Source: Alphaproteobacteria bacterium (GTDB lineage Bacteria; Pseudomonadota; Alphaproteobacteria; UBA9219; RFNS01). Taken from it: a stretch of DNA of 64,000 bases. Under the pieces are notes generated by a model. That model was not told where the DNA came from and did not search any database. It was given only the letters and a program-made list of their open reading frames with translations. The stretch lies in NCBI GenBank assembly GCA_037200005.1, contig JBBCGY010000001.1, positions 953,812-1,017,811 on the forward strand. The letters are read 5' to 3'. How positions within the stretch are numbered: the first letter of the stretch is position 1; each line of letters opens with the position of its first letter. This document shows positions 1-64,000 of this stretch, piece by piece. The translations under genes and the position numbers were made by a program.

Positions 1-61
1 CGGCCAGCAGTACGAGCGAAAAAACGGCCGCGGCCAGAATTTTCAAGACAGGCATGCTCAT
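1..61 (-). CDS. Secreted or membrane protein, N-terminus only
   Basis: Only the first 20 codons lie in the window; the gene runs off the left edge. The visible peptide begins MSMPVLKILAAAVF and continues hydrophobic, which is what a signal peptide or first membrane helix looks like. A GGGAG ribosome binding site lies about 6 nt before the ATG at 61, so the start is credible; an in-frame ATG at 55 is the alternative. Function cannot be told. It is read in the same direction as the TMEM175-like gene just upstream (32 nt gap), so the two may be co-transcribed. Confidence 0.55.
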   Translation of the reverse strand, partial: MSMPVLKILAAAVFSLVLLA

Positions 62-93
62 TGCGATCTCCCAACACGATCCACGGTTCGGCC

Positions 94-684
94 TTAGTCG
101 TTCTCTATCTCTATGAGTATTTTTTCGATGCGCCGATCCGGCAAAAGCCACATAAGCGCGACTAAAACATATAATATCTGGGAAATCCATTCGTCATAGA
201 ACGCTGCCAGCATCGCGATAAGATATATCAACGGAGAAATCATTCCTTTAATATCTTTTTTGCCGACCGCCTTGGCCAACAGCGATCCGGACCCATCCCC
301 GCGCAAAATGGCTTTCTGCAGCAATAAATAGGCGATGGCGCACATGAACAGCACGAAACCATAAAACGCCGTCGGCAGCGGCGCGAAGTTATTCTCCCCC
401 ATCCAGCCGGTCACGAAGGGAATAAGGGAAAGCCAGAACAGCAAATGGGCGTTTGCCCATAGCACCATGCCGTTAACATGCTGGGCCGCTTGAAACATGT
501 GATGGTGATTATTCCAGTATATCGCCAGATAGATGAAGCTGAGCACATAAGACAGGAAAACCGGGATCAGCGGTAGAAGGTCTCTCCCGCCCGCGCCATG
601 CGGCACCTTCATCTCCAGCACCATGATGGTGATGATGATGGCGATCACACCGTCGCTGAAGGCTTCTAGGCGGGAGGTATTCAT
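94..684 (-). CDS. TMEM175/DUF1211-family membrane channel-like protein
   Basis: 196 aa, about six hydrophobic segments. The first helix carries the family signature RLEAFSDGVIAI (R-x3-FSDG), which in TMEM175 homologues lines the potassium-selective pore; bacterial members are about 200 aa and form tetramers in the inner membrane. The N-terminus MNTSRLEAFSDG is the usual one for the family, which supports the start at 684. A charged C-terminal tail (RRIEKILIEIEND) ends the protein. Family assignment is from the signature; channel activity is inferred. It is followed at 32 nt by the partial secreted protein. Confidence 0.85.
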   Translation of the reverse strand: MNTSRLEAFSDGVIAIIITIMVLEMKVPHGAGGRDLLPLIPVFLSYVLSFIYLAIYWNNHHHMFQAAQHVNGMVLWANAHLLFWLSLIPFVTGWMGENNFAPLPTAFYGFVLFMCAIAYLLLQKAILRGDGSGSLLAKAVGKKDIKGMISPLIYLIAMLAAFYDEWISQILYVLVALMWLLPDRRIEKILIEIEND

Positions 685-760
685 CGCGGCTTACCCGTCA
701 TATAAAAGGATCATAGGCCCACTGAAGCAAAGCCTGCTGGTATGCGGAACATGGGTGCTT

Positions 761-1198
761 TTATCGGAACAAAGAGAACTTCTTGGTAATTTCGCTAACG
801 GACATAATCTCGCCGTAAAATACGGCGCCATAAAACTCTAAATCCTGATTATTGGTCGCTTTTGTGCGCTCAAGCTGTTCGGTATAGGAACCGACCGTCA
901 TCGTGTTGATAAAATCGATAGCGCGGATGTTTCTTGCTTTTGCCAGATCAACGGCTTCACGAATTTTATTCGGGCGGCCCTTAAGGATAATAAAAGGATA
1001 GGCGGAGATGGCGGGATGGGTTATGCCGCTGCCGTCTTTATAATCGCACATCAGCGCCTCATCAGGGCCGAGTAACGTCCCAAGCCCCAAGGACATATGC
1101 GCCAAGGCATTCATCGCCGTTCCAGCTTCCAGTTTGTCACTGATTACAGCGACCAACTTATTCGCCAGTACTATGGGAGCATCTTCTGCAACGATCAT
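761..1198 (-). CDS. DUF2000-family protein
   Basis: 145 aa starting at MIVAEDAPIVLANKLVAV; a longer reading frame extends upstream through the tRNA gene and was rejected as non-coding there. The order of motifs, an N-terminal LANKLVAVISDKL strand-helix, a central MSLGLG turn, AYPFIILKG and a C-terminal FYGAVFYGE strand, fits the DUF2000 family, small alpha/beta proteins of unknown function often found beside regulators or transferases in proteobacteria. It lies 56 nt downstream of tRNA-Ser on the same strand, outside the island. No catalytic role can be assigned. Confidence 0.75.
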   Translation of the reverse strand: MIVAEDAPIVLANKLVAVISDKLEAGTAMNALAHMSLGLGTLLGPDEALMCDYKDGSGITHPAISAYPFIILKGRPNKIREAVDLAKARNIRAIDFINTMTVGSYTEQLERTKATNNQDLEFYGAVFYGEIMSVSEITKKFSLFR

Positions 1199-1253
1199 TT
1201 TCGCCCTTTGGAAGAACTGGCCTGCCGAGCCGTAGCCCCGAAGAGGCGAAGGC

Positions 1254-1343
1254 TGGCGGAGGGGGAGGGATTCGAACCCTCGATGGACTTGCATCCATAA
1301 CGGTTTTCGAGACCGCCGCATTCAACCGCTCTGCCACCTCTCC
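1254..1343 (-). tRNA. tRNA-Ser (anticodon CGA)
   Basis: The minus strand reads GGAGAGG at the 5' end, a D-arm, an anticodon loop CTCGAAA (anticodon CGA) closed by GCGGT/ACCGT, a long class II variable arm, a T-arm with GGTTCGAATCC, the acceptor 3' strand CCCCTCC, discriminator G and an encoded CCA (1256-1254). One acceptor mismatch (A5-C68) is present. CGA decodes UCG. The 5' half, including the anticodon loop, lies inside a 44-bp repeat that also occurs at 7154-7197, so this gene is the target of the integrated island and its 5' half and promoter now belong to the island side. Confidence 0.93.
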
Positions 1344-1348
1344 GTGCC
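1305..1348. repeat. attL: 44-bp direct repeat copy 1 (tRNA-Ser 5' half)
   Basis: Identical over 44 nt to 7154-7197. It covers the anticodon stem-loop, D-arm and 5' acceptor strand of tRNA-Ser plus 5 nt of leader. Bases flanking the two copies differ, so the limits are sharp. A duplicated tRNA segment bounding recombinase relics is the normal mark of site-specific integration. Confidence 0.92.
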
Positions 1349-1353
1349 TTGGA

Positions 1354-1382
1354 AATAAACAGTTTTTTCCGCTTTGGGGCAA
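1354..1382 (-). promoter_or_regulatory. Probable promoter for tRNA-Ser supplied by the island
   Basis: On the minus strand TTGCCC (1382-1377) and TTTATT (1359-1354) are separated by 17 nt, and the -10 lies 10 nt before the mature tRNA 5' end. Since the duplicated repeat ends at 1348, this promoter lies within the integrated element and replaces whatever originally drove the tRNA, now left beyond 7197. Consensus match is moderate; it is a sequence inference. Confidence 0.4.
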
Positions 1383-1396
1383 GAGAAAACCATTCG

Positions 1397-1419
1397 TGAC
1401 CCCCAAATTGACCCCCAAA
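1397..1419. promoter_or_regulatory. Left arm-type recombinase site cluster
   Basis: Two tandem copies of TGACCCCCAAA, at 1397 and 1409, 12 bp apart. The whole 23-bp block recurs exactly at 7019-7041, just inside the other end of the island. Paired short direct repeats flanking both att cores are what lambda-type integrases use as arm-binding sites; that role is inferred. Confidence 0.55.
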
Positions 1420-1436
1420 CTTTATCGACTCTGAAC

Positions 1437-1547
1437 CTAGCCTAGTTGAAGGCAGACCTTTATAACAGAACGGAAGGTAGAGTCGAGGTTCGCTACCGGC
1501 TCGTTTTGCATAATAGTGCAGTTGAGGCTGTGATCAACGAGGGCGAA
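1437..1547 (-). pseudogene. Integrase C-terminal relic (copy 1)
   Basis: The minus strand reads MQNEPVANLDSTFRSVIK and ends LQLG-stop at 1437. This matches the tail of the second relic (MQNDAVAKLDSAFKAVIR, ending LQLG). Upstream of MQN the similarity fades and the catalytic LYSHV motif is already lost. It is the last piece of a tyrosine recombinase gene, the end nearest the att site, as expected for an integrase reading toward its att core. Confidence 0.7.
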
Positions 1548-1548
1548 T

Positions 1549-2199
1549 ATGTCATATCTTGCTGCTGTTTTTGCATCCCTGCTCGCATTGCTTACTGTCT
1601 ACATAAGGCTATATCCGCCACAAGACGAACACCGGAGAAGATGGTTTCTCGGGTTTGGGGCTTTTGGATTCATATCATGTGTTGCCGCCTGCATAGCGAT
1701 TTATCATTCTCAACAGCGACAAAATGAAATCATTGCTAACATTGCGGGAGGAGATAATTATCCTTATGTGTTGCCTCTTAATATAGATATTCTGCCCTTT
1801 GCCTCGAAGTCGTTGAGACTAATAAACCCAGGCGATACACCGCTATTCGATATTGATTTGGCGGTTTTCAAAAAAGATGAATGTTGCCCTGCTCCATTAA
1901 AAAAACTCAAGATCGACATACTAAGACCAACCGATGTTTATCTCATTATGAGAGATGATATGCCTTCCAAAACTCTCGATTTAGATGAAGGAAACTACGA
2001 TATATTCATGAAGGCAAGAAACGGTGATTTTATTCAAAACTTGACCCTAAAAAAGACAGATAGAGAGCTGATCCCTACTTTTACAGTATGGAAACATCCT
2101 CCTTATTCTCATCAAATGACACTTATTTATAGCAAGCCCCCGCTTGAGTTCACCTTACTACAAAGATTGGCACAGAGCATCGGTTTTGCTCCCCAATAG
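1549..2199 (+). CDS. Hypothetical membrane-anchored protein
   Basis: 216 aa. Two hydrophobic segments at about residues 2-20 and 33-52, joined by a charged loop (PPQDEHRRRW), anchor a soluble C-terminal part of about 160 residues that looks beta-rich and has no motif I recognise (ends QRLAQSIGFAPQ). GAGGG lies 6 nt before the ATG. The gene is markedly AT-rich compared with the host and lies exactly between the two integrase relics, so it is probably cargo of a former nested insertion. A protein anchored this way could be an exclusion or toxin-like factor, but nothing in the sequence proves that. Confidence 0.7.
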   Translation: MSYLAAVFASLLALLTVYIRLYPPQDEHRRRWFLGFGAFGFISCVAACIAIYHSQQRQNEIIANIAGGDNYPYVLPLNIDILPFASKSLRLINPGDTPLFDIDLAVFKKDECCPAPLKKLKIDILRPTDVYLIMRDDMPSKTLDLDEGNYDIFMKARNGDFIQNLTLKKTDRELIPTFTVWKHPPYSHQMTLIYSKPPLEFTLLQRLAQSIGFAPQ

Positions 2200-2217
2200 A
2201 GTGAACCAACCGTAATC

Positions 2218-2488
2218 CTAGCCTAATTGGAGTTTAGGACGGCTTCTTATAACGGCCTTAAAAGCAGAGTCGAGCTTGGCGACGGCATCATTCTGCATGG
2301 TATCGACCACATGGGAATAGAGGTCAAGAGTTGTTGTGATCGTGCTATGCCCTAAGCGTTCTTGAGCAATTTTAGGGTGTATAGCAAAGCGAATCTTCTC
2401 CGGCAATTCATAGCCAAGCTTGCTAAAATAGGGCCGCAGCTCATTCGTGGCCGAGCGCAACCAGCTCTCGCGCGTCGTATGTTCTCAT
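2218..2488 (-). pseudogene. SprT-like N-terminus fused to integrase C-terminus
   Basis: Read on the minus strand, the frame begins EHTTRESWLRSATNELRP and continues to LPEKIRFAI, the usual N-terminus of phage-borne SprT-like metalloprotease genes. It then switches directly to HPKIAQERLGHSTITTT and LDLYSHVVDTMQ, the C-terminal helix of a tyrosine recombinase with the catalytic Tyr. The join lies near 2383. A ribosome binding site (AAGGAAAG) and ATG at 2488 precede it, but one extra base puts that ATG out of frame. This is a deletion chimera of two unrelated genes with a broken start, not a functional gene. Confidence 0.75.
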
Positions 2489-2864
2489 ATGCTTTCCTTT
2501 CTATGTGTGGGGGAGAAATTGCTTGGTGAATCGGCGCATGGTTAAGCGCCGCGTTGCCGTTGTCAGCGGCAAAGCGTTCGTAAGGGCATTGGCAATAAAA
2601 GCGTGGTGCAGCCTATGGCGCTGGGCTGCATTAAGGTGCGGGGGCAATGCCGCTATGCCGGGAAAAAGAAAACCCCCAAAGTTGATGTCCAACTTTTAGG
2701 GGCTAGTTCAAATTCTGACGGCAATTTCCGGTCGATGGGCTTTTCTTACACCTATCGCTACGATAACGAATTCATACCAAAAAACGTGGGTTCGGTCAAC
2801 AAGAAAAATGCATTTTCTACAAAATAATTACATGTAATGTAACTCAATGTAATATCTGACATAT
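2489..2864. other. Stretch without a convincing gene; one inverted repeat
   Basis: 376 nt. A 63-codon minus-strand frame (2501-2692) lacks recognisable similarity and is probably debris. An inverted repeat with arms CCCCCAAAGTTG (2673-2684) and CAACTTTTAGGGG (2690-2702) could form a hairpin; there is no U-run, so it is not a standard terminator. From 2750 the sequence becomes AT-rich and includes the palindrome TTACATGTAA (2828-2837). Confidence 0.5.
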
Positions 2865-3353
2865 TTACGCCAGCCTCCATAAATCGATCATTTTCTCCAG
2901 TCCGCGATGCAGGGTTTGCAGCTTGTAAAAGCCTCCTGCCCATTCATCGTGGCCGCAAACGGCGATGATAAGAGCCTTCTGTGAGGCTGAAAGAACGCTA
3001 TATGCCTCGCGCAAAATTCTTTCGCTATAGATCGGTGTCAGGAATGCCATTTCGGGATCGCCGTGGGAACCGGAGTCTATATCCTCGACTCTGACTTTCA
3101 AGACCGCCCGCAGATAGGCATGGCGAAATTTCATTCCCGCCATATATTCGGTCTGGGTGAGAACGCCACGTTGAAAATAGGCGTCCAGGGCGCAATCAAT
3201 AGCGGCCTTGAATCGGAACATCATGGCTTCGCCGTGATTGTCACGGGCGATGACTTCTCTGGCTATGCCGCCGTTCCGGCGCTGGCGTTCTGGAGTGGAG
3301 GCGTCTCCGGTGAGAATGGCCGGAATCTTCTTTCTGCGCTTATACTTAGCCAT
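2865..3353 (-). CDS. Phage-type hypothetical protein (DUF6456-like)
   Basis: 162 aa from MAKYKRRKKIPAIL; this start has a strong GGGAGGAAT site 4 nt upstream, while the longer frame to 3443 has none. A basic N-terminus with ERQRRNGGIAREV is followed by a helical C-terminal half: LDAYFQRGVLTQTEYMAG, YSERILREAY and ALIIAVCGHDEWAG. That order (short inter-domain helix, AG-x-x-FR, then a VCG helix) resembles DUF6456-type proteins found in alphaproteobacterial prophages near regulators. It is transcribed divergently from the XRE regulator at 3533. DNA binding is possible but not shown. Confidence 0.6.
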   Translation of the reverse strand: MAKYKRRKKIPAILTGDASTPERQRRNGGIAREVIARDNHGEAMMFRFKAAIDCALDAYFQRGVLTQTEYMAGMKFRHAYLRAVLKVRVEDIDSGSHGDPEMAFLTPIYSERILREAYSVLSASQKALIIAVCGHDEWAGGFYKLQTLHRGLEKMIDLWRLA

Positions 3354-3410
3354 ATGATTCCTCCCGAAAATCGCCTTTGAAAACGGCCTTAATGTCAAAT
3401 ATTGTTTATC

Positions 3411-3439
3411 TAAATACCAAATAGTGGTAGTTATGTCAA
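3411..3439 (-). promoter_or_regulatory. Candidate promoter of the DUF6456-like gene, with repeats
   Basis: On the minus strand TTGACA (3439-3434) and TATTTA (3416-3411) are 17 nt apart. The -35 overlaps one of two direct repeats ATGTCAAAyATT (3392 and 3433, 41 bp apart). These repeats lie in the divergent gap before the XRE gene and are reasonable operator candidates for it. Inferred only from sequence. Confidence 0.35.
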
Positions 3440-3532
3440 ACATTATTGTACATTATGAGCAATATATTATTTACTTTCGGGCATTATGCTGTATAAAGGG
3501 GTATATTAATTGACGAAAGGCATGGTTTGAAA

Positions 3533-4204
3533 ATGATTACAGGACGGCAAATACGCGCCGCGCGCAGCCTGCTGGAATGGACGGCTGACGATCTTGCCAC
3601 CAAGACCGGCCTCACCCGCGCCACGGTAAGCAATATTGAGGCTGGTGCGGTGCAGCCTCATGAAAAGTCTCTCTCCGGCATTCTTGCCGCTTTCGATAAG
3701 CACGGCGTCGAATTTACGGAAGACGAAGGCGTGAAGCTGCGGAAACATCCGGTCAAGGTATTCAGCGGTAAATTAGGGTATCGGCAATTTCTCGATCACG
3801 TCTATGAAACCCTTAGCGAGGCAGGCGGGCGCATTCGCCAGTTCAATCTAAGCGATGCCAATAATCTGATTTTCGCCGATGATTACGGACAGGCGCACCT
3901 TATCCGCATGGCGACGGTCGATAACCTGGATGCCCGCGTTTTGACGGCGGAAGGCGATGCGACCTTCCCGGCCCCCTACTGCGAATATCGCTGGCTTAAC
4001 AAGGACGCCAAGACCCTAGCTCCGTTTTATCTCTATAACGATTATGTGGCCCTGCCGATGTATGAATCCAACAAGAGGGAATTGCTGGTTATCCGTTCCA
4101 AGCTTCTGGCGGAACGCTATTGCGCCCAGTTCGATCCGATTTGGGATAAGGCGATTATTCCGCCTAAGAAAATTGTAAGCAAAAAGACAAAAGGCTCATT
4201 CTGA
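3533..4204 (+). CDS. XRE-family transcriptional regulator with C-terminal sensor-like domain
   Basis: 223 aa. Residues 1-60 are an XRE helix-turn-helix (MITGRQIRAARSLLEW, then RATVSNIEAGAVQP as recognition helix). The C-terminal 150 residues (FLDHVYETLSEAGGRIRQF to LLAERYCAQFDPIWDKAI) resemble the small-molecule-sensing half of TrmB/PLD-fold regulators, an inference from pattern only. ATG at 3533 gives the canonical MITGRQIRAAR start; a TTG at 3527 is nearer to the AAAGG at 3516-3520 and may be used instead. The HNH gene begins 13 nt after the stop, so the two form one unit, like a controller gene with its nuclease. Confidence 0.8.
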   Translation: MITGRQIRAARSLLEWTADDLATKTGLTRATVSNIEAGAVQPHEKSLSGILAAFDKHGVEFTEDEGVKLRKHPVKVFSGKLGYRQFLDHVYETLSEAGGRIRQFNLSDANNLIFADDYGQAHLIRMATVDNLDARVLTAEGDATFPAPYCEYRWLNKDAKTLAPFYLYNDYVALPMYESNKRELLVIRSKLLAERYCAQFDPIWDKAIIPPKKIVSKKTKGSF

Positions 4205-4217
4205 TTGGACGATCACA

Positions 4218-5168
4218 TTGAATTTCCGCGACAAGCTTATCCTTAAGCGCGACCGCAAATTGCCTGCGGATTTGTTCGCGCCACGTTCCATCAAAGGAAC
4301 GGCGGAAATCGATCCCCGTTTCTTCGTCGATGGGCGCATACCGCTGTTGCTGCCCGATAAAGCGGCACTGCCCCGCCCGCTCTTTTCGGGCGGCGTGGAA
4401 AAAGACGGCGAAGGCGCTTTCGTCCGCCATGGCGCGGCCATCGATTTTGCGCTTCTAAACGATTTTCTGCCGTTCGTCGCCCGCCGGATGATCGTGCCGA
4501 TTCTCGGCGAACTCATTCCCATCACGTCGTGGGGATCGAGCCTTGCCAATCTCCTGACCAAGACGACCTGGAACGACTTGCGCCGCCAGACTTTCTCCAA
4601 AACCGGCTTTCGCTGCGAGATATGCGGGACGGCGGATAAGCTCGAATGTCATGAGCTTTGGGAATATTACGAGCCGCTGCCTGATTTTGTGGCGAAAGGA
4701 GCCTGCGGCTTACAACGCCTTGTGCGCATGATGGCGCTCTGCGACGAGTGCCACGAAACGCAGCATCTCGGTCTTGCGAATGTAAAAGGAAGGCTTTCAA
4801 TCGTCCAAGACCGCATTCGCGCCTATAACCGCTGGAATGCCGCGGAAATCGACCAATATTGCAATTTCATCAGCGCGCGCTGCGAGCGCCGCAGCGCATA
4901 TGGCTGGGTGCTGGATGTTTCCCGCGTTTCTCATGCGCGTTTGGTCGTTAGTAATAAGTGGAAATCGCAAGACAATGGCTTTCTGCTTGCCAATACCGGC
5001 AGCGGGCCATCCGAAACAATGATCCTCGGCGCTCCATGGCAGCGCGATGGCGTGTCTTATCCCGCCATATCCCCCTTGCTGGCGCATTTCGAGAATGCAG
5101 CGCCGCTCGCCGCCGAGTGGAAATATGTCGCGGGCTGTTTGTCGGGATCGGCGACGGTTTTTCGGTGA
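4218..5168 (+). CDS. HNH-type nuclease
   Basis: 316 aa, TTG start (no suitable ATG). The central part (about residues 130-195) contains a metal-binding treble-clef: CEIC, then ECHELWEYYE, then MALCDECHETQHLGLA. Two CxxC pairs plus ECHE/CHETQH give the His and Asn/His positions of an HNH endonuclease. The N-terminal 120 residues and C-terminal 120 residues have no family I recognise and probably determine target or partner. Directly preceded by an XRE regulator (13 nt gap). It could be a solitary restriction-like enzyme or homing-type nuclease; no methylase gene is nearby. Confidence 0.72.
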   Translation: MNFRDKLILKRDRKLPADLFAPRSIKGTAEIDPRFFVDGRIPLLLPDKAALPRPLFSGGVEKDGEGAFVRHGAAIDFALLNDFLPFVARRMIVPILGELIPITSWGSSLANLLTKTTWNDLRRQTFSKTGFRCEICGTADKLECHELWEYYEPLPDFVAKGACGLQRLVRMMALCDECHETQHLGLANVKGRLSIVQDRIRAYNRWNAAEIDQYCNFISARCERRSAYGWVLDVSRVSHARLVVSNKWKSQDNGFLLANTGSGPSETMILGAPWQRDGVSYPAISPLLAHFENAAPLAAEWKYVAGCLSGSATVFR

Positions 5169-5245
5169 AGCCGGATTATGTCTCCCCCATGTGCCGCCTG
5201 ACGGCAATCTGCATCTGGACATTTAATTACAAATAAAGTAATGTT

Positions 5246-5260
5246 ATGTTACACTAACAT
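5246..5260. promoter_or_regulatory. Perfect 15-bp inverted repeat, candidate operator
   Basis: ATGTTA-CAC-TAACAT lies in the 209-nt gap between the first HNH gene and the second XRE gene, 118 nt before the latter's ATG, in locally AT-rich DNA. The 6-3-6 symmetry suits a dimeric helix-turn-helix regulator such as the 140-aa XRE protein. Binding is inferred. Confidence 0.35.
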
Positions 5261-5377
5261 ACTGATTCACCTGGAAAATAAAAATGCGGCATTTGTTGCT
5301 TGGAACGCATGAGAAAACTTTGGTAATATCCAGCAGTCATTTCATTCTTTCAAATCGCTTGAGGATCAAACACTATT

Positions 5378-5800
5378 ATGAAAACCAAGATTCCAAAGAA
5401 CAAAATCAGGGAACTCGCTGACGAGCGCGGCATATCGGGCCGTGAACTTGCCAAAATGATCGGCACCTCCGCGCCGCATATGAGCCGCCTTGAAAAAGGC
5501 CAAACCCCCTTGACGATTGACTGGATTTTGAAGACCGCCAAGGCGCTCAAGGTCAATACGCATGAAATCATCGATCTGCCGCTTGATCGGAAATTCACCG
5601 GCAGTTGCGACGATGCCCTCCTTGGCTCGATCCTCGGCTGGCTTCTCGAAGCCGCCGACAAGCATAAGGTCAAGCTGTCCCCTAAAGACCTCTCCAAATG
5701 GGCCAGCTATGTCTACAAGGAAGCCGTTGATCAGCCGCTGAATTTTAAGGAGACGCGGTATTTGGCTTCTATCGTAGTAAGAATTCTTTCAAAGAAATAA
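5378..5800 (+). CDS. XRE-family transcriptional regulator (small)
   Basis: 140 aa. The N-terminal 60 residues form a Cro/CI helix-turn-helix: IRELADERGISGRELAKMIG, then PHMSRLEKGQTPLT as recognition helix. The remaining 80 residues are helical (LLGSILGWLLEAADKHKVKL, FKETRYLASIVVRIL) and look like a dimerisation region. It is followed 10 nt later by a second HNH protein, repeating the XRE + HNH arrangement found immediately upstream. Confidence 0.85.
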   Translation: MKTKIPKNKIRELADERGISGRELAKMIGTSAPHMSRLEKGQTPLTIDWILKTAKALKVNTHEIIDLPLDRKFTGSCDDALLGSILGWLLEAADKHKVKLSPKDLSKWASYVYKEAVDQPLNFKETRYLASIVVRILSKK

Positions 5801-5809
5801 GGATATTCC

Positions 5810-6355
5810 TTGTCACGGCGCACACCAGCGGATATCGCAAGACAGCTTCGCCGAGAAGCAGGGTTCGGCTGTTGTATTTGCGGTAACCCCATCTTCCAAT
5901 ATCATCATATCATTGAATGGAAAGATGATCAGCATCATCGGCCAGAAGACATGATGGTCTTATGTCCAAATCATCACGATCAGGCGACCAAGGGGGCAAT
6001 GACCGAAGCCGAGCAGCGGAAGTTCAAAGCCAGTCCCCGCAACATTCAAGATGGACTTGCAAAGGGACGATTAGCTGTTAGGCAGAATTATTGTGCCGCA
6101 AGCTTCGGATCAGTTACCGTTGTTGGCGAAGGGCCTTTCTTGCGGATGGCTGACGAAGACATAATCGAATTCTCTTTAGGAGAAGATGGAAACTTAGAGT
6201 TATCGATCAAGCTATATAGTGAAAATGATGACCTGCTATTGAAAATTGAAAGAAACGAGTGGACTTCCTGCTGCGTGAATGGTGGGGACGTGAGCACGAT
6301 TTTCGGCCTATTGCGAACCGATACAATCAAACTCGAGTTAAATTGGACGGACTAG
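5810..6355 (+). CDS. HNH endonuclease-like protein
   Basis: 181 aa, TTG start with AAGGAT 6 nt upstream. Residues 20-70 are a compact HNH motif: FGCCICGNPIFQYHHIIEW followed by MVLCPNHHDQATKG, i.e. CxxC, HH and CxxHH with the conserved N. The C-terminal half (from about 95) is a beta-rich domain (DGNLELSIKLYSENDDLLLKI) without known family. The layout, HNH first then an unknown domain, differs from the upstream HNH gene, so the two are not simple duplicates. Co-directional with, and 10 nt after, its own XRE regulator. Confidence 0.8.
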   Translation: MSRRTPADIARQLRREAGFGCCICGNPIFQYHHIIEWKDDQHHRPEDMMVLCPNHHDQATKGAMTEAEQRKFKASPRNIQDGLAKGRLAVRQNYCAASFGSVTVVGEGPFLRMADEDIIEFSLGEDGNLELSIKLYSENDDLLLKIERNEWTSCCVNGGDVSTIFGLLRTDTIKLELNWTD

Positions 6356-6486
6356 GGGGTTTTAGAGAAGCTAAAACTATCGATGCAGGTATCACCCATG
6401 CTGAAATAGAGATGGTTAAGATTATTCAGCCTTATGATAAATTCTAACTGTGTCTAGCAGGAAATCGGGAAACCGGAGAGTTATAT

Positions 6487-7008
6487 ATGCGTTTTGAAAC
6501 TTTTGGCCCATTTCCAATAGAATTAAACGAATACGGCAACCTTCCTCGCCGAATGCGTTCTTTCTGGAACGATATTGAGAAAGGCGACGAAGGATTAAGT
6601 CATGCGCGTGGTTGTTATGTATTCGGAATTAAATCCAGCGGAGGTCCTAGTATCTTTCCTTGGTATATAGGAAGAACCCACCTTCAAGGCTTCCGAAAAG
6701 AATGTTTCGGATCACACCAGCGATCTCTCTATTTAGAGGCAATTAATCGCTACGACAGAGCGGTTCCCTATTTATATATAGCTGCACAAATAACTATGCA
6801 GGATCGATTCTATCAGGGAAAAAGTGGCGCATCTATAGCATTCCTTGAGACTTATTTGATTAGCTTGGGGCTTCAAGTAAATAAGAACCTACTGAATAAA
6901 CAATCTACCAAAATGTACAGAGAAGTTATCATGCCTGGAATTTTAAATTCTAGCCTAGGGAATCCGGGCCGCCCAGCTATGGAATTGCGCCAAACTTTTA
7001 GATTCTAA
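6487..7008 (+). CDS. GIY-YIG-like nuclease domain protein
   Basis: 173 aa. GCYVF and PWYIGRT, 13 residues apart, match the GxY...YxG core of GIY-YIG nucleases; the Arg of YIGRT and a later FLETYLI (candidate metal-binding Glu) and VNKNLLNK (Asn) occur in the expected order. GGAGAG lies 9-14 nt before the ATG. Codon use is AT-rich (many ATA, AAT, TTA), unlike the host genes. It is the last gene before the right att region. Family assignment is by motif spacing and is tentative. Confidence 0.6.
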   Translation: MRFETFGPFPIELNEYGNLPRRMRSFWNDIEKGDEGLSHARGCYVFGIKSSGGPSIFPWYIGRTHLQGFRKECFGSHQRSLYLEAINRYDRAVPYLYIAAQITMQDRFYQGKSGASIAFLETYLISLGLQVNKNLLNKQSTKMYREVIMPGILNSSLGNPGRPAMELRQTFRF

Positions 7009-7018
7009 CTAGGTCTTC

Positions 7019-7061
7019 TGACCCCCAAATTGACCCCCAAATTAAAAAACATTGGGGGTCA
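7019..7061. promoter_or_regulatory. Right arm-type recombinase site cluster
   Basis: The 23-bp block seen at 1397-1419 recurs here (TGACCCCCAAA at 7019 and 7031), followed by an inverted copy TTGGGGGTCA at 7052-7061. It lies between the stop of the GIY-YIG-like gene and the right att repeat. Probable integrase arm sites. Confidence 0.55.
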
Positions 7062-7153
7062 GAGGCGAACAGCCAAAAACATGATTTGGAAAAACTCTTT
7101 TAGATCAATCAATTACGAACAATGGAGAATGACGGCAAACATGCGATTACGCA

Positions 7154-7197
7154 TTTCGAGACCGCCGCATTCAACCGCTCTGCCACCTCTCCGTGCC
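7154..7197. repeat. attR: 44-bp direct repeat copy 2 (orphan tRNA-Ser half)
   Basis: Exact copy of 1305-1348. No 3' tRNA half follows, so it cannot form a tRNA. It marks the right end of the island; sequence beyond 7197 is the original 5' flank of the tRNA gene. Confidence 0.92.
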
Positions 7198-7470
7198 GGA
7201 AACAGATAACAGAGGACGGGGGACAGATAAAGAGCCTTAATCTCTGTCAAAACAGGCCGATATCATGCGCCAAGTCAAAGACAGACTATACTATACAATA
7301 AGCTTATGACTACCAATAAATACATTTGTATGCAAGTAATACTACAATAGTATACACTACTATTATTATTTATACTTGTAAAATTTGCAGTTATGCGAGT
7401 AGAATTACATAAGAAACTTGCAACTATCCGGCTATATTTCGATTTCCGTTCCAGCATAGAGGGCACCCCT
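7198..7470. other. AT-rich intergenic region between island and regulator gene
   Basis: Original 5' flank of tRNA-Ser followed by a strongly AT-rich stretch (about 7270-7400) leading to the Crp/Fnr gene. I see no gene or clear TGA-N6-TCA site here; it probably holds the regulator's promoter. Confidence 0.4.
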
Positions 7471-8202
7471 ATGGTCATCGCATGCGCCAACCAACTGGAA
7501 CCACATGCCTTCCGCGAACAACGCCCATCAGGCGCGCCGCAGCCTGCTTCGCCGCATCATGCGCCCGATCATGGCGGCATCATCACATCGCTTCATATAT
7601 TCGCGCGCAACGAGGAAATTTACGGCGAGGGCGAGGACGCGCATTATTGGTACCGGGTGGTTTCAGGCACGGTGCGCTCCTGCAATCTGCTGGCGGACGG
7701 ACGCCGCCATGTCGCCGAATTCTTTTTTCCAAACGATTTCTTCGGTTTCAGGGCGGAGGAGCGATACCTGACCTCCGCCGAAGCCGTGGATGAAGTGATT
7801 CTGACACGCTATCCCAGCGCAGCGCTTAAACATCTGTCTCAAACCAATCCCAATCTGGCGCGATGGCTGCATGAACTGGCCGCGAGGAATCTCGCCGAGA
7901 CCAGCTCGCGGATGGTTCTTCTCGCGCGCAAGACGGCGCACGAGCGCGTGGCCTCGTTCCTCCTCGATCTGGCGGACCGGACCAATAGCGGACGCCGCGT
8001 CGCGCTGCCGATGGCGCGGCATGATATCGCGGACCATCTTGGGCTGACATACGAAACCGTCTGCCGCGTGATCTCGAAAATGAAACGCTCGGGCACGATC
8101 AAGGTGCTGGAAGACGCGCATCAGATCGAGCTTGTCGATTGCCTCTCTTTGGAAATCATGCGCGCGGGCGGCGGGCAGGCGCGCGACGCCGCCGCGGCGT
8201 GA
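7471..8202 (+). CDS. Crp/Fnr-family transcriptional regulator (FixK-like)
   Basis: 243 aa from MVIACANQLEPHAF; GAGGG about 9 nt upstream selects this start over an earlier frame in the AT-rich leader. Residues 45-150 form a cyclic-nucleotide-binding-type beta barrel (GEGEDAHYWYRVVSGTVRSC, FFFPNDFFGF), then a dimer helix, then a winged helix with IADHLGLTYETVCRVI. E and R in ETVCR match the FNR/FixK positions that contact TGA/TCA half-sites. There is no N-terminal cysteine cluster, so it is FixK-like rather than an oxygen-sensing Fnr. Its stop overlaps the GTG start of the TadG-like gene, and TGA-N6-TCA sites precede the pilin genes. Confidence 0.88.
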   Translation: MVIACANQLEPHAFREQRPSGAPQPASPHHAPDHGGIITSLHIFARNEEIYGEGEDAHYWYRVVSGTVRSCNLLADGRRHVAEFFFPNDFFGFRAEERYLTSAEAVDEVILTRYPSAALKHLSQTNPNLARWLHELAARNLAETSSRMVLLARKTAHERVASFLLDLADRTNSGRRVALPMARHDIADHLGLTYETVCRVISKMKRSGTIKVLEDAHQIELVDCLSLEIMRAGGGQARDAAAA

Positions 8203-9440
8203 CGCGCGGCTGCATACGGCGGTTCCAAGGGCAACGCGGAAGCGTCGCGATCATGAGCGGTTTTCTGATCGTCGTCTTGATCGGCGCCGCGGCGCTCGGA
8301 ACCGAGATCGTATTTCTGCTCACGGCGCACCGCCGGATGCAGGCGGCAGCGGATGCGGCGGCGCTGGGCGGCGCGGTAGCCATAGCGGCGGGGTATCCGG
8401 CCAATTTCCGCACCGAAGTTACAGCTATCGCCGCGGCCGCCGGATACACGTCCGGGGTCAACAGCGTCACCGTCACGATCAATCAGCCGCCTGCCGTCGG
8501 CCGTTACGCCGGCAACGCGACGGCCATAAGCGTCACGATCGCGCAGCCGCAAACATTGAGCATGGCCAAATTATTCCGGTCGGGCACTTTTGACGTCTCC
8601 GCAAGCGCGGTCGCCATATATGGCAGCGCGGCCGGTTATTGCGCGCTCGCAACCGATCCATCCGCCTCAGGCGCCATCAACGTTAATAACGACGCGATCG
8701 TGAGCAATTCCAAATGCGGGGTCGCGTCCAATTCAAGCAGCAGCTCGTCAATCGTGCTGACCAACAACAGCGCCATTAACGGTCCCGTGACGACCGTAGG
8801 CGATTGGGTGCTTTACAATACCTCTAAGCTTAACGGCAGCCCGAACAAAAATCACGCGGCGGCAACGCCGGATCCTTATGCCAATGTGCAGCTTCAATCC
8901 ATCCCCGCCTGCACCAGCCAATCGGGCGTCGGCTACGGCACGAATACGCTCAATCTTTCGCCGGGGCATTTTTGCAGCGGATGGAGTTTCAGCGGCAATT
9001 CGACGATCAATCTCGCGCCCGGAACCTATTATGTCGATCAGAGCATGGTATTCGCCAACTACGCCGTCATCAACGGAACCGGCGGCGTCACGCTGGTCGT
9101 CAACGGGGATTACCGGCTCAGCATCAGTAATAACGCGAAAGTGAATCTGACGGCTCCCTCGGCGGGGGCTTATGCCGGTATCGCCATATTCGGCAAGCGT
9201 ACCGGCACGCCAACGGTGAATCAGGAATTCGCGAATTTCGTGACGGCCAAAATTCTGGGGGCCATCTACTTCCCGAACCAGATCGTTTCGTTCGACAATG
9301 ATGTGACGATCACCCCCAGCGGCTGCACGCAGGTCATCGCCCGCATCATCAACTTCAACAACGATGCGCAACTGGACAATAATTGCGCCGGGACGGGCGT
9401 ATTGCCTATCGGCGGCACGCCAAGCCGTCTGGTCGAGTGA
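8199..9440 (+). CDS. TadG-like pilus-associated protein
   Basis: 413 aa. GTG at 8199 overlaps the preceding stop (GTGA), giving MTRGCIRRFQGQRGSVAI; a longer frame would run into the regulator gene. Residues 10-50 are the TadG/TadE-type N-terminus: a QRGSVAI motif before a hydrophobic helix, then HRRMQAAADAAALGGA. The remaining 350 residues are rich in Asn, Ser and short beta strands (NNDAIVSNSKCG, SNNAKVNLTAP, FDNDVTITPSGC), suggesting a beta-solenoid-like extracytoplasmic domain instead of the usual von Willebrand A domain. Probably a minor pseudopilin-like component of the Tad machine. Confidence 0.75.
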   Translation: MTRGCIRRFQGQRGSVAIMSGFLIVVLIGAAALGTEIVFLLTAHRRMQAAADAAALGGAVAIAAGYPANFRTEVTAIAAAAGYTSGVNSVTVTINQPPAVGRYAGNATAISVTIAQPQTLSMAKLFRSGTFDVSASAVAIYGSAAGYCALATDPSASGAINVNNDAIVSNSKCGVASNSSSSSSIVLTNNSAINGPVTTVGDWVLYNTSKLNGSPNKNHAAATPDPYANVQLQSIPACTSQSGVGYGTNTLNLSPGHFCSGWSFSGNSTINLAPGTYYVDQSMVFANYAVINGTGGVTLVVNGDYRLSISNNAKVNLTAPSAGAYAGIAIFGKRTGTPTVNQEFANFVTAKILGAIYFPNQIVSFDNDVTITPSGCTQVIARIINFNNDAQLDNNCAGTGVLPIGGTPSRLVE

Positions 9441-9460
9441 CGGAAACTATGCGGGGCATC

Positions 9461-9907
9461 ATGAAACCGACGAATCCCGTCTTTAGCCGAAAAGGCACCG
9501 CTGCGATCGAGTTCGCTTTCGTGTTACCGCTTTTTCTTCTGCTGCTGTCGGGCATTATCGAGGTGGGCTTTTCCGCCTATAATGCGATGCTCGTGGCGAA
9601 TTCGGTGGAAGCGGGTGCTATTTACGCCGCCAAAAATGGCTGGAATGCCTCGGGCATTACCGCCGCCGTCGCCAATGCCACGGGCGTCAGCGGCATTTCC
9701 GCCAGTCCCGCGCCCGCATCTTTCTGCGGATGCCCGGGAAGCGGCGGCATTACGACCATCACCTGCACTTCCACCTGCACGGGCGGAATTTCGCCCGGAC
9801 AATATATCCGGATCAGCGCAACAATGACCCGCCAAACGATTTTTTCCTATTCGGGACTGGTCGTCCCGGCAACATTCACCAGCCAGTCGATCGTAAGGGT
9901 GAAATAA
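9461..9907 (+). CDS. TadE-like minor pseudopilin
   Basis: About 148 aa (MKPTNPVFSRKGTAAIEF); an ATG at 9449 would add four residues and cannot be excluded. The KGTAAIEFAFVLPLFLLLL segment is the TadE signature: short basic leader, Glu at position 5 after the cleavage site, then one hydrophobic helix. The extracytoplasmic part has paired cysteines (FCGCPG, TCTSTCTGG). TadE and TadF are processed by the prepilin peptidase and needed for pilus assembly. Follows the TadG-like gene by 20 nt. Confidence 0.82.
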   Translation: MKPTNPVFSRKGTAAIEFAFVLPLFLLLLSGIIEVGFSAYNAMLVANSVEAGAIYAAKNGWNASGITAAVANATGVSGISASPAPASFCGCPGSGGITTITCTSTCTGGISPGQYIRISATMTRQTIFSYSGLVVPATFTSQSIVRVK

Positions 9908-9910
9908 ATC

Positions 9911-10297
9911 ATGCCGCGCCGTAACGGAAAGCAGCCTTCTTTTTCGAGCGGCGAGGTGATCGTCGAATATGCGATTTTGCTGCCCGTCCTGCTGATGTTC
10001 GTTCTGGGCATTACGGATACGGGGCGGTTGATATGGACGCAAGCGACGCTCGATCGCGCCGTCGACGCGGCCGCCCGCTGCGGAGCTATCAATAGCGCGG
10101 ATTGCGGAACCGTGTCGCAACTCCAGAATTACGCCGTCGCCCAGGCTTATGGCCTGGTCATTGCCTCCACGGCGTTCACGGCTTCCACCGCAAGCTGCGG
10201 CGTGAAAATCGTCGCGAGTTTTCCGTTCACTTTTATCACGCCGTTTATCGGCCTCACCAACCTCACGCTCAGCGCGACGGCTTGTTATCCGGCCTAA
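9911..10297 (+). CDS. TadE/TadF-like minor pseudopilin
   Basis: 128 aa. GEVIVEYAILLPVLLMFVLG is a second TadE-type leader and membrane helix with the conserved Glu. The remainder is short, with three well-separated cysteines (ARCGAINSADCG, SCGVKIV) that could form a disulfide. It starts 3 nt after the previous gene and ends against the convergent tadD gene (4-nt overlap), closing this small pseudopilin operon. Confidence 0.8.
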   Translation: MPRRNGKQPSFSSGEVIVEYAILLPVLLMFVLGITDTGRLIWTQATLDRAVDAAARCGAINSADCGTVSQLQNYAVAQAYGLVIASTAFTASTASCGVKIVASFPFTFITPFIGLTNLTLSATACYPA

Positions 10298-11088
10298 TTA
10301 TTTCTGGTTCGGACGAGATCGAAAAAACGCAGATTTGTTTCGGTTTCGGCCGGGCTGAGATCGACAAGGTACAGCTCTTCGGCGCGCTCTCTTTCTCCCA
10401 TGAGGCCATAGATCAGCGCGAGATTCTGCCGGGTGCGCGGCGTCGACGTGGTGGATCTCGCGATGGGCGTCATGATGCTGGAAGCTTCCTCGAATTTTCC
10501 GCTCAAAGCCAGCGAAAGCGCCAAGTTATTGCGCGCCGCCAGACTGTGCGGCTCAGACGCGATCACGGCGCGATAATAATCCTGAGCTTCCTCATGCAGG
10601 CCCAGCCGATCCAACGCCACGCCGCGTCCGATAAGCGCTCTGGCGTCATTCGGCGCCAAAGCCAGCGCCTGTCCCGCATAGTCGAGCGCCTTGCTGTTCT
10701 CGGCAAGCGCGAAATACGCCCGCTCGAGCCCAAGAAGCGCGCCAAGCCTCGCGCTCGATGTTTCCGGTATTTGCTTATAAACGTCGATGGCGTCGTCAAT
10801 CGAGCCCGCGTCGACCATCGTGTCCCCAAGCTCCACCATGAGCGCGGGATCGGCCGGCTTCATCGCCGTGACGCCGCGATAAAGGTTGATCGACGAGGCA
10901 AAATCGCCCGCGGAGCGCGACGCGCGCGCGAGGCGCAATGCGGGCTCGCGCTGTTCCGGCGCAAATTGAGCCTGTTCCGTTTTCTGCTCGTTCGCCGCGC
11001 GGTTTTCCGCATAGGACTCGGCGCATCCCGCCAGCGCCAGCGCCGCGGGAATGATGACAAGCATAAGGCGCCCGCAAGATGTCTGCAT
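10294..11088 (-). CDS. tadD: TadD-like TPR lipoprotein
   Basis: 264 aa starting at MQTSCGRLMLVIIP; the signal peptide ends in the lipobox LAGC, so the mature protein is lipidated at Cys. From about residue 60 it consists of tetratricopeptide repeats (PALMVELGDTMVDAGSIDDA, GLHEEAQDYYRAVIASEPHS, NLALIYGLMGERERAEELY). TadD is the outer-membrane-associated TPR lipoprotein of Tad systems, thought to help secretin assembly. It is divergent from flp and shares the 136-nt gap containing a perfect TGACCTAGGTCA palindrome. Confidence 0.85.
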   Translation of the reverse strand: MQTSCGRLMLVIIPAALALAGCAESYAENRAANEQKTEQAQFAPEQREPALRLARASRSAGDFASSINLYRGVTAMKPADPALMVELGDTMVDAGSIDDAIDVYKQIPETSSARLGALLGLERAYFALAENSKALDYAGQALALAPNDARALIGRGVALDRLGLHEEAQDYYRAVIASEPHSLAARNNLALSLALSGKFEEASSIMTPIARSTTSTPRTRQNLALIYGLMGERERAEELYLVDLSPAETETNLRFFDLVRTRNN

Positions 11089-11143
11089 ACTGCCATACGT
11101 CCCCAAGTTAAGGTTCTGTACCGGCATATATCGCAAAGAACAA

Positions 11144-11155
11144 TGACCTAGGTCA
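11144..11155. promoter_or_regulatory. TGA-N6-TCA site upstream of flp1 and tadD
   Basis: Perfect 12-bp palindrome TGACCTAGGTCA followed by TAGA. It lies 81 nt before the flp1 ATG and 56 nt before the tadD start. The half-sites fit the Crp/Fnr family; the same layout recurs at 17321 before flp2 and, more loosely, at 18314. Confidence 0.5.
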
Positions 11156-11224
11156 TAGAGAAAAAAGCGCGAAATCGGCAGAATTCCCAGTGTTCAAAAT
11201 TCTCCATCTTTCATGAGGTTCGCC

Positions 11225-11401
11225 ATGAGTCAATTTGCCAATGCCGTCATTCGCTGGTTTTCGGTTAAATCGGAACGCGGCGTTACCGCCATCGAATATG
11301 GGCTGCTTGCCTCGCTGATCGCGGTCGCCATCATCGTTGCCGTCACGCTGGTCGGCACGAACCTCACGGCCACCTTCAATACCGTCGCCGGGAAACTCTG
11401 A
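11225..11401 (+). CDS. flp: Flp-type major pilin (copy 1)
   Basis: 58 aa from MSQFANAVIRWF, preceded by GAGG 7 nt upstream. The Flp signature is plain: a leader ending ...SERG, then VTAIEYGLLASLIAVAII with Glu at +5 and Tyr at +6 after the predicted cleavage site, and a short hydrophilic tail NTVAGKL. CpaA (18427) should cleave after the Gly. The product is identical in all 58 residues to that of flp2 at 17402, and the coding DNA differs at only a few synonymous positions. Confidence 0.95.
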   Translation: MSQFANAVIRWFSVKSERGVTAIEYGLLASLIAVAIIVAVTLVGTNLTATFNTVAGKL

Positions 11402-11429
11402 TCCCGTCCATACAAGCGATGGCCCTCTC

Positions 11430-12191
11430 ATGGAAATCTTGTTTCGCAAAGACAGCGGCAAGCTTCTGGATTATCTGCCGCGTATTCAGTCATCGCTTAG
11501 GGAATGGCGCCTCATCGACGTCCGGCTCTTAAGTCCCGACAAGCATTTTACCCCGGCCGACGCGGCGAATTCGATCGACGCCTTATTCAAGGACAAGGAC
11601 GGGAAAATCTATATATGCAACGACAACGAAGCGCTCGCATTGCTGCATTGGGGCGAGAATGGCGCGCTCGCCGAAATTACCGAAAACGTTCAGCGCTGCC
11701 TTCTTGCGGACAGGTGCGAAGTTCACGCGCGCGAGCCGACGCCGGAAGGATTAATCAAGCTCAAGACGCTGGCCGAATATAAGGAGCCTAATGGCCCGCC
11801 ATCCATGGCGGATATACGCGGCACGCGGCGGCAGAACGTCATCCTGCTCGCCGACGACGATATGTTCATGCGCATCCTCGTGAAGAATGCCATTTCTTCC
11901 CAGGCCGCGACGCGCGAAGTGGAAGATGGAAATGAAATTATGGCGGCCTACATGCAATATGTGCCGGATATTCTCTTCCTGGACATCCATATGCCGAATA
12001 GAGAGGGCACTGTTGTTTTGGGAGATATTCTGGCCGCCGATCCGGCCGCGTATGTCGTCATGCTGAGCGCCGACGGCTCGCAGGAAAATATAGAGACGGC
12101 CATGCGGAAAGGCGCCAAAGCTTTCCTGACAAAGCCTTTCACGAAAGATCAATTGATGGAATATATTCAAAAATGCCCGACGATTTCTTAG
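11430..12191 (+). CDS. Response regulator with N-terminal unknown domain
   Basis: 253 aa. The C-terminal 120 residues are a receiver domain: ILLADDDMFMRIL (acidic pocket), ILFLDIHMPN with the phospho-acceptor Asp, MLSADGS (Thr/Ser switch) and FLTKPF (conserved Lys). The N-terminal 130 residues (MEILFRKDSGKLLDYL to EPTPEGLIKLKTL) have no family I recognise; REC is at the end rather than the start, which is unusual. It begins 28 nt after flp1 and converges on the hybrid kinase gene (1-nt gap), whose likely output partner it is. Confidence 0.8.
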   Translation: MEILFRKDSGKLLDYLPRIQSSLREWRLIDVRLLSPDKHFTPADAANSIDALFKDKDGKIYICNDNEALALLHWGENGALAEITENVQRCLLADRCEVHAREPTPEGLIKLKTLAEYKEPNGPPSMADIRGTRRQNVILLADDDMFMRILVKNAISSQAATREVEDGNEIMAAYMQYVPDILFLDIHMPNREGTVVLGDILAADPAAYVVMLSADGSQENIETAMRKGAKAFLTKPFTKDQLMEYIQKCPTIS

Positions 12192-12192
12192 G

Positions 12193-14541
12193 CTACGCCG
12201 CCATCAGCCCTATTTTTTTAAGATAGTCTTTCACGCGGCTATATTCGCCGTCGATCTTCTCGAAAAGTGCCGCCTGGTCTGCCGGCGCACCGCTGAAATG
12301 CTGGGCCTGGCTGCACAATCCGGCAAGCAGGCTCGCTCCTATGCCTGAAGAGCCGCCCTTGAACATGTGAGCGGTCTCATGCCACGCCCTGGCGCTCGTG
12401 TTCGTGCGGTTTTCGGCCAGAACCTTCAGATTCTTATCCGACTGGTCGATATAAGCGCCCACGAGTTTCTTTTCCACCTCCACATTCCCGTCCGAGAAGG
12501 TTTTCAGCACCGACAAATCCAGCGGATCACTGTCGCCCGGCGGCGGCGGCGCTTCATCCGCGCCATGCTCTACGGTATCCTTGAACGCGACCCACTGCCC
12601 CAAGACTTCCTTCAATTCCTCGATATTGACCGGCTTGCTGATATATTCGTCCATGCCGCAGCGCAGGCATTTCTCCTTATCCCCGGCCATGGCGTTGGCG
12701 GTCATGGCGATGATGGGGATATGCGTCCCGGTTCCTTTTTCGAGAAAGCGTATTCTTTCGGTCGTATCATAACCGTTCTTTTCTGGCATATGGCAATCCA
12801 TGAGAATGACATCCCACGACGCTTCGCTGATGCGTTTGAGAACCTCTACGCCGTTTTCCGCGATCTCGAAACGGCCGATGCCGAAGCGTTCGAGCAGTTT
12901 GGTCATGAGCATCTGATTCAGGGGATGATCTTCCGCTACCAGGATGCGCGACTTCTCGGGAGGGATAACGCCGGAAAATCTCTTTTTCTTGCGGATGCGT
13001 TTCTCTTCGCTCAATTTATCGGCCACATCGAAAGGAATCGAAAACCAGAAGGTGGAGCCTACGCCCACCTCGCTGGTCATGCCCATCGTGCCCCCCATCA
13101 ATTCCAGCAACTGCTTGGTGATGGCGAGTCCAAGGCCCGTGCCACCATATTTGCGCGTCGTCGATGTGTCGGCCTGAGAGAATTTTTCGAAAATTCTTTG
13201 CTGTTTCTCTTTCGGTATGCCGATTCCGGTATCCGATATTTCGCAATGAAATTCTATGTGCCTGTCGTCCACCGTTTTGAAAGAAGGGCGGATATCGATG
13301 CGACCCACGTCGGTAAATTTTATGGCGTTGCCGATGAGATTATTGAAAACGCGCCCGATGCGGGTCGGATCGCCCATCACATACGGCAGTTTCCCTTCTT
13401 CCTGATGCCGGATCAGAGGCAGGTGCTTTTCCCTGGCGAGATGATCCACCGCGTCGACGATGCTGTCGAGCACATAACCAAGATCCATGCCGAGAAGCTC
13501 GAGCTTCATCTCCCCCGCTTCGATTCTGGACAGATCGAGAATATCGTTGACGATATCCAGCAAATTCGTCGAAGAGCGGAACGCCATATCGACCAGGCCA
13601 TGCTCTTCGTTCGCGATTCTTGATTCTTTCAGCAGCTGAAGCATGCCCAGAATGCTGTTAAGCGGCGTGCGCAGTTCATGCGACATATTGGCCAGAAATT
13701 CGCTTTTCGCGGCATTGGCTCTTTCCGCCGTTTCCCGGGCCGTTATGGCGTCGGATCGGGATTTTTCGATCTCCTCGATAAATTTCTGCAGCTGCCTTTC
13801 ATTAGCCAATAGGCTTTTGCGCGTATTCTCAAGCTCTTCGCGCCATCTGCCTATGCTGCGGAACGAAGAATACCATGCGACGGGCAGGATAAGAATGACG
13901 ATGAACCCCAGATACAGCGTATAGGATACCGTGCGGGCAAGAGATAGGAGGGTATGGGACAGGACGTCATTCGCGTCTTCGGCAAGCTGATGGACATTGT
14001 CCGAATAATCCTGCTTGCGCGCCGTATATTCCTGGCCGTCCAGCAAGGCGCGGGCATCCTTGAGGTTGCCGGCGCGCGCCAGGTCGAGGGCCTTGATCTC
14101 CAAAGCCCCAAGAAAGAAATCCGTGCTTTTGTCGATCTTCTGCACCCGATTATATATATTTATGTTTTCGCTTGCGTCGCGTATGTCCTGCTCGAACGTC
14201 ATTACTTTCAATTTGCTGATCGTATCGTTCGCGAGTTGCGTATTATTCTTGTATGCGGCCTCCCATTTCGGATCGCCTGTCGTCGCGAACATTCTCAAGG
14301 CGCGGAAGATAACCGTGTCGAGATAAGCGATGCCATTCCCCATATGGCTGATTTCGAGATCCCTGCGGATGTCATCCTTCATCCTTTGGTTTATGTACAA
14401 ACTATAGCCGCTGACCCACAGCACGATCGACAGCGTCAGCAGCAAGGCGGTCGTAAGAAGCCTGACGGGAAAAGGATAATCTCTCTCCGGAGAGACGGGA
14501 TTTTCCTGGAAGCCGGGAGGGGAAATATCGAGCATGCCCAT
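12193..14541 (-). CDS. Hybrid sensor histidine kinase (HisKA-HATPase-REC-HPt)
   Basis: 782 aa. Membrane helices at about 28-50 and 205-225 enclose a helical periplasmic sensor of about 150 residues (CHASE3-like in size). Then a coiled coil, HisKA with phospho-His in EFLANMSHELRTPLN (His about 288), HATPase with DTGIGIP and GGTGLGL, a receiver with VILMDCHMPEKNG, and a C-terminal HPt domain with AWHETAHMFKGG. This is a complete phosphorelay in one chain. It lies between the two flp genes, tail-to-tail with a response regulator and divergent from a secreted protein/TonB receptor pair, which suggests it senses an envelope or nutrient signal. Confidence 0.9.
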   Translation of the reverse strand: MGMLDISPPGFQENPVSPERDYPFPVRLLTTALLLTLSIVLWVSGYSLYINQRMKDDIRRDLEISHMGNGIAYLDTVIFRALRMFATTGDPKWEAAYKNNTQLANDTISKLKVMTFEQDIRDASENINIYNRVQKIDKSTDFFLGALEIKALDLARAGNLKDARALLDGQEYTARKQDYSDNVHQLAEDANDVLSHTLLSLARTVSYTLYLGFIVILILPVAWYSSFRSIGRWREELENTRKSLLANERQLQKFIEEIEKSRSDAITARETAERANAAKSEFLANMSHELRTPLNSILGMLQLLKESRIANEEHGLVDMAFRSSTNLLDIVNDILDLSRIEAGEMKLELLGMDLGYVLDSIVDAVDHLAREKHLPLIRHQEEGKLPYVMGDPTRIGRVFNNLIGNAIKFTDVGRIDIRPSFKTVDDRHIEFHCEISDTGIGIPKEKQQRIFEKFSQADTSTTRKYGGTGLGLAITKQLLELMGGTMGMTSEVGVGSTFWFSIPFDVADKLSEEKRIRKKKRFSGVIPPEKSRILVAEDHPLNQMLMTKLLERFGIGRFEIAENGVEVLKRISEASWDVILMDCHMPEKNGYDTTERIRFLEKGTGTHIPIIAMTANAMAGDKEKCLRCGMDEYISKPVNIEELKEVLGQWVAFKDTVEHGADEAPPPPGDSDPLDLSVLKTFSDGNVEVEKKLVGAYIDQSDKNLKVLAENRTNTSARAWHETAHMFKGGSSGIGASLLAGLCSQAQHFSGAPADQAALFEKIDGEYSRVKDYLKKIGLMAA

Positions 14542-14641
14542 GTATGGCTAAGTGGAAGGGGCGCGTGACGGAAATGGCCAGGCCCATCGCCATTCAAACC
14601 TCGCGATGATTATATAATGGCGCATTATTAATCGAGCGCCA

Positions 14642-14653
14642 TGACCTATCTCA
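14642..14653. promoter_or_regulatory. TGA-N6-TCA site upstream of secreted protein/TonB operon
   Basis: TGACCTATCTCA, 71 nt before the ATG at 14713 and in the divergent gap with the hybrid kinase. The first seven bases equal those of the flp1 site. Because the motif has only six fixed bases, a single site could be chance. Confidence 0.35.
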
Positions 14654-14712
14654 TATAAGGCGGTTGTCATTCATGCAATGTAGCGGGCTGCTTTTCCAAG
14701 AAGAGTCCCGGA

Positions 14713-15261
14713 ATGAAACGGATGCGCTCCCCGAGCATCGCCTGCTCGCTGATGTTCTGCCTGCTTGTCGCGCGCCCTGTATGGGCGACCGACCAGCAGG
14801 ATTTATCCGTGGCGCTTAAAACGCTTCCGCTGCTGACGAATAAAATGACGAGTCCCACGGCCATCGCCATCGTCTACAATCCGGCCAGCGCCGCGTCGAG
14901 GGAAGACGCGGAATCGATAAAATCCATCATCGACGGCGGTCTTGAAGCGCCCGGCGGCATCAAACTCCTGGCGCGGCTGACAAGCACGGAAGAATTGTCG
15001 GGACTCTCGGCGGTCAAGATAGCTTTTATGGCTCACGAACTTCCCGAAACGGACTACGGCCGTGTCAATGAGGCTGCGTCCAAGGCGGGCGTGCTGACAA
15101 TTTGCACGGATATCGGCTGCGTCAAGGCCAACAAATGCGTGCTCGGCGTGGTCTCCAGGCCGCAGGTGGTGGTCTATTACAGCCCTGTCGCCGCCGAAGC
15201 CGCGAAAATCGGTTTCGCGGCCGCCTTCACGATGCTGGTGAAGCAAGTCGGTTCCATGTGA
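14713..15261 (+). CDS. Small secreted protein preceding a TonB receptor
   Basis: 182 aa. Signal peptide MKRMRSPSIACSLMFCLLVARPVWA with cleavage after PVWA. The mature part is alpha/beta (TAIAIVYNPASAASREDAES, LSAVKIAFMAHELPE, VLTICTDIGCV) and ends VVVYYSPVAAEAAKIGF. Length and layout recall periplasmic YfiR/DUF4154-type proteins and ABC-substrate-binding half domains, but I cannot place it firmly. The TonB receptor starts 11 nt after its stop, so it is probably a periplasmic partner of that receptor or of the nearby kinase. Confidence 0.72.
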   Translation: MKRMRSPSIACSLMFCLLVARPVWATDQQDLSVALKTLPLLTNKMTSPTAIAIVYNPASAASREDAESIKSIIDGGLEAPGGIKLLARLTSTEELSGLSAVKIAFMAHELPETDYGRVNEAASKAGVLTICTDIGCVKANKCVLGVVSRPQVVVYYSPVAAEAAKIGFAAAFTMLVKQVGSM

Positions 15262-15272
15262 TGGAGACAAAT

Positions 15273-17307
15273 ATGAAGAAATGCCTCTTCCTGGTTCTTG
15301 TGCCTGTCATCGCGGTCTGGAGTCTTGGGTTCAGCTTGCCGGTTCATGCGCAAGAGATAGATTACGACTCTCTGGCGTCGCTTTTCGGCGAACCGGTGAC
15401 GACCGGCGCCACCGGGACGCCGCAACGCGCAAGCGACGTGCCCGGAGACATGACGATCATCACGGCGGATGAGATACGCCAGTCCGGCACCCGCAATATT
15501 CCGCAAATCATCGGAAATCTATGTGCCGGGCATCGACATATTGCAAAGCAGCAGCACGACATTCGATGTCGGCGTGCGCGGTTATCAGCAGCCCTACCAA
15601 CCGCGCCTTCTGGTGCTGGTCGATGGAAGACAAGCATTTATCGACGACTATGCGCGCACCATATGGGACAATATTCCCGTCAATATCGATGACATTCGGC
15701 AGATCGAAGTGGTTAAGGGCGCGAGTTCAGCTTTGTTCGGCTCGAACGCGGCGGGCGGCGTCGTCAATATCATTACCTATAGCCCTCTTTACGACAACGA
15801 CAACGTCGCCAGTCTTTCCTATGGAACGCAGAATACGCTGTCGGGCAGCGCGACGGCCACCGTCAAGCTGAAGAATTGGGGAGGAGTAAAAATCACTGCC
15901 GGCGGCATGAACGCCAACGAATTCAATACGCCCCGTTCGGCCGCCGACACTTCCCTCGCCATGGACCCTTCTCATCGTTATTTGATGGAAAATTCGGTAT
16001 TCCAATTGACTCCCGAACTGCAGGCGCAAACGGAACTGACTTATTCCGAAAGCCGTGACATAGGGGCGGAGCTATTGAATTCTCTCGCGTCGCAGGTGGC
16101 CACGACCTACTCCGTGCGCGGCGGCTTGGGCTGGCAAACGCCCTACGGCTATATCACCAGCAACAATTACCTCAATCACACCCGCCTGCAGCTCCACTTC
16201 GGCAGATTCGGGACGCATCCCGCCCATTCCGCAGAGGTGATCATCAGCCAGTTGCAGGATCAGTTTAAGCTGGGCAACGATCATACGGTTCGTCTCGCGC
16301 TCGAATACCAGCATAGAACATTCAGAATGGACACGCCCTCCACGCCGATTCCGCAAATGCCCGTCACCGACCAGGACGACTATGCGGTCAGCGGAACATG
16401 GCTATGGCAAATCAGCGACAAATGGTCATGGACGAATGCGGCCCGCTTTGACCACCAAGATCAGGCGCAAACCGGAGAGCTGTCGCCCGATGACTTTGTC
16501 ACCACCGCCGACTACAGCCACGCTCTTAACGCCTTCAGCGCCAATTCCGCGCTGATCTACGAGGCAACCCACATAGACACTTTCCGGCTCAGCTATGGCC
16601 GCGGTTTGCAGATTCCCAGTCTGGTTCAGGTCGGCTATATCACGAATGCATCCGTCGGGCCGCTCGTGTTCGGCAACGAAGGCAATCCGAAACTCCAGCC
16701 GACCGTCGTCACCAACTATCAACTGGGCTACGATCGCAAGCTCGCCGACATTTTCTCGACCGTCAAAGCTTCGGTTTTCTACGAAATGAACGAGAACGCG
16801 ACGGCGATCAATCCGGTTTTCGCCACGCGCGTCGTCAACGGGCTGTTATACTCTCTTATCCAGGATATCAATGTCGGCGACAGCCAGGCATTCGGCGGCG
16901 AAATCGCCCTCAAAGGCAGCCATCCTTCGGGATTCCGCTGGGCCGCCAGTTGGAGTTATTCGCGAGTCTATGACTCGGCGCTGGTAGCGGCGACGCTCAA
17001 TTACGCAGGCTCCGCGCCGCGAAGTCATTTCAGGCTTACAGGCGGCTATACCACCGGCCCCTGGGAGTTCGACGTCAATGCCCAGTTGCTGACATCCAGC
17101 AATATGCTGGGAACTTCCGCCGCCGGCGTGACCGGCCCCATGCATACCGACGGCTATGGCATCGTGGGAGGGCGCCTCGGCTATAACGTCAACGACCATT
17201 TTTCCGTCTCCTTGTCGGGCACCAATCTCAATCGCCGCGTTCTCGACATGAACCCCTACCCCGCCATCGAGCGGCAGGTTTTTCTGACGCTGACGGGGAA
17301 GTTTTAA
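15273..17307 (+). pseudogene. TonB-dependent outer-membrane receptor with a frameshift
   Basis: ATG at 15273 (GGAG 6 nt upstream) begins a signal peptide, then a plug domain starts (PGDMTIITADEIRQSGTRNI). Near 15511-15528 the frame shifts by one base: the plug continues in the next frame as VPGIDILQSSSTTFDVGVRG, LLVLVDGR, VVKGASSALFGSNAAGGVVN and a full beta barrel ending FLTLTGKF. Joined, it is about 678 aa, normal for a siderophore/vitamin receptor of the CirA/FepA type. As written it is split into a 140-residue stub and a headless barrel. It may be a true mutation, a phase-variable state or a sequencing error; no obvious slippery run is present. Confidence 0.8.
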
Positions 17308-17320
17308 TGACGGGAATCCA

Positions 17321-17332
17321 TGACGCAGATCA
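17321..17332. promoter_or_regulatory. TGA-N6-TCA site upstream of flp2
   Basis: TGACGCAGATCA followed by TAGA, exactly 81 nt before the flp2 ATG, the same distance as the TGACCTAGGTCA site before flp1. The DNA between site and gene is only partly alike in the two copies. Confidence 0.45.
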
Positions 17333-17401
17333 TAGAAAGAAAATCCACTGTCGGCATAATTGCGTGCATCTGAAATTCCCTGTCACTTCATGAGGTCCGC
17401 G

Positions 17402-17578
17402 ATGAGTCAATTTGCCAATGCCGTCATCCGCTGGTTTTCGGTTAAATCGGAACGCGGCGTTACCGCCATCGAATATGGGCTGCTTGCCTCGCTGATCGCG
17501 GTCGCCATCATCGTCGCCGTCACGCTGGTCGGCACGAACCTCACGGCCACTTTCAATACCGTCGCCGGGAAACTCTGA
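17402..17578 (+). CDS. flp: Flp-type major pilin (copy 2)
   Basis: 58 aa, identical in sequence to flp1; GAGG lies 7 nt before the ATG. Differences in the coding DNA are synonymous (for example ATT/ATC, GTT/GTC, ACC/ACT). The identity also extends past the stop (CTCTGATCCCGTC). The two copies enclose the 6-kb response regulator, kinase, secreted protein and TonB block. Either a recent duplication or gene conversion keeps them identical. Leader, cleavage site and Glu+5 are as in copy 1. Confidence 0.95.
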   Translation: MSQFANAVIRWFSVKSERGVTAIEYGLLASLIAVAIIVAVTLVGTNLTATFNTVAGKL

Positions 17579-17607
17579 TCCCGTCATGCTTAGGGCCTGA
17601 CCAGACA

Positions 17608-18288
17608 ATGAGCGCGGAACTTTTTGTTCGCCGCCATTTGCCCGATCTTGTCATCCGTTTGGCTCTGGGGTTGGCTTTCGCCATTATGGCGGGAATTTGC
17701 CTTAGAAGCGGCTTCGCCGAACTGCAAAAAATAGATTTCGACGATCCTCGGCCATATCAGATCAGCCAAATCCTCTCGATTTTCACGGTCACGCTATATA
17801 CATTGATCATCGCCTGCCTTTACGTTCTGCGCCTGCGTCCCATCAGTCATTTTGCAGGATATATCCCCAGCGCTGCCGCTCTTCTGGGCGCGTTCTTGCT
17901 GTCGGCGTTGCTCCTGCTAAGCCCGCGCGAAGATTTGCCTGTTTGGGTACTGGTATTTGCCGACCTGCTGGTCGTCACCGGCAACATTTTCGCAAGCGTT
18001 ATCCTCCTACGGCTTGGGCGTTCTTTCTCGATCTTGCCGGAAAGCAGGCGGCTGGTCACACACGGCCCCTATGCCGTCGTGCGGCATCCCTTATATCTGG
18101 CGGAAGCGGTGGCGACCATCGGCATAGCCATCATTTACTGGTCACCCTGGGCGATGTTTCTGGTCGCGGCGCAATTCGCGTTTCAGATTGTCCGCATTCA
18201 TTACGAAGAAAAGATATTAAAGAAGCATTTCCCCGAATATGAGGCTTACGCCAGGAAAACGCGGCGATTGATTCCTGGTGTTTATTGA
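17608..18288 (+). CDS. Isoprenylcysteine methyltransferase (ICMT)-family membrane protein
   Basis: 226 aa, six or so membrane helices. The C-terminal 90 residues carry the ICMT/PEMT signature: LVTHGPYAVVRHPLYLAE, a hydrophobic helix pair, then HYEEKILKKHFPEYEAYARKTRRLIPG. Those residues bind S-adenosylmethionine in ICMT relatives. Bacterial members methylate unknown lipid or thiol targets. It sits 29 nt after flp2, inside the Tad cluster, where such a gene is not a standard component; a role in pilin or lipid modification is possible but unproven. Confidence 0.8.
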   Translation: MSAELFVRRHLPDLVIRLALGLAFAIMAGICLRSGFAELQKIDFDDPRPYQISQILSIFTVTLYTLIIACLYVLRLRPISHFAGYIPSAAALLGAFLLSALLLLSPREDLPVWVLVFADLLVVTGNIFASVILLRLGRSFSILPESRRLVTHGPYAVVRHPLYLAEAVATIGIAIIYWSPWAMFLVAAQFAFQIVRIHYEEKILKKHFPEYEAYARKTRRLIPGVY

Positions 18289-18313
18289 AACGAGAAGAAA
18301 TCCGACGGGACTG

Positions 18314-18325
18314 TGATGCAAATCA
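18314..18325. promoter_or_regulatory. TGA-N6-TCA site upstream of the flp relic and cpaA
   Basis: TGATGCAAATCA followed by TGGA, 90 nt before the second ATG of the flp relic. This is the third flp-like promoter with this site; it would drive cpaA and the genes after it. Confidence 0.42.
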
Positions 18326-18391
18326 TGGAAAAACCACAACCGCCGCGAGATACTTGATTGCCCTGAATAATCTTTCATGTCCCTGGCGTCA

Positions 18392-18430
18392 ATGAGGTTT
18401 GCGATGCGTAAAATCGCGGGGAAGCTATGA
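18392..18430 (+). pseudogene. Internally deleted flp relic / leader peptide
   Basis: A 12-codon frame, MRFAMRKIAGKL-stop. Its start (ATGAGGTTTGCGATG) matches the flp1 leader ATGAGGTTCGCCATG, and its end (GCGGGGAAGCTATGACCCCGT) matches the flp end GCCGGGAAACTCTGATCCCGT, so the middle of a pilin gene has been lost. The stop overlaps the cpaA ATG as ATGA, so translation of this peptide could still couple to cpaA. Probably a third flp gene collapsed to a leader. Confidence 0.68.
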
Positions 18431-18981
18431 CCCCGTTCCCTTCGCCGTCTCCGTTGATCATGGCGCTGCTATTCTCGGGCCTGGCTGGCTTGACCGTTGC
18501 CGCCGCCAGGGATGCGAAGAGCAGGATCATTCCCAACGGCATGGTCGTTTTTGTGGCTGGCGTCGGTCTGGCGCTCCGGCTTCCTTCGAGCTTGTTCTCG
18601 ATTGGTTTGAGTCTGCTCGCCGCCGCGATCGTCTTCTCCGCCCTGGTCTTTCTCGTGCATCGCAACATGATCGGCGGCGGCGATGCGAAGATGATCGCCG
18701 TCGCGACGCTTCTTGTTCCTCCGGACCGGATCGTCCCGCTCTTGCTCAGCATCGCGCTTTCCGGAGGCCTGCTGAGCTGTTTTTACCTAGGCCGGTCGCT
18801 CATCGTGAAAAACGATCGCCGGGTGGCGAGGCATTTCACGATTCATTTGTTCGGCAAGAATGCCGACAGAATAAAAGCGCATAAGTCCATGCCTTACGCT
18901 TTAGCCATTCTCGGCGGCGCTGCCGCCTGCATACTCCCCGAGGTTTTTCGATGCTTCAACGCAATATCCTGCTCGTTATAG
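18427..18981 (+). CDS. cpaA: Prepilin peptidase CpaA/TadV
   Basis: 184 aa, type IV prepilin peptidase (A24 family, short form without the N-methylase domain), five to six membrane helices. The two catalytic aspartates are visible in AARDAKSRIIPN and GGGDAKMIA, the family's D...GxGD pair. It cleaves the leaders of Flp and TadE/F-type pseudopilins at the cytoplasmic face. The start overlaps the stop of the flp relic; its end overlaps cpaB by 31 nt. Confidence 0.92.
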   Translation: MTPFPSPSPLIMALLFSGLAGLTVAAARDAKSRIIPNGMVVFVAGVGLALRLPSSLFSIGLSLLAAAIVFSALVFLVHRNMIGGGDAKMIAVATLLVPPDRIVPLLLSIALSGGLLSCFYLGRSLIVKNDRRVARHFTIHLFGKNADRIKAHKSMPYALAILGGAAACILPEVFRCFNAISCSL

Positions 18982-19871
18982 GAATCATCGCTCTTTTCTC
19001 CGGCGTCATGTTTTTGATGCTTTGGGTCGGCGAATCATCGCCCTCTAAGATTGAGAGCAGCAGGGCCGAGAAGGAGAAAAAATACATTCTAGTCGCCGCG
19101 CGTCCGCTCATCGCCGGTTCGCTGTTGCGCCCGGAAGATATGACATGGAAGGAATTACCGCCGGCGGAAATAATCGACGGCAATCTCGTGCGCGGCTCGG
19201 TATCCGAAACGGATTTCGTCGGAGGCGTCACGCGCCGCAACCTTGGGTCTCAGGAAGCGTTGAATCCAAACGCCATCGTCAAAGCCAAGGATCGCGATTT
19301 TCTTTCCGCCGTGCTGTCTCCCGGCTATCGCGCCGTATCGCTTACGATGGACGCGGCGCAAAGCATATCGGGCCTGATCATGCCCGGCGACTGGGTCGAT
19401 ATTGTCCTCACGCAAAACCTTTCCGCGGCGGAAGGCAACGCCGCGTATAAATCCGTCGGCGAAACCCTGCTGCGCAACCGGCGCGTTATTGCCGTCGATA
19501 AGATGCTTCCGCCACTGCCAAAATCAGCGGCATCGCCGGACCCGCCCAAGCAGGATCAGCCCCTTACCCCGCAGAACGCGTCGGATCCGAGAACGGTGAC
19601 TCTGGAACTGATGCCGCGCGAGGCCGAACAAATTCTCGTGGCGGCGCAGATCGGTAAGGTCGCGCTTGCCCTTCGCGCGCTGGAAGGATCGGGAATGGAT
19701 AGCGCCGACCCCGGAATGGAGGCCATGCCGGTCTGGGCCTCGGATGTCTCGCCAGCGCTGAAATCGGCGGAACGAACCTCACCGGAAAGAACGGCGGCTC
19801 CTGCCGGCCCCATTCAAAAGCCGCGCTCCTTAACCGAGATCATTCATGGCGACAAAGTGGAATTACGTTGA
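18951..19871 (+). CDS. cpaB: Tad pilus assembly protein CpaB/RcpC
   Basis: 306 aa. One N-terminal membrane helix (NILLVIGIIALFSGVMFL), a SAF domain (VAARPLIAGSLLRPEDMTW), then the RcpC domain with LSPGYRAVSLTMDAAQSISGLIMPGDWVDIVL. This periplasmic protein is thought to link the secretin to peptidoglycan or to gate it. The C-terminal 80 residues are proline- and charge-rich. Overlaps cpaA and meets cpaC at TGATG. Confidence 0.92.
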   Translation: MLQRNILLVIGIIALFSGVMFLMLWVGESSPSKIESSRAEKEKKYILVAARPLIAGSLLRPEDMTWKELPPAEIIDGNLVRGSVSETDFVGGVTRRNLGSQEALNPNAIVKAKDRDFLSAVLSPGYRAVSLTMDAAQSISGLIMPGDWVDIVLTQNLSAAEGNAAYKSVGETLLRNRRVIAVDKMLPPLPKSAASPDPPKQDQPLTPQNASDPRTVTLELMPREAEQILVAAQIGKVALALRALEGSGMDSADPGMEAMPVWASDVSPALKSAERTSPERTAAPAGPIQKPRSLTEIIHGDKVELR

Positions 19872-21295
19872 TGACCATCCAACTCTCATACAAGCCCGGA
19901 CAGATGCTCATGCTGGCCATGGCGCTGCTCGCGCAGGCAGGACTGACATCACAAGCGTCGGCGGGTGAAATCCGTCAGCACGCGGCGCTGACGGTCGAGA
20001 CCGGTCAGGCGACTCTCGTTCAATTGACCGAGCCTGCCGCCACGATATTTGTGGCGAATCCCGACGTCGCCGATATTCAGATTCCGACGCCGGGCGCTTC
20101 CGGAACGAGCGCGACGCAATTTCTCGTTCTTGGAAAAAAATCTGGAACGACGACCGTCTATGCGCTCATGGGCAACGGCACGGGCACCAGCTACGCCGTT
20201 ATCGTTACGCATCCCAACAAGGAAATCGGCGCGGCGATTAATAAGGAAGTTCCGAATGCGCATGTCGATGTATCGAGCGCGCCCAGCGGAATTACCCTTT
20301 CAGGCTCGGTCGCGTCGCCGCGCGCCGCCCAGCGGGCGAAAGAAACGGCGCGGCAATACATGGGCGAAAAAGATAATTTGAATTTCAACGTCTCGGTTGC
20401 CGCCTCGACGCAGGTCAATCTGCGCGTGCAAGTCGCCGAGGTTTCGCGCCAGACCAACAAAAATTTCGGCTTTAACTGGGGGTCTATATTCAATAACGGC
20501 ACGATCGCCGTCGGCCTGCTTACAGGGCGGCCGCCTGTCACGGCTTTCGGCAATTTTGTTCGCAATGTATCGACGGACACTCTTAGTTCGATCGGCATCG
20601 GCTATAAGAACAATAGCGGGTCCGTCAATATCTCCGGCCTCGTCGATGCGCTGGAACAGGAAGGTCTCGTAACGATTCTGGCGGAACCCAATCTCACTGC
20701 AAGCTCGGGCAGAACGGCGAATTTTCTCGCGGGCGGCGAATTCCCCATCCCTATCTCGCAGGGCAACCAGCAGATATCCGTCGAGTTCAAGCGCTTCGGG
20801 GTCAGCGTCGATTTTACGCCTATCGTCCTCGACTCGAACCGGCTGAGCATCGAGGTCAGGCCGGAGGTAAGCGAACTGACCGACATCGGGTCCGTCGTCA
20901 TCGACAGCATCAAGATTCCGGCTCTGGCGATAAGGCGGGCGGAAACGACGGTAGAGCTTGCAAGCGGGCAAAGTTTCGCTATCGCCGGGCTCTTCCAGAA
21001 CAACGGAAGCAATCGGATAGAGCAGTATCCCTGGCTGGGCGACGTGCCGATTTTGGGCGCGCTTTTTCGCGCCAGCAGATTCCAGCGCAATGAAAGCGAG
21101 CTGGTGATCATCGTGACGCCTTATATCGTGCAGCCGGCCGCGCGAACAGCCGACCTTCATCTTCCAATACAAGGCGTCGTCTTCGCCAGCGACATCGAAC
21201 AGGCGCTGCTGGGCCGGCTGACATCGTCCAAGGGCGCCGCGCCGCCGCAAAACATGCCTCGCCTGAACAGCGCGGCAGGATTCATGCTGGAGTAA
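19871..21295 (+). CDS. cpaC: Tad secretin CpaC/RcpA
   Basis: 474 aa from ATG at 19871 (TGATG junction with cpaB). Signal peptide, an N-terminal pilus/BON-like domain (VETGQATLVQLTEPAATIFV, then GITLSGSVASPRAAQRAK) and the secretin core with LVDALEQEGLVTILAEPNLT, SGRTANFLAGGEFPIPI and the closing PWLGDVPILGALFR, ELVIIVTPYIV. It forms the outer-membrane ring through which the Flp fibre passes. The length is typical for CpaC. Confidence 0.95.
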   Translation: MTIQLSYKPGQMLMLAMALLAQAGLTSQASAGEIRQHAALTVETGQATLVQLTEPAATIFVANPDVADIQIPTPGASGTSATQFLVLGKKSGTTTVYALMGNGTGTSYAVIVTHPNKEIGAAINKEVPNAHVDVSSAPSGITLSGSVASPRAAQRAKETARQYMGEKDNLNFNVSVAASTQVNLRVQVAEVSRQTNKNFGFNWGSIFNNGTIAVGLLTGRPPVTAFGNFVRNVSTDTLSSIGIGYKNNSGSVNISGLVDALEQEGLVTILAEPNLTASSGRTANFLAGGEFPIPISQGNQQISVEFKRFGVSVDFTPIVLDSNRLSIEVRPEVSELTDIGSVVIDSIKIPALAIRRAETTVELASGQSFAIAGLFQNNGSNRIEQYPWLGDVPILGALFRASRFQRNESELVIIVTPYIVQPAARTADLHLPIQGVVFASDIEQALLGRLTSSKGAAPPQNMPRLNSAAGFMLE

Positions 21296-21726
21296 TGGAT
21301 AACATGGCTGACGCAAAAAAAATAAAATCGCCCTGGCTTGCGTTCGCTCTTGGGTTCGGCATGGCCCTGACCTTGGCGAGTTGTGCCGCGGATGACGCCA
21401 AGCCCCATGGCGCGGCGGCGAACGACGCCAAACTCCCTAACCTGACAGAAGCGCGGCCTTGTCCGCCTTGGGCGGCAGTTCCGGCATTCCGTCACGGCAA
21501 TGCCGACGCGCCTTATCTCGGCTGCGCAAACCACGTCAACCTTGCGAACATGCTTGAATCCCCTTCCGATCTGGATCAAGGACGCCCTCTCGGTTTCGCG
21601 GATGGCGAACGAGAGACGGTCGTTCTGAAGGACTACGATCAGAACAAGAGCACCGGCTTCAAAGAGACGAATGCGCCAAAATCAGCACTGGGCGCGCCGG
21701 CATCCACGACGGGAGGGAGCCCGTGA
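21295..21726 (+). CDS. cpaD: Tad pilus lipoprotein CpaD-like
   Basis: 143 aa, shorter than usual CpaD (about 200-230). A lipobox LASC follows the signal peptide; the C-terminal half keeps the CpaD pattern CPPW...NADAPYLGCANHVNLANMLESP and DLDQGRPLG. The N-terminal CpaD region seems lost. It overlaps cpaC (TAATG) and cpaE (GTGA), so it is translated with both. CpaD is an outer-membrane factor for secretin stability. Confidence 0.82.
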   Translation: MDNMADAKKIKSPWLAFALGFGMALTLASCAADDAKPHGAAANDAKLPNLTEARPCPPWAAVPAFRHGNADAPYLGCANHVNLANMLESPSDLDQGRPLGFADGERETVVLKDYDQNKSTGFKETNAPKSALGAPASTTGGSP

Positions 21727-22907
21727 TCGACTCTCCTCGAGCCTCTTTAGCCCCTGCCCCCGTCGCGATGGTCTTCGCGGGAGATGGTGAATCCGAAGGA
21801 ATTATTCGCCAATGTCTCGGCGATACGGGCGTCCTGAGCGTCGAATTCAACCGCGGAACCATTAAAACCGCGATTGCGGAACTCGCGAAACGAACCTCTC
21901 CGCGATTGCTGGTCGTCGACATCAGCGGCGTCGACGATCCGATGACGCATATCCTGCATCTTGCCGAGGTGTGCGAGCCCGGGACGGGCGTTATCGTCAT
22001 CGGCTCCAGCAACGATATCGCCCTTTACCGCGAATTCAAGGATTTCGGGATCGTCGAATATTTTTTCAAGCCTCTGGTGCGAGACCCTTTCGTGCGCGCC
22101 TGCCAGGAAATCCTGACCGGCAATGTCGAACAGCGCGGATCGCGCATAGGCAAGCTCATCTTCGTGCTGGGCATAAACGGGGGCGCGGGGGCGACGACGA
22201 TCGCCGTCAATACCGCATGGAATCTGGCGGAAACGTACCAGCGCCTGGTCATTTTCGTCGACCTCGCCGTTCACACCGGCGATGCCGCGCTTCAGCTTAA
22301 CATGACGCCGAACAAAGCGCTGCACGAAGCGTTGGAGCATCCGGAGCGGGTGGATAATCTTTTTATCGAACGCGGCGTTATCCATGCCAGCAAGAGATTG
22401 AACCTTCTTGCCTCTCTCGAACCTTTCGACGGGGCGATCGTCCCAGAAGAAAAAGCCGTTCTCTCGCTGCTCGAAACGCTGCTTCGCCGCTATCGCTATG
22501 TGTTCGTGGACATGCCCATGTTCCTCGCGCCGCAGCTTATGAAAGCGCTTTACCTGCCGAGCATATGCCTGCTGGTCAGCGATGCCAGCCTGACGGCGGT
22601 GCGCGACGTCATGCGCTGGCGCGAGAAGATCGGGCCGAATACGCCGGAACGCTCCACCCTGCACATCCTCAACAACAGCGGCGCCGCCAACGGCCTGTCG
22701 GAAAGCGAGTTCATACGCGCCATCGGGCAACCGCCGGATGTCGTCATCCATCACGACAGCGCGATCGGCACGGCGTCCAAGCTGGGAATAGCGGAAGTCA
22801 CGAAAGTGGCGACGCTTCAGCGCGGTCTGGCGCCCGTTCTTCGCCTGCTGGCGGGCACGAACAGCGCCAAATCCCATTCCTCGTTTCTGGGGCGCATCTT
22901 CGGATGA
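21723..22907 (+). CDS. cpaE: Tad pilus ATPase-like protein CpaE/TadZ
   Basis: 394 aa, GTG start. Residues 1-130 form a receiver-like domain without the phospho-acceptor pattern (LLVVDISGVDD). The rest is a MinD/ParA-type ATPase with a degenerate Walker A (GINGGAGATTIAVN, no signature Lys) and FVDLAVHTGDAALQL. CpaE/TadZ places the Tad machine at the cell pole; loss of the Walker lysine is common in TadZ. Overlaps cpaF at ATGA. Confidence 0.9.
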   Translation: MIDSPRASLAPAPVAMVFAGDGESEGIIRQCLGDTGVLSVEFNRGTIKTAIAELAKRTSPRLLVVDISGVDDPMTHILHLAEVCEPGTGVIVIGSSNDIALYREFKDFGIVEYFFKPLVRDPFVRACQEILTGNVEQRGSRIGKLIFVLGINGGAGATTIAVNTAWNLAETYQRLVIFVDLAVHTGDAALQLNMTPNKALHEALEHPERVDNLFIERGVIHASKRLNLLASLEPFDGAIVPEEKAVLSLLETLLRRYRYVFVDMPMFLAPQLMKALYLPSICLLVSDASLTAVRDVMRWREKIGPNTPERSTLHILNNSGAANGLSESEFIRAIGQPPDVVIHHDSAIGTASKLGIAEVTKVATLQRGLAPVLRLLAGTNSAKSHSSFLGRIFG

Positions 22908-24307
22908 CGGTCACTTTCGGGAAAAAAGGCGGAAACGACGGCCAGCCTTCGCAAGCGTCCAAGGCCGGATCGGCGCTTCCCTCCCTTCTGGCTGCGGCGG
23001 ACGCGGCGGCCTCTTCGCCTTCCCGAGACCCATTGATCTCACCACTGGATTTTCTCCGCGACGAAGTGCTGTTGCGGATCGATCCCGCCGTCGCGGTGCG
23101 GACGCCGCGAGACAAGCTGATGGCGCGCGTCGAGCAATTGATCGCGGAAATCGCGACGGAGCGAAAATTAATCTTCAATCAGAACGAACAGCGCTCCCTG
23201 ACCGCCAATATCGTCGACGATATGCTCGGGCTTGGGCCTATAGAGCCCTTGCTTCGCGACGATACGGTGTCCGACATCCTCATCAACGGCCCGTCCGTGA
23301 TTTACATCGAACGCCGCGGCAAGCTCGAGCTTACCAAGCTTCGTTTCCGCAGCAACGCCCATGTGCTGCATGTGGCGCAACGCATAGCTTCATCCATCGG
23401 ACGCCGGGTGGACGAGTCGAGCCCGATGCTCGATGCGCGGCTTGCCGACGGCAGCCGGGTCAACGTCATCATCCCGCCGCTCAGCCTCAAAGGGCCATGC
23501 ATATCCATCCGGAAATTTTCGCGCATTGCCGTGGAGCTGTCTAAATTCGTTCATCTCGGGACGGTTTCTCCCGAATTGGCCCGCGCCCTCGAGATCGCCG
23601 CCCGCTGCCGGATCAATGTCATCATTTCCGGCGGCACGGGATCGGGCAAGACGACGCTGCTCAATGCCATGTCGCATTTCATCGATAAGGGGGAGCGCAT
23701 CGTAACCATCGAGGACGCCGCCGAATTGCAGCTTCAGCAATTGCACGTCATCCAGCTGGAAACGCGCGCGTCTAACCTCGAAGGCTACGGCCAGGTCACG
23801 CAGCGCGATCTCGTCACCAACGCGCTGCGCATGCGGCCCGACCGCATTATCATCGGCGAGGTGCGCGGCCCGGAAGCGTTCGATATGATGCAGGCGATGA
23901 ATACGGGTCATAACGGCTCGATGTCGACGATTCACGCCAATTCCGCGCGCGACGCGCTGGCGCGCATCGAAAACATGATCCTGATGGCGAACGTGAATCT
24001 GCCGGTTCGCGCGATCCGCGGCCAGATAACCAGCGCGATCGACCTGATCGTGCATACCGAGCGCATGCGCGACGGCGTCCGGCGGGTCACCGAAGTCGTC
24101 GAAGTCACCGGACTCGAGGGTGATATCATATCGCTCGGGTCTTTGTTCTCTTACCGCTATATCGGCAATAATCCGGACGGCACCCTCGACGGCGTATTCG
24201 AATCGACGCACGGCCGCCCGCGATTCCTCCAGCGGCTGGAATATTTCGGACTCGGTAACGCCTTTCTCGAGGCTACCGGCTCGCTCGTCAAAACGACGGC
24301 GGCGTGA
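22904..24307 (+). CDS. cpaF: Tad secretion ATPase CpaF/TadA
   Basis: 467 aa from ATG at 22904; the frame is open far upstream but that part lies inside cpaE. GspE/VirB11 ATPase: N-terminal helical domain, then [20 protein letters not shown], Walker [15 protein letters not shown], Asp box [10 protein letters not shown], Walker [20 protein letters not shown] and His box [15 protein letters not shown]. The hexamer powers Flp extension and possibly retraction. Confidence 0.96.
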
Positions 24308-24310
24308 CTT

Positions 24311-25264
24311 ATGGTCATAGCGATCCTCACCGCTGCCTGTCTTATCCTTGGCTGTATCGCCCTGTTCGGCGCATTTATGGCAAGCCGCAAGGCGCGGCGC
24401 GTCGTGGAGCATCGCGTCAACCTCGTGCGCAAAGCGCCGCGAGAGAACCCTGCCGAAACCGTTCTTGCGCTGCCTCTGACCTGGGTCGGCAGAATCGGCT
24501 TGGGGCTGCGCCGCGTCTTCGTCATGAGAATTCCGCGCCAGTGGGGCATGCGTACCAATAACGGCGCGCTGTTTCTGATCGCGCTCCTCGCATCGGCGGC
24601 AATGTGGCTGCTGACTCATGCGGTGTTCGGATTTCCCTATGCGGTCGTCGCGCCTCTGGCCGCCGGCATATTCATCCTCGCGCCGCGTGCCTGCCTTCAG
24701 CATGAACAGAACCAAATGGAAAAAAAGTTCACGAATATTTTTCCCGATTCCATCGACATGATCGTTCGCATACTCCGCGCCGGGCTGCCGATCACCGCGG
24801 CGATCCGGTCGGTCAGCCGCGAAGCCATGCCTCCCGTGGATATGGTCTTTGGCATGCTCAACGAACAGATGGAGATTGGCGTTTCGCTCGAGGAAGCTCT
24901 CGAAGTCGTCGGAGGCCGGATAGGGCTTCCCGATTTTCGCTTCTTTGCCGTGGCCGTCTCGCTGCAAAGCGCGACAGGCGGCAATCTCGCCACCACTCTC
25001 GAAATCCTTACCGACATCATGCGAAAGCGGCGGGCGGTACGGCTCAAGATGCAAGCCGCGACCGCCGAAGTCCGGTTATCCGCCTATGTGCTGGGCGCCA
25101 TGCCGTTTTTCGTCGTCGGCGTATTGCTCATCGTGAATCCCGTCTACCTTGCGCCACTGATTAAAGACCCGCGGGGCAATATGATCGTCGGCGTCGCCGC
25201 GCTCTGCCTCCTGACTGCCTTTGTCTCCATGCGGCAAATGATGCGCGGCATCACAAGAAGCTGA
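24311..25264 (+). CDS. tadB: Tad inner-membrane platform protein TadB
   Basis: 317 aa, GspF-type. Membrane helices near the N-terminus and at about 85-135, a cytoplasmic GspF domain (FPDSIDMIVRILRAGLPITA, LPDFRFFAVAVSLQSATGGN, LAT-x-LEILTDIMRKRR) and two C-terminal helices. Together with TadC it forms the platform on which CpaF acts. Starts 3 nt after cpaF. Confidence 0.93.
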   Translation: MVIAILTAACLILGCIALFGAFMASRKARRVVEHRVNLVRKAPRENPAETVLALPLTWVGRIGLGLRRVFVMRIPRQWGMRTNNGALFLIALLASAAMWLLTHAVFGFPYAVVAPLAAGIFILAPRACLQHEQNQMEKKFTNIFPDSIDMIVRILRAGLPITAAIRSVSREAMPPVDMVFGMLNEQMEIGVSLEEALEVVGGRIGLPDFRFFAVAVSLQSATGGNLATTLEILTDIMRKRRAVRLKMQAATAEVRLSAYVLGAMPFFVVGVLLIVNPVYLAPLIKDPRGNMIVGVAALCLLTAFVSMRQMMRGITRS

Positions 25265-25289
25265 TCGCGAAGGAGGGATACGTTTCGCC

Positions 25290-26210
25290 ATGAGCCTGTT
25301 CGCCCCTCTTCTAGCGGCGCTTTCTCTCATCATGGGAGGACTGGCGCTTATTATTCATGGCGTTCGCATGAGGCGAGAGGCGTTGGGCAGGCGCGTCAGT
25401 CTCATTCATCCGCTGCCCATCGACAGAACTGGCACTATCGCCAGAAAAGCACGAGCCGAAGAGACGGAATTGGTCAGGCGCCCTTTTCATGGCCTGCCCG
25501 AACGGGAACGCCGCGAGATCGTGCGGCAATTGTCCCGGTGGGGCGTTCCGCGCCGATATGCGCGGGGATTTTTCAATGGATCGAGGCTTGTCATCGCCGC
25601 CGGCCTTGGGGCGCTGGGGTTTTTCACCGGCGCGCAGTTTTCCTTTGTCGAAAAACATTCTTTTCTGACGCTTGTGCTCGTGATTGCCATGGCGATCATA
25701 GGATGGATCGCGCCGATCGTCCTCATTCGTCTTTCGGCGAGAAGGCGCGCGCTGACGTCAGCGGCAGGATTTCCTGACGCGCTTGAACTTCTTGTCGTAT
25801 GCGTCGAGGCCGGGCTAGCGCTCGAAGACGGGATCGACAGAATTGTGATCGAACTCAAGCATTCCCAGCCGGAACTCGTGGAAGAGCTGATCTTGACGTC
25901 GGCGGACCTCAAGATCCTCTCGAACCGCGACGTAGCGCTTGCCAATCTCGCGGACCGCATCGACACGCCTAGCGTCCGCTCGGTCGTCGCCACCTTGTCC
26001 CAGACGCTGCGTTATGGAACGCCGCTGGCGCAGGCTATGCGCGTGGTTGCCGCGGAAATGCGGAACAATTCATTATTTCAGCTTGAGGAACGGGCCAACC
26101 GGCTGCCGGTGCTGATGACGATTCCGATGATGTTGTTCATTATGCCGACCATCTTTCTCATCGTCGGCGGTCCGGCGGCCTTGAAACTTATGGATCATTT
26201 CCTGCAGTAG
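25290..26210 (+). CDS. tadC: Tad inner-membrane platform protein TadC
   Basis: 306 aa, strong GGAGGG site upstream. GspF-type like TadB: FPDALELLVVCVEAGLALED, DLKILSNRDVALANLADR, VATLSQTLRYGTPLAQAMRV, and C-terminal helices around MTIPMMLFIMPTIFLIVGGP. Last gene of the cpaA-tadC operon; no TadG with VWA domain follows. Confidence 0.93.
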   Translation: MSLFAPLLAALSLIMGGLALIIHGVRMRREALGRRVSLIHPLPIDRTGTIARKARAEETELVRRPFHGLPERERREIVRQLSRWGVPRRYARGFFNGSRLVIAAGLGALGFFTGAQFSFVEKHSFLTLVLVIAMAIIGWIAPIVLIRLSARRRALTSAAGFPDALELLVVCVEAGLALEDGIDRIVIELKHSQPELVEELILTSADLKILSNRDVALANLADRIDTPSVRSVVATLSQTLRYGTPLAQAMRVVAAEMRNNSLFQLEERANRLPVLMTIPMMLFIMPTIFLIVGGPAALKLMDHFLQ

Positions 26211-26328
26211 CGCCGAAGATTGACCTTTATGCGCCCATTACAGACATTATAGCATAATCATCTGGCATCCTCGCGGGCAACGGCTGTAAACACCCGCGAA
26301 TGAATCCAGCCGTTCGGAGGAAAAAGCC

Positions 26329-27156
26329 ATGCGCAAAAATCGGCTGTCTTGCTTGCTGACCGGCTTGATTGTCGCTCTGTGCTGCATCCCAGGCCCTGCT
26401 CAGGCACGCCGTACGGCGACGGCAGACTATGCCGGGCGCGAATATGCGCTCTATACGCCAGCCAGCGTGAAAGGCGCCGCGCCGCTGCTTGTGGTGCTGC
26501 ATGGCGGCGGCGGCAACGCCAACTGGATGCATCGGCAACTGGATTGGGATTCCGTGGCCGACCATTATGGCTTTCGGATCGCTTTTCTCAACGGCACGGA
26601 CGGCAAACGGTTTTTCACGCATAAAATGCGATCCTGGAACGCGGGGAACTGCTGCGGCCCAGCGGCTCAAAGCAACGCGAACGATAACGGCTATATCTCC
26701 GGTTTCATCGGCATGATGAGCCGTCAGGGCCTCGCCGACGCTCGCCGCGTTTATCTGATGGGGCATTCCAACGGCGCGATGATGATTTATCGCTTCGCTT
26801 GCACTTACAGCGACCAGATCGCGGCGGCGGTTGTCGTGTCCGGCTCGGTGCAGATTGAAGATATATGCAAGGCGCCGCGATTGCCCATGCTGCATGTTCA
26901 CGGACTTGACGACGTGAATGTTCCCGTTGCCGGCGGCAAAGGCATAGGGAAATTTACCGGAGACCTTATGATGCGCTCCGTGCAGCAGTCCGATGATTTC
27001 ATGAAAGCCGCTGGCGCATCCGTTCAAACCATTTTGCTGCCCAATACGCCGCACGCGCTGGCGATTATCAGCGAGAATATGGAAAAACAGACGGGCAAAA
27101 CGCTTGCGGAGACGGCGGCGCAGTTTTTCCAAGGCAAAAGCGCGGCGGCGCGCTAA
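26329..27156 (+). CDS. Secreted esterase, PHB-depolymerase/feruloyl-esterase family
   Basis: 275 aa with signal peptide (LLTGLIVALCCIPGPAQA) and a GGAGGA site 9 nt before the ATG. Alpha/beta hydrolase: oxyanion region VVLHGGGGNANWM, WNAGNCCG (paired Cys typical of the family), nucleophile elbow MGHSNGAMM, acid in HGLDDVNVP and catalytic His in NTPHAL. Family members cut polyhydroxybutyrate oligomers, feruloyl or acetyl esters; the substrate cannot be told. The stop overlaps the convergent antiporter gene by 4 nt. Confidence 0.85.
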   Translation: MRKNRLSCLLTGLIVALCCIPGPAQARRTATADYAGREYALYTPASVKGAAPLLVVLHGGGGNANWMHRQLDWDSVADHYGFRIAFLNGTDGKRFFTHKMRSWNAGNCCGPAAQSNANDNGYISGFIGMMSRQGLADARRVYLMGHSNGAMMIYRFACTYSDQIAAAVVVSGSVQIEDICKAPRLPMLHVHGLDDVNVPVAGGKGIGKFTGDLMMRSVQQSDDFMKAAGASVQTILLPNTPHALAIISENMEKQTGKTLAETAAQFFQGKSAAAR

Positions 27157-28358
27157 CGCGCTACCCTGCTTTTAGCCCCCTTCCCTGCTTCTATAAGGCG
27201 AAACAGGAACGGATTGATGGCGATCGATAGCAAGGCGCTGGCAAGAATGACGTCATAAATATGCGGGGACAGCAGGCCTAGCTGCCGCGCCAGCCCCGTA
27301 AAAATGAAGGAAAATTCGCCGATTTGCGCGAGACTGACCGCCACCAGCAGCCCCACCTGCAGCGAAACGCCGAACATGCGCATAAGGCCGAAGGTGACGG
27401 CCAAGGTGCCGAGAGCGATGACTCCGAGCGCCAGCAGAACCAGGATCGGGTCGCGGATAAGGATCGAAGGATCGAACAGCATGCCCACCGATACGAAGAA
27501 CAGCACGGCGAAAGTGTCGCGCAGCGGCAAGGCTTGATCGGCGACCTTATGCCCGATGGCGCTTTCGTTCAGCACGAACCCCGCCAGGAACGCGCCGAGC
27601 GCGAAAGACGCGTCAAACAGCGCATAGGCGACATAAGCGAAGCCCAGGGCGATCGCGACGATGCCCAGCGAAGACATCTCGCGCGATTTGGTTTTGACGA
27701 TCATGACCAAAAGCGGCGGCAAGAGCCGTCTTCCCACGACGATCATCAAGGTCGCAAAAACGCTGATCTTCACTACCGACAGCAGCAAGTGGTATCCCAC
27801 GGCCGGAAGGTCCACCGGCTCGCCGTGGCTCATCATCAGCGGCGCCAGAACCGGCAGCAACACGATGATGACGACGGCGACAATGTCCTCCACGATCAGC
27901 CATCCGACGGCAAGTATTCCCGCCTCGCTTTTCAGCAGGCCGCGATGATCGAGTCCGCGCAGCGCCACGATGGTGCTGGCGATCGACAGCGTGAAACCGA
28001 AACACAGGCTTTCCGCCAGCGTAAACCCGACCATCGTGCCGCAGCCGAAACCAAGCGCCGTGCCCGCCGTAACCTGGATAAGCGCGCCGGGAATAGCGAT
28101 CTTGCGAACGCTCATCAGGTCTTTTAACGAAAAATGCAGCCCGACGCCGAACATCAGCAGAATTACGCCTACATCGGAAAACTGCGAGGCGATTTCCACG
28201 CTGCCGATGAAACCAGGGGTATGCGGCCCGATCAGCACGCCCGCGACCAGATAGCCAAGGATACTGGGCAGCTTCAGGCGCTTGGCGATCATCCCGAAAA
28301 TGAAAGCTCCGAGCGTGCTGGCGACGAGGGTCGTAATCAGGGGAAAAGAATCATGCAT
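27153..28358 (-). CDS. CPA2-family cation/proton antiporter
   Basis: 401 aa from MHDSFPLITTLVAS; a longer frame upstream is arginine-rich and non-coding in character. About 12 membrane helices with GYLVAGVLIGP, LLMFGVGLHFSL and SSLGIVAIALG, LGAFLAGFVLNES as in YbaL/KefB-type proteins. The RCK/TrkA-N regulatory domain that follows the membrane part in YbaL and Kef proteins is absent; the protein ends soon after the last helix (AGKGAKSRVAR). Likely a K+/H+ or Na+/H+ exchanger. Confidence 0.85.
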   Translation of the reverse strand: MHDSFPLITTLVASTLGAFIFGMIAKRLKLPSILGYLVAGVLIGPHTPGFIGSVEIASQFSDVGVILLMFGVGLHFSLKDLMSVRKIAIPGALIQVTAGTALGFGCGTMVGFTLAESLCFGFTLSIASTIVALRGLDHRGLLKSEAGILAVGWLIVEDIVAVVIIVLLPVLAPLMMSHGEPVDLPAVGYHLLLSVVKISVFATLMIVVGRRLLPPLLVMIVKTKSREMSSLGIVAIALGFAYVAYALFDASFALGAFLAGFVLNESAIGHKVADQALPLRDTFAVLFFVSVGMLFDPSILIRDPILVLLALGVIALGTLAVTFGLMRMFGVSLQVGLLVAVSLAQIGEFSFIFTGLARQLGLLSPHIYDVILASALLSIAINPFLFRLIEAGKGAKSRVAR

Positions 28359-28423
28359 GCGGCAACGGGAATCATGGGGTGAAGCGGAAAGATTGAATCC
28401 ATAACAGAAAAAGCCGATCCAGG

Positions 28424-29323
28424 CTATTGCCGTAAAGCCTTCGCCACCGCCACATCTTCGGCGATGGCGGCGCGAAGCTCGTCGAGGCCGGAGAATTTGC
28501 GCTCGGGCCTGATGAAATCCACGAGCGCGATATCCCATTCCTGGTCATAGATGTCCGCCGCGAAATCGAACAGATGCGCCTCCAGCCATTCGCGCTCGCC
28601 GCCCACGGTCGGACGGCGGCCTATGTTGGCGACGCCCCCGATCCATTCTCCGCTCTCCCCTCGCCGATGCTGCCGGGCGCGGATGGCATAGACGCCGTAT
28701 TGCGGGCGCAGATATTCGCCGAGCATGATATTCGCGGTCGGGAATCCCAGCGCCTGGCCGCGCCGGTCGCCGCGCCCCACGATGCCGCGGATCGCCCATT
28801 CGCGGCCCAGGATCGCGTTCGCGGCCCGCACCTGCCCGCTTTGCAGCAGGGCGCGTGCGGTCGAGGCGGCGTAGCGCTGCCCCTGCGCGTCGCGAACTGG
28901 CGGCAGCGCGACGACATCCACGCCATGCGGCTTCAGCCATCCGGCCATGCGCTCCATATCGCCGTGCCTGTCATGGCCGAAGCGGAAATCCTCGCCCGCG
29001 ACGACAACCTTCGCGCCGCATTCGACCAGAATCTTTTCGGCGAAATCCTGGGCGGGAATGGCCGCCAGCGCGCCGTCGAAATTCATCACCTGGATGACAT
29101 CCGCCCCCGCCTCGTCCAGAAATTCGGCCTTCTGCGCCGGGGTGGTCAAGCGGAAGGGCGGCAGGCCGGGGGCGAAGAACTGGCGCGGATGCGGCTCGAA
29201 AGTCAGCACGGCGACGGCCATATCCTTTCCCGCCCCCAGCGCGCGCGCATGCGCGATCAAGGCCTTATGGCCGAGATGCACGCCGTCGAAATTGCCCAGG
29301 ACATAAATAGCGGGGTTAATCAT
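28424..29323 (-). CDS. ribF: Bifunctional riboflavin kinase/FAD synthetase
   Basis: 299 aa. N-terminal nucleotidyltransferase: VLGNFDGVHLGHKALI with the HxGH motif, TFEPHPRQFF, GEDFRFGHDR and AASTARALLQSG. C-terminal flavokinase: GRGDRRGQALGFPTANI, YGVYAIRA, NIGRRPTVGG and EAHLFDF. It makes FMN then FAD from riboflavin. The start MINPAIYVLGNFDGVH is the normal one. Divergent from icd. Confidence 0.95.
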   Translation of the reverse strand: MINPAIYVLGNFDGVHLGHKALIAHARALGAGKDMAVAVLTFEPHPRQFFAPGLPPFRLTTPAQKAEFLDEAGADVIQVMNFDGALAAIPAQDFAEKILVECGAKVVVAGEDFRFGHDRHGDMERMAGWLKPHGVDVVALPPVRDAQGQRYAASTARALLQSGQVRAANAILGREWAIRGIVGRGDRRGQALGFPTANIMLGEYLRPQYGVYAIRARQHRRGESGEWIGGVANIGRRPTVGGEREWLEAHLFDFAADIYDQEWDIALVDFIRPERKFSGLDELRAAIAEDVAVAKALRQ

Positions 29324-29325
29324 AC

Positions 29326-29405
29326 GGTAATCAGTTATCAGTTATCAGTGGTCAGGAAAAGCATGTCTTTTTAACCCGCCAGCGCCTATCTGATACCTGA
29401 TTACC
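29326..29405. repeat. Imperfect inverted repeat between ribF and icd
   Basis: Arms GGTAATCAGTTATCAG (29326-29341) and CTGATACCTGATTACC (29390-29405) match at 15 of 16 positions. The left arm is extended by a further TTATCAG repeat. It fills the divergent promoter gap and may be a small dispersed repeat or a regulator site. Confidence 0.5.
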
Positions 29406-29429
29406 ATCCTCTGATCATCGGAGTCCGCC

Positions 29430-30647
29430 ATGCAGAAAATCAAGGTCAAAACCCCGCTCGTGGAGATGGACGGCGACGAAATGACCCGGATCATCTGGCA
29501 GATGATCAAGGACTGGCTGATCCTGCCTTATCTGGAAATCGACCTGAAATATTACGATTTGAGCATCCAGAAGCGCGACGAGACCGAGGACAAGATTACC
29601 GTCGATGCGGCGGAAGCGATCAAGCAATACGGCGTCGGCGTCAAATGCGCGACCATCACCCCGGACGAAGCGCGGGTCAAGGAATTCACCCTCAAGAAAA
29701 TGTGGAAATCGCCCAACGGCACGATCCGCAATATTCTCAACGGCACGGTGTTCCGCGCCCCGATCCTGATGAAAAACGTGCCGCGCTATGTGCCGGGCTG
29801 GAAGCATCCCATCATCATCGCCCGCCACGCCTTCGGCGACCAATACAAGGCGACGGATTTCAAGGTTTCCGGCAAAGGCAAATTGCAGATCACCTTCACG
29901 CCCGATGACGGCGGCGCGCCGATCAGCCACGAGGTGCATCAATTCAAATCCGGCGGCGGCGTGGCGATGGCCATGTATAACGAGGACGAGTCGATCCGCG
30001 GCTTCGCGCATGCCTGTTTCACTTACGCCTTGCAGCAGAAATATCCGGCCTTTCTGTCCACCAAGAACACGATCCTGAAAGCCTATGACGGGCGGTTCAA
30101 GGATATCTTCGCCGAAATCTACGCAGCCGAATACAAGGCGAAATTCGAGGCGGCGGGCATTTACTACGAGCATCGCCTGATCGACGACATGGTGGCACAA
30201 TCATTGCGCGGCGACGGCGGATATCTATGGGCCTGCAAGAATTACGACGGCGACGTGCAATCGGATTCCGTGGCGCAGGGCTTCGGCTCGCTCGGCCTGA
30301 TGACGTCCGTGCTGCTCTCGCCCGACGGCAAATATGTCGAGACCGAAGCCGCGCACGGCACCGTCACCCGCCATTACCGCGAGCATCAGGCGGGCAAGGA
30401 AACCTCGACCAATCCCATCGCCTCGATCTTCGCCTGGACTCAGGCGCTCGTCTATCGCGGACGGATGGACAATACCCCCGATGTGGTGAAATTCGCCGAG
30501 ACGCTGGAGAAGGTCTGCGTCCAGACCGTCGAAGGCGGCGCGATGACCAAAGACCTCGCCATCCTGGTCGGCGGCAATCAGCCCTATCTGAACACAAAAG
30601 CGTTTTTGGAAGAAATCAGCCGGGGGCTTAAGGCGGCGCTGGCGTAA
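29430..30647 (+). CDS. icd: NADP-dependent isocitrate dehydrogenase (dimeric, eukaryote-like)
   Basis: 405 aa, GGAG 8 nt before [23 protein letters not shown] is the type II IDH N-terminus; [14 protein letters not shown] holds substrate-binding residues, YDGRFKDIF and [20 protein letters not shown] the metal-binding aspartates, and [14 protein letters not shown] the NADP-binding histidine region. It converts isocitrate to 2-oxoglutarate in the TCA cycle. This form is the common one in alphaproteobacteria and mitochondria. Confidence 0.97.
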
Positions 30648-30669
30648 AGCAGCAAGCGGCCAAGTCCGG

Positions 30670-31962
30670 CTACCCTATCATAAAAATCATTCCCCCCATC
30701 GATGCCATGATCGGCATCGGCGGCGGCGGATTGGCTTTCGCATGCGGATTGGATTCATGCGTCAGGTCGGGATTGAAATATTCGGCGGCCTTGACGATTT
30801 TGTTGGCCATCTTCCGGGCCAGAGGTTCGGTAAAAGTATTATCCTCGAGCAACTCCCCAAGCAGCGAATAAACGATCTCCGGCCGCTTGATGCGATCTTC
30901 CCACGCGCAAAAACTCTGATCCTCCATACCGAATCTCATGGCATCGAACGGATTGCCCGATCGCATCCTGCCTTGCAGTTCGTCCGACGAAACCGCCGAA
31001 TGCCTGCCATCCTGCGCTTCCGAAATCAGGCGATATCGTATTTCCTTCGCGGCGCACGCGATGGAGGGAAAATCCGGCGGCATATTTCCGGCGTCAAGCG
31101 CGTCGAGGGCGGGCGCGATCCAGTAATCGGAAGAAGAGGTAATAACACTCAAGTGCCGCGCATGACGGCGGGCAATGCGCGTTTCATGCGGTAGTCCTGC
31201 TTCAGCATGCTTGTGGTCGGCATAAAAATCCGAATCGAGTTCTTTATAATAACCCGGAATAGACGGTGTGCAGGTCCCTATATGCACTTGGCGCATATGG
31301 CGCAATTCATGCGTTTCGGCATGCGTATAAGCATCGCTTCCCTTTGGATAATTCTTGATTCGGTCAGTGGTCAGCGCGGTCGACCTGGCCCATTGTTCCA
31401 ATACCGGCTCATCGCGTGGCGTAAAAAATAAGAATCCGTTTTCCTTTAGCCCCAGTCTATGAAGGTGAACGGTTTCGTCGATCGCGAAAGGATAAGTCAC
31501 CAGCCGCTTCCCGCCGGGAACGGCGCGATAGGTATTCTCGACACGCCCCGAAGCCAGAGCGGCGAAATGCCAGGCAGTAGAAGCGTAGTCCGCCCCCGCG
31601 ATTTCTTTCGCGCAGTGTGCATATAATGATGCAATCGCCGGATCAAACGTCTTATCCTTGGTCTCCACATTAAAATACACGACTGTCGGGCTGCTCGTCG
31701 AGCCAATATTACACTCATACACATTCTCAAGAGTGACAGCCTCGGCGGTTGCGTTGGAGCGCTGCATGGCCGCCAGCATGGCGGCGGCGCGCTCTTCAAC
31801 CTCCTGCTCGGAGAGAGGTTCGCCGCCCACCTGTTTCAGCTTATCCCAATGCGGAAAATCGGCATGAGAAAATACGGACACGGGATAACCGGCATAGGCG
31901 GAAAAATCCGCCGCCGTTAGTCCGTTTTGAATATGCTTTTTGGTTAATCTAAATTCCTTCAT
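30670..31962 (-). CDS. Unknown protein with HEXXH metallopeptidase-like motif
   Basis: 430 aa from MKEFRLTKKHIQ (GGTGGGG just upstream). No family I recognise. At residues 218-222 it has HELRH inside YTHAETHELRHMRQ, a zinc-binding HEXXH, and 18 residues further KELDSDFYADHKHAE could supply the third ligand Glu, the spacing seen in gluzincin-type peptidases. There is no signal peptide. The C-terminal tail is Pro/Met-rich (NPPPPMPIMASMGGMIFM). It lies between icd and glyQS without operon ties. Peptidase activity is a hypothesis from the motif alone. Confidence 0.65.
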   Translation of the reverse strand: MKEFRLTKKHIQNGLTAADFSAYAGYPVSVFSHADFPHWDKLKQVGGEPLSEQEVEERAAAMLAAMQRSNATAEAVTLENVYECNIGSTSSPTVVYFNVETKDKTFDPAIASLYAHCAKEIAGADYASTAWHFAALASGRVENTYRAVPGGKRLVTYPFAIDETVHLHRLGLKENGFLFFTPRDEPVLEQWARSTALTTDRIKNYPKGSDAYTHAETHELRHMRQVHIGTCTPSIPGYYKELDSDFYADHKHAEAGLPHETRIARRHARHLSVITSSSDYWIAPALDALDAGNMPPDFPSIACAAKEIRYRLISEAQDGRHSAVSSDELQGRMRSGNPFDAMRFGMEDQSFCAWEDRIKRPEIVYSLLGELLEDNTFTEPLARKMANKIVKAAEYFNPDLTHESNPHAKANPPPPMPIMASMGGMIFMIG

Positions 31963-32058
31963 GCCCCACCCTATCATGAGGAATCATGAAAGCAATTCTG
32001 GAATCTATGGGCGTAATCTTGGTTAAAATTCCTCGAAAAACCGGGGGCGGAGTAGCCC

Positions 32059-33597
<1,539 letters not shown>

Positions 33598-33618
33598 GGG
33601 AATGTTCGTTCAGAAGTT

Positions 33619-33707
33619 GCGGGGCAATATCCATAACCTATTCAGCATTCCGGCGAAAGCGGGAATTCGCCTTCCGAACTTCCGTCCGGACCGGCAAATT
33701 GCCCCGC
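33619..33707. repeat. REP-like structured repeat
   Basis: Outer inverted repeat GCGGGGCAAT (33619-33628) / ATTGCCCCGC (33698-33707) encloses ATTCCGGCGAAAGCGGGAAT (33647-33666), a sequence like the short palindromic REP units scattered through proteobacterial genomes. It lies between the divergent glyQS and ABC transporter starts. Confidence 0.4.
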
Positions 33708-33797
33708 TGCCTGCGTTTTTGGCCTATTTTGCGGTAATACTTTCATCCTTTGTCTGTTAGAATATTCGATGGATAATGATGTCGAGAAGTTGTGATT

Positions 33798-35592
33798 ATG
33801 GATATTGCCAACGCCGTTGTTGCCAAGCCCATTAAATATCTGTTCCGCCGCGCCGGAGCGGAGCTGGTCTATAACAAGCTCGTAGCCCCCTATTTCGCCC
33901 AAAAATCGCCGCGCCGCGCCATCGCCGGACTTGTGGCCCTGAACGCCGCCACGCTCGGCGGCGGCGTCGCCTTCAATTATCTGGGAAGGGATATCATCAA
34001 CAGTTTCGCGACGAAGGATTTCTCCTCGTTCTCAAGAAATATGGTGCGTTTCGGCATATTTTCCGTCGGCATGATTGCCGTCAATGTCGCGCAATCCCAT
34101 ATCGCGAACAGACTGAGGCTGTCTTGGGGAAACTGGGCAAAAGAACGGGCGATCAGGGAATGGCTTTCGCCCGGCAACCGCGCGGGATCGAGCGCCGCGA
34201 AAGCGGAGTTGCAGCCCGAACAGCGGATTACGAACGACATCTCCAATCTGGTTCAGGCGTCGGAGCCGCTGACTTTCGGGCTCGCGCAGAATGCAGCGAA
34301 TTTCGGAGCGTTTTCGCTCGTGCTGTTCAACCTGTCTCCGGCCGTATATGCGGGCACGCTGGCCGTGGGCGCCATCGGCACCTGGGCGCTGCACCGTGCC
34401 GGGAAAAAGCTGACAGCCTTGAATCATCAGGAGGCGGAAACGCAGAACGCCTATCGCAACGCGGTCGGCGACGCGAATACGCATACCGAAAGCATCGCGC
34501 TGTGGGGCGGCGAAGCGGCAACGCAGCAAAGCATCCTTGCGCGACTGGAGGATGCGAACGCCGTCAGCAAGAAAATTATCGGCACGCAAGCCGCCCTTAC
34601 AGCCATCAGGTCCGCGTATAACCATGTCGCCAGCGTAGCGCCGCATCTGCTGATCGCGCCGGCCTATTTCAAGCCCGAAAGCACGATGAATGTCGGCGAC
34701 GCCATGCTCAGCACTTCGGCGACTTTCAACGTGCGCAACTCCCTCGACTGGTACAGCCAAAATCAGAACACCATCGTGCAATGGAAAGCCTGCGCGAAAC
34801 GGCTGACGGCGTTTCTCCAAGGCTGCGATCCCAGCAGCGGCCCCGCAGGCCAGACTCCATCTTACGATCCGGAAGGCCCTCTCGGGCTTTCCGTGAAGAA
34901 TCTGGCCTTAAAAAAACCCGGCGGGAGCGGCCTTCTTTGCCGGGATATTTCTTTCGATCTCAAGCCGGGAAACCGCCTTGTCGTGCTGGGCGAATCCGGC
35001 GCCGGGGAAAAGCACTTTATTCCGCACATTGAGGGGAATATCGCCTTATGAAAACGGCCAGATCGCCTATTCCGGCGCTTCCGACAAGGTGGGCGATATC
35101 ATTTTCGTTCCTCAAGACCCTTATATCCCCGACATGCCTTTGGCTCAGGTACTTTCCTATCCAAACAGCGGCGCGGTTTTTTCGGAACCGTCCATGCGGA
35201 ATGCGCTCGAGAAAGTCGGCCTCGGGCATAAGGCCGAATATCTGGGCCAGAGCCCACATCATGGGGAATGCCCTCGGATTTTCCGGCGGCGAGAAACAGC
35301 GGCTGAACTTCGCCCGCCTTCCTCTTGCACAAGCCTTCGGTGATCGGCCTCGATGAAGCCACATCGGCCTTGCCCTCGGATGATGGGAATCAAGCTGCAT
35401 GAGCTTCTGTTCCGCGAGCTTCCCCGCAGCATCGTCATAAGCATCGCGCACCGCGAGGAACTCATTCCTCTGCACAACATCACGGGAAGAATGACCCAAG
35501 AAAAACTATCGGTGCATCCCTATGCCCCTCTGCGCCCTTCCGAGTCCGGCGTGCGCAAGATGCCCGAAAAAGGCATCGCGCTCACGGCTTAA
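33798..35592 (+). pseudogene. SbmA/YddA-type ABC transporter, ATPase half frameshifted
   Basis: ATG at 33798 (GAGAAG upstream). The first 390 codons encode an intact membrane domain of the ABC_membrane_2 type (NYLGRDIINSFATKDFSSFS, LRLSWGNWAKERAIREWL, TNDISNLVQASEPLTFGLAQ), as in SbmA/YddA. The ATPase half can be followed only across four shifts, each to the next frame: in Walker A (GESGAG|KSTLFRTL, extra base in GGGGAAAA at 35004-35011), near 35255 before LGFSGGEKQRLNFAR, near 35320 before PSVIGLDEATSAL, and near 35380 before ELPRSIVISIAHREEL. No full ATPase can be made. Confidence 0.85.
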
Positions 35593-36416
35593 GCCGCGTT
35601 CGCCACTTCCGTCTGCCGGACTTTCTTCTTGATCAGCCACCAGGTGACGTGATTGACCACGCCCTGCAGCGGGGTATGGGGCTTGAGGCCGCAGGCCTTG
35701 AAGATCATGCCGACGCCGCGCTCGACATGGTGCGGACGGTAGAATTTATAGGCATGGCCGAGATAGGCTTGGCCGTATTTCTCGCGGTCGTAAGGCTCGT
35801 CCGGCGAGCCGTTGGCGGCGTAATAGGCATAGGCCAGCTCATCGTCCTCGGATTCCTGCACCCGGCCGAGAGCGAGCTTGATGCGCTCGAAACGGTTCAG
35901 GGCTTCCTTGTCGAGATATTGGCGCAAATGGGTATAAAACAGCTTGTAGTGCCGAAGCTCATCGGTGGCGATACGCTGGCAGATGGCCTTGAATACAGGC
36001 TCCTGCGCCGCCTCGCCGAGCGCGGCGTAATAGGAACTGGTAGCGGTTTCGACGATGCAGCGCGCCAGCAATTCGCCCGAGCGGGAGCCGCGCACCGATT
36101 CCTTGGCTTCAAGCGGAAGCTGATAACCTTCGCGGAACCTCTTGAAAGCGCCCTCGAAATCGAATGAAGGATCGGCGGCCTGCGCCCAGCGCCCCAGCGC
36201 CTCGCCATGCTGCACTTCCTCCAGCGCCCAGGCATGGGTGGCCGCCTTCAATTCCGGATCGTCAGCGAAGACATTCCCCAGATAGGCCGCGTAGTCGTGG
36301 CCGTTGTACTCGACCAGAGCGGCCGCCTTGGCCAGCTTGACGTGATCGGAATCGACTTTGGCGGGATCGAACGCCGCCCAAGGCAAGTCATCGACTTTCC
36401 AATGTTGATAGCTCAT
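35589..36416 (-). CDS. Ferritin-like di-iron protein
   Basis: 275 aa. A four-helix di-iron site is visible: E36 (LVEYNGHDY), E67xxH70 (ALEEVQH), E123 (CIVETATSSYY) and E153xxH156 (TDELRHYKLF), the order of rubrerythrin/ferritin-like carboxylate proteins. The C-terminal 100 residues are an extra helical region (FYRPHHVERGVGMIFKACG). No rubredoxin-type Cys domain. Family members in alphaproteobacteria are mostly unstudied; oxidase or peroxide-scavenging roles are plausible. Confidence 0.8.
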   Translation of the reverse strand: MSYQHWKVDDLPWAAFDPAKVDSDHVKLAKAAALVEYNGHDYAAYLGNVFADDPELKAATHAWALEEVQHGEALGRWAQAADPSFDFEGAFKRFREGYQLPLEAKESVRGSRSGELLARCIVETATSSYYAALGEAAQEPVFKAICQRIATDELRHYKLFYTHLRQYLDKEALNRFERIKLALGRVQESEDDELAYAYYAANGSPDEPYDREKYGQAYLGHAYKFYRPHHVERGVGMIFKACGLKPHTPLQGVVNHVTWWLIKKKVRQTEVANAA

Positions 36417-36550
36417 GACTCAGACACCATACTTTATGCTCCCTCAAGAGATAATAACCGCTCGCGCTCCGTGTCAATCCCCAATATAAATCATTGCGGT
36501 ACAATAGCTTATGTTTTATTCATGAGTTTAAGATTTCAGATGGAACCGCA

Positions 36551-37603
36551 ATGCGCATAGCCGTTACGGGCGCCGCCGGATTTATCGGCCAGGCTTTCAG
36601 CCGCCATGCCCTGGCCGCGGGCGCCCAGGTGCACGGCATCGATAAACTCACTTATGCCGCAAATCCGGTCACGGTCGCCGAACTGGAAGCCCAGCCCGGC
36701 TTTACGCTGCACCGGGCGGATATCGCCGAACCGGCGGCGATGCGCGACCTGATTCGCCGGATCGCCCCCCAGGCCGTCATCCATCTGGCGGCGGAAACCC
36801 ATGTCGACCGCTCCATCGACCATACCGCGCCTTTCGTCGCCACGAATATCGTCGGCACCCATAGCCTGCTGGAAGCGGCGTTGGATTACTGCCGCGCCCT
36901 TTCCCCGGCGGAGAAAGCGCAATTCCGCTTTCTGCATGTCTCGACGGATGAAGTCTATGGCGCGCTGGGCGCGGAAGATTCAGCCTTCGCCGAAACCTCG
37001 GTCTTCGCGCCGAATTCGCCCTATGCCGCCAGCAAGGCGAGCGCCGAGCATCTGGCGCGCGCATGGCATCACACTTATGGGCTGCCGGTCATGATCGGCA
37101 ATTGCTCGAATAATTACGGGCCTTATCAATTCCCGGAAAAGCTGATCCCCAACATGATCCTCAAGGCGCTGCATGGCGAACCGCTGCCGGTTTACGGGCA
37201 TGGCAAGCATGTGCGCGACTGGCTCTATGTCGACGATCACGCCGAAGCGCTGTGGCTTATTCTCACGCGCGGAAAAATCGGGGAGAAATATCATATCGGC
37301 GGCAAAGCGGAGACAGCCAATCTCGCGCTGGTGGAAACGATATGCGCGATGCTCGATGCCGCGATGCCCGGCAGTTCGCATCGTCCGCACCGGAACCTCA
37401 TTAACTTCGTCGCCGACCGCCCCGGCCATGATTTCCGCTATGCCATGAATATCGCGAAAATCGAGCGCGAACTCGGCTGGCGTCCGAAAACTTCCATGGA
37501 AGACGGCCTTCAACGCACGCTGGATTGGTATCTTGCCCGCCGCGACTGGTGGCAGGGCATCCGCGACAGCTATGCCGGAGAGCGGCTGGGGCTGGGACGT
37601 TAA
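36551..37603 (+). CDS. rfbB: dTDP-glucose 4,6-dehydratase
   Basis: 350 aa from MRIAVTGAAGFIGQAF; the frame is open upstream but this is the standard start. Extended SDR: GxxGxxG NAD site, VIHLAAETHVDRSID, catalytic Thr-Asp-Glu in HVSTDEVYGAL, YxxxK in SPYAASKASAEH, and SNNYGPYQFPEKLIPNMI. It makes dTDP-4-keto-6-deoxyglucose for rhamnose or related sugars. rfbA follows after 52 nt; rfbC and rfbD are not in the window. Confidence 0.95.
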   Translation: MRIAVTGAAGFIGQAFSRHALAAGAQVHGIDKLTYAANPVTVAELEAQPGFTLHRADIAEPAAMRDLIRRIAPQAVIHLAAETHVDRSIDHTAPFVATNIVGTHSLLEAALDYCRALSPAEKAQFRFLHVSTDEVYGALGAEDSAFAETSVFAPNSPYAASKASAEHLARAWHHTYGLPVMIGNCSNNYGPYQFPEKLIPNMILKALHGEPLPVYGHGKHVRDWLYVDDHAEALWLILTRGKIGEKYHIGGKAETANLALVETICAMLDAAMPGSSHRPHRNLINFVADRPGHDFRYAMNIAKIERELGWRPKTSMEDGLQRTLDWYLARRDWWQGIRDSYAGERLGLGR

Positions 37604-37655
37604 TTCTTGCACTGACTGCCTGCGCCGTTATGATGCAGCGCAGGAGAGAATCCCC

Positions 37656-38564
37656 ATGGCCCCCAACAACGGCAACAAGGCAAAATTAAAAGGCATCGTC
37701 ATGGCCGGCGGGGCGGGCACGCGGCTGTATCCGGCCACGCGCGCGATCAGCAAGCAATTGATGCCGGTCTATGACAAGCCGATGGTCTATTACCCGATCA
37801 CGACGCTGATGCTGGCCGGAATCCGCGACATCCTGATTATCTCCACGCCGCGGCAATTGCCGGTCTTCCAATACCTGCTGGGTGACGGATCGCAATGGGG
37901 GCTGAATTTCTCTTATGCGGAGCAAAAGGAGCCTCGCGGCCTCGCCGACGCCTTTATCGTGGGGCGGAAATTCATCGGCAAGGACAATGTCGCGATGATC
38001 CTCGGCGATAATTTGTTCTACGGCCAGGGCCTGAACGATATCGTCAAAAACGCCGCCGACAAGAAAGAGGGCGCGACCGTCTTCGCCTATCGCGTATCCG
38101 ATCCCGAGCGTTATGGAGTCGTTAAATTCGACAAGAAGAGCGGCGCGCCGGTCGAAATCACCGAGAAGCCGAAACGCGCATCGTCGAACTGGGCGATCAC
38201 CGGGCTTTATTTCTACGACAACCAGGTCTGCGACATCGCGGCGGGGCTGCAGCCGTCGGCTCGCGGCGAGCTCGAAGTCACCGACATCATCCGCCATTAT
38301 CTGGAGCAAAAGCAGCTCGATGTCTTCCAGTTCGGGCGCGGCTTCGCCTGGCTGGATACCGGGACGCATGAATCGCTCGACAACGCAGCCGAATTCGTCC
38401 GCATCGTCGAGCAGCGCCAGGGCCTCAAGATCGGCTGCCCGGAGGAAATCGCGCATACGCTCGGCTATATCGACGCCGCGCAAGTGCTGGCGCTCGCCGC
38501 CGAAATGGGCAAGACGCCCTATGGCGACTATCTCCTGCGCCTGGTCGAGGAGAGCGGGGAGTGA
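37656..38564 (+). CDS. rfbA: Glucose-1-phosphate thymidylyltransferase
   Basis: 302 aa, CAGGAGAG site 7 nt upstream. KGIVMAGGAGTRLYPATRAISKQLMPVYDKPM is present in full (LxGGxGTRLxPxT motif, split here as MAGGAGTRLYPAT and SKQLMPVYDKPM), then LGDNLFYGQGL, EKPKRASSNWAITGLYFYD and GRGFAWLDTGTHESL. It makes dTDP-glucose, the substrate of RfbB. Its stop overlaps the next gene's start (GTGA). Confidence 0.96.
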   Translation: MAPNNGNKAKLKGIVMAGGAGTRLYPATRAISKQLMPVYDKPMVYYPITTLMLAGIRDILIISTPRQLPVFQYLLGDGSQWGLNFSYAEQKEPRGLADAFIVGRKFIGKDNVAMILGDNLFYGQGLNDIVKNAADKKEGATVFAYRVSDPERYGVVKFDKKSGAPVEITEKPKRASSNWAITGLYFYDNQVCDIAAGLQPSARGELEVTDIIRHYLEQKQLDVFQFGRGFAWLDTGTHESLDNAAEFVRIVEQRQGLKIGCPEEIAHTLGYIDAAQVLALAAEMGKTPYGDYLLRLVEESGE

Positions 38565-39688
38565 CACGGTTTTATTTTTATTTGTTCGTGAGCGCGATCC
38601 TATGTCTGACCGCTTACGCAGGAATGTTATTTGTTCAAATACCATTGCACTCCTTATTGAAAGAACCATACCCTTTAGTTTTGGCTGCAGGCAGTGCCCT
38701 TTGCGGTTATTTCATGATCAAAGGACTGCGCATAGAATTGGTGCGCGTCGCCATTATGGACAATCCCAACCAGCGCAGCATGCACACTCAGCCCGTGCCG
38801 CGCGGCGGCGGCTGGAGCTTCGCTATTCCATGCGCGGCGTTTCTATGCCTTTCATCTCTTCTTCATTATATGGGGAGCGAGGGAGAACTTCCTTTTCCGG
38901 AAATATTATTATTGATAGGACTGCTTCTGCTAGCAGGCGTTTCTTGGGCCGACGATAGAGGCGGCGTCAAGGCACGGTGGCGGCTCTTGGCGCATTTCGC
39001 TGCCGCTGCGCTCGGTCTCTTGGCGCTGGGAAGTTTTCCTGCGCCCGACTGGGTGCCCAATTGGATTTTGTATGCAGGATTGGCCATCGCTTGGGTATGG
39101 TTCATCAATCTCTATAATTTCATGGATGGCATTGATGGCATCACGACTGTGGAAACAATAAGTATCGTTCTTCCTCTTACCTTTATTGTCCTCACGGCAA
39201 ATGCCTTTCGTCTGCCCCCCGGATCATTGATATATTTGCCTTCTATCCTCCTCGGTTCCTCTATCGGCTTCCTGTTTTTCAACTGGCATCCCGCGAAAAT
39301 ATTCCTCGGCGACGTGGGCAGCGTGCCGATCGGCTATCTGGTAGGTTTCTGCCTGCTGGCACTGGCGCAAGCAGGGTTTTGGTATATCGCGCTGACGCTG
39401 CCCCTCTACTACCTCGCCGACAGCGGCATCACGATTGTCCGCCGCTTCCTGAAAGGCGAGAAAATATGGGAAGCGCATCGCAGCCATTTCTACCAGCGCG
39501 CGGCGCAGCGCGAAGGACGCCATGATGTCGTGGTCGTCAGGATCGCGCTATGCAACGTCGCCTTATGGGCTATCGCCGCCGCCGCGCTGCTGATTTCGCC
39601 CTGGATGACGCTGCTCGCCCCTCTCCCCGTCGGGCTGCTGTTATGGTGGATGGCAGGCCCGAAAACGCAGGCGCAAGTTACCGCTTGA
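38561..39688 (+). CDS. WecA/MraY-like undecaprenyl-phosphate sugar-1-phosphate transferase
   Basis: 375 aa, about ten membrane helices. Glycosyltransferase family 4 motifs: NPNQRSMHTQPVPRGGG, SWADD (Mg-binding Asp pair), NLYNFMDGIDGI, FLGDVGSVPIGYLVG and the HRSHFYQRA loop. It should load the first sugar phosphate on undecaprenyl phosphate for O-antigen or a surface polysaccharide, in line with the dTDP-sugar genes just before it (4-nt overlap with rfbA). Confidence 0.9.
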   Translation: MTRFYFYLFVSAILCLTAYAGMLFVQIPLHSLLKEPYPLVLAAGSALCGYFMIKGLRIELVRVAIMDNPNQRSMHTQPVPRGGGWSFAIPCAAFLCLSSLLHYMGSEGELPFPEILLLIGLLLLAGVSWADDRGGVKARWRLLAHFAAAALGLLALGSFPAPDWVPNWILYAGLAIAWVWFINLYNFMDGIDGITTVETISIVLPLTFIVLTANAFRLPPGSLIYLPSILLGSSIGFLFFNWHPAKIFLGDVGSVPIGYLVGFCLLALAQAGFWYIALTLPLYYLADSGITIVRRFLKGEKIWEAHRSHFYQRAAQREGRHDVVVVRIALCNVALWAIAAAALLISPWMTLLAPLPVGLLLWWMAGPKTQAQVTA

Positions 39689-39740
39689 CGCTTTGCCGCC
39701 GGAGACGGAATATGGTTCCGTAATCAGGCGGAGAGAATTG

Positions 39741-40442
39741 ATGAGTAAAATTCACGCCACCGCGGCAGACGCATTAGCCGGACTGCTGCGCGACGACATG
39801 ACCGTCGCTGCCGGAGGCTTCGGCCTGTGCGGTATTCCCGAGCATATCATCGAAGCGATCAAAGCCTCGGGCGTCAAAGGATTGACCGTCGTCAGCAATA
39901 ATTGCGGCGTGGACGGCTTCGGCCTCGGCAAATTGCTGGAGGGCGGACAGATCAGAAAAATGGTCTCGTCCTATGTCGGCGAAAACAAGTTGTTCGCCGA
40001 ATTGTACCTGTCGGGAAAACTCGAACTGGAATTCACGCCTCAGGGCACGCTGGCCGAGCGGATGCGTGCGGGCGGAGCCGGGATTGCGGGCTTCTACACC
40101 AAGACCGGCGTGGGCACCATCGCCGCCGAAGGCAAGGAAACGCGCGAATTCGACGGCGAGAAATACGTGCTGGAGCGCGGCATCGTCTGCGACCTTGCCA
40201 TCGTTAAGGCCACGGTCGGCGATCATGAAGGCAATCTCGTCTATCGCAAGACGACGCGGAACTTCAACCCGCTCGCCGCGATGTGCGGACGCGTTACCGT
40301 CGCGGAAGTCGAAGAACTGGTGGATGCCGGCGAAATCGATCCCGACGCCGTTCATACGCCCGGCATCTTCGTGCAGCGCATCGTCAAGGGCGAGCATTTC
40401 GAGAAGCGCATCGAGCAGCGGACGGTAAGGAAACCGGCTTAG
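39741..40442 (+). CDS. scoA: 3-oxoacid CoA-transferase subunit A
   Basis: 233 aa; GGAGAG 6 nt before ATG at 39741. CoA-transferase family I alpha subunit: TVAAGGFGLCGIPEHIIEAI, SNNCGVDGFGLGKLLEGG, GTLAERMRAGGAGIAGFYT, AIVKATVGDHEGNLVYR. With subunit B it moves CoA from succinyl-CoA to acetoacetate for ketone-body use. Subunit B begins 11 nt after the stop. Confidence 0.93.
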   Translation: MSKIHATAADALAGLLRDDMTVAAGGFGLCGIPEHIIEAIKASGVKGLTVVSNNCGVDGFGLGKLLEGGQIRKMVSSYVGENKLFAELYLSGKLELEFTPQGTLAERMRAGGAGIAGFYTKTGVGTIAAEGKETREFDGEKYVLERGIVCDLAIVKATVGDHEGNLVYRKTTRNFNPLAAMCGRVTVAEVEELVDAGEIDPDAVHTPGIFVQRIVKGEHFEKRIEQRTVRKPA

Positions 40443-40453
40443 GAGGCCATAGA

Positions 40454-41110
40454 ATGCCCTGGACTCGCGAACAACTCGCCGCGCGCGCGGCGCATGAATT
40501 GCAGAATGGATTTTACGTCAATCTCGGCATCGGCATTCCGACGCTGGTCGCCAACTATATCCCCGAAGATATGCATATCGTCCTGCATAGCGAGAACGGC
40601 ATGCTGGGCGTCGGCCCCTTCCCGCTCGAATCCGAAGTCGATCCCGATCTCATCAATGCCGGAAAGCAGACGGTCACGGAGCTTTCCTATACGAGCTATT
40701 TCGACAGCGCGATGTCTTTCGCGATGATCCGCGGCGGGCATATCGATCTCGCCATCCTGGGCGCGATGCAGGTCGCGGAAAACGGCGATCTCGCCAACTG
40801 GATGGTTCCCGGCAAGCTGGTCAAGGGCATGGGCGGCGCGATGGATCTGGTGGCGGGCGTCAAGCGCATCGTCGTCGTGATGGAGCATAACGCCAAGGAC
40901 GGCGAGGCCAAGCTGGTCAAGCAATGCAGCCTGCCGCTGACCGGCGCGGGCGTCGTCGATAAGATCATCACCGATCTGGGAGAATTCGAGTTCCGGGCGA
41001 ACGGGCTGGAGCTTATTGCTCTTGCGCCCGGCGTCGAGCTTGAAGAAATCAAGCAAAAGACCGAAGCAGCCTACACCGTCGCCAAGGATTTGGAAAAAGC
41101 GGCGGCGTAG
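40454..41110 (+). CDS. scoB: 3-oxoacid CoA-transferase subunit B
   Basis: 218 aa from MPWTREQLAARAAHEL, AGGAGG about 8 nt upstream. The catalytic Glu is in LHSENGMLGVGPFP; further GMGGAMDLVAGVKR and CSLPLTGAGVVDKIITDL are typical. Partner of scoA. A much longer overlapping frame was rejected because it reads through scoA. Confidence 0.94.
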   Translation: MPWTREQLAARAAHELQNGFYVNLGIGIPTLVANYIPEDMHIVLHSENGMLGVGPFPLESEVDPDLINAGKQTVTELSYTSYFDSAMSFAMIRGGHIDLAILGAMQVAENGDLANWMVPGKLVKGMGGAMDLVAGVKRIVVVMEHNAKDGEAKLVKQCSLPLTGAGVVDKIITDLGEFEFRANGLELIALAPGVELEEIKQKTEAAYTVAKDLEKAAA

Positions 41111-41122
41111 AGCTGTCTTGTC

Positions 41123-41956
41123 TTACTCGCCGAAGCCCAGCTTTTGGCGCAGCGCCGGAGACATTTCAGTCTTCGATTTCGCCCGCTTCGGCTCGCGGCA
41201 AACATAGACGGCAAAACCATTGGTTCCCGCTACTGCAATTTCGCCCTGGGTGCCTGTGACAGGGGTGGCTACCTGCTTGCCTTGACAATCAGGCAGACCA
41301 TCACCGATAGCACGCCCAACAGGATACTGCGTCTCATTAGCGCCAGCCTTATAGAGCGACAGATCCGTACAGATGATTTCAATGCCGCCATTGCCGTCGC
41401 TATAGGGCCTGGGGCGGATCGTGAGTTTTTCGTGACCCGATTTCGGGTTGCATTCCACCGAAAGAAGGCCGCCTGGAATTTCGCTGGCGAGTTTTGGAAC
41501 ACCTTCGTCAAGCGTAATGCCCTGTCCTGCGACAGCATAGCTGTCCTTATAGCTGCCAAGCGCAGCCGACTTTACAGAAACTTTGGCGGCAGGTTGTGCA
41601 GCAGGCGCTTCGGATGGCGCTTCAAAATTAGGAGAAGACGAAGTCACAGGCTTTGACGAAACAGTGGCTACCGGAGCTGCCGAAGGCGCGGGCTGCGGAG
41701 CGCCGGCATCCTTCAATTCTTCAACGGTTTTCGTCAAGGCTGCAATCTGGGCCGCCTGAGCCGATGCGGCGGCGGAGGCGCTAGCTGCGGATGCAGCGGC
41801 ATCCTGTTTAGCAGTGTTACGCTGGACGAGAACCGCAGCTGCGGCGCCTGCCACGGCTAAAATGCCGACGCTGCCGACGACATACCCAACCCATGATTTG
41901 GAAGGAGCCTTCGGCGTAGGAGCCGGTTCACCAATGCCAGGATCAAAATCAGTCAT
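41123..41956 (-). CDS. Hypothetical single-pass membrane protein
   Basis: 277 aa. A Pro-rich cytoplasmic N-terminus (PAPTPKAPSKSW), one helix (VGYVVGSVGILAVAGAAAAVLV), an Ala/Ser coiled-coil-like stretch to about 85, a Pro/Ser linker and a C-terminal domain with four cysteines (SVECNPKSG, IICTDLS, DCQGKQ, VYVCREP). The last part may be disulfide-linked in the periplasm. No known family. It stands alone between scoB and maeB. Confidence 0.65.
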   Translation of the reverse strand: MTDFDPGIGEPAPTPKAPSKSWVGYVVGSVGILAVAGAAAAVLVQRNTAKQDAAASAASASAAASAQAAQIAALTKTVEELKDAGAPQPAPSAAPVATVSSKPVTSSSPNFEAPSEAPAAQPAAKVSVKSAALGSYKDSYAVAGQGITLDEGVPKLASEIPGGLLSVECNPKSGHEKLTIRPRPYSDGNGGIEIICTDLSLYKAGANETQYPVGRAIGDGLPDCQGKQVATPVTGTQGEIAVAGTNGFAVYVCREPKRAKSKTEMSPALRQKLGFGE

Positions 41957-42025
41957 AATATTCTACTCCCCAAGTTAAATTGATAAGCCAACCTACCAAA
42001 CAATCTTGAAAGTAAAAACGGATTT

Positions 42026-44302
42026 TTACTTAACGATCGAGCCGTAAGCGGCAAAGACCGCCGTAGTGACCAAATCCGATACCGTCGCGCCCATTTGCAC
42101 GATCTGCACCGGCTGGCTAAGCCCTTTCAGAATAGGGCCGATCACCGTTCCCCGGCCCATTTTATGCAGGATTTTAGCCGCGATATGCGCCGATTGCAGG
42201 TTGGGCATCACCAGGATATTGGCGGCATCCGACAGGCGGCTGAAAGGATACAGCCGTTTCATAAGCTCGATATCGAGCGCGACATCCGCCGACATTTCGC
42301 CGTCATACTCGAAATTAACCTTACGCTCGTCGAGAATGCGCATCGCCTGGCGGATTTGCTCGGCTCTGCCGCGCTGGGGCTGGCCGAAGCTGGCATAAGA
42401 CAGGAACGCCACGCGCGGCTGGTGTCCCAAACGCTCCGCCCAAGCCGCCGTGCGAATGGCAATTTCCGCCATTCGCTGCGGGTTCGGCTCGATATTAACG
42501 GCAGTATCCGCCAGGAATACCGTGCGGTCGGGCGGCGCGATTGCCATCGAAAGGCCGAACGCGCCGCAATCGCCGTCGGAATCGATGACCTTGCGCATAT
42601 CGTCGAAGCAAACCACGAAACTGCGCGTCAAGCCGGTCACGACCGCGTCGGCGTCGCCCATCGCCACCATGGCGGCGGCGAAGACGTTGCGGTTCTGGTT
42701 CACCATCCGCTGGCAGTCGCGCAGCATATAGCCGCGCCGCTGCAGCCGGCTATATATATAGCTGCGGTATTTTTCGTTGTGGCGCGAAAGGCGGGCGTTA
42801 TGAATTTCCAGTTCGTCGCCGCCCGGCAATTGCATCTGCTCAAGCTTGGTTTTGATGATTTCCTCGCGCCCGACCAGAATCGGCGTGCCGAGTCCGGAGG
42901 CCTTGAATTGCAGCGCGGCGCGAATGGCCCGCTCCTCTTCGCCTTCGGCAAAGACCACGCGGCGCGGATTGCTTTGCACCTGCTCGAAAATCAATTCGAG
43001 GCTGTCCGCCGTCGGATCGAGCCGCGCGCGCAGTTCGCGCTCATAGGCGGCCATATCCGGGATCGGCTTGCGCGCGACGCCGCTATCCATCGCCGCTTTA
43101 GCAACGGCGGCGGGTATTTTGACGACCAGACGCGGATCGAACGGCACCGGGATGATATATTCCGGCCCATAGCGCAGCCTGCGGCCGCCATAGGCCGCAT
43201 CGACTTCGTCCGGAACGTCCGCGCGGGCCAGTTCGGCCAGCGCGCGGGCGGCGGCGACCTTCATCTCGTCGTTGATCGTGGATGCGCGTACGTCGAGCGC
43301 GCCACGGAAAATATACGGGAAGCCTAAAACATTGTTGATCTGGTTCGGATAATCCGAGCGTCCGGTGGCCATGATCGCGTCGCGGCGCACGGCGCGAACT
43401 TCCTCAGGCGTGATTTCCGGATCGGGGTTGGCCATCGCGAATATGACGGGATTTTTCGCCATGCTCTTGATCATGGCGGGCGTGAACGCTCCCTTGGCCG
43501 ACAGCCCGACCAGGATATCCGCTCCGTTCACCGCTTCTTCCAGAGTGCGGAATTCGGTCGGCACGGCATGAGCCGATTTCCATTGATTCATGCCTTCGGC
43601 GCGCCCCTCATACAGCACGCCTTTGGTGTCGCACATGATGACATTTTCATGGGGGATGCCCATGGATTTGAACAGCTCGACGCAGGCAATGGCCGAAGCC
43701 CCCGCTCCGTTGACGACGATGCGGGTATTCCTTGCTTTCCTGCCCGTAACATCAAGCGCGTTGATAAGACCCGCCGTGGCGATGATCGCCGTGCCGTGCT
43801 GATCGTCATGAAAAACCGGTATATCCATCAATTCGCGCAAACGCTGTTCGATGATGAAGCAGTCGGGCGCCTTGATGTCTTCCAGATTGATGCCTCCGAA
43901 CGAAGGCCCGAGAAATCTCACGCAATTGACGAATTCATCGACATCGCGCGTGTCGACTTCGAGATCGATCCCGTCCACGTCGGCAAAGCGCTTGAACAAA
44001 ACCGCCTTGCCTTCCATGACCGGCTTCGACGCCAGCGCGCCAAGATCGCCCAGTCCCAGCACCGCGGTGCCGTTGGAGATCACCGCGACCAGATTGCCCT
44101 TCGTCGTATAATCATAAGCCGCGGCCGGATCGGCGTGAATGCGCAGGCATGGCACGGCCACGCCGGGCGAATAGGCCAGCGACAAGTCTCTGGCCGTCGT
44201 CAGCGGCTTCGTAGGGGTTATTTGCAGTTTTCCCGGCCGTCCCGAAGCATGGAACGCCAATGCTTCGTCGTCAGTAGTCCGCCCGTCGTTTCTTTGGGTC
44301 AT
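42026..44302 (-). CDS. maeB: NADP-dependent malic enzyme (MaeB type, malic + Pta-like domains)
   Basis: 758 aa. N-terminal malic enzyme: PTKPLTTARDLSLAYSPGVA, NLVAVISNGTAVLGLGD, PVFHDDQHGTAIIATAGLIN and NGAGASAIAC. The C-terminal 330 residues are a phosphotransacetylase-like domain (ALQFKASGLGTPILVGREE, DADAVVTGLTRSF, ANILVMPNLQSAHIAAKIL). In MaeB the second domain binds acetyl-CoA for control rather than catalysis. It turns malate into pyruvate with NADPH. Confidence 0.96.
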   Translation of the reverse strand: MTQRNDGRTTDDEALAFHASGRPGKLQITPTKPLTTARDLSLAYSPGVAVPCLRIHADPAAAYDYTTKGNLVAVISNGTAVLGLGDLGALASKPVMEGKAVLFKRFADVDGIDLEVDTRDVDEFVNCVRFLGPSFGGINLEDIKAPDCFIIEQRLRELMDIPVFHDDQHGTAIIATAGLINALDVTGRKARNTRIVVNGAGASAIACVELFKSMGIPHENVIMCDTKGVLYEGRAEGMNQWKSAHAVPTEFRTLEEAVNGADILVGLSAKGAFTPAMIKSMAKNPVIFAMANPDPEITPEEVRAVRRDAIMATGRSDYPNQINNVLGFPYIFRGALDVRASTINDEMKVAAARALAELARADVPDEVDAAYGGRRLRYGPEYIIPVPFDPRLVVKIPAAVAKAAMDSGVARKPIPDMAAYERELRARLDPTADSLELIFEQVQSNPRRVVFAEGEEERAIRAALQFKASGLGTPILVGREEIIKTKLEQMQLPGGDELEIHNARLSRHNEKYRSYIYSRLQRRGYMLRDCQRMVNQNRNVFAAAMVAMGDADAVVTGLTRSFVVCFDDMRKVIDSDGDCGAFGLSMAIAPPDRTVFLADTAVNIEPNPQRMAEIAIRTAAWAERLGHQPRVAFLSYASFGQPQRGRAEQIRQAMRILDERKVNFEYDGEMSADVALDIELMKRLYPFSRLSDAANILVMPNLQSAHIAAKILHKMGRGTVIGPILKGLSQPVQIVQMGATVSDLVTTAVFAAYGSIVK

Positions 44303-44377
44303 TTTCGTTCCTGAGTCGTAACGAATTGTCGAGTAATCAACGAGTTATTAAGATTCCGCCGTCACCATACGCACCAA

Positions 44378-47134
44378 ATGCGGACATTTCCAGTTCCAAC
44401 TTTACCGGCGCAAAAAAACGACTGTGCATCCGCAACAAAGGATGCCGTCGGGATTGGCAGCGCCGCGCCCATCGCCCTCCTGCTGCTGTTGATCGGCGCA
44501 TCTTCTCCTGCCCTGGCGGCGAATAACGGCGTCATTCAGAATATCCTCGATTCCAAGGAAGTCTGGGGCAACGTCATTTTCGGGCTTTTGGCCGGCACGA
44601 TGCTGACGGCTTGCTGTTATTTATTTTTCATCTGGATCGTCTTCCGAAATTTTAGCCAGCTGTTGCTTATTTTCATGCTGCTGCTGCTCACGAACCATAT
44701 GGTGTTCGCCAACGACACGGTCATGTCCATGGTCGGCATGACCGACCCCGTGGTTCGCGAAATGACGCGCAATCTGTCGATGCTGCTGTTCTTTCTGGTC
44801 TGCATATTTTTTACCATCGACTTTCTCGATCTTGAATCGCACATGCCAACCATGCGGCAGGCCTTGTTCGGCCTCATGGTGCTGGAAATTGCGGCGTTGG
44901 CGGCAGGGGTTTTCTTCGCCCCCGCGCAAATCGACAAATTTCTTCCGCTCATGGGAGCGGCGACGCTGTCATTATTGTTGTTCGTCGGATTGAAAGGCAT
45001 GTCTCTCGGCATTCCCGGCTCGATCACGCATATCGTCGCCTTTCTCGTTTTTCTCAGCGGCGCGCTCGTGCGTCCGTTGCAGGAATTGGGATACCTTAAT
45101 ATTCCGATCAATCTCGACAATATGATTTACATCGCCGCCGCCGTGGCGGCGATTGTTTTCGCGGCCGTGATTTCCGGTCAATTCACCGCCGAGCGCGAAA
45201 TCAAGGAACGCGCCCTGCAGCAAAGCAACGAGCGCTTTCTGCTCGCGGCGCAGGCGGCAAACGAAGGCCTTTACGATTGGACATTGGCGAGCGGAAGGGT
45301 TTATTTCTCGGATCGCTGCAAACGGATCGTCGGCCACAATCTCAAAGGCAGCGTCAAGGGGCTTAAGCATCTGTGGCGGATGATCGACGCCGCCGATCGC
45401 CCGAAACTGCGCCAGACCTTGCGGCAATTCCGGCGAAGCGGAAAGAACACCTTGAGCGCCGAGTTCAGGCTCGCCAGACCGGATGGCCATACCCTATGGC
45501 TCTTCGCCACCGCCGTCGCCGTGCGCGACCACGAAAACGGCAAGATCATCCGCCTCGTCGGATCGATCGGCGATATTACCGCGAAGAAACGCAGCGAATG
45601 GGCGATGCGCCTCAGCGAGGCCAGATTCCGCAGCATCACCGAGGCGCACCCGGTGCCGGTCATGATCGTCAAGCTGGGAACCGGGCAGATCATGTATGCC
45701 AGCCCCGGCGCGGAACCTCTCATGGGCGTGCCGCCGTCCGGCTTGTTCGGCTCGAACATCCATAAGTTCTTCGCGGACGGCACGGCGGAAATGCTTGCTG
45801 AAATCGCCGCTCAGAAGCAGCTCAACATGAAAGAAATGGTGCTGCATCATCAAGACGGCCGCAGCACGCCGGTCGCGGTCTCCGCCCGCGTCATCGATTA
45901 TCAGGGCGAAATGGCCGCCGTGCTCGGCCTGTATGATTTATCCGACCGCAAACAGGCGGAAGAGCAAATCGTCAAGCAGCAGGAAGCCTTGCAGCAAAGC
46001 GAAAAAATGGCGGCTCTGGGCGGCCTTCTGGCAGGCGTGGCGCACGAATTGAATAACCCGTTGTCGGTGATCGTCGGCCAGGCGACCTTGCTCAAGGAAA
46101 GCTCCAAGGAGCCCAAGACCATCAGCCGAGGCGAGAAAATATTCACCGCCGCCGAACGCTGCAGCCGCATCGTCAAAAGCTTTCTGGCTATCGCGCGGCG
46201 CAAGCCCCCGGAACACAAGCTCATGCAAGTCAATGAGGCGGTCAGCCAGGGGCTGGAACTCCTCACCTACCAGCTTCGCACCGAGAATGTGCAGCTTACG
46301 CTGGAGCTCGATCCCAACCTGCCGCAAATCATCGGCGACCAGGATCAATTCACCCAGGTGATCTCGAACCTTGTGCTCAACGGCGCTCAAGCCATGCAGG
46401 CGTGGACCGGCCCACGCAACATCACGGTGAAAAGCTATCTCTCCGGCTCGCCGCAACAGGTCTATCTGACCATTGCCGATACCGGCCCCGGCATTCCCAA
46501 GGAAATCCGGGCACGCGTGTTCGAGCCTTTTTACACCACCAAAGCCCCCGGCACCGGCACGGGAGTCGGGCTTTCGCTATGCCTGAATATCGTCGTGGCG
46601 CATAACGGTCATCTGGATTTGCAGGACACGCCCGGCGGCGGCGCTACTTTTGTCATCACGCTGCCGATTCCGGGGCAATCGCAGCAAATCGCAGCCGTCG
46701 AAAGCGCCGTTCCCGAAGCGGCGGCCGCCAAGAAATCCTTGCGGCTGCTTCTGGTCGATGACGAATTCGAACTCGCGCAAACCCTGGCCGACCTGCTGGC
46801 GGAACATGGGCATACATTCGATTTCGCCATCAACGGCCAGGTCGCGCTCGACAAGCTGCGCAGCAAGGAATTCGACCTGATCCTGAGCGATATGCGGATG
46901 CCGGTGATGGACGGGCCGACCATGTACCGGGAAATCTGCAAGGATTTGCCGCGTTACAAGAATCGCACTATCTTCCTGACCGGCGATACGCTGACGACTT
47001 TCGTAAGCGAGTTCCTGCAAGAAAATCCGGTGCGCTTCATCGAAAAACCCTACACCATGCCCGATGTCCATCGCGCCATCGCGGAACAATTAAAAGAAGT
47101 CGAGAGCGGCGCGCGCTCCGCGGATTCAGCGTAG
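44378..47134 (+). CDS. Membrane hybrid histidine kinase with two PAS domains and REC
   Basis: 918 aa. Signal-like N-terminus, then seven or so membrane helices to about 270, PAS 1 (NERFLLAAQAANEGLYDWTL), PAS 2 (SEARFRSITEAHPVPVMIVK), HisKA with GGLLAGVAHELNNPLSV (His near 560), HATPase with ADTGPGIPKEIRARVF and GTGTGVGLSLCLN, and a receiver ending with LILSDMRMPVMDG and RFIEKPYTMP. The 7TM part resembles 7TMR-DISM sensors. The adjacent REC-EAL gene (18 nt later) is its likely output. Confidence 0.9.
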   Translation: MRTFPVPTLPAQKNDCASATKDAVGIGSAAPIALLLLLIGASSPALAANNGVIQNILDSKEVWGNVIFGLLAGTMLTACCYLFFIWIVFRNFSQLLLIFMLLLLTNHMVFANDTVMSMVGMTDPVVREMTRNLSMLLFFLVCIFFTIDFLDLESHMPTMRQALFGLMVLEIAALAAGVFFAPAQIDKFLPLMGAATLSLLLFVGLKGMSLGIPGSITHIVAFLVFLSGALVRPLQELGYLNIPINLDNMIYIAAAVAAIVFAAVISGQFTAEREIKERALQQSNERFLLAAQAANEGLYDWTLASGRVYFSDRCKRIVGHNLKGSVKGLKHLWRMIDAADRPKLRQTLRQFRRSGKNTLSAEFRLARPDGHTLWLFATAVAVRDHENGKIIRLVGSIGDITAKKRSEWAMRLSEARFRSITEAHPVPVMIVKLGTGQIMYASPGAEPLMGVPPSGLFGSNIHKFFADGTAEMLAEIAAQKQLNMKEMVLHHQDGRSTPVAVSARVIDYQGEMAAVLGLYDLSDRKQAEEQIVKQQEALQQSEKMAALGGLLAGVAHELNNPLSVIVGQATLLKESSKEPKTISRGEKIFTAAERCSRIVKSFLAIARRKPPEHKLMQVNEAVSQGLELLTYQLRTENVQLTLELDPNLPQIIGDQDQFTQVISNLVLNGAQAMQAWTGPRNITVKSYLSGSPQQVYLTIADTGPGIPKEIRARVFEPFYTTKAPGTGTGVGLSLCLNIVVAHNGHLDLQDTPGGGATFVITLPIPGQSQQIAAVESAVPEAAAAKKSLRLLLVDDEFELAQTLADLLAEHGHTFDFAINGQVALDKLRSKEFDLILSDMRMPVMDGPTMYREICKDLPRYKNRTIFLTGDTLTTFVSEFLQENPVRFIEKPYTMPDVHRAIAEQLKEVESGARSADSA

Positions 47135-47152
47135 AACAACAGGATAAAAAAC

Positions 47153-48310
47153 ATGCGCCTCCTCGCCATCGACGACGAACCCGACATTTGCGAACTGGTC
47201 GCGGAAATCGCCGTCGATCTTCATTACGAAGTGCGCCAGGCGCCGACCGCCGACGCCGTATTCGCCGAGCTGGCGGCCTTCACGCCGGACGTGATCGTCC
47301 TCGATTTGATGATGCCGGGCATGGACGGCGTGGAATGGCTGCGGGTGCTGGCGAACAAGGCGCGCAACGCGAAAATCTGCCTCATCAGCGGCTCCGACCT
47401 GCGGGTATTGAACAGCGCCCGCCGTCTGGGCAGCGCGCACGGCCTCGATGTCTTCGCCGTCTTCGAAAAACCGATCGATGTGCAGCAACTGCGCGCCGCG
47501 CTGCTGGAATTGCGCGGCGGCGAAGTGTCCGAAGTCGCCGGAGCGGATATCGCCCAGGCGCTGGCCGCCGGACAGCTGGTGCCGTATTTTCAGCCGGTCG
47601 TCAGCATCACCGAAAGAACCCTGTTCGGAACCGAGGCGCTGCTGCGCTGGCTGCATCCGAGCCGCGGCCTGCTCTTTCCGGGCGATTTCCTCGACCGCGC
47701 TCAGGAAGACGGGATGCTGCAGCCGATCACCCATTATGTGCTGAATCAAGCCGTCGCCGCCGTCGCCGCATGGCGCGAAGCCGGACTTACGATCACCGTG
47801 GCGATCAACGTCACCGCGAGCTCGCTGCTCGACCTCACCCTTCCCGACCAGATCGGCGATATGTGCGCGCGCGCCAAGGTTCCTCCCGAGCAGATCATTC
47901 TCGAAGTCACCGAAACCGAGGCCATGCGCGATACCAAGCGGACGATGGACGTCCTGCTGCGGCTACGGCTGCGCGGCTTCGGCCTCGCCATCGACGATTT
48001 CGGCACCGGCCATTCTTCCTTGCGCGAATTGCAGCGCATGCCGTTCAGCGAAATGAAGATCGACAAAAGCTTCGTCATGGACATGGCGACGAGCCGCGAC
48101 TGCCGCGTGATCGTCAACGCCATCATCGATCTCGGCCATAATCTCGGACTCAAGATCGTGGCCGAAGGCGTCGAGGATATCCGCGCCTGGGGCATGCTGG
48201 CCGAAAAAGGCTGCGATCTCGCGCAAGGCTATTACATCGCCAAGGCCATGCCCGCCGAGCAGGTTCCGGCATGGTCGAGCAACTGGCAGGCCGGGCAGCG
48301 GCGGGGGTAA
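47153..48310 (+). CDS. REC-EAL response regulator (cyclic-di-GMP phosphodiesterase)
   Basis: 385 aa. Receiver: LAIDDEPDICELV, VIVLDLMMPGMDG with phospho-Asp, FEKPID. EAL domain from about 140 with catalytic signature TEALLRWLHP, metal ligands in INVTAS, EVTETEA and IDDFGTGHSSL, KIDKSFV, AEGVED and QGYYIAK. All residues needed for c-di-GMP hydrolysis seem present. The upstream hybrid kinase probably sets its activity; lower c-di-GMP would favour motility over attachment. Confidence 0.92.
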   Translation: MRLLAIDDEPDICELVAEIAVDLHYEVRQAPTADAVFAELAAFTPDVIVLDLMMPGMDGVEWLRVLANKARNAKICLISGSDLRVLNSARRLGSAHGLDVFAVFEKPIDVQQLRAALLELRGGEVSEVAGADIAQALAAGQLVPYFQPVVSITERTLFGTEALLRWLHPSRGLLFPGDFLDRAQEDGMLQPITHYVLNQAVAAVAAWREAGLTITVAINVTASSLLDLTLPDQIGDMCARAKVPPEQIILEVTETEAMRDTKRTMDVLLRLRLRGFGLAIDDFGTGHSSLRELQRMPFSEMKIDKSFVMDMATSRDCRVIVNAIIDLGHNLGLKIVAEGVEDIRAWGMLAEKGCDLAQGYYIAKAMPAEQVPAWSSNWQAGQRRG

Positions 48311-48400
48311 TAATTGAAAATGCGGAATTCATTAATCCGGCTTGGGGTTTCCGCATAATAGACCTATTATATAAACTCAGCATTTGTTCCAATGGTTCCC

Positions 48401-49741
48401 ATGAGCGACTTCGACCCCCGTAATCTTCTCTCCGATCTGCTGAAACGCGCGCGCACCAAAGGCGTTGATGGCGTCGACATCCTGTTCGCGCAAGAGCAAT
48501 CGCGCAGCGTGCGGATGCGCCTGCGCCAGATCGAAAGCGTGGATCAGGCTGAAACGTCGCAAATCGGCCTGCGGCTGCTGATCGGCAAGCGGCAATCCAT
48601 CGTCTCTACCACCGATTTTTCAGAGCGCGCTTTATCCGAAATGCTCGACCGCGCCGTCAACATGGCGAAGCTGGCTCCGGAAGACCCGTTCTGCGGCCTG
48701 GCCGATCCAGCCCAGATTGCCGTCAATCCTCCCGCGCTGGATATCAACGACCCCGCCGAACCGACAACCGAGGAACTGGTCGCCGCGACGCGGGCGATGG
48801 AAGAAGCGGCGCTGGCCGTCCCCGGCATTACCACCAGCGACGAGGCTTCGAGCGATTGGGGCCGCGTGGAAGTCTGCCTGCTGCAAAGCAACGGCTTCGA
48901 GGGCCATTACAAACGCAGCCAGTGGGGAGCCTCGACGGCGGTCATCGCGGGCGAAGGCACCGGCATGGAGCGCGATTACGATTACACCAGCGCGGTCTAT
49001 CGCGCCGATATGAAATCCCCCGAAGCCATAGGCCGCGGCGCCGGAGAACGCGCCGTCAAGCGACTCAATCCCAGAAAAATGCCGACCGCCAGAATTCCGG
49101 TCGTCATGGAGCCGCGCATCGCGTCTTCCATACTCGGCCATCTGGCTTCGGCGATCAACGGCGCGGGGATCGCGCGCGGCACCAGCTTTCTGAAAGACAA
49201 GCTCGATCAGAAGATTTTTCCCTCCGGCTTCGCCGTGATCGACGATCCGCATCGCGCGCGCGGACCGCGCTCCCGGCCTTTCGACGCCGAAGGCATTCCG
49301 ACGGCAAGCCGCCGCTTCATCGATGACGGCATGCTGACCTCATGGATTCTGGATCTGCGCTCGGCGCGGCAGCTTAAGTTGCAAAGCACGGGCCATGCCG
49401 GACGCGGCGCAAGCGGCCCGCCCGGCCCAGGAGCCAGCAATCTGCATATCGCCCCAGGCAAACTCTCTCCCACCGAGCTGATAAGCGACATTCGCGAAGG
49501 CCTCTATGTCACGGAATTGATTGGCATGGGCGTGAATGGCGTAACGGGAGATTATAGCCGTGGGGCGAGCGGCTTCTGGATCGAAAACGGCCGCATCGCC
49601 CATGCGGTCAACGAAATGACCATCGCCGGAAATTTGCTCGATATGTTTCAGCGGCTGACGGCGGCGAACGATCTCGAACTTCGCCTCGCTTATGAATCCC
49701 CTACGCTGAGAATCGAAGGCATGACAGTCGCTGGAATCTAG
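48401..49741 (+). CDS. pmbA: TldD/PmbA-family protein PmbA
   Basis: 446 aa from MSDFDPRNLLSDLL (an ATG at 48392 is possible). PmbA pattern: GLRLLIGKRQSIVSTTDF, CLLQSNGFEGHYKRS, ARIPVVMEPRIASSILGHL, RGTSFLKDKLDQKIF, GMGVNGVTGDYSRGASGFWI. PmbA forms the catalytically inert half of the TldD/TldE protease, which matures modified peptides; tldD is not in the window. Confidence 0.93.
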   Translation: MSDFDPRNLLSDLLKRARTKGVDGVDILFAQEQSRSVRMRLRQIESVDQAETSQIGLRLLIGKRQSIVSTTDFSERALSEMLDRAVNMAKLAPEDPFCGLADPAQIAVNPPALDINDPAEPTTEELVAATRAMEEAALAVPGITTSDEASSDWGRVEVCLLQSNGFEGHYKRSQWGASTAVIAGEGTGMERDYDYTSAVYRADMKSPEAIGRGAGERAVKRLNPRKMPTARIPVVMEPRIASSILGHLASAINGAGIARGTSFLKDKLDQKIFPSGFAVIDDPHRARGPRSRPFDAEGIPTASRRFIDDGMLTSWILDLRSARQLKLQSTGHAGRGASGPPGPGASNLHIAPGKLSPTELISDIREGLYVTELIGMGVNGVTGDYSRGASGFWIENGRIAHAVNEMTIAGNLLDMFQRLTAANDLELRLAYESPTLRIEGMTVAGI

Positions 49742-49765
49742 GCTATTCTCTTCCAAAGGAGAATC

Positions 49766-50581
49766 ATGCCCGACGATCAGGCCTCCATACCGGACTCCGC
49801 GGGACATCGCGAATTGCGATTCCGCTCAATCTGGATATCCGACATCCATCTCGGCACGCGCGGATGCCGCGCGGATTTGCTGTTGGATTTTTTGCGCCAC
49901 ACCGCTTCCGAATATCTGTATCTGGTCGGCGATATCGTCGATGGCTGGCAGTTGCGCAAACGCTGGTATTGGCCGCAAGAACATAACGACGTCATTCAAA
50001 AGCTGCTGCGCCGCGCGCATAAGGGCGCGCAAGTCATCTTCCTTCCCGGCAATCACGACGAAGCCGCGCGGGATTATCTGGGGCTGAATTTCGGCGGCGT
50101 TCTGGTCACCAACGACATCATCCATACGACGGCGGACGGCAAGAAGCTGCTCATCATCCATGGCGACCAGTTCGACGCCGTCATGGGCTGCGCCAAATGG
50201 CTGGCGCATGTCGGCGACGCCGCTTACACGATGCTGCTCGGCTTCAATGTCGTGCTGAATTACATACGGCGCAAATTGGGATTTTCATATTGGTCGCTTT
50301 CCGCTTACCTCAAGCATAAAGTCAAGAATGCCGTGGAACATATTGGCGATTATGAGAACTTCATAGTCATGGAAGCCAGGCGCAAAGGGGCGAGCGGCGT
50401 CGTCTGCGGCCATATCCATCATGCCGAAATGCGCATGATCGGCGATATTCTATACTGCAACGACGGCGACTGGGTCGAATCCTATACCGCGCTGGTCGAG
50501 CATATGGACGGCAAATTGCAGATCATCAACTGGCCGCTGGAACGCGACGCGCTGCTGGCATCGATTCAGCCCGCCGCTTAA
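49766..50581 (+). CDS. LpxH-like metallophosphoesterase
   Basis: 271 aa. Calcineurin-like motifs in order: SDIHLG (DxH), LVGDIVDGWQLR (GDxxD), LPGNHDEA (GNHD), IIHGDQFD and CGHIHHAEMR (GHxH). The GDIVDGWxLRxxWYWP arrangement is that of the LpxH-related family that hydrolyses UDP-2,3-diacylglucosamine in lipid A synthesis, although many alphaproteobacteria use LpxI and carry these paralogues with unknown substrates. Starts 24 nt after pmbA. Confidence 0.85.
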   Translation: MPDDQASIPDSAGHRELRFRSIWISDIHLGTRGCRADLLLDFLRHTASEYLYLVGDIVDGWQLRKRWYWPQEHNDVIQKLLRRAHKGAQVIFLPGNHDEAARDYLGLNFGGVLVTNDIIHTTADGKKLLIIHGDQFDAVMGCAKWLAHVGDAAYTMLLGFNVVLNYIRRKLGFSYWSLSAYLKHKVKNAVEHIGDYENFIVMEARRKGASGVVCGHIHHAEMRMIGDILYCNDGDWVESYTALVEHMDGKLQIINWPLERDALLASIQPAA

Positions 50582-50760
50582 GCGCAGTGCGAGGCGCGCC
50601 CGGACGATCCCGAAAAATGGCGACTCTCACCTCCTGTTTTGAAATTGCGGGTTTCGCGGTTTTTTAGCGTCCGCACGCTCGTTTTTCCCAGAAAATCCGC
50701 CGCTTTCCGGCAAATTCCATGAGCGGGCAATTCGGTTTTTTCTTCGGCGAAACGGACAAC

Positions 50761-50790
50761 AAAAAACCCGCCGGATTTTCATCAGGCGGG
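50761..50790 (-). terminator. Rho-independent terminator, minus strand
   Basis: On the minus strand CCCGCC (50790-50785) pairs with GGCGGG (50772-50767) around a 12-nt loop, followed by six T. It lies outside the transposon, 83 nt (by original sequence) past the stop of the UGT-type glycosyltransferase gene at 54209, so it was probably that gene's terminator before insertion. Confidence 0.8.
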
Positions 50791-50833
50791 CTGTTCGAAT
50801 TTTGGGCGCACCACGCCCTGGATTGTCAATAAC

Positions 50834-50865
50834 AGAAACCGGGCAATTATATACTTGACTGAACG
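50834..50865. repeat. Left target duplication (8 bp) and terminal inverted repeat (24 bp)
   Basis: AGAAACCG (50834-50841) then the inverted repeat from 50842. The first 24 bases equal the reverse complement of 54145-54168; the next bases diverge. Confidence 0.93.
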
Positions 50866-50911
50866 AGGGCTAAAGTGGGAAAAGAGGCGGGACAGGCCGG
50901 TGCTATTGATT

Positions 50912-51616
50912 TCAATTCTGAACACTGGCTGGCGGCGTTGCCGTCCAGTCAGGCATTGGGGGTAGATCGGGAAATGATGGCAGTGGCGGCAAAGATAGCC
51001 GAGCCTGCTGATGGGGAAGGAATTGAGCCGTGTAGGCTTGAATGGCTTGTGCGAGCGATTGTTTATTTGGCCGATCATCGCGAGAGGAATCCAGCGGGGC
51101 GGAACGATAGATTGTCCTGAAAATCAGAAACGCCAAAACAAGTTCTTCTCGCAACAGGGCGAGCCGATCATATAAGCCGGTTAGCGCTTCAACCGTGAGA
51201 AGCACTTCCTCCTGCTTGCCCTGTTTTCTGATTAATTCACCTATTCCATGGGCAGAATCCAGAACGCGGGCATGAACTACGGCATCACGATATTTCTTAA
51301 ACTCCAGAATTGCATCCAATGATCTTCCAACATTTCTTACCGTCTCATCATCAATAAGCTTCATCCTGGCGTGAAGTTCTATGGATTTCCTGATAATTTG
51401 AACCTGTCCTTCGAGGCCATTTATTCGTGTTGTGACTTCTAAAACTAGTGGCCATGGAATCCAGGCGCACACGCACACGAGATAATTGATAAACAATTCC
51501 ATCTCGTTCCATGCTATAGTAACCGCCCCAATAGCTGCTAATTGCTCTTGGCTCAAATTCTGCTTAACATCAGAGCCGCGTACTGTCAGTGCGTCGTGCT
51601 GTCTATTTCTTTTCAT
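50912..51616 (-). CDS. Transposon passenger, hypothetical protein
   Basis: 234 aa from MKRNRQHDALTVRG (a longer start at 51709 would run antisense through the small gene opposite). Mostly helical: LAAIGAVTIAWNEMELFINY, EGQVQIIRKSIELHARMKLI, DETVRNVGRSLDAILEFKKY, then AVVHARVLDS. The W-N-E/helix-helix pattern with a conserved HAR resembles proteins annotated as HEPN-like or unknown in other alphaproteobacterial genomes; I cannot confirm that. Pro-rich C-terminus. It ends 46 nt inside the left inverted repeat. Confidence 0.6.
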   Translation of the reverse strand: MKRNRQHDALTVRGSDVKQNLSQEQLAAIGAVTIAWNEMELFINYLVCVCAWIPWPLVLEVTTRINGLEGQVQIIRKSIELHARMKLIDDETVRNVGRSLDAILEFKKYRDAVVHARVLDSAHGIGELIRKQGKQEEVLLTVEALTGLYDRLALLREELVLAFLIFRTIYRSAPLDSSRDDRPNKQSLAQAIQAYTAQFLPHQQARLSLPPLPSFPDLPPMPDWTATPPASVQN

Positions 51617-51625
51617 GGTGCAACA

Positions 51626-51778
51626 ATGAAGGAAAATGAGAACAAGGAAATCGATAAGCGCATGAACGATGCGCTTAAACGGGCGCTTAATATGTCGCCC
51701 ATGCTGCACAGAGAGTCGAGTCAGAAAAAATCCAAGGCTTTGTCTTCCAAAAAGAAGATCAAAAGCCCAAAATCATGA
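51626..51778 (+). CDS. Transposon passenger, small basic protein
   Basis: 50 aa: MKENENKEIDKRMNDALKRA, then LNMSPMLHRESS and a lysine-rich tail. Such short proteins (charged helix, ALNMSP-like turn with a Pro and His, basic tail) occur beside IS1595 transposases. There is no clear ribosome binding site and its ATG lies only 9 nt from the start chosen for the opposite-strand gene, so one of the two starts is uncertain. Confidence 0.5.
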   Translation: MKENENKEIDKRMNDALKRALNMSPMLHRESSQKKSKALSSKKKIKSPKS

Positions 51779-51842
51779 TTCTATAAGCTTCCAGGAAACG
51801 CCGTCTTCTGATTTCCATATCTTTCTAGGAAGGACATTTTGC

Positions 51843-52115
51843 ATGACAAACATGCCTCCGCTCGTCAACAATTTGCACGCTCCAGACGTATTCGCCGATG
51901 AAGCAACGGGCTTTGCCTTTGCGAATGGGAATGTCCACATCACGTTTTCCTCCTATAGAGTTGATCATAGTTCCGATCCCGGCCCCACTCATCGCGTGGT
52001 TATCGGGCGTCTGGTGATGCCGCTTGAGGCGGCAGAAGCTTTTCAATATGGGTTGGCGGATTTCATATCGCGCATGAAATCTCAAAAGGATTCTATCAAG
52101 CAAACGATGCAGTAA
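51843..52115 (+). CDS. Transposon passenger, DUF3467-like small protein
   Basis: 90 aa from MTNMPPLVNNLHAPDVF, with GGAAGGAC 9 nt upstream. A beta-rich N-terminal part (ATGFAFANGNVHITF) leads to HRVVIGRLVMPLEAAEAFQYGLADFI: a strand then a helix after an MP/SP turn, which is the layout of DUF3467-type proteins. Function unknown. Read toward the right, opposite to the transposase. Confidence 0.65.
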   Translation: MTNMPPLVNNLHAPDVFADEATGFAFANGNVHITFSSYRVDHSSDPGPTHRVVIGRLVMPLEAAEAFQYGLADFISRMKSQKDSIKQTMQ

Positions 52116-52121
52116 TTCTAG

Positions 52122-52556
52122 TTAAGTGGAAGACTTCGTAGAAAAACCTTTTATTATCCATGCACCTAAAAACCAAATACAAATAGTTATCGTGGGAAAT
52201 GATAATGCAAGGACGGCCTTTCTAGCAATTACGAAAATAGTGCGGGCTTCCTTGCCAGATTCACCATCCAAGGTCGCACCATTTTCTGGCTTATCGCTCA
52301 TCATAAACTTATTAAATTCTTGGTCGGATATTTTTTCATCTTTTTGGGAAGATGGGATTCCCATAAGAATTTTCTCAAATTCATCTTCGTCGGACTTGGA
52401 ATCTCTATTGATAGCTTTTATAGCTTTTTTCGTTAAAGTTATTGGGGGTTTTTCAAATTCTCTCGCTATTTCTTCATAAGATTCGCAACCAACGCCAATC
52501 GCCCACACTATAGACGCCACAATCCATATTCTAAAAAAGCCACGCCTGATGTTCAT
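52122..52556 (-). CDS. Transposon passenger, small two-helix membrane protein
   Basis: 144 aa, AT-rich. An N-terminal helix (FFRIWIVASIVWAIGVG) and a C-terminal helix (AVLALSFPTITICIWFLGAW followed by IIKGF) enclose about 85 charged residues. The WIVxSIxWxIGVG...WIIKGF pattern is common in short alphaproteobacterial membrane proteins of unknown role. Follows the lipoprotein gene by 6 nt, likely the same transcript. Confidence 0.65.
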   Translation of the reverse strand: MNIRRGFFRIWIVASIVWAIGVGCESYEEIAREFEKPPITLTKKAIKAINRDSKSDEDEFEKILMGIPSSQKDEKISDQEFNKFMMSDKPENGATLDGESGKEARTIFVIARKAVLALSFPTITICIWFLGAWIIKGFSTKSST

Positions 52557-52562
52557 GTCGGC

Positions 52563-52943
52563 CTACCAGCAACGCTGAATGAAACCGCCAGCGCCGTTAG
52601 GCGTCATACTGCATTGCTGCGCTTTTTGCGTTGGCAGATTGTTGATGTAATTCTGCGACCACTGATAAGCGTTTTGAGACGGCTGCGAAACCGGGGCTGG
52701 CGGGATATAAGATGGCGCGGGTTGTGGAGGGGTATATGCTGGCTGATATGTATGTGTCGGCATCATGTATGGCTGCGGAGTATAGGATCGCTGCCTATTG
52801 GCGAGATATGACAAAGCCATTTGCTGCCGCTGCATGACCATCTGCTGGCATTGCGCCCGGTCTGATGCATTAAGGCATGGGTCTTGTTGCTGACATGCGC
52901 CTAGCGAAATGCCCAGCGCAATAAGCGAGATCATTTTATTCAT
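52563..52943 (-). CDS. Transposon passenger, Gln/Pro/Tyr-rich lipoprotein
   Basis: 126 aa from MNKMISLIALGISLGACQQQ: short signal peptide with lipobox LGAC. GGGGAG lies 6 nt before the ATG. The mature chain has CLNASDRAQCQQMVMQRQQM, then a low-complexity Pro/Tyr/Gln stretch and a final QQCSMTPNGAGGFIQRCW, four cysteines that may pair. An upstream extension of the frame lies in the folded leader and is probably not translated. Surface-exposed role inferred only. Confidence 0.68.
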   Translation of the reverse strand: MNKMISLIALGISLGACQQQDPCLNASDRAQCQQMVMQRQQMALSYLANRQRSYTPQPYMMPTHTYQPAYTPPQPAPSYIPPAPVSQPSQNAYQWSQNYINNLPTQKAQQCSMTPNGAGGFIQRCW

Positions 52944-52966
52944 ATTCGGCTCCCCATCTGGTGATC

Positions 52967-53115
52967 GGGGAGTTAAGAAACCTATCAAACGAGAGGTCGC
53001 GCACATCTTTACCCATTTCTGGGCTGGACATACACATGCGCCTCCCCGACCATATGGTGGGGAGTGCGAATAACGGTCGCACAAAGACCGCGTTTGATAG
53101 GGGTTCTTACGCCCC
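52967..53115 (-). ncRNA. C4-antisense-RNA-like folded leader
   Basis: A long imperfect outer stem joins 52967-52991 to 53091-53115, with a perfect 10-bp core CTATCAAACG/CGTTTGATAG. Inside, on the minus strand, are hairpins GTGCG...CGCAC, CTCCCC-ACCATATGGTC-GGGGAG and GGTC...GACC. The CTCCCC strand is complementary to the GGGGAG ribosome binding site of the lipoprotein gene. Phage P1/P7 C4 RNA has this kind of layout, with an antisense segment matching the downstream start. Resemblance is from memory and structure; not confirmed by a covariance search. Confidence 0.5.
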
Positions 53116-53196
53116 AGCACTGGCATAGGCCAGCACCGAGGGTATGATCGAATCAATCGCCACAAGAGTCAACTACGGCGGCTTTTCCTGGACTTT

Positions 53197-54105
53197 TCAG
53201 ACGTTAGCTTGTCGATACGTCAGGCGCTTGCCCTCTACGCCTTTAAGGGCAACTGCCGTCCGTTCTCCATCGGTTATCTTCCGAGTGTTGAAACGGAAAT
53301 CAAACTCCGCGACATAGCGGGCCAAATGCTGCTGGCTCACATGATGAAACGTACCAGTGATGCCGCGCTTTAACAGGCTGAAATAGTTCTCCGCGCTGTT
53401 GATATGCGCTTCACCACGGCCATATTCCCCGGCGCTATGGTTGACGGTTTCATGACCGGCAAAGCCCGTCATGACACGCTTGGTATAGACCGTGCTTTCA
53501 TCCGTCATGATGCGGGTCTTTTTGCAGACCTGGCTATGCAGAATAACGCCGACATTCTTAGCCGTAACTTCCGGCACATGGAAAGAACGGACGCGACCGT
53601 TACGCTCAATCAGGGAAACAACGGGAGCCTTGCGGACAAAGCCCTTTTTATTTTTGTGCTTATTGCCTTCTTTGCCGCCAACAAAGGTTTCATCGCATTC
53701 CACAACTTTGCCTTCGCCGCCCATGGGGGAGAAACTTCCGCCTTCGGCCATGCATTCCCTGATACGGTGCGCCATAAACCAAGCCGATTTGTAGGTGATT
53801 TCCAGCGTCCGGTGCAGTTGATGCGCCGATACGCCCTTCTTGCTCGATGCCATGAGGCGGAAGCCCATAAGCCATTTATGCAATGGGATATGCGACCGCT
53901 CGAAGATCGTGCCGACCCGGACAGTGAATTTCTTGCGGCAGTCATGACAATGATACCAGCCTTCGCCCATGGACTTGCCGCCCAGGGGCTTAACGGTTTC
54001 GGTCTGGCCGCAGAACGCGCAATGAGCGCCGTTAGGCCAGCGCATAGCTTCCAGATGCTTCCGGGCTGCCGTTTCGTCGTGAAAGATGGGGCTAGAAATC
54101 TGCAT
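53197..54105 (-). CDS. IS1595-family transposase
   Basis: 302 aa, AGGAGA 9 nt before ATG. N-terminal zinc ribbon (CAFCGQ...YHCHDCRKKF), a helix-turn-helix region (SHIPLHKWLMGFRLMASSKK) and the ISXO2-like DDE domain: VVECDETFVGGKEGNKH (first Asp), RIMTDESTVY (second Asp) and HINSAENYFSLLKRGITGTF with the final Glu. Complete, so probably active. It lies 40 nt from the right inverted repeat. Confidence 0.95.
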   Translation of the reverse strand: MQISSPIFHDETAARKHLEAMRWPNGAHCAFCGQTETVKPLGGKSMGEGWYHCHDCRKKFTVRVGTIFERSHIPLHKWLMGFRLMASSKKGVSAHQLHRTLEITYKSAWFMAHRIRECMAEGGSFSPMGGEGKVVECDETFVGGKEGNKHKNKKGFVRKAPVVSLIERNGRVRSFHVPEVTAKNVGVILHSQVCKKTRIMTDESTVYTKRVMTGFAGHETVNHSAGEYGRGEAHINSAENYFSLLKRGITGTFHHVSQQHLARYVAEFDFRFNTRKITDGERTAVALKGVEGKRLTYRQANV

Positions 54106-54144
54106 TGGCCGTTCTCCTATGGTTGGAGAATGCCATATTCCGTC

Positions 54145-54176
54145 CGTTCAGTCAAGTATATAATTGCCAGAAACCG
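54145..54176. repeat. Right terminal inverted repeat (24 bp) and target duplication (8 bp)
   Basis: The inverted repeat ends at 54168, followed by AGAAACCG (54169-54176), the same 8 bases that precede the left end. Confidence 0.93.
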
Positions 54177-54208
54177 GAGGGGAAGTCAAGGGAAATTTCC
54201 CACGCCGT

Positions 54209-55447
54209 TTATAGCGGCTGCGGCGGCGAGGCCGACGCGATGAGCTGATGAAAATCCCTGACGGCATGCGCGACGCCGTCTTCGGCTCTCAAGCGCTGTC
54301 CCGTCTCCGCGGCGCGGCTGATACATGCGGGCCGCAGCGCCTGATCGATGCCTCGCGCCAAGCGTTCCGCCGTCAGCCTCTCGCATGGGATCGGCTTGGC
54401 AGCGACTCCGAGCGCCGTGGCCCGCTTGGCCCAGAATGGCTGATCTCCGAAGAAAGGCACCGGCACTTGCGGCGTTCCCGCGCGCATCGAGGCCGCCGTC
54501 GTGCCCGCGCCCACATGATGCACCGTCGCCGCGACGCGCGGGAACAGCCAGTCGTGCGGCGCGGAAGCGACGGAAAATATTCGATCCGAGCTTGCCGCTT
54601 CCCCGCTCAGGCCCGACCATCCGGCAGCCACGACCGCGCGCGCGCCGGTCATGGAGATCGCACGCGTAATCGCCGTTTGAACGCCCTCGGGATCATCGAC
54701 CGACATGCTGCCGAAGCCGATATAGACCGGCTTCTCGCCCGCCGACAAAAACCGCTCGAGCGCCGGTGGCGGCCTCCATTCCTTATGCGCATCCAGGAAC
54801 CAGTAGCCGCCGGTGCGCGCCCATTCCGGCCACGAGTCGGGGCGCGGCACGATTTGCGTGCTGTAGCCATGCAGCATGGGCATGCGCTCGGCTTTCATTT
54901 TGGCGAAGATATTTTTATTGGAATCCGCGGGCATATCAAGCCGCCGCCGAATCCGCTGCATGCTGGGCTTGACCATCATCCATGCGGCCGCGCTGGCAAG
55001 CGAAGCAATCGGAAAAGGATAACCGCTGGCGGGATATATCACCGGCTGGAGAAACGCGCCCACGGCCTTGATCTTCAGCTTCTCCGCGATCAGATAGCCG
55101 TTAAAGCTCGCGGGCGAGAAGATGACGGCATCGGCTCCCCTGCACGCCTCAAGCGACGTCTCGGTGACATCTTCCATGAATGGCAGCATGACGCGCGCGG
55201 CCTGACGCAAATAGGCGACGGGATTGTTGCCTGTCTTCAGCCATTTTTGAGTCGCCGGCTGCTGCACGAAAGCCTCGGCATCGACGCCGAGATCGAAAAA
55301 CTCCAGCCCATGCTCCGTAACGAGCGGACGAAAATTGGTGGGCGCCGCGAACAGCACGCGATGTCCGGCTTTCTGCAAGCCGTCAGCCAGCGGAATGAAC
55401 GGCTGCACATCGCCGCGAAAACCATGAGCGAGAAAGGTGATGTTCAT
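54209..55447 (-). CDS. UGT-type glycosyltransferase (GT1/GT28)
   Basis: 412 aa from MNITFLAHGFRGDVQPFI (in-frame upstream sequence lacks a ribosome site). N-terminal domain with FIPLADGLQKAGHRVLFAAP as in sterol/macrolide glucosyltransferases; C-terminal nucleotide-sugar site KPVYIGFGSMSVDDPEG, PHDWLFPRVAATVHHVGAGT and PVPFFGDQPFWAKRA (the HxGxGT...FGDQ signature). It probably glycosylates a lipid or small molecule. The IS1595 insertion 32 nt after its stop cut it off from its terminator. Confidence 0.88.
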   Translation of the reverse strand: MNITFLAHGFRGDVQPFIPLADGLQKAGHRVLFAAPTNFRPLVTEHGLEFFDLGVDAEAFVQQPATQKWLKTGNNPVAYLRQAARVMLPFMEDVTETSLEACRGADAVIFSPASFNGYLIAEKLKIKAVGAFLQPVIYPASGYPFPIASLASAAAWMMVKPSMQRIRRRLDMPADSNKNIFAKMKAERMPMLHGYSTQIVPRPDSWPEWARTGGYWFLDAHKEWRPPPALERFLSAGEKPVYIGFGSMSVDDPEGVQTAITRAISMTGARAVVAAGWSGLSGEAASSDRIFSVASAPHDWLFPRVAATVHHVGAGTTAASMRAGTPQVPVPFFGDQPFWAKRATALGVAAKPIPCERLTAERLARGIDQALRPACISRAAETGQRLRAEDGVAHAVRDFHQLIASASPPQPL

Positions 55448-55546
55448 GCTGCTAAATACCGGTATATTCGCCGACAGTGAATCCCCTGTCATGCAGGATC
55501 ATCCGATTCCTTAGATTGACCATAGTACCATTACGCACCCGAAACA

Positions 55547-56827
55547 ATGAACTTGTGGCATCCCCTTTATCGCTTCGCAACGCAGTTTATGCTGCCGGGC
55601 GTGAGCATTTTCCTTTCCTCGCGCCAGCGGCAAGGCAAGGAAGACGCCGAGCGCCTGTCCGAGCGCTTCGGCTACGCTTCGCATGAGCGCCCGGAAGGCA
55701 AGCTGGTATGGATTCACGCCGCCAGCGTGGGCGAAGTCATGTCCACGCTGCTGCTGATCCAGAAACTCGCGGCGCAGCACGCCCACGCGCATTTTCTGAT
55801 TACGACCGGCACCGTGACGTCGGCGCGGGTTCTCGCGACCAGAATGCCGCCGCGCACCGTCCATCAATTCGTGCCGGTCGACGTGCCGGAATGCGTCACC
55901 CGATTTATGGAGCATTGGCAGCCCGATCTCGCTCTATGGATCGAATCGGAGCTTTGGCCCAATCTTCTTTATGAAATCAGAAAGCGGAAGATTCCGGCGG
56001 CCTTCATCAACGCCCGCATGTCGGTAGAGTCGCAGCGTAACTGGCTGCGTTTCAAAAGCTGGATCGGCGACATACTGGGAACTTTTTCCGTGTGCCTGAC
56101 GCAAACGGAAGCCGGGCAAGCCTCGTTGCGGGCGCTCGGCGCGAAAAATGTCGGCTATTGCGGAAATCTTAAATTCGCCGCGCTGCCCCTTCCCGATAAC
56201 GCGGACAAGCGCGAGGCCCTGGCCGCCGCGATTACGGACAGGCCGGTCTGGCTATTCGCCCAGAGCCATGACGGCGAAGAAGCGATTGCGCTCGAAGTTC
56301 ATCGCAGCCTCATCCAAGACTATCCGGCGCTGCTGACCGTCATCGCGCCGCGCCATCCCGTGCGCGCGCCCGCCATCGTCGCCGAAATCGCCAAGGCCGG
56401 ATTTTCATCGGCGCAGCGCAGCCTCAAACAAATGCCCGCCGCCGAGACCGCCATCTATCTCGCCGATACGATGGGCGAGATGGGATTGCTGTACCGACTT
56501 GTTCCCGTCTGTTGTGTCGGGGGATCGTTCGTTCCCGTCGGCGGGCATAATCCCATCGAACCGGCCTTGCTCGGCAGCGCCGTAGCTTTCGGGCCTCTCA
56601 TGGCCAACATCGCGGAAGTCGCGGAGCAAATGCTGGCGGCCAAAGCAGCCAAGCAAGTGGGCAACGCGGATGAGCTTGCCGCTTTCGTGAGTTCGATGCT
56701 GCAGGATAACGCGGCGCGCGACGCCATGGCCGAGAACGCCAAAGCCTTCGCCACGGCCCAAGGGCAGGTGCATGACCGCGTGATCGCCGCCCTCGCGCCG
56801 CTGATAGAGCAAGCAGGCCTGGCATGA
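55547..56827 (+). CDS. waaA: 3-deoxy-D-manno-octulosonic-acid (Kdo) transferase
   Basis: 426 aa. KdtA/WaaA: N-terminal RFGYASHERPEGKLVWIHAA SVGEV with the catalytic Glu region, ALWIESELWPNLL, INARMSVES, and C-terminal TVIAPRHPVRAP, VCCVGGSFVPVGGHNPIEPA. It attaches Kdo to lipid IVA at the inner membrane. lpxK overlaps its stop by 4 nt (ATGA), so lipid A core genes form an operon here. Confidence 0.95.
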   Translation: MNLWHPLYRFATQFMLPGVSIFLSSRQRQGKEDAERLSERFGYASHERPEGKLVWIHAASVGEVMSTLLLIQKLAAQHAHAHFLITTGTVTSARVLATRMPPRTVHQFVPVDVPECVTRFMEHWQPDLALWIESELWPNLLYEIRKRKIPAAFINARMSVESQRNWLRFKSWIGDILGTFSVCLTQTEAGQASLRALGAKNVGYCGNLKFAALPLPDNADKREALAAAITDRPVWLFAQSHDGEEAIALEVHRSLIQDYPALLTVIAPRHPVRAPAIVAEIAKAGFSSAQRSLKQMPAAETAIYLADTMGEMGLLYRLVPVCCVGGSFVPVGGHNPIEPALLGSAVAFGPLMANIAEVAEQMLAAKAAKQVGNADELAAFVSSMLQDNAARDAMAENAKAFATAQGQVHDRVIAALAPLIEQAGLA

Positions 56828-57819
56828 TGCGCCAGCCGCGCTTCTGGCAGGAAAAGGGCCACCCGGCTTCTACGATGCTTGGGCCGGTCGCTTTTACATG
56901 GAACGCCGCCGGAAAATTGCGCCGCTTGATCACGCGGCAGAGGAAAACCCCGATCCCCTCGATATGCGTCGGCAACGTGACGGTCGGAGGCGCGGGAAAA
57001 ACGCCGGTGACGATCGCGATCGCCGAGATATTGCGGGAACTTGGCGGACTTCCCGCCATTGCCACGCGCGGTTATGGCGCGCGCATCGGGCATGGCGTCG
57101 TGCATGTCGATCCCCTGTATCATACGGCGGCGGACGTAGGGGATGAGCCGTTGCTGCTTGTCCGGGCCGCCCCCTGTTACGTCAGCCATGATCGTTACCA
57201 AGCCGCGCTCGCCGCCAAGATCGGCGGCGCGAGCCATGTCATCTTCGATGACGGGATGCAAAATCCCCGCCTTGCCTATGATGCCGTGTTTTTAGTAATC
57301 GACGGCGGTTATGGAATCGGGAATGGATTGATCCTTCCCGCGGGGCCGCTTCGAGAATCCCTCGCCGATGCGCTCAAACGCTGCCATGCCGTCGTGATCA
57401 TCGGGGAAGACCTCCATGGCGTCGCGGCGCATATTCCCGCCGGGAAGCCGGTTTTCCGCGCCGCGGTCGTTCCGGAATTTCTGCCGGATTTGCCGCCGTC
57501 GGGGAAATTTCTTGCCTTTGCGGGCATTGCGCGGCCCGAGAAATTTTTCGAGACTTGCCGCAACGCCGGTCTGCATCTCGCAGGCACGGAAAGCTTTGCC
57601 GATCATTACCCCTATACCGCTACCGACATGGAAACGCTCGACAAGCAAGCCGTGGCGCTGAATGCCGGTCTTCTAACCACCGCCAAGGACGCCGTCAGGC
57701 TGCCTGCCGACTGGGCCGGCCGCGTCAAGACGCTTGCGGTCAAGCTCCAATTCGACGATCCGCGCACCATCCGCCAATTCTTACCGAACATTCATCATGC
57801 CTGGTCATTCGCTTCGTAA
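56824..57819 (+). CDS. lpxK: Tetraacyldisaccharide 4'-kinase
   Basis: 331 aa. P-loop VGNVTVGGAGKTPVTIAIAE, ATRGYGARIGHGVV, VGDEPLLLVRAAPCYVSHDR and IFDDGMQNPRL are LpxK signatures; the C-terminal part has AFAGIARPEKFF and LLTTAKDAVRLP. It phosphorylates the 4' position of the lipid A precursor. Overlaps waaA and the acyltransferase gene. Confidence 0.95.
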   Translation: MMRQPRFWQEKGHPASTMLGPVAFTWNAAGKLRRLITRQRKTPIPSICVGNVTVGGAGKTPVTIAIAEILRELGGLPAIATRGYGARIGHGVVHVDPLYHTAADVGDEPLLLVRAAPCYVSHDRYQAALAAKIGGASHVIFDDGMQNPRLAYDAVFLVIDGGYGIGNGLILPAGPLRESLADALKRCHAVVIIGEDLHGVAAHIPAGKPVFRAAVVPEFLPDLPPSGKFLAFAGIARPEKFFETCRNAGLHLAGTESFADHYPYTATDMETLDKQAVALNAGLLTTAKDAVRLPADWAGRVKTLAVKLQFDDPRTIRQFLPNIHHAWSFAS

Positions 57820-58678
57820 ACTTCGTTATATTCTGGAGGCCATACCCGTTTATATATTTTACGGGATATGCGTCCTGCTGCCGCTCGACGCCGCGTCGGC
57901 ATTCGGCGGATGGCTGGCTTCCGCCATCGGCCCGCTGATGGGCGTGTCGCGGCGGGCGGAGCGCAATCTGAGCCGCGCCCTGCCCCAGCTTACGGCGCGG
58001 GAACGAGCCAAGATCATTCGCGGCATGTGGAACAATCTCGGCCGGGTCGGCGCCGAATATCCCCACCTGCCCGATCTCGTCAAGCTTGACAGAATTTCCG
58101 GCGAGGGCCGGGCGATTTTCGAGGACATGGCGCGAAGCGGCAAAGGCGGCATCATCGTCGGCGGGCATCTGGCGAACTGGGAAATCGGGCCGCTGGTCGC
58201 GGGATGCCTGGGCATGCCGCTCGCGGTGATCTATCGCGCGCCCAACAACCCCTACGTAGACCGGCTGATTAAAAAGGCGCGGGAGAAAATCGCCTGCCTT
58301 GCGCTGCCTAAAGGCGCGGATGGCGCGATCCAGCTGATGCGCCATCTGCGCGGCGGCGGCTATGCCGGTATCCTGATCGACCAGAAGCTGAACGAAGGCA
58401 TCGCCGTGCCTTTCTTCGGCATGGATGCGCGCACGACGCCCGCCCCCGCCGAAATGGCCATAAGATTCAATCTGCCTATCGGCGCGGCGCGGGTCGAGCG
58501 CGTCGGCGGCAAGGCCTATTTCCGCATGGAATTCGTTCCCTACACGCCGCCCGCGACAGGCAACCGCAGCGCCGACGCCGCCGAGTTGACGCGCATCATG
58601 ACCGCGCAGCTCGAATCCTGGATCCGCGAACGCCCGGAGCAGTGGCTATGGCTGCATAATAGGTGGCCGAAGGGATAG
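57797..58678 (+). CDS. Lipid A biosynthesis acyltransferase (LpxL/HtrB family)
   Basis: 293 aa from MPGHSLRKLRYILEAIP, overlapping lpxK by 23 nt. Membrane-anchoring N-terminal helix; the catalytic HX4E is in VGGHLANWEIG; further AVIYRAPNNPYVDRLI, ILIDQKLNEGIAVPFFG and RPEQWLWLHNRWP. It adds a secondary acyl chain to Kdo-lipid A. Whether it is LpxL- or LpxM-like cannot be told. Ends overlapping the convergent NlpC/P60 gene. Confidence 0.92.
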   Translation: MPGHSLRKLRYILEAIPVYIFYGICVLLPLDAASAFGGWLASAIGPLMGVSRRAERNLSRALPQLTARERAKIIRGMWNNLGRVGAEYPHLPDLVKLDRISGEGRAIFEDMARSGKGGIIVGGHLANWEIGPLVAGCLGMPLAVIYRAPNNPYVDRLIKKAREKIACLALPKGADGAIQLMRHLRGGGYAGILIDQKLNEGIAVPFFGMDARTTPAPAEMAIRFNLPIGAARVERVGGKAYFRMEFVPYTPPATGNRSADAAELTRIMTAQLESWIRERPEQWLWLHNRWPKG

Positions 58679-59536
58679 ACTTTCCCCCGCCCCGATGGCT
58701 GTGATCGCTCCCCGGCGCGCGACGGCGTCGGCGAGCGGCTGGGCAATCACGCGCATATGAATGTCGCCATCCGCATGAATGAGGTGGCTTGCGTCGGCCA
58801 TGATTCCGACATGCAGAGGCTTGGCGAAAAACACCAGATCGCCGCGCGCGAATGGATAGTCCCGCCAATCCGATGGCGGCGCGGCGCCGAAAGCCGCCTG
58901 CTGCATGTCGCTGTCGCGCGGGCAGTCGATATCCGCCAGTTCCAGCGCCATCTGGACGAGGCCGGAGCAATCGACGCCCAACGCCGTCCGCCCTCCCCAC
59001 AGATACGGCGCATGCAGCAGCCGTCCCGCCGTAAAGGCGTAATCGGCATGAAACGCCGTGGCCGGTTCCAGATGACTTGAAACGATGAATCCTCCGGTCG
59101 TCAGCCTCGTCCATCCATCCCCCGTCTCGCCCGCCACGGCGACGTGCCCCGGGAACGGCAATATATCGATGGGAACGGATTTAACAGTCGGTTCGGGATA
59201 AAGATACGTCCATAAATTCGCGATCCGCCACGCCGGATCGATCACCGTATCCGCCAGACCGGCCTCGGCGACATAGCCGACATAACGGTCGCTGCGATTT
59301 TGCACCCAGGCGACGCCGTCCTTGCGTTCGAACACGTCGACAAATTCGCCGAGGCGCAGTTCGCTGACCATCGGCCCGGAAAGATCGGGAGCGGCGAACA
59401 TCGCGAGCCTGCCCGCCGCCACGCGCGCCATCGCTCCGTCGGCATAACGCGGCGCTTTGACCTGTCCGGACAAAGCCTTGTCGGCAAGGTCGGGGCGGTA
59501 GGCATAAAGACGGGGATCAAGAATTGGGGAAGTCAT
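58646..59536 (-). CDS. SH3-domain NlpC/P60 cysteine peptidase
   Basis: 296 aa from MTSPILDPRLYAYRPDLA with GGAGG 4 nt before the ATG; the longer start is not supported. Two SH3-like bacterial domains (GEFVDVFERKDGVAWVQ, VAVAGETGDGWTRL) precede an NlpC/P60 domain with catalytic Cys in GVDCSGLVQMAL, GDLVFFAKPLHVGIM with His and a following HADG. It probably cuts cell-wall peptides. No signal peptide, so it likely acts on recycled muropeptides in the cytoplasm. Confidence 0.88.
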   Translation of the reverse strand: MTSPILDPRLYAYRPDLADKALSGQVKAPRYADGAMARVAAGRLAMFAAPDLSGPMVSELRLGEFVDVFERKDGVAWVQNRSDRYVGYVAEAGLADTVIDPAWRIANLWTYLYPEPTVKSVPIDILPFPGHVAVAGETGDGWTRLTTGGFIVSSHLEPATAFHADYAFTAGRLLHAPYLWGGRTALGVDCSGLVQMALELADIDCPRDSDMQQAAFGAAPPSDWRDYPFARGDLVFFAKPLHVGIMADASHLIHADGDIHMRVIAQPLADAVARRGAITAIGAGESLSLRPPIMQP

Positions 59537-59552
59537 AGCCTCCCTATTATAG

Positions 59553-60011
59553 CTATTCCGCCGCGTCGATCCAGCCGGCTTCGGCATGGGCGGGCTTCAA
59601 GGGGACAAAACCGTCCCCGGCTTCCGGCATGTCGAAATCGCCGAGCGCGGGAATCGGCGGCGCATGGAGAAGATGCTGCTGCGCCGAATGAAGCATGGCG
59701 GAAAAATCCATCAGGAACAGAGCGCCGTCGGCGGTCCGCTGCACCATGACATTGCGGCGGTCGATATCGTCGCGCTTGCGGCGGACATAGCCAAGCTCGC
59801 CCAGCCGGTCGAGCGCGCGGCTGATCGCCGGTTTGGAGACGCCCAGCGTCAAGGCCAGGCCGCGCACCGTGTGCGGCCCTTCGGTCAAATATACGCATAG
59901 AAGCAAGGCCATCTGCCTCGCCGAGAGGTCGGGGGTCTGCGCGCGGACGCTGGCTACCAAAGTATGACGCCACAACTCAAGAGCTTGAAGGTCTGGATTC
60001 ACGGAGATCAC
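59553..60011 (-). CDS. MarR-family regulator
   Basis: 152 aa. Winged helix: MALLLCVYLTEGPHTVRGLA, LTLGVSKPAISRALDRLGEL (recognition helix) and GYVRRKRDDIDRRNVMVQRT (wing with the D-x-R-R motif). The short N-terminal and long C-terminal parts are less typical. It ends 16 nt before the NlpC/P60 start on the same strand and may control it. Confidence 0.85.
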   Translation of the reverse strand: MISVNPDLQALELWRHTLVASVRAQTPDLSARQMALLLCVYLTEGPHTVRGLALTLGVSKPAISRALDRLGELGYVRRKRDDIDRRNVMVQRTADGALFLMDFSAMLHSAQQHLLHAPPIPALGDFDMPEAGDGFVPLKPAHAEAGWIDAAE

Positions 60012-60084
60012 CTGTTCGGCCCGGAGGGGAGAGAATCAAATCGAAGCCGATACTTTGATACTGCTTTATTCGATTCGCAAGGAG

Positions 60085-61449
60085 TCACTTTTTGAATCTG
60101 TCCGCGAGCATGGCAAAGACCGCCCGCGCCGTCATCGGCTCGCCGCCTTCGGGGCGTCCGGGCTTGGCCGAAAGATGCCAGCCCATCAGATCGAGATGGA
60201 TCCAGGGCGTCTTATCGACGAAATGCTCCAGGAACAGCGCCGCCGTGATCGCGCCCGCATAAGGCGAGTTCGGCGCGCTATTGAGGTCCGCGGCCTTCGA
60301 TTTAAGCTCCGCCTTGTAATCCTGGACCAAGGGCAGCCGCCATAACGGGTCGAATTGCGCCTGACCGGCGCGCATCAAATCCCCGGCAAGATCGTCATTA
60401 TTGGAGAAAAGCGCGGGCAATTCCGTGCCCAGCGCGGTTCGCGCCGCGCCCGTCAATGTTGAAAAATCGACTATCAAGGCAGGCTTTTCCTCCACCGCCG
60501 CCGCCAGCGCATCGGCGAGGATCAACCGGCCCTCGGCGTCGGTATTGCCGATTTCAACAGTCAGCCCCTTGCGCGAACGGAAAATATCCGAAGGCCGGAA
60601 GGCATTGCCGCTTATCGCATTATCAACGGTCGGGATCAGCAGGCGCAGCCGCACCGGCAGCTTGAGCGCCATGACCATTTCGGCCACGGCCAGAGCGCAG
60701 GCCGCGCCGCCCATATCCTTCTTCATCAGATACATGCCGGAAGACGGCTTGATATCCAGCCCGCCGGTATCGAAGCAAACGCCCTTGCCGACCAGCGCCA
60801 CCAAGGGATCGCCCGGATTGCCCCAGCGCAATTCCACCAGCCTCGGCGGGCGATTGCTGGCGCGGCCCACGGCATGGATCAGCGGATAGTTTTGCTTCAG
60901 CAGATCGTCGCCGATGATTTCAGCAACTTTAGCGCCGTGGGTTTTGGCAACTTCCCTGACGGCGGCAGCAATATCGGCAGGCCCCATATCCTCGGCGGGC
61001 GTATTGATCAGATCGCGGCCCCGATTGACGGAACCGGCGATTGCCGCGACCAGCTTTTGATCGGCGCTTTCCGGCCAGACCAGCTTGGCGGGCGGGCGGT
61101 CAGGCTTCTTATAGCGCGTGAAGCGGTAAGCGCCCAATTCCCAGCCGAGCGCGAGATCGGACGCCGCCTCCGGCGATAATTTTCCGGAAATATGGTAGTT
61201 CCCCGCCGCCAGCCCATAGGGCAGCGCCGCCAAATCCCATAGCCGGGGTTTATCGGCGACGACCGCAACCACCTTCCCCCGCTTTCCCTGCCGGTCTGGA
61301 ATGGCCTTATAGGCACCCGGATCAGGACTGAAATCCGCAAGCCAGTTGCGAACCATCGCCGGCTGCTGCTTCAGCCAGCCTCTATACTCTCCCGCCTTGA
61401 TGCATAGGATGGGTATGGACTTCGCGGCGCGTTTGACGAGATTGGACAC
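60085..61449 (-). CDS. Leucyl aminopeptidase (M17 family)
   Basis: 454 aa. M17 metal and active site: VGKGVCFDTGGLDIKPSSG, MYLMKKDMGGAA, RLLIPTVDNAISGNAFRPSD, signature NTDAEGRLILADAL and STLTGAARTALG. The Lys of MKKDMGG, Asp and Glu of NTDAEGR bind two zinc ions. It removes N-terminal residues from peptides in the cytoplasm; closer to the PepB-like branch common in alphaproteobacteria than to E. coli PepA (no N-terminal match noted). Confidence 0.92.
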   Translation of the reverse strand: MSNLVKRAAKSIPILCIKAGEYRGWLKQQPAMVRNWLADFSPDPGAYKAIPDRQGKRGKVVAVVADKPRLWDLAALPYGLAAGNYHISGKLSPEAASDLALGWELGAYRFTRYKKPDRPPAKLVWPESADQKLVAAIAGSVNRGRDLINTPAEDMGPADIAAAVREVAKTHGAKVAEIIGDDLLKQNYPLIHAVGRASNRPPRLVELRWGNPGDPLVALVGKGVCFDTGGLDIKPSSGMYLMKKDMGGAACALAVAEMVMALKLPVRLRLLIPTVDNAISGNAFRPSDIFRSRKGLTVEIGNTDAEGRLILADALAAAVEEKPALIVDFSTLTGAARTALGTELPALFSNNDDLAGDLMRAGQAQFDPLWRLPLVQDYKAELKSKAADLNSAPNSPYAGAITAALFLEHFVDKTPWIHLDLMGWHLSAKPGRPEGGEPMTARAVFAMLADRFKK

Positions 61450-61460
61450 AGATCAAATCC

Positions 61461-61643
61461 CTATTCGGAATCGGGGTCGTGGGGAGAGCCTGGATGAGCG
61501 TTTACCGGCTTTATTGAACAATCGGCTATGCGGTGATTGACGATGGGACTATCCGTACACGCCGTTGCCCCCTTTTCGCATCCCGCCAAAAAGACAACGA
61601 ATGCCATAAGCACGAATGAACTGATGAAACGCCCTGTCATCAC
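61461..61643 (-). CDS. Small lipoprotein
   Basis: 60 aa. Signal peptide FISSFVLMAFVVFLAGC with lipobox LAGC; the mature part (EKGATACTDSPIVNH) is only 40 residues with two more Cys. Its ATG overlaps the stop of the preceding small gene (ATGA), supporting a real two-gene unit. Function unknown. Confidence 0.6.
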   Translation of the reverse strand: MMTGRFISSFVLMAFVVFLAGCEKGATACTDSPIVNHRIADCSIKPVNAHPGSPHDPDSE

Positions 61644-61888
61644 TGCACCGGCGGCGAGCAGACGAGATGAGACGCTTCATTGGTCATCACGCCGGTCAGA
61701 TAGCAGTAGCTCACTTCGCCGCTAGAGACATCGAGCCGGAACACCCCGGCATTAGCCTGGGTATTGCTGTGATGCTCGATCTGGAACGGCCCTCTGCTCG
61801 CCGCCGCGTAAGAGCCGCGCGAGCCGATCAGGATGATACTGAGCGCGATCAAGGCAGCGCCTGCCAGAATAGCTTTTGCCATAGTCAT
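61640..61888 (-). CDS. Small membrane-anchored or secreted protein
   Basis: 82 aa from MTMAKAILAGAALIALSIIL; GGAGGC lies 5 nt before the ATG. One N-terminal helix (probably uncleaved or a signal peptide ending SYAAA), then a short domain with PFQIEHHSNTQANAGVFRLD and VSYCYLTGVMTNEASHLVCS, which has two Cys. No family recognised. Divergent from argG. Confidence 0.68.
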   Translation of the reverse strand: MTMAKAILAGAALIALSIILIGSRGSYAAASRGPFQIEHHSNTQANAGVFRLDVSSGEVSYCYLTGVMTNEASHLVCSPPVQ

Positions 61889-62006
61889 GATAAGCCTCCC
61901 GAATCTGGTTAAGAGCGGCGATTGTGGCATAGACTCTATCTGTTGACCACATGCGCCAAGTCATTATGATGCGGCCACTTATAAGCAAAATACAGGAAGC
62001 ACATTC

Positions 62007-63245
62007 ATGAACGTCGCCGACCTTAAAGGACAGACCATCGCCTTCGCCGCTTCGGGCGGCCTCGACAGCTGCACCATCACGCACTGGCTGACGCAGCAGG
62101 GCGTCAAGGTCGTCTCCGTCACCGCCGACATGGCGCAGCCGGACGAAACCGATTTCACCTCCATCGAGAAGCGGATGCGCGCCTGCGGCGCGGTGGATTT
62201 CGTCGGCGTTAAGCTGCACAAGGAAATCGCCGAGGGCGGGATCGACGTGATCCAGGCCCAGGCTTGCTATGAAGGCCGCTACTGGAACACGACCGGCGTC
62301 GGGCGCAACGTCATCGTCAAGGGCATGCTGCCGGAAGTCAAAAAGCGCGGCCTGAAGGTCATCAGCCACGGCGCGACCGGGCGCGGCAACGATCAGGTGC
62401 GGTTTCAGCTTATCACCAACATGCATTGCCCGGAATTCGAGGTCTACGCCCCCTGGCGCGATCAGGCGTTCCTGGACCGTTTCGGCGGGCGGCAGCAGAT
62501 GATCGCCTATTGCGAGCAGTATGGATTGCCGATCAAGGCGACGCGCGACAAGCCCTATTCCACCGACGCCAATCTGCTCGGCCTGACGCATGAAGGCGGG
62601 CAGCTGGAATCGCTGGCAACGCCCGCGCATCTGGTCGCGCCGGAAATGGGCGTATGGCCGCATGACGCGCCGAATGAAGCCGAGAAGGTCACGATCCGCT
62701 TCGAAGCCGGTTTTCCGGTCGCCGTCAACGGCAAGCCCGTGGATTCTTTCGCCGCGCTGACCATCGCCAATGAAATCGGCGGGCGGCATGGCATCGGCAT
62801 CGGCCTGCATCTGGTCGAGAACCGCTTCGTCGGCGTGAAGTCGCGCGGCATCTATGAAGCGCCGGGGATGGAGCTGCTGGGCACGGCGTTCGCGTTCCTG
62901 CTGCAGCTTGTCGCCGACCGGCGCGCACGGGAGCTTTACGACCAGATGAGCCTTTATATCGGCAAGCAGATTTATCAGGGCTATTGGAACGATGTCGGCT
63001 CGGCGATGGCGAAGGCCGCGCTGGCGCCGCTGGTCAAGCTTATTACCGGCACGGTGACGGTTTCGCTGTATAAAGGCTCCGTGACCTATGTCGAGGCCAA
63101 GGACGCCCCGCATTCGCTCTACAGCAATGACGGATCGATGGAGCAGGAAGGCTCGTTCGACCATAAGGACTCCGAAGGCTTCCTGCGGGTGCTTGCCGTC
63201 AATGCCCGCGCCCTGGCCTATAAGGGCCAGGTGAAGGGTATATGA
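62007..63245 (+). CDS. argG: Argininosuccinate synthase
   Basis: 412 aa. ATP pyrophosphatase motif FAASGGLDSCTITHWL, then SVTADMAQ, GATGRGNDQVRF, and WNTTGVGRNVIVK; C-terminal VKSRGIYEAPGMELL. The sequence branch (ATP site AASGGLDS and the NTTGVGR region) is the longer-gap type found in some alphaproteobacteria. It joins citrulline and aspartate in arginine synthesis. The truncated haemoglobin gene overlaps its stop (ATGA). Confidence 0.95.
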   Translation: MNVADLKGQTIAFAASGGLDSCTITHWLTQQGVKVVSVTADMAQPDETDFTSIEKRMRACGAVDFVGVKLHKEIAEGGIDVIQAQACYEGRYWNTTGVGRNVIVKGMLPEVKKRGLKVISHGATGRGNDQVRFQLITNMHCPEFEVYAPWRDQAFLDRFGGRQQMIAYCEQYGLPIKATRDKPYSTDANLLGLTHEGGQLESLATPAHLVAPEMGVWPHDAPNEAEKVTIRFEAGFPVAVNGKPVDSFAALTIANEIGGRHGIGIGLHLVENRFVGVKSRGIYEAPGMELLGTAFAFLLQLVADRRARELYDQMSLYIGKQIYQGYWNDVGSAMAKAALAPLVKLITGTVTVSLYKGSVTYVEAKDAPHSLYSNDGSMEQEGSFDHKDSEGFLRVLAVNARALAYKGQVKGI

Positions 63246-63694
63246 CCTCCCCCCCGGCCAGCCTGTTCGAGCAGATCGGCGGCGCGCCCGCCGTTCAGTC
63301 ATTGCTACTGAATCTCTATCGCCGCATGGCGGCGGACGAGACTCTCTCGCCTGTTTTCTCCGGCCTGAATTTCCAGAATCTGCACGGCCATATGCAGAAA
63401 TTCCTGACCGTAGCTTTCGGCGGCCCCGGAGAATATGCGGGCAGAAGCCTGACGCAGGCTCATGCGGGCATGGTCGGAAAAGGAACGCTCGACGCGCGCG
63501 TTTTTGCCCAAGTGATGAGGCACACGCATCGCGTGTTGAATGAAGACCTTCATCTCGCGCCGGAACTGACGCACCGGGTGATGAACGTCCTCGGCGCCAT
63601 GCGCGGCGAAGTTCTGGGCGAAACTCCCCCAAATCCGGTTCGTCCGGAGCCGGATTTAACCGCCTGCCCCATTTCCAAACCGGACGCGATTTGA
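63242..63694 (+). CDS. Truncated haemoglobin, group I
   Basis: 150 aa. LFEQIGGAPAVQSLLLNLYR, then VFSGLNFQNLHGHMQKFLTV, and proximal His in GRSLTQAHAGMVGKGTLD; the rest is a Pro-rich tail. Two-on-two globin that binds O2 or NO with haem; group I by the GRSLxxAH pattern. Translational overlap with argG suggests linked expression, though a functional link is not evident. Confidence 0.85.
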   Translation: MTSPPASLFEQIGGAPAVQSLLLNLYRRMAADETLSPVFSGLNFQNLHGHMQKFLTVAFGGPGEYAGRSLTQAHAGMVGKGTLDARVFAQVMRHTHRVLNEDLHLAPELTHRVMNVLGAMRGEVLGETPPNPVRPEPDLTACPISKPDAI

Positions 63695-63808
63695 CCGCCG
63701 CACGAAAGATTGTGGTTAATATCGGCCCGAAACTATTTTTCTTCTTCTTATTCTCGCGATTCTGGAATAAAAATTCTCTTATAGATTTATGAAATTTGAA
63801 GGTTCGTC

Positions 63809-64000
63809 ATGGCCAAGGACGAAGTCAATCTTTTCGATACCGTCGACGCAGTCATCGCGCGAGATGGCCGCGACGACGACAGGCTCGCTGCCCTCGGCAT
63901 CCTGCAACAGGCTTTAATAGCCTCCAGAAACGCCAATCCCGCGCCCGCTTATATCGATCCGCTCGGGGAATATGTCATCGACAAACTGACACCTTATATC
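63809..64000 (+). CDS. Unknown protein, N-terminus only
   Basis: 64 codons, cut by the right edge. GAAGG lies 7 nt before the ATG. The peptide starts MAKDEVNLFDTVDAVIARDG and continues as a charged helix (RDDDRLAALGILQQALIASR) to IDPLGEYVIDKLTPYI. No family recognised; cytoplasmic by composition. Confidence 0.65.
   Translation, partial: MAKDEVNLFDTVDAVIARDGRDDDRLAALGILQQALIASRNANPAPAYIDPLGEYVIDKLTPYI

Follow-up and report, generated by a model that had tools for sequence, protein, structure and literature searches.

Integrative mobilizable elements (IMEs; PMC5704250) are the closest described counterparts of the locus analysed here, and their definition is matched by the elements that share the family of its 223-aa XRE regulator. 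The other described counterparts are nucleases, namely the phrog_5200 HNH endonucleases of phages and plasmids, the phrog_6544 HNH proteins of prophages and, more distantly, the effectors McrA and Cap5. We analysed a window of 64,000 nucleotides from an Alphaproteobacteria bacterium (GCA_037200005.1, contig JBBCGY010000001.1), in which an island carries two XRE regulators, each followed by an HNH protein. Like IMEs, this island has a tRNA-gene target, repeats that leave the tRNA intact, a tyrosine recombinase, a regulator and cargo, and its relatives in this bacterial order possess a MobA-like relaxase; it differs from them in that the window copy has no relaxase and little remains of its integrase. 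A first-pass annotation had read the two regulator-nuclease pairs as units of a possible new defence system. The account that we favour, with moderate confidence, is that the XREs are regulators of the element, not dedicated partners of the nucleases, and that the genes behind them are exchangeable cargo, in this case nucleases probably directed against incoming DNA.

Results

A decayed integrative element in tRNA-Ser

The four genes belong to what is left of an integrative element that had inserted into a tRNA-Ser gene and has since decayed, in line with the decay proposed earlier. The integration target, tRNA-Ser (CGA), was located with ARAGORN at 1254..1343 on the minus strand. Its 5′ half is covered by the left attachment repeat at 1305..1348 (perfect over 44 bp, or 52 bp at 94%), and the right attachment repeat at 7154..7197 is a perfect 44-bp copy made up of the tRNA-Ser 5′ half and a few further bases; the island thereby displays site-specific integration at a target gene with flanking repeats. 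The GC content is 48% in the 5.8 kb between the repeats and 58% in the window sequence that follows on the right. No intact integrase is present in the island, and the sole trace of one is an 80-aa C-terminal remnant of a tyrosine recombinase (2218..2460, minus strand), which shares 51-54% identity with plasmid integrases along a stretch of about 50 aa, has no Pfam match and does not match the integrases of related mobilizable elements. The relaxase is likewise absent from the island, while present in related elements (L221-L225, L227 and L228). With these two losses, the island is no longer self-mobile.

Next to the remnant, and divergent from the first XRE, lies a 192-aa gene resembling phrog_31762 (2865..3443, minus strand; 1.2e-15), whose relatives were found within the same bacterial order. 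The window copy has its best matches, at 38-52%, among the copies found near relatives of the second XRE; its similarity to the copies in mobilizable elements is lower (about 24-36%), which indicates that the island is a mosaic. On the plus strand, the order XRE-HNH-XRE-HNH is as annotated, spanning 3533-6355: a 223-aa XRE (3533..4204), a 316-aa HNH protein with a TTG start (4218..5168), a 140-aa XRE (5378..5800) and a 181-aa HNH protein, also with a TTG start (5810..6355). The gaps between regulator and nuclease are short, as claimed, although they measure 13 nt and 9 nt rather than 10-13 nt. The claim that no methylase accompanies the nucleases also held among the island proteins scanned, so the methyltransferase of a restriction-modification system with an XRE control protein is missing. 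A 173-aa ORF of the same island (6487-7008) looks GIY-YIG-like by eye (GCYVF...WYIG); it has no Pfam match and one plasmid relative.

The HNH genes are found as single genes on mobile DNA

Neither HNH protein is a duplicate of the other. Residues 98-241 of the 316-aa protein match phrog_5200 ('HNH endonuclease') at 1.2e-29, and the protein has no Pfam HNH match; C133, C136, H145, E146, C175, C178, H179 and H183 are invariant among its relatives. These relatives occur in 91 plasmid records and 234 phage records and are rare in chromosomes of the class (1/384); on Roseibium/Labrenzia plasmids, one lies between traA and traC. Taken together, the nine relatives offered no region of sufficient conservation for a profile search of viral contigs. 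Its N-terminus aligns with the region of one relative (L002) that matches Pfam DUF5710 at 1.9e-15, without a Pfam match of its own. The predicted structure had a mean pLDDT of 43 and was set aside. The 181-aa protein matches Pfam HNH (2.3e-4) by a narrow margin over the curated cut-off, and phrog_6544 at 2e-32; its relatives are mostly prophage genes, the nearest of which is 44% identical, and among them C21, C24, H33 and C52 are invariant and H56 nearly so. Its model (pLDDT 76) consists of an HNH fold and a beta-rich C-terminal part. In both proteins the zinc cysteines and HNH histidines that characterize the HNH endonuclease superfamily are conserved, and the nuclease motifs are intact.

The association of these nucleases with mobile DNA was confirmed by their relatives on plasmids, phages and prophages; their pairing with an XRE was not. 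An XRE lay directly upstream in none of the 16 loci read for the 316-aa family. For the 181-aa family, a single XRE-like gene, recognised by eye and 443 nt away, was seen among about 77 prophage relatives with a visible upstream gene, and in one plasmid locus (L013) the XRE is 157 nt upstream and adjoins a RelE/ParE toxin gene. Across plasmids, prophages and several hundred genomes of near kin, of the class or of the phylum, we found no pairing of XRE and HNH genes, and in the order itself neither HNH family turned up outside this genome. The earlier reading had named a lack of co-occurrence with XRE genes as grounds for giving up the pair as a unit, and such a lack is what both HNH families present. 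Judged by their neighbourhoods, both families are single cargo genes of mobile elements.

If XRE and HNH formed a dedicated two-gene defence system that occurs twice in the island, this would account for two different pairs having the same layout side by side, and for HNH motifs kept intact with no methylase nearby. However, XREs are missing upstream of the HNH relatives, the HNH genes are missing from the rest of the order, and the regulators carry other cargo elsewhere; the neighbourhoods mostly refute this reading, which we regard as very improbable. In PADLOC, neither HNH set matched any family at 1e-3 (the best match in a first scan, at 0.0012, was to an McrA-type model), and we found nothing in the literature describing XRE-HNH pairs or a DUF5710-HNH arrangement.

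The same scattering, with no constant neighbour on plasmids, phages or prophages, is also what would be seen if the HNH genes were silent passengers, that is, free-standing, homing-like or fortuitous cargo brought behind the XREs by chance recombination and devoid of a regulated defence role. The decay of the island fits this explanation, as does the length of the 181-aa protein, which is shorter than all 64 of the 64 distinct prophage relatives and whose alignment to them ends after residue 160. A frameshifted C-terminus was considered for this protein and rejected, as no frame aligned. Against silent passengers, both HNH ORFs are open, their HNH residues are intact and the gaps to the XREs are very short. 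We consider this explanation unlikely, and rank it first among the rivals, ahead of toxin-antitoxin pairs and then of the dedicated two-gene system.

The first regulator belongs to a family of mobilizable elements

Both XREs match HTH_3 (4.6e-8 for the 223-aa and 8e-8 for the 140-aa protein). Full-length relatives of the 223-aa XRE were found in each of the 32 other genomes of the order that were searched; these small genomes contain as many as 30 matches each (P0001 family; loci L142-L161 and L168-L207). Elsewhere in the class matches were few and mostly weak, and those on plasmids cover the HTH part only; the full-length family is nearly confined to this bacterial order. We examined 60 of these neighbourhoods by longest-ORF gene calling, which makes the following counts approximate: a co-directional gene follows within 60 nt of 45/62 XREs of the 223-aa type, compared with 92/264 other genes at the same loci (p 1.2e-7). 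This significant coupling to the downstream gene again speaks against silent passengers.

Among the closest relatives (45% identity or more; counts include the window), 11 of the 14 with a visible downstream gene have a gene of about 425 aa directly behind the XRE, and 10/17 have a phrog_31762-like gene divergently upstream. In the window, the slot usually taken by the ∼425-aa gene is occupied by the 316-aa HNH protein. The divergent operon of the related elements runs on into a relaxase of the MobA/VirD2 type (Pfam 4.9e-21 for the L143 copy), and tRNA genes for Asn, Thr and Pro adjoin their integrase genes, of which two are backed by Pfam; tRNA genes for Val, Gly and Glu also lie beside elements of this family. 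The layout of these elements is thus a relaxase operon on one side of a divergent promoter and, on the other, the XRE with one cargo gene, and in the window island both the XRE and the phrog_31762-like gene have survived. The type to which the 223-aa XRE belongs serves as the backbone regulator in a family of integrative mobilizable elements of this order. No clear shared operator was seen in the divergent promoters of its relatives.

Several other genes of these elements deserve mention. The ∼425-aa family (L143, L148, L150, L151, L168-L171 and L173-L175) is without a Pfam match, and parts of it look acetyltransferase-like by eye. Behind more distant paralogues of the 223-aa XRE, the commonest downstream gene encodes Methyltransf_33, a histidine-specific methyltransferase (15/58); we came across no description of this arrangement in literature that was read without a dedicated search for it. 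A related mobilizable element (L223; G014:C11:1-20000) encodes a type II methyltransferase, a restriction enzyme and a PDC-S06-type ATPase (PADLOC 1.7e-201), and ORFs of 322-330 aa beside the relaxase in L221, L222 and L224 are ArdC-type antirestriction-like by eye.

The second regulator occurs with two different downstream genes

Relatives of the 140-aa XRE also lie within this order. At L152, L156 and L157, the three loci inspected for this purpose, phage-like replication genes are oriented divergently to them. The protein resembles a prophage repressor. Of the 11 best loci in other genomes, 7 have a phrog_31762-like gene at a distance of no more than about 5 kb, and none of nine relatives inspected in other genomes, one of them at a contig edge, is closely followed (within 60 nt) by a co-directional gene.

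A second XRE of the 140-aa type is present in the same genome (C1:39361-39771), and the two copies are 97% identical over the 618 bp compared. They share a block of 505 bp that is 100% identical (5149..5653 in the window) and comprises the last 20 nt of the 316-aa HNH gene, the promoter and 92 XRE codons; from codon 93 onwards, the remaining 113 bp are 82% identical. The gene behind the second copy does not encode an HNH protein. It encodes a TIR-like protein of 422 aa (L142:5040-6308), with a weak likeness to the CAP12 TIR domain that falls below threshold (Pfam 0.033). Relatives of this protein were found on 68 plasmids, some annotated as 'nucleotide-binding protein' and one beside an AbiEi/AbiEii pair. 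A pattern search identified a perfect 17-bp palindrome, TATGTTACACTAACATA, at 5245..5261 as a candidate operator of the second XRE. Within the part of the genome searched, the pattern occurs only upstream of these two XRE copies, which are recent duplicates and hence count as one independent occurrence.

These two copies bear on whether each XRE could be the antitoxin of the nuclease behind it, binding and silencing an HNH toxin that would damage DNA upon loss of the XRE and so stabilise the island. The XREs lie directly upstream at short distances, their domains are weakly similar to antitoxins of the HipB/HigA type, the genes have been retained on a decayed island, and the two copies of the second XRE differ in their C-terminal third, as they do in the downstream gene. 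That C-terminal part nevertheless remains similar although the downstream genes are unrelated, and in relatives the XREs occur alone or with other partners. Moreover, the conserved two-gene pairing across genomes that typifies type II toxin-antitoxin systems was found for neither HNH gene. We thus hold a toxin-antitoxin role to be improbable.

The swap also suggests a bolder version of the exchangeable-cargo account, in which a constant small XRE with its candidate palindromic operator anchors a cassette, and recombination inside the XRE gene swaps the effector, an HNH nuclease in the island and a TIR-like protein elsewhere in the same genome, which would give integrative elements a defence slot dosed by the repressor. 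As this swap is a single case, from one pair of copies in one genome, we put the cassette forward tentatively and think it rather unlikely.

Discussion

Since the regulators belong to mobile elements and the enzymes are interchangeable cargo, the window genes probably do not constitute one new two-gene defence system. According to the account that we favour, the position immediately after each regulator would have acquired an HNH gene by capture, and the gene in this slot would be co-transcribed with the regulator for as long as the element is integrated. The HNH proteins may cut incoming foreign DNA, whether of a phage or of a rival element, and would then serve in defence or competition; placed in this slot, such a nuclease would have its dose set by the regulator of the element. 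Co-transcription, nuclease activity and a role in defence or competition are predictions of this account. Weighing against it are the lack of a PADLOC match for either HNH family, the single instance of the swap, the missing close downstream gene behind relatives of the second XRE in other genomes, and the weakness of the structural match.

The idea of two unknown XRE-HNH systems is thereby replaced by a more general one, in which, within this order, the position immediately after an integrative element's regulator is a slot for cargo. This slot can be used to search for uncatalogued effectors, including the two HNH families and the TIR-like family that are missing from PADLOC. It also calls for caution, in that relatives should be checked before neighbouring regulator and nuclease genes are named a system.

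Compared with described nucleases, the 181-aa protein bears a weak likeness to the McrA and Cap5 effectors through the HNH part of its model (best Foldseek E 0.024, TM about 0.3). It differs from them in showing no sensor domain of the SRA or SAVED type, and neither a cyclase nor a modification-reading part lies beside it. With the phrog_6544 proteins of prophages it shares the combination of an HNH part and a beta-rich C-terminal part, but its C-terminus is shorter, and an XRE that its prophage relatives lack is located 9 nt upstream. The 316-aa protein has the same Cys/His set as the phrog_5200 HNH endonucleases; it differs from them in an additional N-terminal part, DUF5710-like by alignment only, and in its position behind the XRE of an integrative element.
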